Source: an uncultured Magnetococcales bacterium (GTDB taxonomy: Bacteria; Pseudomonadota; Magnetococcia; Magnetococcales; Magnetaquicoccaceae). From it: DNA of 19,252 nt. The position numbers were made by a program, and so were the translations under genes. The notes below the pieces were generated by a model that ran no database searches, was not told the origin of the DNA, and saw only the letters and a program-made list of their open reading frames with translations. Positions 1-19,252 of the stretch are shown here, in pieces; position 1 is the first letter of the stretch, and the number at the start of each line of letters is the position of its first letter. The stretch covers positions 1-19,252 of the forward strand of contig CAIWLA010000049.1 in the NCBI GenBank assembly GCA_903913345.1, in the 5' to 3' direction.

Positions 1-1
1 A

Positions 2-682
2 TCGCTGGAGGTCACGCTCTATAAAATAGCCTCCATGGACCTGGTCAACCTGCCGTTGATCCGGCATGTCGCCCAGACCGGCAAACCCCTGATCCTCTCA
101 ACAGGAATGTCCACCCTGGGTCAGATCGAAGAGGCGGTGGAGACGGTGGCCGAGGCAGGCAACCCCCATTTGATCCTCCTGCACTGCAATTCATCGTATC
201 CCGCTCCGCCGAGCGAGATGAATCTGCAGGTCATGCAGACCCTGAAAAACAGCTTCCAGATTCCCGTTGGCCTCTCGGACCATACCTTTGGCCTCTTCAC
301 CGCCCACACGGCCATGGTCCTGGGTGCCCACGTCATTGAACGTCACTTTACCCTGGATCGCCTGCTGGAAGGACCGGACCACATGCTCTCCTCCGAACCG
401 TGGGAGATGCGGGAATTGGTCAAAATGAGCCGGTTGATCCCGGTCCTCCTGGGATCGCCCGTCAAACGGATTCAACCCACCGAATATGACACCATCAATG
501 CCCAGCGCAAATGCCTCTATGCCGCCCGAAATATCCGGGCGGGAGAGATCTTGACCCAGGAGATGATCGCCATCAAGGGACCGGGCGGTGGCCTGTTGCC
601 CCGCTATCTGGAGATCATTGTCGGACGAACCGCCAGACAAAATATTGAAGCAGACTATCCCATCACCTGGAATGATGTATAA
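2..682 (+). CDS. neuB: NeuB-family nonulosonate synthase, 3' part (N-acetylneuraminate / legionaminate / pseudaminate synthase type)
   Basis: The frame is open to the left window edge, so the N-terminus is missing; about 226 residues remain. The first visible residues (LYKIAS, then NLPLIRHVA, GKPLILSTGM, and LLHCNSSYPAPPSEMNL) are the second half of the NeuB TIM barrel. They are followed by GLSDHT and the metal/substrate-region motif EGPDHMLSSEP. The last ~65 residues (from about YAARNIRAGEI to the stop) match the SAF/antifreeze-like domain that closes the active site of the partner subunit in the dimer. Enzymes of this family condense phosphoenolpyruvate with a six-carbon amino sugar to give a nine-carbon acidic sugar. 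Which sugar (sialic, legionaminic or pseudaminic) cannot be settled from this fragment. The cytidylyltransferase needed for the next step lies nearby on the opposite strand. An internal ATG at 35 is not the true start, because the conserved barrel sequence continues upstream of it. Confidence 0.9.
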   Translation, partial: SLEVTLYKIASMDLVNLPLIRHVAQTGKPLILSTGMSTLGQIEEAVETVAEAGNPHLILLHCNSSYPAPPSEMNLQVMQTLKNSFQIPVGLSDHTFGLFTAHTAMVLGAHVIERHFTLDRLLEGPDHMLSSEPWEMRELVKMSRLIPVLLGSPVKRIQPTEYDTINAQRKCLYAARNIRAGEILTQEMIAIKGPGGGLLPRYLEIIVGRTARQNIEADYPITWNDV

Positions 683-724
683 TCCGCTTTTTCACCAACA
701 ACCCTCTGATGAGTCCATCCGCCC

Positions 725-1633
725 ATGTGCAACCCGGCTCCCCCTTCCCCCTTTGAAAGCAACGAACTGTGGGAACGGCTTCGCAGCCATCTCGACGGGG
801 TGCAGCCGTGCCGGGTGTGCGGATCGAACGATCTCGAACCCTGGGCACGCAAGCAGTATCTGGAAGCCAAAAGGTGTACCGTCTGCGGCATGATCTCCGT
901 CAATCCCCACCTGACCCGTGCCGGGGTGGATCTCTTCTATGCCCATTATTTCCAATTCCGGCAAGAGACCTCCCGACTGAATGAGCAACGGGCGATCATG
1001 TATCAACTGGACCGGGATTGGATCCAGGTGTTCATCCAGGGGGGGAGCGTCCTGGATGTGGGATGCTCAGGCGGTTTTTTCCTGAACACCTTTCCGCCGG
1101 ATCGCTGGGAGAGAGAGGGGGTGGAGATCACCCAGGATGCCGCCGATTTCGGCAGGGAACAGTTCGGTATTCCCATCCGGGTGGGCGATCTGATGGAACT
1201 GACGATAGAAAAACGGTTCGATCTGGTCACGTTGCGGGGCGTCATCGAACATGTCCCGGACCCCATTCCCTATCTGGAAAAATGTGCCTCCCTCCTGAAA
1301 CCGGGCGGTCTGCTCTACATCACAGCCACCCCGGCGGGGGATGCCTTTGCCTTCGATGTCTATCGGGAAAAATGGATCCTGTTCACGCCACTGGAACACA
1401 TCCATTTTTTCACCCACCGCCTCCTGACCGAGGTCTTGCACCGCTTCGGCCTGCGTCCTCTGGCCCACCATTATCCCTATGCAGAGACCCCGTATGCCCA
1501 GCCAGAGACCGACTTTCGCACCATTCGGGAGGATATCGCCCGGATACAACAGGGGCAGGGGGAACAGATCACCCGCTCCGTCCCCTTTCCAGGCAGCATG
1601 TTGACCGCAGCCTTCAAAAAAGAAGACGGGTGA
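725..1633 (+). CDS. Class I SAM-dependent methyltransferase with N-terminal zinc-ribbon
   Basis: The predicted protein has 302 residues. Two CxxC pairs (C29/C32 and C51/C54) form a probable zinc ribbon at the N-terminus. A class I methyltransferase core follows, with motif I VLDVGCSGGFFL (around residues 109-120), an acidic residue in GVEIT, and a post-motif LKPGGLLYITATP. This arrangement is typical of sugar or small-molecule methyltransferases in surface-polysaccharide loci, where the acceptor is often a nucleotide-linked or polymerised sugar; the acceptor here is unknown. The gene starts 42 bases after the NeuB-family gene on the same strand, so co-transcription is likely. The ATG at 725 is the only reasonable start: in-frame TGA codons lie at 707 and 710 with no start codon between. 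No clear ribosome-binding site is visible. The gene converges on the dehydrogenase-like gene with only two bases between the two stops. Confidence 0.88.
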   Translation: MCNPAPPSPFESNELWERLRSHLDGVQPCRVCGSNDLEPWARKQYLEAKRCTVCGMISVNPHLTRAGVDLFYAHYFQFRQETSRLNEQRAIMYQLDRDWIQVFIQGGSVLDVGCSGGFFLNTFPPDRWEREGVEITQDAADFGREQFGIPIRVGDLMELTIEKRFDLVTLRGVIEHVPDPIPYLEKCASLLKPGGLLYITATPAGDAFAFDVYREKWILFTPLEHIHFFTHRLLTEVLHRFGLRPLAHHYPYAETPYAQPETDFRTIREDIARIQQGQGEQITRSVPFPGSMLTAAFKKEDG

Positions 1634-1635
1634 GG

Positions 1636-2784
1636 CTACCCGCCGCCACCCGCCATCCGGCTTTTCAACCACGCCACATTTTTTTGATCGTCGGCGGAAA
1701 AAATTCTCTTCATGTCCCCGGCCCCATCGGAGACGCCGAACAGTTTTTTCGGATTGCGGTAATTATCCACAATCAGATCCCCCACCAACCCCATGTGCCC
1801 CCCGGAGATCAGGCAAACCCCCTCCGACCACTGGACCCGCCCCATCTCGTTGGAGAGATAAACCCGGTTGCGCTCCATGGCCGCCACCAGTCCGTCAATA
1901 CTGGATGTGATATCACAACGATAACTGGGAATTCCGGATTCTATGGACTTCTGCACGGCGTCGGCATAAAAACAGCCCTTGCCCACATCGATCAGGATCC
2001 CCCCCTCCTTCAATCCCTGGATCATCTCCCAGGTGATGACCGGGGTGCCGTTGGTGCAACCGATGATGGCATCGGCAAAGAGAGAGGCCTGCAAGGGATC
2101 CTGATTGAAATGGGCAGTGGCCAGCGTGGATTTGGGCTTGACCAGATTGATGACATCGGCCATCAACAGACCTCGAGCCACATCACGCCGGTGAATGTCC
2201 ACTGAACAGCCACTCTCCACCAACTTTAACGCCAGCTTGAACCCAATATTGCCCACCCCGATAATGGCAAACTTTCGCCCACTCAGCACCTTGAAATGGG
2301 CGGTCAATTGGAGCCACACCGCATCGACCGTCACATCGTTGGGCTTGAACTCCTGAAATTGGCTCTTTTTGATCGTCTGGGCACAGGCCGCACTCAGATT
2401 GCCCATTTCAACATAACTTTGCGTTTTTTTAATTGTTTTTTTGACTTCAACGCCAAAATGGGCCAAAATATCGGTCGATTGACCATACCGGATGCCGATC
2501 TTTTTTTCCGCATCCACCAGTATGACATCCACCAGACCGTCCACCAGAGAACAGGCCAGAACGGCCTGGCTTTGTGAAAAGACCACCGCCCCCCCAATAT
2601 ATCCATGCACAATGGCCCGCACAGGCGTCAGATAGGGCCACTGTTTGTCCGGTACTTTGACGGTGGAACTGATGGTAAAAATGGAGAGACGACCCGACTG
2701 CTTCGCCAATCGGCTGAGTTCGAGGACCAGATCCCGAATCTGGGCAACCCATCCTTTTAAATATTCAATATCCTCTTCTGGCAT
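1636..2784 (-). CDS. Rossmann-fold NAD(P)-binding dehydrogenase-like protein of the nonulosonate locus
   Basis: The predicted protein has 382 residues starting at the ATG at 2784, with a GGGAG ribosome-binding site about 9 bases upstream. The frame stays open further upstream, but that extension overlaps neuA and reads as shadow sequence. A dinucleotide-binding motif GVGNIG (residues 176-181) begins a Rossmann domain, with DIHRRD at the end of the second strand. GCTNGTPVI and ILIDVGKG follow, recalling the NAD domains of S-adenosylhomocysteine hydrolase and shikimate/ornithine-cyclodeaminase-like proteins. The first ~165 residues do not resemble a catalytic domain I recognise. There is no signal peptide or membrane segment. 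The start lies 34 bases after the neuA stop, so it is probably co-transcribed with it. A role in making or modifying the nine-carbon sugar or its precursor is inferred from position only; substrate and reaction are unknown. Confidence 0.75.
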   Translation of the reverse strand: MPEEDIEYLKGWVAQIRDLVLELSRLAKQSGRLSIFTISSTVKVPDKQWPYLTPVRAIVHGYIGGAVVFSQSQAVLACSLVDGLVDVILVDAEKKIGIRYGQSTDILAHFGVEVKKTIKKTQSYVEMGNLSAACAQTIKKSQFQEFKPNDVTVDAVWLQLTAHFKVLSGRKFAIIGVGNIGFKLALKLVESGCSVDIHRRDVARGLLMADVINLVKPKSTLATAHFNQDPLQASLFADAIIGCTNGTPVITWEMIQGLKEGGILIDVGKGCFYADAVQKSIESGIPSYRCDITSSIDGLVAAMERNRVYLSNEMGRVQWSEGVCLISGGHMGLVGDLIVDNYRNPKKLFGVSDGAGDMKRIFSADDQKNVAWLKSRMAGGGG

Positions 2785-2818
2785 CCGTTCAAACTCCCTG
2801 TGCGGGTACGGGCCTGGA

Positions 2819-3505
2819 TCAACCGGCAGCAAACAGGCATTCCGCCAGCCGAAAGTCAAAAGCGGTATCAATGTCGATGGATCGTTCCGGCGGCATGATA
2901 TGGGCGAGGGTCTCTTCATTGACAAAGGTTTCATGCTGCCGAAACCAATCACACCGGGCCACATAAACCGCCCCATTCAACATATGCGCCGTTGGCGACT
3001 GCTGCCGTCCCGGCCGGGTATTGTACTGGCCCAGGATGGGCGTCATATGACGATCGGCCCCCAGAAAAAAACTCCACCGGGGATTTTTGGCCTGCACCAC
3101 CGTCGCACAGGCTGGCGCAGAACCACCTATACACGTCTCCAGAGTGGCCGAAATATCCGCCGCCAGACGCAATGGCGAGGTCGCCTGGAGGGCCACCACC
3201 CAATCATACCGCTCCGGCAGGGTACCCAACGCATGGAGAATGACATCAATACTCGACGCCGCATCATTGGCCAGGGGAGCCGGACGGACAAACGGCACCT
3301 CACACCCCCACTGGCGGGCAGTGGCGATAATGTGGTCATCGTCCGACGAGAGGATCAGCCGATCAATCTCCGGGCAGGCCTGCGCCGCCGCAATGGTCCA
3401 GGCAATCAGCGGCCGACCGGCCAACGGCAACACATTTTTGCCCGGCAACCCCTTGGATCCCCCACGGGCCAGAATAATCGCCAACACGCTTTGCCCAGCA
3501 ATCAT
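2819..3505 (-). CDS. neuA: CMP-nonulosonate cytidylyltransferase (acylneuraminate cytidylyltransferase family)
   Basis: This 228-residue protein has the family's usual length. The CTP-binding signature ARGGSKGLPGKN lies at residues 13-24, followed by RPLIAWTI. The other family motifs are SSDDDHI, a conserved QATSPLR at residues 107-113, and a C-terminal SIDIDTAFD. The enzyme transfers CMP from CTP to the anomeric hydroxyl of a nine-carbon acidic sugar, activating it for glycosyltransferases. Family relatives include NeuA, LegF/PtmB and PseF, and sequence alone does not separate these. The ATG at 3505 overlaps the stop of the upstream 87-aa gene as ATGA, so the two are probably translationally coupled. 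A GGGGGAGAG ribosome-binding site lies just upstream. The first bases of the gene are part of a 32-bp perfect repeat whose second copy lies at 3867-3898. Confidence 0.92.
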   Translation of the reverse strand: MIAGQSVLAIILARGGSKGLPGKNVLPLAGRPLIAWTIAAAQACPEIDRLILSSDDDHIIATARQWGCEVPFVRPAPLANDAASSIDVILHALGTLPERYDWVVALQATSPLRLAADISATLETCIGGSAPACATVVQAKNPRWSFFLGADRHMTPILGQYNTRPGRQQSPTAHMLNGAVYVARCDWFRQHETFVNEETLAHIMPPERSIDIDTAFDFRLAECLFAAG

Positions 3506-3510
3506 TTGCC
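3479..3510. repeat. 32-bp perfect direct repeat, copy 1 (5' end of neuA)
   Basis: This segment spans the last 5 bases of the neuA leader and the first nine codons of neuA on the - strand. An identical 32-base copy in the same orientation lies at 3867-3898. The flanking bases differ on both sides. Confidence 0.95.
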
Positions 3511-3765
3511 ACTCTCCCCCCGCCTTTGCCGAACCTCCGCCAGCACCTCATCCTGGCTCAGCAGTCTCATTCCAGAGGCTATGGCCTTTTGACGAATGGC
3601 CCACAAACAACGCCCCATATCCGTCTGGGGATGAAACCCCTGGTCTGCTTCCATCGCAATGGGTTCAAGGGTGATCCGAACGGCTCCGACCGGAAACTCC
3701 AGCGGCAAAACCACATGCAAGACGCGATCGGTGCTGACAGTTGTCTCCACAGACAGGTTTGGCAC
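3502..3765 (-). CDS. Small antitoxin-like protein (VapB/DUF2281-like), orphan
   Basis: The predicted protein has 87 residues. The GTG at 3765 is the chosen start because a perfect AGGAGG lies 7 bases upstream; a TTG further out sits before that site and has no site of its own. The N-terminal half has the pattern of small antitoxins (VETTVSTDRVLHVVLP, then EFPVGAVRITLEP). The C-terminal half (AIASGMRLLSQDEVLAEVRQRRGE) resembles the toxin-binding tail often seen upstream of PIN-domain toxins. No PIN toxin follows; instead the stop overlaps the neuA start as ATGA, the same kind of overlap normally seen between antitoxin and toxin genes. The stop of a 42-codon relic frame upstream overlaps its GTG by one base (TAGTG). 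The family call rests on pattern memory and is moderate. That it is a real gene is supported by the start site and the couplings. Confidence 0.7.
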   Translation of the reverse strand: MPNLSVETTVSTDRVLHVVLPLEFPVGAVRITLEPIAMEADQGFHPQTDMGRCLWAIRQKAIASGMRLLSQDEVLAEVRQRRGESGK

Positions 3766-3893
3766 TAAAAACCTCCTTGACAACTTGGCCTGCGTTTTAT
3801 TGACCGTTCTGGCTCCCCCGACCAGACCGGGGGAGCCAAACCCGTTGTGACTATACCTCTTATCACCGCCAACACGCTTTGCCCAGCAATCAT
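3765..3893 (-). pseudogene. Relic neuA start: 42-codon frame beginning with the neuA N-terminus
   Basis: The ATG at 3893, inside the upstream repeat copy, begins a 42-codon frame. Its first nine residues are those of NeuA (MIAGQSVLA); the rest (VIRGIVTTGLAPPVWSG onward) matches nothing I recognise. It has a good ribosome-binding site (AGAGGAG) and ends at a TAG whose last base is the first base of the GTG of the 87-aa gene. It may be the original neuA start, cut off by an insertion. It could still be translated as a leader peptide that couples to the next gene. Confidence 0.5.
3811..3837. other. Perfect 10-bp inverted repeat (hairpin)
   Basis: GGCTCCCCCG at 3811-3820 and CGGGGGAGCC at 3828-3837 form a perfect 10-bp GC-rich stem with a 7-base loop. 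No T-run follows on either strand, so it is not a standard intrinsic terminator. It sits inside the relic frame, between the duplicated neuA start and the ribosome-binding site of the 87-aa gene. There it could pause ribosomes or RNA polymerase, or be a scar of the rearrangement. Confidence 0.7.
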
Positions 3894-3898
3894 TTGCC
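3867..3898. repeat. 32-bp perfect direct repeat, copy 2 (upstream duplicate of the neuA start)
   Basis: This segment is identical to 3479-3510 and displaced by 388 bases. On the - strand it carries the neuA ATG and nine codons (MIAGQSVLA). It is preceded by its own ribosome-binding site AGAGGAG, about 9 bases before that ATG. Confidence 0.95.
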
Positions 3899-3969
3899 GT
3901 GCTCCTCTTTATGGGACAATCCTTTGGGGGCGGGTCATATCGATTGGTTATCTGTGACGTGAAACAAAA

Positions 3970-4281
3970 TCATCCATGAATCGGAAAAAACGACTTCAGA
4001 ATCAGGGCAACCACACCCCCCACCACGATGGCCATACCCCATTTCAGGGTGGCCAACTCGGCCTTGATGGGTGCCAATTCGGAAGAAATCCGCAACTCCA
4101 GTTCCTTGAAATCCCGCCGGGTGGCCAGTTCCAGTTCCTTGAGATCCCGACGAGTAGCCAGTTCACCCAGATTTTTTTCAAACACCTCCGCCAGAGACTC
4201 CGCTTCCGCCTGCTTGTCCGGCACCCCAGCCGTCTTCAACCGATTGGCAAACCGGAGGGTATCAAAAGTGATCGCGGTCAT
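3970..4281 (-). CDS. DUF1640-type coiled-coil protein with C-terminal membrane anchor
   Basis: The predicted protein has 103 residues. The ATG at 4281 is chosen over an upstream start because the family begins MTAITFDTLRFANRLK and because GGAGGAGAGG lies just before it. A helical, charged centre (residues ~20-80) predicts a coiled coil and holds an exact tandem of an 11-residue unit, LATRRDLKELE then LATRRDFKELE (residues 41-62). A single hydrophobic segment at about 82-97 (MAIVVGGVVALILKSF) ends the protein as a tail anchor. Similar proteins are common in proteobacteria and are related in architecture to the eukaryotic CCDC90/MCUR1 group; their bacterial function is unknown to me. It follows pnp by 111 bases on the same strand and may be transcribed from pnp or from its own promoter. 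Confidence 0.8.
   Translation of the reverse strand: MTAITFDTLRFANRLKTAGVPDKQAEAESLAEVFEKNLGELATRRDLKELELATRRDFKELELRISSELAPIKAELATLKWGMAIVVGGVVALILKSFFPIHG
4096..4161 (-). repeat. 33-bp tandem duplication inside the DUF1640-type gene
   Basis: Two consecutive 33-base units encode residues 41-51 and 52-62, which differ by one residue (L/F). Synonymous differences between the units show the duplication is not brand new. A unit of 11 residues (three helical turns) preserves a coiled-coil register. Confidence 0.75.
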
Positions 4282-4392
4282 GGCCAAACCTCTCCTCCCC
4301 TGCGCTGCCATCCCATCAACACGTCAACAATCCACCCTTTCTCTCGAAAAAGCAAGACCATTTTATTGCGGAATGGCAGCGTATATCCCGTA

Positions 4393-6468
4393 TCAGACCT
4401 CCTTCATGGTCAGTTTGATCCGACCCTGACGGTCCACATCCAACACCTTCACCTTGACCACGTCCCCCTCTTTGACCACATCGGTCACCTTGGCCACCCG
4501 CTGGCCGGAGAGCTGTGAGATGTGCACCAGACCATCCTTGTTGGGCAAAATGTTGACAAAGGCCCCAAAATCGGTCACCCGCACCACCTTGCCCTCATAG
4601 ATCTGCCCCGGCTCGACCTCCTCGACAATCCGCCGAATAATGGTCTCCGCCGCCTTGGCACTCTGGGCATCCATGGCCGCAATGGAGATGGTGCCATCAT
4701 CATTGATATCAATCTGACACCCGGTCTCCTCGGTGATGCCACGGATCACCTTGCCCCCGGAACCGATCACCTCGCGAATCTTGTCTGGATGAATTTTCAG
4801 GGTGAAAATGCGCGGGGCATAGGTCGACAACTCGGCCCGATGGGTCGTCAACACCTCCTGCATCTTGCCCAGAATATGGATGCGACCCGCACGCGCCTGC
4901 TTCAGGGCCACCGCCATGATCTCCCGGTTGATGCCCGTTATCTTGATGTCCATCTGCAAGGCGGTAATACCCTGGGCATTGCCAGCCACCTTGAAATCCA
5001 TGTCACCAAAATGATCCTCATCGCCCAGAATGTCGGAGAGAATGGCAAACCGCTCCCCCTCCTTGACCAGCCCCATGGCAATCCCGGCCACCGCCGACTT
5101 GATCGGCACCCCGGCATCCATCATGGCCAACACCACACCACACACCGTCGCCATCGAGGAGGAACCATTGGATTCCGTAATCTCGGAGATGGCCCGGATG
5201 GTATACGGAAAGGCCTCCTTGCTGGGCAGAATGGCGGCGATGGCACGGGTGGCCAGCTTGCCGTGACCAATCTCCCGCCGACCCGGCGCGCCCAACCGAC
5301 CCGTCTCACCCACACTGTAGGGGGGAAAGGTATAGTTCAAATAGAACGCATCCCGCGACTCCCCATCCAGACTCTCGACAATCTGCTCATCCCGTCCCGT
5401 CCCCAGGGTGATCGCCGCCATCGCCTGGGTCTCCCCACGGGTAAAGAGGGCGGATCCATGAACCCTGGGCAGAAAGCCCACTTCGCTGACAATGTTCCGA
5501 ATATCGGTCAAACTCCGCCCATCAATCCGCGCACCCGTGGACAAAATCCGTTCCCGAATCACCTCCGACTCCAGGTCGGAGACAATGGCCGACACCTCGG
5601 CACCCAACGACCCACTCTCACCGGCCAGCGTGGCCATCGCCCGCTTCCGGCAGTCACTGACCACCGTCTGGCGCGGCAACTTTTCGACCACCTGATAGGC
5701 GTTCCGAATCTCCTCCAGAAATCCCTTCCGAACCTGCTCAACCAGCGCGGTGTTGACCACCGGCGCGGCCACCGCCATGCGCGGCTTGCCACACTCCGCC
5801 GCCAACTCGCGAATCAGGGCAACCACCGGTTGAAAACCCTCAAAACCAAACATGACGGCATCCAGGATCTCCTCTTCGCTCAGAAAATCCACCTGGGACT
5901 CCACCATGGTCACCGCCTGATCCGTACCAGCCACCACCAGATCCAGACGACTGCTCGCCATCTGCTCAAAGGTGGGATTGAGCACCAACTGACCCTCGAT
6001 GAAGGCCACCCGCGCCCCGGCAATCGGCCCATCAAAGGGCAGACCGGAAATCGCCAGAGCCGCCGAGGCACCAATCATCGCCGGAATATCGGGATTGTGA
6101 ATCCCATCATAAGAGACCACCGTGGCCACCACCTGGGTATCCAGGGTGTACCCCTTGGGAAACAGGGGACGCAACGGCCGGTCAATCAGACGGGAGGTCA
6201 AAACCTCCTTCTCGGAAGGCCGGGTCTCCCGTTTGATAAAACCACCGGGAATACGACCCGCTGACCAGGTCTTCTCTTGATAATGGACACCCAACGGAAA
6301 AAAATCGGCCCCAGGACGTGGCGTCTTGTCCGCCGTGGCGGCCACCAGCACCATCGTCTCCCCGTAGGTCACCAATACCGCGCCATCCGCCTGCCGGGCA
6401 ATACGACCCGTCTCCAAAGTCAATACCGTTGGGCCAAATGAAATGCTCTTTCTGTGAATATTAAACAT
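4393..6468 (-). CDS. pnp: Polyribonucleotide nucleotidyltransferase (PNPase)
   Basis: The predicted protein is a full-length 691 residues. PNPase is a trimeric 3'-to-5' phosphorolytic exoribonuclease and a core part of RNA decay. Two RNase PH-like domains are present. The second carries the phosphate-binding [12 protein letters not shown] and the catalytic acidic motif [17 protein letters not shown] domain with IGSGGKVI and an S1 domain (from about [16 protein letters not shown] to IKLTMKEV) follow. The protein stops right after S1, without the extra acidic or basic tail seen in some relatives. The ATG at 6468 has AGAGGC a few bases upstream. It lies 62 bases after rpsO, the classical rpsO-pnp arrangement. 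In other bacteria, RNase III cleavage in that gap together with PNPase binding gives autoregulation. A small GGGG-CACA-CCCC hairpin (6489-6500) is the only structure I see there. Confidence 0.97.
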
Positions 6469-6530
6469 GTCGCCTCTTTCCAGTTATTGGGGCACACCCC
6501 TGTGTAACCCCCCATTGTACGTATGATCCA

Positions 6531-6800
6531 CTACTTGCGTAAATTCATTCGCTTGATCAGACGTTGATACCGCTCCTGTTCCTGCCCCTTGACATAGGTC
6601 AGCAGACGACGGCGCAGTCCCACCATCTTCAACAAACCGCGACGGGAGTGATGATCCTTGAGATTCTGCCGCAAATGTTCGGTCAGATTGTTGATGCGCT
6701 CTGTCAATAAAGCCACCTGAACCTCCGGGGAACCCGTATCCCCCTCGGTCAGTGCATACTCCTTGATCAATTCCTGCTTGCGTACCGGCGTGATCGACAT
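6531..6800 (-). CDS. rpsO: 30S ribosomal protein S15
   Basis: This 89-residue protein is the standard S15 length. It begins [12 protein letters not shown] and contains the conserved [17 protein letters not shown] and DHHSRRGLL segments that bind the 16S rRNA three-way junction. It ends in the basic [13 protein letters not shown]. The ATG at 6800 has AAAGGAG upstream with an 8-base gap. A longer upstream frame is a shadow of truB. S15 is a primary binder of the 30S platform and in several bacteria represses its own translation by binding its leader; the leader here (35 bases after truB) is short and shows no clear pseudoknot. It sits between truB and pnp, as in most proteobacteria. Confidence 0.97.
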
Positions 6801-6835
6801 CGGATAATCTCCTTTAAGGTCAATAAGATGAACAA

Positions 6836-7591
6836 CTAGAACGCTGTCTGCGGACGCGGCACCGGGATGTCGTCCAGCACCCGATCCACAGGCAACAACA
6901 ACAAAGACAAACTGTTTTCCTCGACGGCCTGGGAGAGCCGTTCCAGGGTGATCCCCTCCTCCAGGGAAAAACCCAACGTCCCGGTCCGCAACAGGCGTTC
7001 CAAATGGGCCAGACAGCCCAGATGCCGTCCCAGATCCCGCGCCAGGGCGCGCATGTAGGTGCCCTTGCCACACCGTACAAAAACCTGGGCCAAACCCGCC
7101 TCATAGGCCTCCAGATCCAGGCTGTGAATGACCACCGAACGGGGCGGCATCACCACCGCCTCACCCCGCCGGGCCAATTCATAGGCCCGCACCCCCCCCA
7201 CATGGATGGCCGAAAAGGCGGGCGGAATCTGCTCCTGTGTCCCGACAAACCGCTGCAGGGCGACCTCCAGAGCCGCCCGGTCCGGCACCTGATCGGTCCG
7301 TTCGGTCACCCGACCGGTCGGATCACCGCTATCGGTCTCCGAACCGAAACGTATCCAGCAGCGATAGGATTTATCCCCATCCAAAACCTGACCCAACCGT
7401 TTGGTGGCCTTGCCCAGGGCCATGGGCAACAATCCCTCGGAAAAGGGGTCCAATGTCCCACCGTGGCCCACCTTCGCCGCCTGGGTGATCCGCTTGACCA
7501 CGGCCACCGCCCGCGCCGATGTCATCTCCACCGGCTTGTGAATCACCAACCAACCATTGATCTCCCGCCCCGGATGACGACCACGACTCAC
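6836..7591 (-). CDS. truB: tRNA pseudouridine(55) synthase TruB (short form)
   Basis: This 251-residue protein has the TruB core. It begins NGWLVIHKP, carries the catalytic aspartate D48 in GGTLDP, and continues with [22 protein letters not shown] and SGDPTG, then [19 protein letters not shown] and [14 protein letters not shown]. TruB isomerises U55 in the T-loop of most tRNAs and acts as a tRNA-folding chaperone. Many TruB proteins are ~300 residues with a C-terminal PUA-like domain. Here the protein ends soon after the [15 protein letters not shown] segment, so that domain appears reduced or absent. The GTG start at 7591 overlaps the rbfA stop as GTGA, with GGGGGAG about 8 bases upstream, so translation is probably coupled. 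rpsO follows after 35 bases. Confidence 0.95.
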
Positions 7592-8097
7592 GGGACCATC
7601 TCCCCCGCCGGGGCCTCCTGCGTCACCACGCCCTCCTCGTCTGGAGGAATATCAATCGATCCCAACAATCGATTCATGCGCATTCCATAATCCAGGGAGT
7701 GGTCCGGCAAAAAGCGCAGATGGGGGGTATGGCGAAACTGGATGCGTCGACCCAACTGACTGCGAATAAAGCCCGCCGCATGGGTCAGAGCCTTCTGACA
7801 CTCGGCAATCCGTCCACCCTCCGCAGCAGGGGAGAGCGGCACCCCCTCGCCCTCGGTCACCACCCGAACCGGTGACAAGGCCGGGGAGTTGCCCTCCAGG
7901 AGAGAAAAATAGACGGTCGCATATTGCAAATCACGACTCAATTCCACATCGGTAATGCTGATAAAACCCGACAGACGCGGGTCGTGAATCTCTTGTCGCA
8001 ACAACATATCCGCAATCTCCTGGCGGATGCAGCCACGCACCCGTTCCGTGCGAATGCGCCCGCCCGACCCGGTACGCTGTGCCGTCCCCTGTTTCAT
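7588..8097 (-). CDS. rbfA: 30S ribosome-binding factor RbfA, with an internal insertion
   Basis: This 169-residue protein contains both halves of the RbfA KH-like fold. The N-terminal half runs RTERVRGCIRQEIADMLLRQ, then DPRLSGFISITDVELS and DLQYATVYFSLL. The C-terminal half includes GFIRSQLGRRIQFRHTPHLRFLPD and MRMNRLL. RbfA matures the 5' end of 16S rRNA and is needed for cold adaptation. Typical family members are ~120-135 residues. The excess is an insertion at about residues 69-97 (EGNSPALSPVRVVTEGEG and beyond) between a core strand and the helix that begins CQKALTHA, plus an acidic tail. The ATG at 8097 overlaps the stop of the DUF503 gene as ATGA, and the stop overlaps the truB start as GTGA. 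The gene is therefore coupled on both sides. Confidence 0.93.
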   Translation of the reverse strand: MKQGTAQRTGSGGRIRTERVRGCIRQEIADMLLRQEIHDPRLSGFISITDVELSRDLQYATVYFSLLEGNSPALSPVRVVTEGEGVPLSPAAEGGRIAECQKALTHAAGFIRSQLGRRIQFRHTPHLRFLPDHSLDYGMRMNRLLGSIDIPPDEEGVVTQEAPAGEMVP

Positions 8098-8379
8098 GCC
8101 AGAAACTCCACTTGAAAATCCACCACCACCCCGGCGGCGTCCGTCTCGACAAACTGCACCACCGCTTGCAGACGACTTTGCAACACCGCCACTTCATTGC
8201 CAATCGCCGCAAACCCCAGACCCGCCGTCTGCCAATGATCCTGATGGTCCACCTCGGCCACCGCCACCTGAAACCGATGGCGCACCCGATCCAACAGGCT
8301 CTTGACAATACCCCGCTTTTCCTTCAGGGAGCGCACACCGGGCTTTATCCAGGCGCACCGCCATCACCGCAACATACAT
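8094..8379 (-). CDS. YlxP-like DUF503 protein, apparent +1 frameshift near the N-terminus
   Basis: The main frame (GTG at 8336 to the stop at 8094) gives 80 residues starting RSLKEKRGIVKSLLDRVR, then VAVAEVDHQDHWQTAGLGFAAIGNE, a clear DUF503 match. The family's first beta strand is missing from that frame. It lies just upstream in another frame: the ATG at 8379 reads MYVAVMAVRLDKA and then needs one skipped base to enter the main frame. An extra C in the GCCCGG tract around 8340-8343 would explain this, giving ...LDKAGVRSLKEKR. A TGA in the main frame just before this point rules out a longer unshifted start. The explanation could be a sequencing error, a real mutation with initiation at the internal GTG, or programmed shifting. 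DUF503 proteins between infB and rbfA are conserved, but their role is not established. The gene overlaps rbfA by ATGA. Confidence 0.8.
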
Positions 8380-8448
8380 CCTGGTCTTTCCATCATCCAG
8401 AGCACCAAAAACCCACCCGCCTCCCGAAAGGCAGGCAGGGGATCCACA

Positions 8449-11400
8449 CTACCGGTCAATCGTCTGCCGTACCTCCAGCAGCGTAAAGGCCTCAATGATG
8501 TCATTTTCCTTGATGTCACTGAATTTATCCAGACAGATGCCACACTCCATCCCTTCGCGCACCTCTTTGGCATCGTCCTTGAAACGTTTCAAGGCCTGAA
8601 GGTCACCCGTATAGATCAGCACATTGTCTCGCAACAACCGCACCTTGGACTTGCGCTGGATGATGCCATCCATCATCATGCAGCCCGCCACCAGACCGAC
8701 TTTGGAAATACGGAACAACTCCCGCACCCTGGCCCGACCCACCACGGTCTCCTCGACCAACGGCTTCAGTTTTCCTTCCAGGGCCTGGGTAATGTCATCC
8801 ATCAGGTCATAGATGACCGTATAAAAACGCAAGTCCACCTGTTCCCGTTTGGCCAGATCCCGCGACTTGGCATCCGCCCGCACATTAAACCCGACGATGA
8901 TGGCATCGGAAGCCGCCGCCAACATGACATCGGACTCATTGACACCCCCCACACCCAGGTGAATCACATTCACCCGCACCGCCGCATGGATAATCTTGCC
9001 GAGGGATTCGGCCACCGCCTCCACGGAACCCCGCACATCCCCCTTGATGATCACCCGAACCTCATCCAGGTCAGCCCGTTGAATCTGGTCAAAAATATCA
9101 TCCATCTGCGGGGTATGTCTGGCCTGACCCCGCTCCTTCGATTTGCGCATACGGAAGGCGGCAATCTCTTTGGCACGGCGTTCGTCTGGAACGGAGATCA
9201 ACTCATCCCCCGCATCAGGAATACCGGAAAAACCGATAATTTCCACCGGCATGGAAGGCAATGCCTCCGTGACATTCCGCCCCTTGTCATCAATCAGGCT
9301 GCGAATTTTGCCCCATTCCGTCCCCGCCACAAAGACATCCCCAACCCGCAAGGTGCCATTCTGCACCAGACAGGTGGCCACCGGTCCCCGGCCTTTGTCC
9401 AGTTTGGCTTCGACAATGGCCCCCCGCGCCCGATGATTCACATCCGCCTGCAGATCCAGCACCTCCGACTGCAACAGGATCATCTCCTCCAACGCCTCAA
9501 TCCCCTGACCCGTGTGGGCCGACACCTTGACAAAGATGGTCTCGCCACCCCACTCCTCCGGCACCAACCCCTGATCCGCCAACTGTTGCGTCACCCGATC
9601 CAGATTGATCCCCTGCTTGTCAATCTTGTTGATGGCCACCACAATGGGCACCTTGGCATCCTTGGCATGGTTGATCGCCTCAATGGTCTGCGGCATCACC
9701 CCGTCATCCGCCGCCACCACCAGCACGACAATATCGGTCACATGCGCCCCACGCGCCCGCATGGCGGTAAACGCCGCATGACCGGGGGTATCCAGGAAGG
9801 TAATGCTGGACCCCTTGGCCATCGTCACCTGATAGGCACCAATGTGCTGCGTAATCCCACCAAACTCCCGCGAGGCCACGTCCGTCTTGCGAATGGCATC
9901 CAGCAGAGAGGTCTTGCCATGGTCCACATGCCCCATGACCGTCACCACAGGCGAACGGGTCTGGAGGGCACTGGCGAGGCTCGCCACATCCATCAATTCC
10001 GCATCAATGGCCGCCCCCTCGGAGACCTGCTTCGCCTTGTGCCCCATCTCCTCGACCACCAGCACCGCCGTCTCTTGATCCAGAACCTGATTGATGGTCA
10101 CCATCATACCCTGCGCCATCAAACGCTTGATCACCTCGGACGATTTGACCGCCATGCGACTGGCCAGTTCTCCCACCGTAATCATGTCGGGCACAATGAC
10201 CTCCCGAATGACCGGTCCCAGCGATTGGACCTCCTCCCGCCGGGCAAAACGGCCCCGCCCGGAGCCTGACCGACTGCGCCGCAGAGGAATCTGCTTCTCC
10301 TCTTCCTCCACAATACCCTTGCCCTTGTGCTTGACCTTGCCCGCCTTGAATACCACCCGCGAAGGAACCGGCACCACACTGTCCAGCTTGCGCTTTTCAT
10401 CCACCTCCTGCTTTTGCCGACGCATGTCATCCAGTTGCAAAAGCCGTTTGGCGATCAAGGCATCGGTCTTTTTGCGCGCCACATCCTCGCGCTGGGCACG
10501 GGTCAACTTTTTGGCAGAAACCACCCCGTCTGCACCCACCTCCACCTCGGCACCCGCCACCGGAGGCCTCTCTGGTGGACGACGCACCACCCCTGCGGCC
10601 CCTCTGCCCGGTGCCGCCGCCCCCGCGCCCGATGGACGAACCGATGGCCGGGTAAATCCAGTCGGAGCCGGTGTCGGACCAGTCCGACCCGCACCCTGGC
10701 CATCAACCGACGCCTCCCGCATCGACGATGCGGTATCCTCCGGTCTGGGCGCGACCCCCTCCCGGCGCATCGTTTGCCCAGTGGCCCGGCGCGGTGACGC
10801 GCTCCCCTCCTCCCGCCTCGGCGGGGGTGAACCCTCCCGGCCCGCTGATGGGGCCTCCCCATCCCGCCTCGGCCCCTCTCGCCTCGGTGCCACATAGGCC
10901 CCTCTGGCGGCACCCGACGACGATGGTCTGGCAGAGACCGGCCTCTCCTCCCTGCCCTCCCCCCTCTCGGAGGAACCAACGCTCCTGACCGAGGCCGACA
11001 AACGGGCCGAGGCCATGGGACGAGGCCCCGATGATACCGAGTGGGTCAGATCCCGAACCACCGATTTTTCCTCCCCATCCACCACCGGCGCATCCACCAG
11101 AACCGCCACCACCGGACCCTCAGCCACCGGTTTGGCCGCTGACTCCCGAACCGCCTCCGGCTGCTCGGTCACCGGCGATGGCGATGGCTCAACAACCGCC
11201 GCGCCACCCGGCCTGGGTGACGATCCAGAGCTGGCCTCGACCACTGAGACAGACTCGGCCTGCGGATGGCTGCTCGACGCAACCGGCGCACCCCCCCCCG
11301 ATGGCAATGGCCCAACGGATGACTCGACCTCTTCGGCCCTCGCCTTTTCTTCTGCCCGTTGCACCTGTTGTTGCTGAAAGAGGAGACGCTCTTCGTGGGT

Positions 11401-11718
11401 AATCGGTTCCAGAATCTGCTTGGGCTGCCCACTGCCCTGCGGGGCCACAGACCGATCCGCTGGCTGATCGGCTGATCCAGGGGATGGACCGAAAAGGCCC
11501 TCCGCTTTGCTGGTGCCGGGTATCGGCTCCTCACCCGCCTTGACAAAAGTCCTCTTCTTGCGTACCTCGACCACGACGCTCTTGCTGCGCCCATGGGAAA
11601 AATTCTGCCGAATGGAGCCTCCTTCCACCGTCTTTCTGAGTACGATACGACGAGGCGCACTCAATCGCAGCTTGCTCTCGTCATCGCCTTCGCCTTCGTC
11701 TTTCTTGATATCGCTCAA
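8449..11718 (-). CDS. infB: Translation initiation factor IF-2 with long disordered N-terminal region
   Basis: The predicted protein has about 1,089 residues. The C-terminal ~500 form the conserved GTPase and fMet-tRNA-binding part: GHVDHGKTS (G1), the [16 protein letters not shown] switch, DTPGHAAF (G3), NKIDK (G4), then domains II, III and C2, ending [12 protein letters not shown]-2 brings fMet-tRNA to the 30S P site and promotes subunit joining. The N-terminus begins [19 protein letters not shown], followed by IF-2N-type helices and about 300 residues rich in P, R, S, A, E and G; a second IF-2N-like helix precedes the GTPase. The chosen start is the TTG at 11718, with GGGGA 8 bases upstream. 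A GTG at 11733 is the alternative but lacks a site; the frame runs open to 11817. The AT-rich 105-base gap after ylxR (AAATTAATAAAACTATACA) could hold a weak internal promoter, though no good -35 is visible. Confidence 0.96.
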
Positions 11719-11823
11719 AAGAACATTCCCCACAGACTGTATAGTTTTATTAATTTTTCGACACGCCGCCCGTCTTGCACAAAGGCGGTCTGCAGCCGTC
11801 ACGACATCCTGGTCCACCCAAAC

Positions 11824-12474
11824 TCACTGCATACGACGCGAAGAGGTACCGACAGGCGCATCCCCTGGCGCGAAAAAATCCCGCCAACGCCGGGCATCAT
11901 GGCGCACCCTGTCACCCATGCGCACCTCCATCACTGCCAACACCGCCACCGGACCGTTGTTGCCGCAGGCCAACCCAAACTGCTCCCGATCCAGCAACTC
12001 CCAGACATCCTCCAGGGTATACCGATGGATCAGTTGGGCCAGTTTTTGCCGCGTATTGTCCGCCGTGTCCGCCGCCAGCAGGAGAACAGGCCGCCCCCCC
12101 CCGGCCACGGCCTCGGAACAATCCCGCAGACCCCGGCGCAGACAACCCGCCCGCCGCGCCAACCCCAGCCCGTCCAGAAAGCGCGCCGACAGTGCCCTGC
12201 CCACCGACTGCAGCATGGCATCCATCTCGGTGGGAGCCACACCCCGCCGTTTCAAAAAGGCACGCAGAGGAACCGGGGAGGGGATCACGTAGACCCCTCG
12301 TCCGGGCAGACGCCCCGCCAGATCCGCCACCCAACGCCCCTGCGGATCCGACACAAACCGCAACAAATCCTGCCTGGGACGCTGCTGCCGAGTCACCGAA
12401 CAGGAGCGCGTACCGCTATCGCCTGCCCGATCCGTTCGCGCCGTGACCGGATCAGCGGGTTTTTCCGGCATCAT
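11824..12474 (-). CDS. YlxR (DUF448) - L7Ae-like fusion RNA-binding protein
   Basis: The predicted protein has 216 residues. The N-terminal ~75 match YlxR: RSCSVTRQQRPRQDLLRFV, DLAGRLPGRGVYV. The C-terminal part from about residue 85 (ALSARFLDGLGLARRAGCLRRG, then RPVLLLAADTADNT and FGLACGNNGPVAVLAV) matches an L7Ae/L30e-type fold. This two-domain form is usual in alphaproteobacteria; elsewhere the halves are often separate or the second is missing. YlxR proteins have been linked to RNA binding and to RNase P or transcription regulation, but the function here is inferred only. The ATG at 12474 overlaps the end of nusA by 23 bases, so translation probably depends on nusA; no strong ribosome-binding site is seen. 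Position between nusA and infB is canonical. Confidence 0.88.
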   Translation of the reverse strand: MMPEKPADPVTARTDRAGDSGTRSCSVTRQQRPRQDLLRFVSDPQGRWVADLAGRLPGRGVYVIPSPVPLRAFLKRRGVAPTEMDAMLQSVGRALSARFLDGLGLARRAGCLRRGLRDCSEAVAGGGRPVLLLAADTADNTRQKLAQLIHRYTLEDVWELLDREQFGLACGNNGPVAVLAVMEVRMGDRVRHDARRWRDFFAPGDAPVGTSSRRMQ

Positions 12475-13969
12475 CGAACCAACCCGCTGCCGTCCGTGCT
12501 TCCAGAATCAATTTTTCCGCCCCTTCCTGGGTCAGCGCGTCCCCCACCAACTCCAACACCTCATCGGTGGCCAGGTCGGCCAAATCATCCAGGGAGAGGA
12601 TCCCCTTTTCCACCAACTGCCGATCCATCCCCGCCGGCAATCCCGTCAATCGTTTCATCCGGGGATCGATGCGCGCCGCCACCTTGGCCGCCTCTTTCTC
12701 CAGGGCAGCGACCATCAAATGGTCCCGGGCGCGGGTGCGCAACTCCTGGGCAATCTCCTCGTCAAACCCCTCGATCCCCCCCAACTCCTCCAGAGGGACG
12801 TAGGCAATCTCCTCCAGGGCGGAAAAGCCCTCCTGCACCAGGGCACTGGCCACCTCCCGGTCAATATCCAACCAGGTCATGAAATTGTTCGCCAGCCCCT
12901 CAAACTCCTCGGCCCGGACCGCCTGGTCGGCCTGTTCGGTCACAATGTCGATCCGCCAGCCCGTCAATTCGCTGGCCAGGCGGACATTCTGCCCACGCCG
13001 ACCGATGGCCAGCGAGAGTTGATCCGTCCCCACAATCACCTTGATGGTTTTGTCTTCCTCGTCCACCACCACCTTGGCCACCTCGGCGGGAGCCAGGGCG
13101 TTGCAAACAAAGACCGCCGGATCGGCAGACCATTCGATAATATCAATCCGCTCCCCCTGCAATTCGGTCACCACCCCCTGCACACGGGAACCCCGAACCC
13201 CCACACAGGCCCCCACGGGATCCACGTGAGAGTCGTTGGAATAGACCGCAATCTTGCTGCGAAAACCGGGATCCCGCGCCACGGACTTGATCTCGACAAT
13301 GCCGTCATAGATCTCAGGCACCTCCATCTCAAAGAGCCGGGGCACCATGCGCGGATCGGTACGGGAGAGGATCACCTGCGGGCCGCGCGGTGAGTCCCGA
13401 ACCTCGTAAATGTAGGCGCGAATGCGATCTCCCGGACGATAGTGCTCCCTGGGCAACTGTTGCTCGTGGGGCAGAAAGGCCGAAGCCCGTCCCAGGTCCA
13501 CATGGACATTATTGCGCTCCACCCGTTTGACCAGACCGTTGATCAGTTGTCCCTGGCGATCAAAATATTCCATATAGACGCTGTTCCGCTCGGCTTCCCG
13601 CACCTTCTGGACGATCACCTGCTTGGCGGTCTGGGCGGCAATGCGCCCGAAATCGATGGGCGGCAACCGTTCGGCAATCAAATCGCCCACCTGGGCCACC
13701 GGATTCAGGCGCAACGCCTCCTCCAGCAGGATATGGGTATCCGGCCCCTCGTAGGCGTCATCCTCGTCAGAGGTCACCACCTCCCGCAGCTGGTTGATCA
13801 GGAAATCCCCGGACTTGTATTCAAATTTGACCTGAATATTTTTATGGGCACCATATTTTTTGCGGGAGGCGGTCTGGATGGCGATCTCCATCGCCTCAAT
13901 GACCACTTCCCGCTTGATGCCCCGCTCGCGGGCCAATTGTTCGGCAATCTGCACAATCTCAACAGACAT
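12452..13969 (-). CDS. nusA: Transcription termination/antitermination factor NusA
   Basis: The predicted protein has 505 residues. The N-terminal RNA-polymerase-binding domain (about 1-125) begins MSVEIVQIAEQLARERGIKR. An S1 domain (about 140-205, GLVKRVERNNVHVDLGRA) follows. Two KH domains come next, with DPVGACVGVRGSRVQ and LSLAIGRRGQNVRLASELTGW. The C-terminal ~150 residues contain two acidic-type repeats (around LVQEGFSALEEIAYVPLEEL and GILSLDDLADLATDEVLELVG). NusA binds elongating polymerase, modulates pausing and intrinsic termination, and takes part in antitermination on rRNA. The ATG at 13969 has AAGGAAG about 9 bases upstream. It is the first gene of the cluster here, because rimP is not found upstream. 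A TATACT at 13999-14004 may be its -10 element. Confidence 0.97.
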   Translation of the reverse strand: MSVEIVQIAEQLARERGIKREVVIEAMEIAIQTASRKKYGAHKNIQVKFEYKSGDFLINQLREVVTSDEDDAYEGPDTHILLEEALRLNPVAQVGDLIAERLPPIDFGRIAAQTAKQVIVQKVREAERNSVYMEYFDRQGQLINGLVKRVERNNVHVDLGRASAFLPHEQQLPREHYRPGDRIRAYIYEVRDSPRGPQVILSRTDPRMVPRLFEMEVPEIYDGIVEIKSVARDPGFRSKIAVYSNDSHVDPVGACVGVRGSRVQGVVTELQGERIDIIEWSADPAVFVCNALAPAEVAKVVVDEEDKTIKVIVGTDQLSLAIGRRGQNVRLASELTGWRIDIVTEQADQAVRAEEFEGLANNFMTWLDIDREVASALVQEGFSALEEIAYVPLEELGGIEGFDEEIAQELRTRARDHLMVAALEKEAAKVAARIDPRMKRLTGLPAGMDRQLVEKGILSLDDLADLATDEVLELVGDALTQEGAEKLILEARTAAGWFDDAGKTR

Positions 13970-13998
13970 GAATAACGACTTCCTTGATGAAATGATTC

Positions 13999-14004
13999 AG
14001 TATA
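13999..14004 (-). promoter_or_regulatory. Possible -10 element for the nusA cluster
   Basis: On the - strand TATACT lies about 30 bases before the nusA start, preceded by TTT. It would give a leader of about 20 bases that still includes the AAGGAAG site. No good -35 is found 16-18 bases upstream. Promoter identity is therefore weak, but some start is needed downstream of the terminator at 14101-14123 unless that terminator is read through. Confidence 0.3.
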
Positions 14005-14100
14005 AAACGCCGATCGGACCTCTCTGGCCCAACGGTCCCCAGGCACCCACTCACCGTCACAAACGGGCGCATCCCGTCTCACAACGCCCTCGTCATGGAT

Positions 14101-14123
14101 AAAAAAAAGCCGGCCTAGCCGAC
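14101..14123 (-). terminator. Intrinsic terminator
   Basis: On the - strand GTCGGC-TAG-GCCGGC forms a 6-bp stem (one U-G pair) with a 3-base loop, followed at once by eight T residues. It lies between ftsB and nusA, where it ends the predicted small RNA and separates nusA from upstream transcription. Confidence 0.88.
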
Positions 14124-14204
14124 TTTGTATCCGAAACACAGGTCAGTCACCCTCCAGTGACCCGTCCCCTTGTTCACCTGCTGCAAGAGGACGGCGAGTC
14201 AGTC
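14101..14204 (-). ncRNA. Candidate small RNA between ftsB and nusA
   Basis: A near-consensus promoter and a strong terminator, both on the - strand, bracket about 104 bases with no credible protein frame. The predicted RNA folds almost completely. Hairpin 1 is an 11-bp stem (CCGTCCTCTTG at 14194-14184 with CAAGGGGACGG at 14172-14162, one G-U pair) and an 11-base loop. Hairpin 2 (14162-14141) has a GTCAC/GTGAC stem presenting TGGAGG in a 6-base loop, and the outer GGTCA/TGACC can pair as an alternative. Hairpin 3 is TGTGT/ATACA around a TTCGG loop. Hairpin 4 is the terminator. I do not recognise it as tRNA, SRP RNA, 6S RNA or RNase P RNA; the SRP GGAAG/AGCAG core and tRNA arms are absent. It could instead be a leader that attenuates nusA. 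It occupies most of the 321-base stretch 13970-14290, which has no protein gene. Confidence 0.6.
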
Positions 14205-14210
14205 ATGCTG

Positions 14211-14239
14211 ACTATAAAACAAAAACCGACCCCTGCCAA
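14211..14239 (-). promoter_or_regulatory. Sigma-70 type promoter for the candidate small RNA
   Basis: On the - strand TTGGCA (14239-14234), a 17-base spacer (14233-14217) and TATAGT (14216-14211) match the consensus at 5 of 6 bases in each hexamer with optimal spacing. Transcription would start near 14204-14205. It is the best promoter match I found in the window. Confidence 0.75.
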
Positions 14240-14260
14240 GGGAATCCGGTTGCCACGCAC

Positions 14261-14291
14261 AAAAAGCCCTCCACGCGAAGACGACGGCTTT
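14261..14291 (-). terminator. Weak terminator candidate after ftsB
   Basis: On the - strand AAAGCC just after the ftsB stop pairs with GGCTTT 17 bases later, and two further T residues follow (TTTTT in all). The loop is large and the stem short, so function is uncertain. Confidence 0.35.
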
Positions 14292-14611
14292 CACTCTTTC
14301 GGATCTTTTGGCTCTTTGGGCACAATGAAGAGAATTTCATCGGGGTAGACCATGCCCAATTCGCGACGCGCCACCTCTTCCAGTGCCGCCGGATCCTTTT
14401 CCAGGAGGACAATTTCGTCCTTGATCTGTTGGATTCGCCTCTCCGCGAGCCGCACGTCCTCCATGGCCAACAGGTACTGTTTTTGTGTCTGTCGCCAACG
14501 GACCAGCCCCTGATCGCCAAACCACAGCAGGTATTGTACCCAGACATTGGCAACCAACAGGAAAAGCCCCAGAAAAACCCCAAAAGAGGTCGTTTTTTCT
14601 CCGTTGCTCAA
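14291..14611 (-). CDS. ftsB: FtsB/DivIC-family septum formation initiator
   Basis: The predicted protein has 106 residues. A short cytoplasmic N-terminus is followed by one membrane segment at about residues 11-31 (GVFLGLFLLVANVWVQYLLW). A coiled coil (about 36-75, including VRLAERRIQQIKDEIVLLEK) leads to the family ending PAALEEVARRELGMVYPDEILFIVP, characteristic of FtsB/DivIC. FtsB forms the FtsQLB complex that activates septal peptidoglycan synthesis. The start is a TTG at 14611 with GGGGAG about 11 bases upstream; no in-frame ATG precedes the membrane segment. The gene stands alone on the - strand, divergent from pyrE, with 102 bases between them and no convincing promoter visible in that gap. 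Confidence 0.87.
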   Translation of the reverse strand: MSNGEKTTSFGVFLGLFLLVANVWVQYLLWFGDQGLVRWRQTQKQYLLAMEDVRLAERRIQQIKDEIVLLEKDPAALEEVARRELGMVYPDEILFIVPKEPKDPKE

Positions 14612-14713
14612 CCCAACTCACTCCCCAGAATGGTGGCCTTTTGGTTGTGACAGCCGATCATCGACACCCTTCCTTGCAAATCACCGTGACCGACACCCCT
14701 CCCTTGAGGCACA

Positions 14714-15442
14714 ATGAACGCTTTGATCACTCCAACGCAAGGGATGATGAACAGCATGGCACACGATCCCGCTTTCGACCCGGATCCCTCTGTGGACCAG
14801 GACTCCACCGCGCGCGCCTTTCTGCGTTTTGCCTTGGCGGCCAACGTCCTGCGTTTCGGCCAGTTCCAGACCAAGGCCGGACGCACCACCCCCTATTTTT
14901 TTAATGCAGGCCAGTTTCACAACGGCACCCTGCTGGCGCAAGTGGGGATCTTTTACGCCGATACCCTGATCCAATCCCGCATCCCCTTCGACATGCTGTT
15001 CGGTCCCGCCTACAAGGGGATTCCCCTGGCCACGGTGACCGCCACCGCCTTGTCGCAACGCCACCACCGGGAGATTCCCATCGCCTACAACCGCAAGGAG
15101 GCAAAAGACCACGGCGAAGGCGGCTCCCTGATCGGTGCCCCCCTGCACGGTCGGGTCATCATCATCGATGATGTCATCAGTGCCGGCACCTCCGTCTACG
15201 AATCCGCCGAATGGATCCGCCAGTCCGGTGCCCAATTGGCGGGGATCCTCATCGCCCTGGATCGACAGGAACGGGGCAGCCACAGCCCGGTCAACGCCGT
15301 GCGCGAGGTGGAAAACCGGCTGGCCGTCCCCGTGCGGGCCATCGCCTCCCTGGACGATTTGCTGATCCTCCTGGAACAGACCCCGGAACTGGCCCAACAC
15401 CTGCCTGCCATCCAGGCGTACCGGGCACGCTACGGGGCCTGA
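14714..15442 (+). CDS. pyrE: Orotate phosphoribosyltransferase
   Basis: As drawn the protein has 242 residues; family members are usually ~210-215. The ATG at 14714 has GAGG 4 bases upstream. The ATG at 14756 (starting MAHDPAF, residue 15) would give a more typical length, so the first 14 residues are doubtful. The family pattern is clear: FLRFALAANVLRFGQF and AGRTTPYFFNAGQF at the N-terminus, FGPAYKGIPLATVTATAL, YNRKEAKDHGEGG, and the PRPP-binding loop VIIIDDVISAGTS at residues 148-160 with D152/D153. The enzyme makes orotidine 5'-monophosphate from orotate and PRPP in pyrimidine synthesis. It is convergent with the secreted-protein gene, with 8 bases between the two stops, so no separate terminator fits there. 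Confidence 0.96.
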   Translation: MNALITPTQGMMNSMAHDPAFDPDPSVDQDSTARAFLRFALAANVLRFGQFQTKAGRTTPYFFNAGQFHNGTLLAQVGIFYADTLIQSRIPFDMLFGPAYKGIPLATVTATALSQRHHREIPIAYNRKEAKDHGEGGSLIGAPLHGRVIIIDDVISAGTSVYESAEWIRQSGAQLAGILIALDRQERGSHSPVNAVREVENRLAVPVRAIASLDDLLILLEQTPELAQHLPAIQAYRARYGA

Positions 15443-15450
15443 GAACCCTC

Positions 15451-15930
15451 CTAACGACAGTGCCGCAAGGCCAGGACCGCCTTGGTGCTCCCCTTGAGGG
15501 GAACGGTGTATTTGAACATGGACTTGCCGTTTGAAAAAGAGACAATCATCCTGGTATGTTTTCCCAACATGTTCAACAAACCCTGCGTGTTCTCCAGATA
15601 TTGCCAACGCCAATAATTATCCTTGGCAGCGGCATCGGCGACAAAGTTGATATCCTTCGGTTTTTCCTGATCAAACTGGATGCGCACCTTTTTCATGGCC
15701 AGACCGATGCGCGACTTTTCGGTAAACATCTCCCCGAAATATTGATCGGAAGGAAACAAAGCCAGGATGGCCGCTGGTTCCTGATCGCCCTCATGCAATA
15801 AAATTTCCAATTTGCAGGTGCCCTCCACCTTGCGCACCGTGTACCGCCCACTTTTGTAGGTCTCCTTGGCCTGCAGATCGCCCCATGGCACCATCACCAG
15901 CAAACTCAGCAAGATAAGCGAAAAGCGCAT
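15451..15930 (-). CDS. Small secreted protein of unknown function
   Basis: The predicted protein has 159 residues from the ATG at 15930, which has GGAGG 8 bases upstream; a longer open frame upstream is not needed. It has a clear signal peptide (MRFSLILLSLLVMVPWGDLQA, probable cleavage after LQA). The mature part of ~138 residues has cysteines in GTCKLEILL and near the end (ALRHCR) that could form a disulfide. The ending FKYTVPLKGSTKAVLALRHC resembles the closing strand-helix of IalB-like and related periplasmic proteins (a hydroxyl-rich GST followed by a helix and a Cys), but overall similarity is too weak to assign a family. It is probably periplasmic. It diverges from metH across a 274-base gap. 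Confidence 0.75.
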   Translation of the reverse strand: MRFSLILLSLLVMVPWGDLQAKETYKSGRYTVRKVEGTCKLEILLHEGDQEPAAILALFPSDQYFGEMFTEKSRIGLAMKKVRIQFDQEKPKDINFVADAAAKDNYWRWQYLENTQGLLNMLGKHTRMIVSFSNGKSMFKYTVPLKGSTKAVLALRHCR

Positions 15931-16089
15931 GTCCAAATCCTCCTTTTCGTCCAATTTTTTGACGTGCCAACCCCGATCGTTGCAACGCCCGGCGCGACGC
16001 CCTTCCCCCGCCATCCAAGACAGGCCTGGCCCCCTTTCTGAAAAAATAAACCAAGACAGGGTTCCGTTTGGTGGCTCTTGTGGTAGCCT

Positions 16090-16114
16090 ATCGATTATTC
16101 TGTTGTCAATCGAT
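16090..16114. promoter_or_regulatory. Dyad ATCGATT-N11-AATCGAT, possible operator
   Basis: A perfect 7-bp inverted repeat has an 11-base spacer, which also fits the T-N11-A layout of LysR-type regulator boxes. It lies between the divergent secreted-protein and metH genes, about 90 bases before metH. It overlaps a perfect TTGACA on the - strand (16109-16104), although no good -10 accompanies that hexamer. Confidence 0.4.
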
Positions 16115-16130
16115 GGATCCCGATGGATCC
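16111..16130. repeat. Tandem 10-bp repeat (CGATGGATCC x2)
   Basis: Two exact, adjacent copies of CGATGGATCC begin inside the right arm of the dyad. They may be part of an operator or simple slippage. Confidence 0.8.
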
Positions 16131-16204
16131 CAACGGCCATCCGCACCATCATGGCGGTAACGGGGCCTCTCTTTCAACCTTCTTTTTTTCTGGAATGCTG
16201 AAAA

Positions 16205-19200
16205 ATGGTGCAACAAACTGAAAAACAAGCAAAAAAAATGGCGATATTCCACCAGATGCCGCCATCGCGCATCCTGATCCTGGATGGGGCCATGGGCACC
16301 ATGATCCAAAGGCATCCGTTGACAGAGGCCGATTTTCGAGGCGATCGTTTTATCCATCATCCGCAGGATGTACAGGGCAACAATGATCTCCTTTCCTTGA
16401 CCCGTCCAGACATTATCCTCGCCATCCATACCGCCTACCTGGAGGCGGGGGCGGATATTCTGGAGACCAACACCTTCAATGCCAATGCCATCTCCCTGGC
16501 CGACTATGGCATGGCGTCACTGGCCTATGAACTGAACCAGGCATCGGCGCAGTTGGCCCGCGACGCTGCCGACCAGGCGGAGGCGGCCAACCCCGATCAG
16601 CCCCGTTTTGTCGCCGGTATTCTAGGCCCCACCAACCGCACCGCCTCCCTCTCCCCCGATGTCAACAATCCCGGTTTTCGCAATGTCACCTTTGCGGATC
16701 TGTACGCCGCCTACACCACCGCCATCGAGGGGCTGGTGGATGGCGGGGTGGATCTGCTGATGGTGGAGACCATCTTTGACACCTTGAACTGCAAGGCGGC
16801 CCTGTTTGCCATCGCCGACTATAACGCCAAACGGAGCGAACCCCTGCCCATTCTGATCTCTGCCACCATCGCCGATCAGAGCGGTCGCACCCTCTCCGGG
16901 CAGACGGTGGAGGCCTTTTGTCACTCGGTGGCCCATGCCCGTCCCCTCAGTATCGGCTTGAACTGTGCCCAGGGGGCCGACCAGATGCGTCCCTATCTCC
17001 TGGAGCTGGGCCGTCTCACCGGTGCTCTGGTCTCCGCCCATCCCAACGCCGGTCTGCCCAACGAATTGGGGGGATATGACGAAACCCCCGCCGCCATGGC
17101 GGCCAAAATAGGGGAGTTTGCCCGCTCCGGCCTGCTCAATATTGTCGGCGGCTGCTGCGGGACCACCCCCGATCATATTCGCGCCATCGCGGAGGCGGTC
17201 CGGGGAGTGCCCCCCCGCATTCCGGTCGCCCCCCCGCCCGCCTGTCGGTTGAGCGGTCTGGAACCCTTCAATATCACCCCGGAGAGCCTCTTTGTCACCA
17301 TTGGCGAACGGACCAATGTCGCCGGTTCCCGCCTGTTTGCCCGTCTGATCCTCGAAGAGCAGTATGAGGCCGCCCTGGATATCGCCCGCAAGCAGGTGGA
17401 AGACGGAGCCAATCTGATCGACATCAACATGGACCATGCCCTGTTGGATTCGGTGACCGCCATGACCCGTTTTTTGCACCTGGTGGCCTCCGAACCCGAC
17501 ATCAGCCGGGTGCCGATCATGCTGGACTCCTCCAACTGGGCGGTCCTGGAGGCCGGGTTGCAGTGCATCCAGGGGCGGGGGGTGGTCAACTCCATCAGTC
17601 TCAAGGAAGGGGAAGAGACCTTTCTGACCCAGGCCCGTCTGGTCCAACGGTATGGAGCGGCCGTCCTGGTCATGGCCTTTGACGAACAGGGTCAGGCGGA
17701 CACCCTGGAGAGACGGCAGACCATCTGCCAGCGTGCCCATCGCCTCCTCACCGAACAGGCGGGCTTTCTGCCGGGGGAGATCATCTTTGACCCCAATATT
17801 TTTGCCGTGGCCACCGGCATCGAGGCCCACAACCGGTATGCCGTGGATTTTTTCCAGGCCATTCGCTGGATCAAGGCCACCCTGCCCGGTGCCCTGATCA
17901 GCGGCGGGGTGAGCAATGTCTCCTTCTCCTTTCGCGGCAACCCGGTGGTGCGGGAGGCCATGCACGCCATCTTTCTCCATCATGCCATCGCGGCGGGCAT
18001 GGATATGGGGATCGTCAACGCCGGGCAGTTGCCCCTCTACCAGGAGATTCCCCCTGAACTGCGGCACCGGGCCGAAAATGTCCTGCTGGACCAGGGTGAG
18101 GAGGCCACCGAGCGACTGCTGGAGGTGGCAGAAACCCTCAAGGCCACCACCGGCCAGGAGATCGACCGGACGGTCGCGTTGGCCTGGCGGCAGGCCCCCG
18201 TGGCCGAGCGTCTCGTCCATGCCATGGTCAAGGGGATCACCGAGTTTATCGAGGCGGATGTCGAAGAGGCCCGACTGGCCGCCTCCCACCCCCTGGCGGT
18301 GGTCGAGGGACCGCTGATGGCCGGGATGGACCGGGTGGGCACCCTCTTCGGATCGGGTGAGATGTTTCTCCCCCAGGTGGTCAAGAGTGCCCGCGTGATG
18401 AAACAGGCGGTGGCCTGTCTGCTGCCCTACATGGAGGCCGCACCGGGGGCGCAGGCCGACACCCGCAAGGGGCGCATCCTGCTGGCGACGGTCAAGGGGG
18501 ATGTGCACGATATTGGCAAAAATATTGTCAAGGTGGTCTTGCAGTGCAACCATTTTGAGGTGATCGATCTGGGGGTGATGGTGGCGGGCCAGACGATCAT
18601 CCAGCAAGCCCGCGAGGCACAGGTGGACATGATTGGCCTCTCCGGGTTGATCACGCCGTCGCTGGAGCAGATGGCCCTGCTGGCGCAGGAGATGCAACGG
18701 CTGGGATTGACCATCCCGCTGCTGGTAGGGGGGGCCACTACCTCGCCATTGCACACGGCGATCAAGATTGCACCGCAGTATGCCGGTCCGGTCGTGCAGG
18801 TCAAGGATGCCTCCCAGGCGGTGAGCATTGCCTCCAAACTGATGCACCCGCAGGAGCGCATCCCGTTCATCGCCGAGTTGCGGACCTCCCAGGAGCGGTT
18901 GCGCCACAATTACAGTCAGCGCAAGGCGCAGGGGCGTTCCATCCCCCTCCTCCAGGCCCGGACGCGCCGCCCCCGCCTGGACTGGGCCACCACCCTGCCC
19001 GCCGCGCCCCGCACCCTGGGGGTGCAGGATGTCACCCCGACGCTACGCGACTTGCGACCTTTTATCGACTGGACGCCGTTTTTCCACACCTGGGAGATGA
19101 GCGGCCGTTATCCAGAGATCCTCTCCGACCCCAAGAGTGGCACAGCGGCCACCCGACTGTTTCAGGATGCGCAGGCGTGGCTGGCACGGATCGAGGCTGA

Positions 19201-19252
19201 AAATCTGCTCCAGGCCAGGGGGATATTCGGGCTGTTTGCCGCCCAGGCCACC
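16205..19252 (+). CDS. metH: Cobalamin-dependent methionine synthase (MetH), 3' end cut by window
   Basis: The frame runs from the ATG at 16205 to the window edge without a stop (1,016 codons). The family is ~1,150-1,230 residues, so roughly the last 150 are missing. The homocysteine domain begins [11 protein letters not shown] and carries the zinc ligands C254 (GLNCAQG), C317 and C318 (GGCCG), with the same 63-residue spacing as in E. coli MetH. The pterin domain starts [13 protein letters not shown]. The cap and B12 domains include the cobalamin signature D766-x-H768-x-x-G771, GLSGLITPS and LVGGATTS. The AdoMet reactivation domain begins near [18 protein letters not shown]. The enzyme moves a methyl group from methyltetrahydrofolate via cob(I)alamin to homocysteine. 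No good ribosome-binding site precedes 16205 (only a distant GGA), and the ATG at 16238 is an alternative start. I do not recognise a cobalamin, SAM or SAH riboswitch in the 274 bases upstream. Confidence 0.96.

Follow-up and report, generated by a model that had tools for sequence, protein, structure and literature searches.

The nusA gene of the window, by which we mean the whole 19,252-nt stretch of DNA analysed here, is preceded on its own strand by a promoter-like site, a short predicted leader and an intrinsic terminator, which together lie downstream of an ftsB-like gene (Table 1). The source is a draft genome of 3.63 Mb in 729 contigs (G000, the window's contig being C49). Both ends of the unit had been proposed in a first-pass annotation, as TTGGCA-17 nt-TATAGT and as an intrinsic terminator with eight T residues, all on the minus strand, and both proposals are borne out. 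The terminator stem reads AAAGTCGGC-TAG-GCCGGCTTT at 14126-14106, with eight T in total at 14108-14101 (minus strand), and the position of the promoter predicts a transcription start near 14205. Elsewhere in the window, a 1016-aa open frame that runs off the end (16205-19252) carries the Pfam domains S-methyl_trans, Pterin_bind, B12-binding and Met_synt_B12 of a cobalamin-dependent methionine synthase, and a 761-aa frame antisense to it (16622-18907) is probably spurious. A NeuB-family/SAF protein (35-682, plus strand) and a cytidylyltransferase (2819-3505, minus strand) are encoded as in nonulosonic (sialic-type) acid synthesis, and two copies of a 33-base repeat (4097-4164) fall within a small frame that matches a coiled-coil model weakly, under its Pfam cut-off. 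The listed frame at 6531-7073 exceeds its S15 domain, which occupies residues 99-179 of 180, and the true rpsO start is therefore probably internal.

Table 1. Features of the region between the ftsB-like gene and nusA, in window coordinates.
Feature	Position	Strand	Basis or remark
ftsB-like gene, upstream of the unit	ends 14291	same strand as nusA	Pfam DivIC
Second terminator-like hairpin, closer behind the ftsB-like gene	14282-14266		terminator scan
Promoter-like site	14211..14239	-	consensus scan; TTGGCA (-35) 14239-14234, 17-nt spacer, TATAGT (-10) 14216-14211
Leader RNA ahead of terminator, about 80 nt	14127..14205	-	predicted from promoter and terminator positions
Genus-level stem, 5' arm (partner 14168-14158)	14191..14201	-	RNAalifold, 7 genus sequences; pair counts (modest support)
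Genus-level stem, 3' arm	14158..14168	-	RNAalifold, 7 genus sequences; pair counts
Intrinsic terminator, rimP-leader-type hairpin	14101..14126	-	terminator scan; stem comparison across order; covariation
Untranslated stretch, terminator to nusA	13970..14100	-	rimP site in most of the order's other families
nusA, first gene behind the leader	12452..13969	-	Pfam NusA_N, KH_5, S1

Judged alone, the promoter-to-terminator unit hardly exceeds chance. A promoter scan of 2.4 kb found one promoter-like site against 0.8 +/- 0.9 in shuffled sequence, the terminator scan found eight against 2.3 +/- 1.4, and folding of the unit gave z = -1.86, with 9 of 200 shuffles equally stable. No Rfam model matched the window at its gathering score; at E <= 10 the interval 13900-14400 returned four matches, each far under its own cut-off, and RF01770 was not among them. 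No tRNA or tmRNA was found in the window, and a search of a plasmid collection gave no match. We count the unit as real because it is conserved: its DNA matches all six other genomes of the same genus, upstream of nusA and on the same strand. The TTGGCA hexamer and its 17-nt spacer are present in 7/7 genomes of the genus (in one of which, G005, NusA is 87% identical to that of the window).

Conservation extends to the order. Our survey covered 48 genomes, of which 35 are readable upstream of nusA (upstream of rimP in G040); the other 13 are unjudgeable, eight with no nusA found, four with a nusA fragment only, and one (G023) at a contig end. Every readable genome carries the terminator stem AGUCGGC(loop)GCCGGCU, or a near form, upstream of nusA or rimP, at 75-849 nt from nusA (from rimP in one genome). 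The stem is nearly invariant and the loop variable. Thirty-two of the 35 retain a U.G wobble, which is replaced by U-A in G027 and G038 and by C-G in G030; G006 has one stem mismatch. Short DNA matches over the terminator were also obtained in six genomes outside the genus; all these matches, within the genus and beyond it, are on the same strand and 74-845 nt upstream of nusA. The exact stem pattern occurs in 30 of the 48 genomes and is single-copy except in G008 and G013, each of which has one further site that reads like part of a coding sequence; every other occurrence is the site at nusA. A relaxed pattern matches 34 genomes, 33 of them at the leader; sites away from nusA are found in G013, G008, G018 and G040, the last of which has a leader stem of its own (GGTCGGC) that escapes the relaxed pattern.

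When named genomes were scanned for the exact stem, at least 117 stretches were recovered, in pieces of up to 8 kb each. Fifteen bear nusA, and in 14 of these the stem is upstream on the same strand; in the fifteenth (L216) it is on the opposite strand. Ten of the 14 are named as Magnetococcales or Ca. Magnetaquicoccus, and L203, L213, L217 and L220 are placed in the order by NusA identity of 74-90%. On 102 of the stretches listed nusA was not found within the piece, and the specificity of the stem therefore holds inside the order only; outside it the same letters are for the most part something else, probably ordinary terminators.

The stem has also changed in a manner that preserves pairing. 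We compared 33 distinct stems: the order supplied 24, and nine were chosen by hand, with a bias towards clear cases, from 25 other genomes of the phylum that have the motif. In this set 98.3% of cells pair and six of nine pairs are altered on both sides, values that none of 500 shuffles matched; slid controls pair at 25-65%. Compensatory changes, for which the first-pass annotation had proposed looking, are found at the terminator stem. The clearest is a single pair that is C-G in 24/24 rows from the order and G-C in 9/9 rows from the rest of the phylum. Elsewhere in the phylum AGUGGGC(...)GCCCGCU stands in a like place, so that what sets the order apart is a single compensated swap of a base pair. 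Among the 36 other phylum genomes examined, of 52, 25 have, as read by eye, a hairpin of the GGGC/GCCC type and a T run 494-941 nt upstream of nusA; 14 of the 25 share the U.G position, for example AAAGTGGGCCGCGGCCCGCTTT. The other 11 of the 36 are without the GGGC/GCCC type, and two of them (G048 and G062) have a CGGC/GCCG core. In the window's hairpin the wobble costs about 2.7 kcal/mol relative to a C-G pair (-11.2 versus -13.9).

Ahead of the terminator the RNA is far less constant. By a looser choice of promoter, leader length ranges from 25 to 195 nt across the order and is dissimilar between families, with 81-101 nt in the window's genus and 25-29 nt in eight sister-genus genomes, so that only the terminator is common to the whole order. 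Within the genus there is modest support for a longer 5' stem of ten pairs (Table 1): over seven sequences 90% of cells are paired and four pairs are altered on both sides, the covariation being reached in 19, the percentage paired in 25 and the number of changed cells in 53 of 500 shuffles. The 11-bp first stem of the first-pass annotation is indeed what single-sequence folding gives, but comparison favours the ten-pair stem instead. Its second hairpin, with a TGGAGG loop, shares bases with that stem, and although 88.6% of cells pair, covariation is at shuffle level (216/500). The letters TGGAGG themselves occur in one of the seven genus sequences, and the reading of the loop as a Shine-Dalgarno sequence or as a CsrA site, the latter of which would require a GGA kept in a hairpin loop, falls with this lack of conservation. 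A third hairpin, capped by TTCGG, pairs below its own shuffles (80.0% versus a mean of 83.4%) and lacks covariation. The seven genus leaders have no short reading frame in common; a ten-residue ATG...TGA frame in the window's genome is shared by none of the others, and a leader peptide was rejected. Pairing of the leader with the left arm of the terminator, as expected of an antiterminator, seemed promising by eye (a GACU opposite AGUC near the 5' end); when 35 leaders were compared with their shuffles, however, it was no better than chance (median p 0.47; 0/35 at p <= 0.05), and it had no covariation in the genus.

In most families of the order rimP lies between the terminator and nusA. The earlier remark that rimP precedes nusA in other bacteria was right and proved important, for rimP is missing from the window's genus, where the leader consequently stands directly ahead of nusA, and from three further lineages. 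We searched the 48 genomes twice, with the RimP_N profile (24 positive) and with an alignment of seven RimP proteins (26 positive). Neither search found rimP in the seven genomes of the window's genus or in G008, G013 and G030, the last of which is only 78% complete, so that absence there is sure only for the locus. A further genome, G036, has no RimP_N; all that is left between its leader and nusA is a C-terminal piece of rimP (profile positions 121-161). Gaps without rimP that correspond to 13970-14100 are present in G001-G006, G008, G013, G030 and G036. A NusA tree was built from 29 genomes, 11 of them without rimP; on it the distribution of rimP needs four changes, all four forced by well supported branches, and, rimP being widespread among other bacteria, we infer that these were losses and not gains. 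All 11 rimP-less genomes of the tree have the leader. That it is retained where rimP is missing speaks against RimP as the sensor and in favour of NusA or some other elongation factor.

A leader of this type has been published. The rimP-leader is described by Naville & Gautheret (2010, PMC2965389) as the attenuator of the rimP-nusA-infB operon; they call it the most ubiquitous of transcription attenuators and give it a GGGc(...)gCCC stem that is conserved, a general form that has no visible antiterminator, and RimP or, preferably, NusA as the supposed sensor. The Magnetococcales element resembles that description (PMC2965389) in being a short, sequence-conserved intrinsic terminator with a T run in the leader of a nusA operon, a position it holds in 35/35 readable genomes, in having GGC(...)GCC at the loop end, and in showing neither a visible antiterminator nor any larger conserved element in the rest of the leader. 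It differs (PMC2965389) in that one pair of the published core is swapped (CGGC...GCCG): no change affects the closing C-G or the two inner GGC/GCC pairs that lie closest to the loop, and the pair after them is exchanged, which leaves a match in register and not letter for letter. It differs also in that the window's genus is without rimP. The unit is a divergent Magnetococcales form of the known rimP-leader, kept in the window although rimP, its usual successor, has been lost.

The corresponding Rfam family, RF01770, appears in a table as 'Gammaprotebacteria rimP leader' (PMC5955585), and it shares the operon position of our element; none of the 48 genomes of the order reaches its 47-bit cut-off, however, while an E. 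coli control was positive. One weaker covariance-model match, of 40.4 bits, was obtained in G023 (L107; G023:C51:61323-61426); no rimP or nusA is seen within the surrounding 3.1 kb, and the neighbouring frames read like thioredoxin-like and hydroxylamine-reductase-like proteins. The statement that the unit belongs to no known RNA family thus holds for Rfam models, none of which matches over its cut-off, and not for the literature. According to a 2025 review (PMC12288461), B. subtilis NusA is autoregulated through NusA-stimulated termination in its own 5' leader; there too an intrinsic terminator lies in the leader upstream of nusA, with the difference that NusA dependence is reported from experiments in B. 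subtilis and is proposed in Magnetococcales. In E. coli, terminators upstream of rimP and NusA control of its operon have been reported (PMC6511841). No earlier account of nusA attenuation in Magnetococcales was found in the literature searched.

The comparisons establish a promoter-leader-terminator unit, an order-wide place before nusA, a compensated stem and survival without rimP. We consider it likely that the unit is a 5' attenuator leader of the nusA-ylxR-infB-rbfA-truB cluster, with NusA feedback as the most likely control. This reading is supported because the unit stays with nusA whatever gene lies upstream, because no promoter-like site is conserved after the terminator, and because the same type of leader is published. 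RNA polymerase would start near 14205, make a leader of about 80 nt and meet the terminator at 14126-14101, where part of the polymerases would stop, releasing an RNA of about 105 nt, and the remainder would read through into nusA. NusA carried on the polymerase would aid termination at the hairpin, such that high NusA leads to more stopping and low NusA to more read-through; an active promoter, partial termination and NusA as sensor are what we infer here, and the stop signal of the leader probably lets the cell limit its NusA output. Against this reading stand the swapped pair of the published stem, the unmatched RF01770, the want of an antiterminator, and the 15 of 35 genomes that under one strict rule show no promoter-like site ahead of the terminator. 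An eight-T tract with a hairpin of -11.2 kcal/mol could, moreover, terminate without NusA.

An attenuator whose sensor is something other than NusA, be it a ribosomal signal, a different elongation factor or, where present, RimP, is unlikely but is the alternative that fares best. RimP is named as a possibility by Naville & Gautheret (PMC2965389), and in E. coli rimP 5' UTR fusions respond to a Rho mutant (PMC7815308). In genomes without rimP, however, which have kept the stem all the same, RimP cannot be the sensor, and NusA control is on record for B. subtilis (PMC12288461), which speaks for NusA. The first-pass annotation had left open a stand-alone small RNA or a leader attenuating the nusA cluster, the latter perhaps through sensing of NusA-dependent termination. 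A trans-acting small RNA gene complete with promoter and terminator, placed before a separately transcribed nusA, would account for the complete unit and for the modest covariation of the genus-level stem, and one study lists the rimP leader among ProQ-associated small RNAs derived from attenuators (PMC5391140). We nevertheless regard such a gene as quite improbable. Throughout the order the unit keeps its place ahead of rimP-nusA or nusA; the part ahead of the terminator, of variable predicted length (25-195 nt), is not conserved beyond the genus, so that there is no RNA body conserved independently of the operon; and a promoter-like site within 160 nt downstream of the terminator is seen in just 1/35 genomes, against 20/35 within 250 nt upstream (same strict rule). 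Terminated leaders can themselves be seen as small RNAs, the ProQ-associated rimP leader being an instance (PMC5391140). Of the two options it is the leader that is upheld, and a separate small RNA gene is not needed. That the hairpin is a mere 3' terminator of ftsB, as its position between two genes on one strand might suggest, is scarcely credible given the promoter-like site between ftsB and the hairpin, the second hairpin closer behind ftsB, and the presence of ftsB upstream (tblastn) in only 16/35 genomes, for some of which the upstream pieces examined were short, while the hairpin is constant.

Returning to the attenuator leader, we put forward tentatively, as a possibility that is more doubtful than the leader itself, that the frozen hairpin AGU(C/G)GGC...GCC(G/C)GCU, in which the U.G wobble is retained, serves beyond termination for sequence-specific recognition by NusA or by some other protein of the elongation complex. 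It would have been kept through four separate losses of rimP, by which the two candidate sensors are told apart, with one pair re-coded in Magnetococcales, and the leader, three- to fourfold longer in the window's genus, may yield a terminated RNA that acts as a small RNA. The lineages that have lost rimP and kept the leader form a natural experiment whose outcome points to NusA, or to a different elongation factor, as the sensor, and the compensated swap shows which letters of the stem can be replaced, the wobble and the inner GGC/GCC being replaced rarely or never. The finding adds to the rimP-leader an order that Rfam's model of it (RF01770) fails to recognise.
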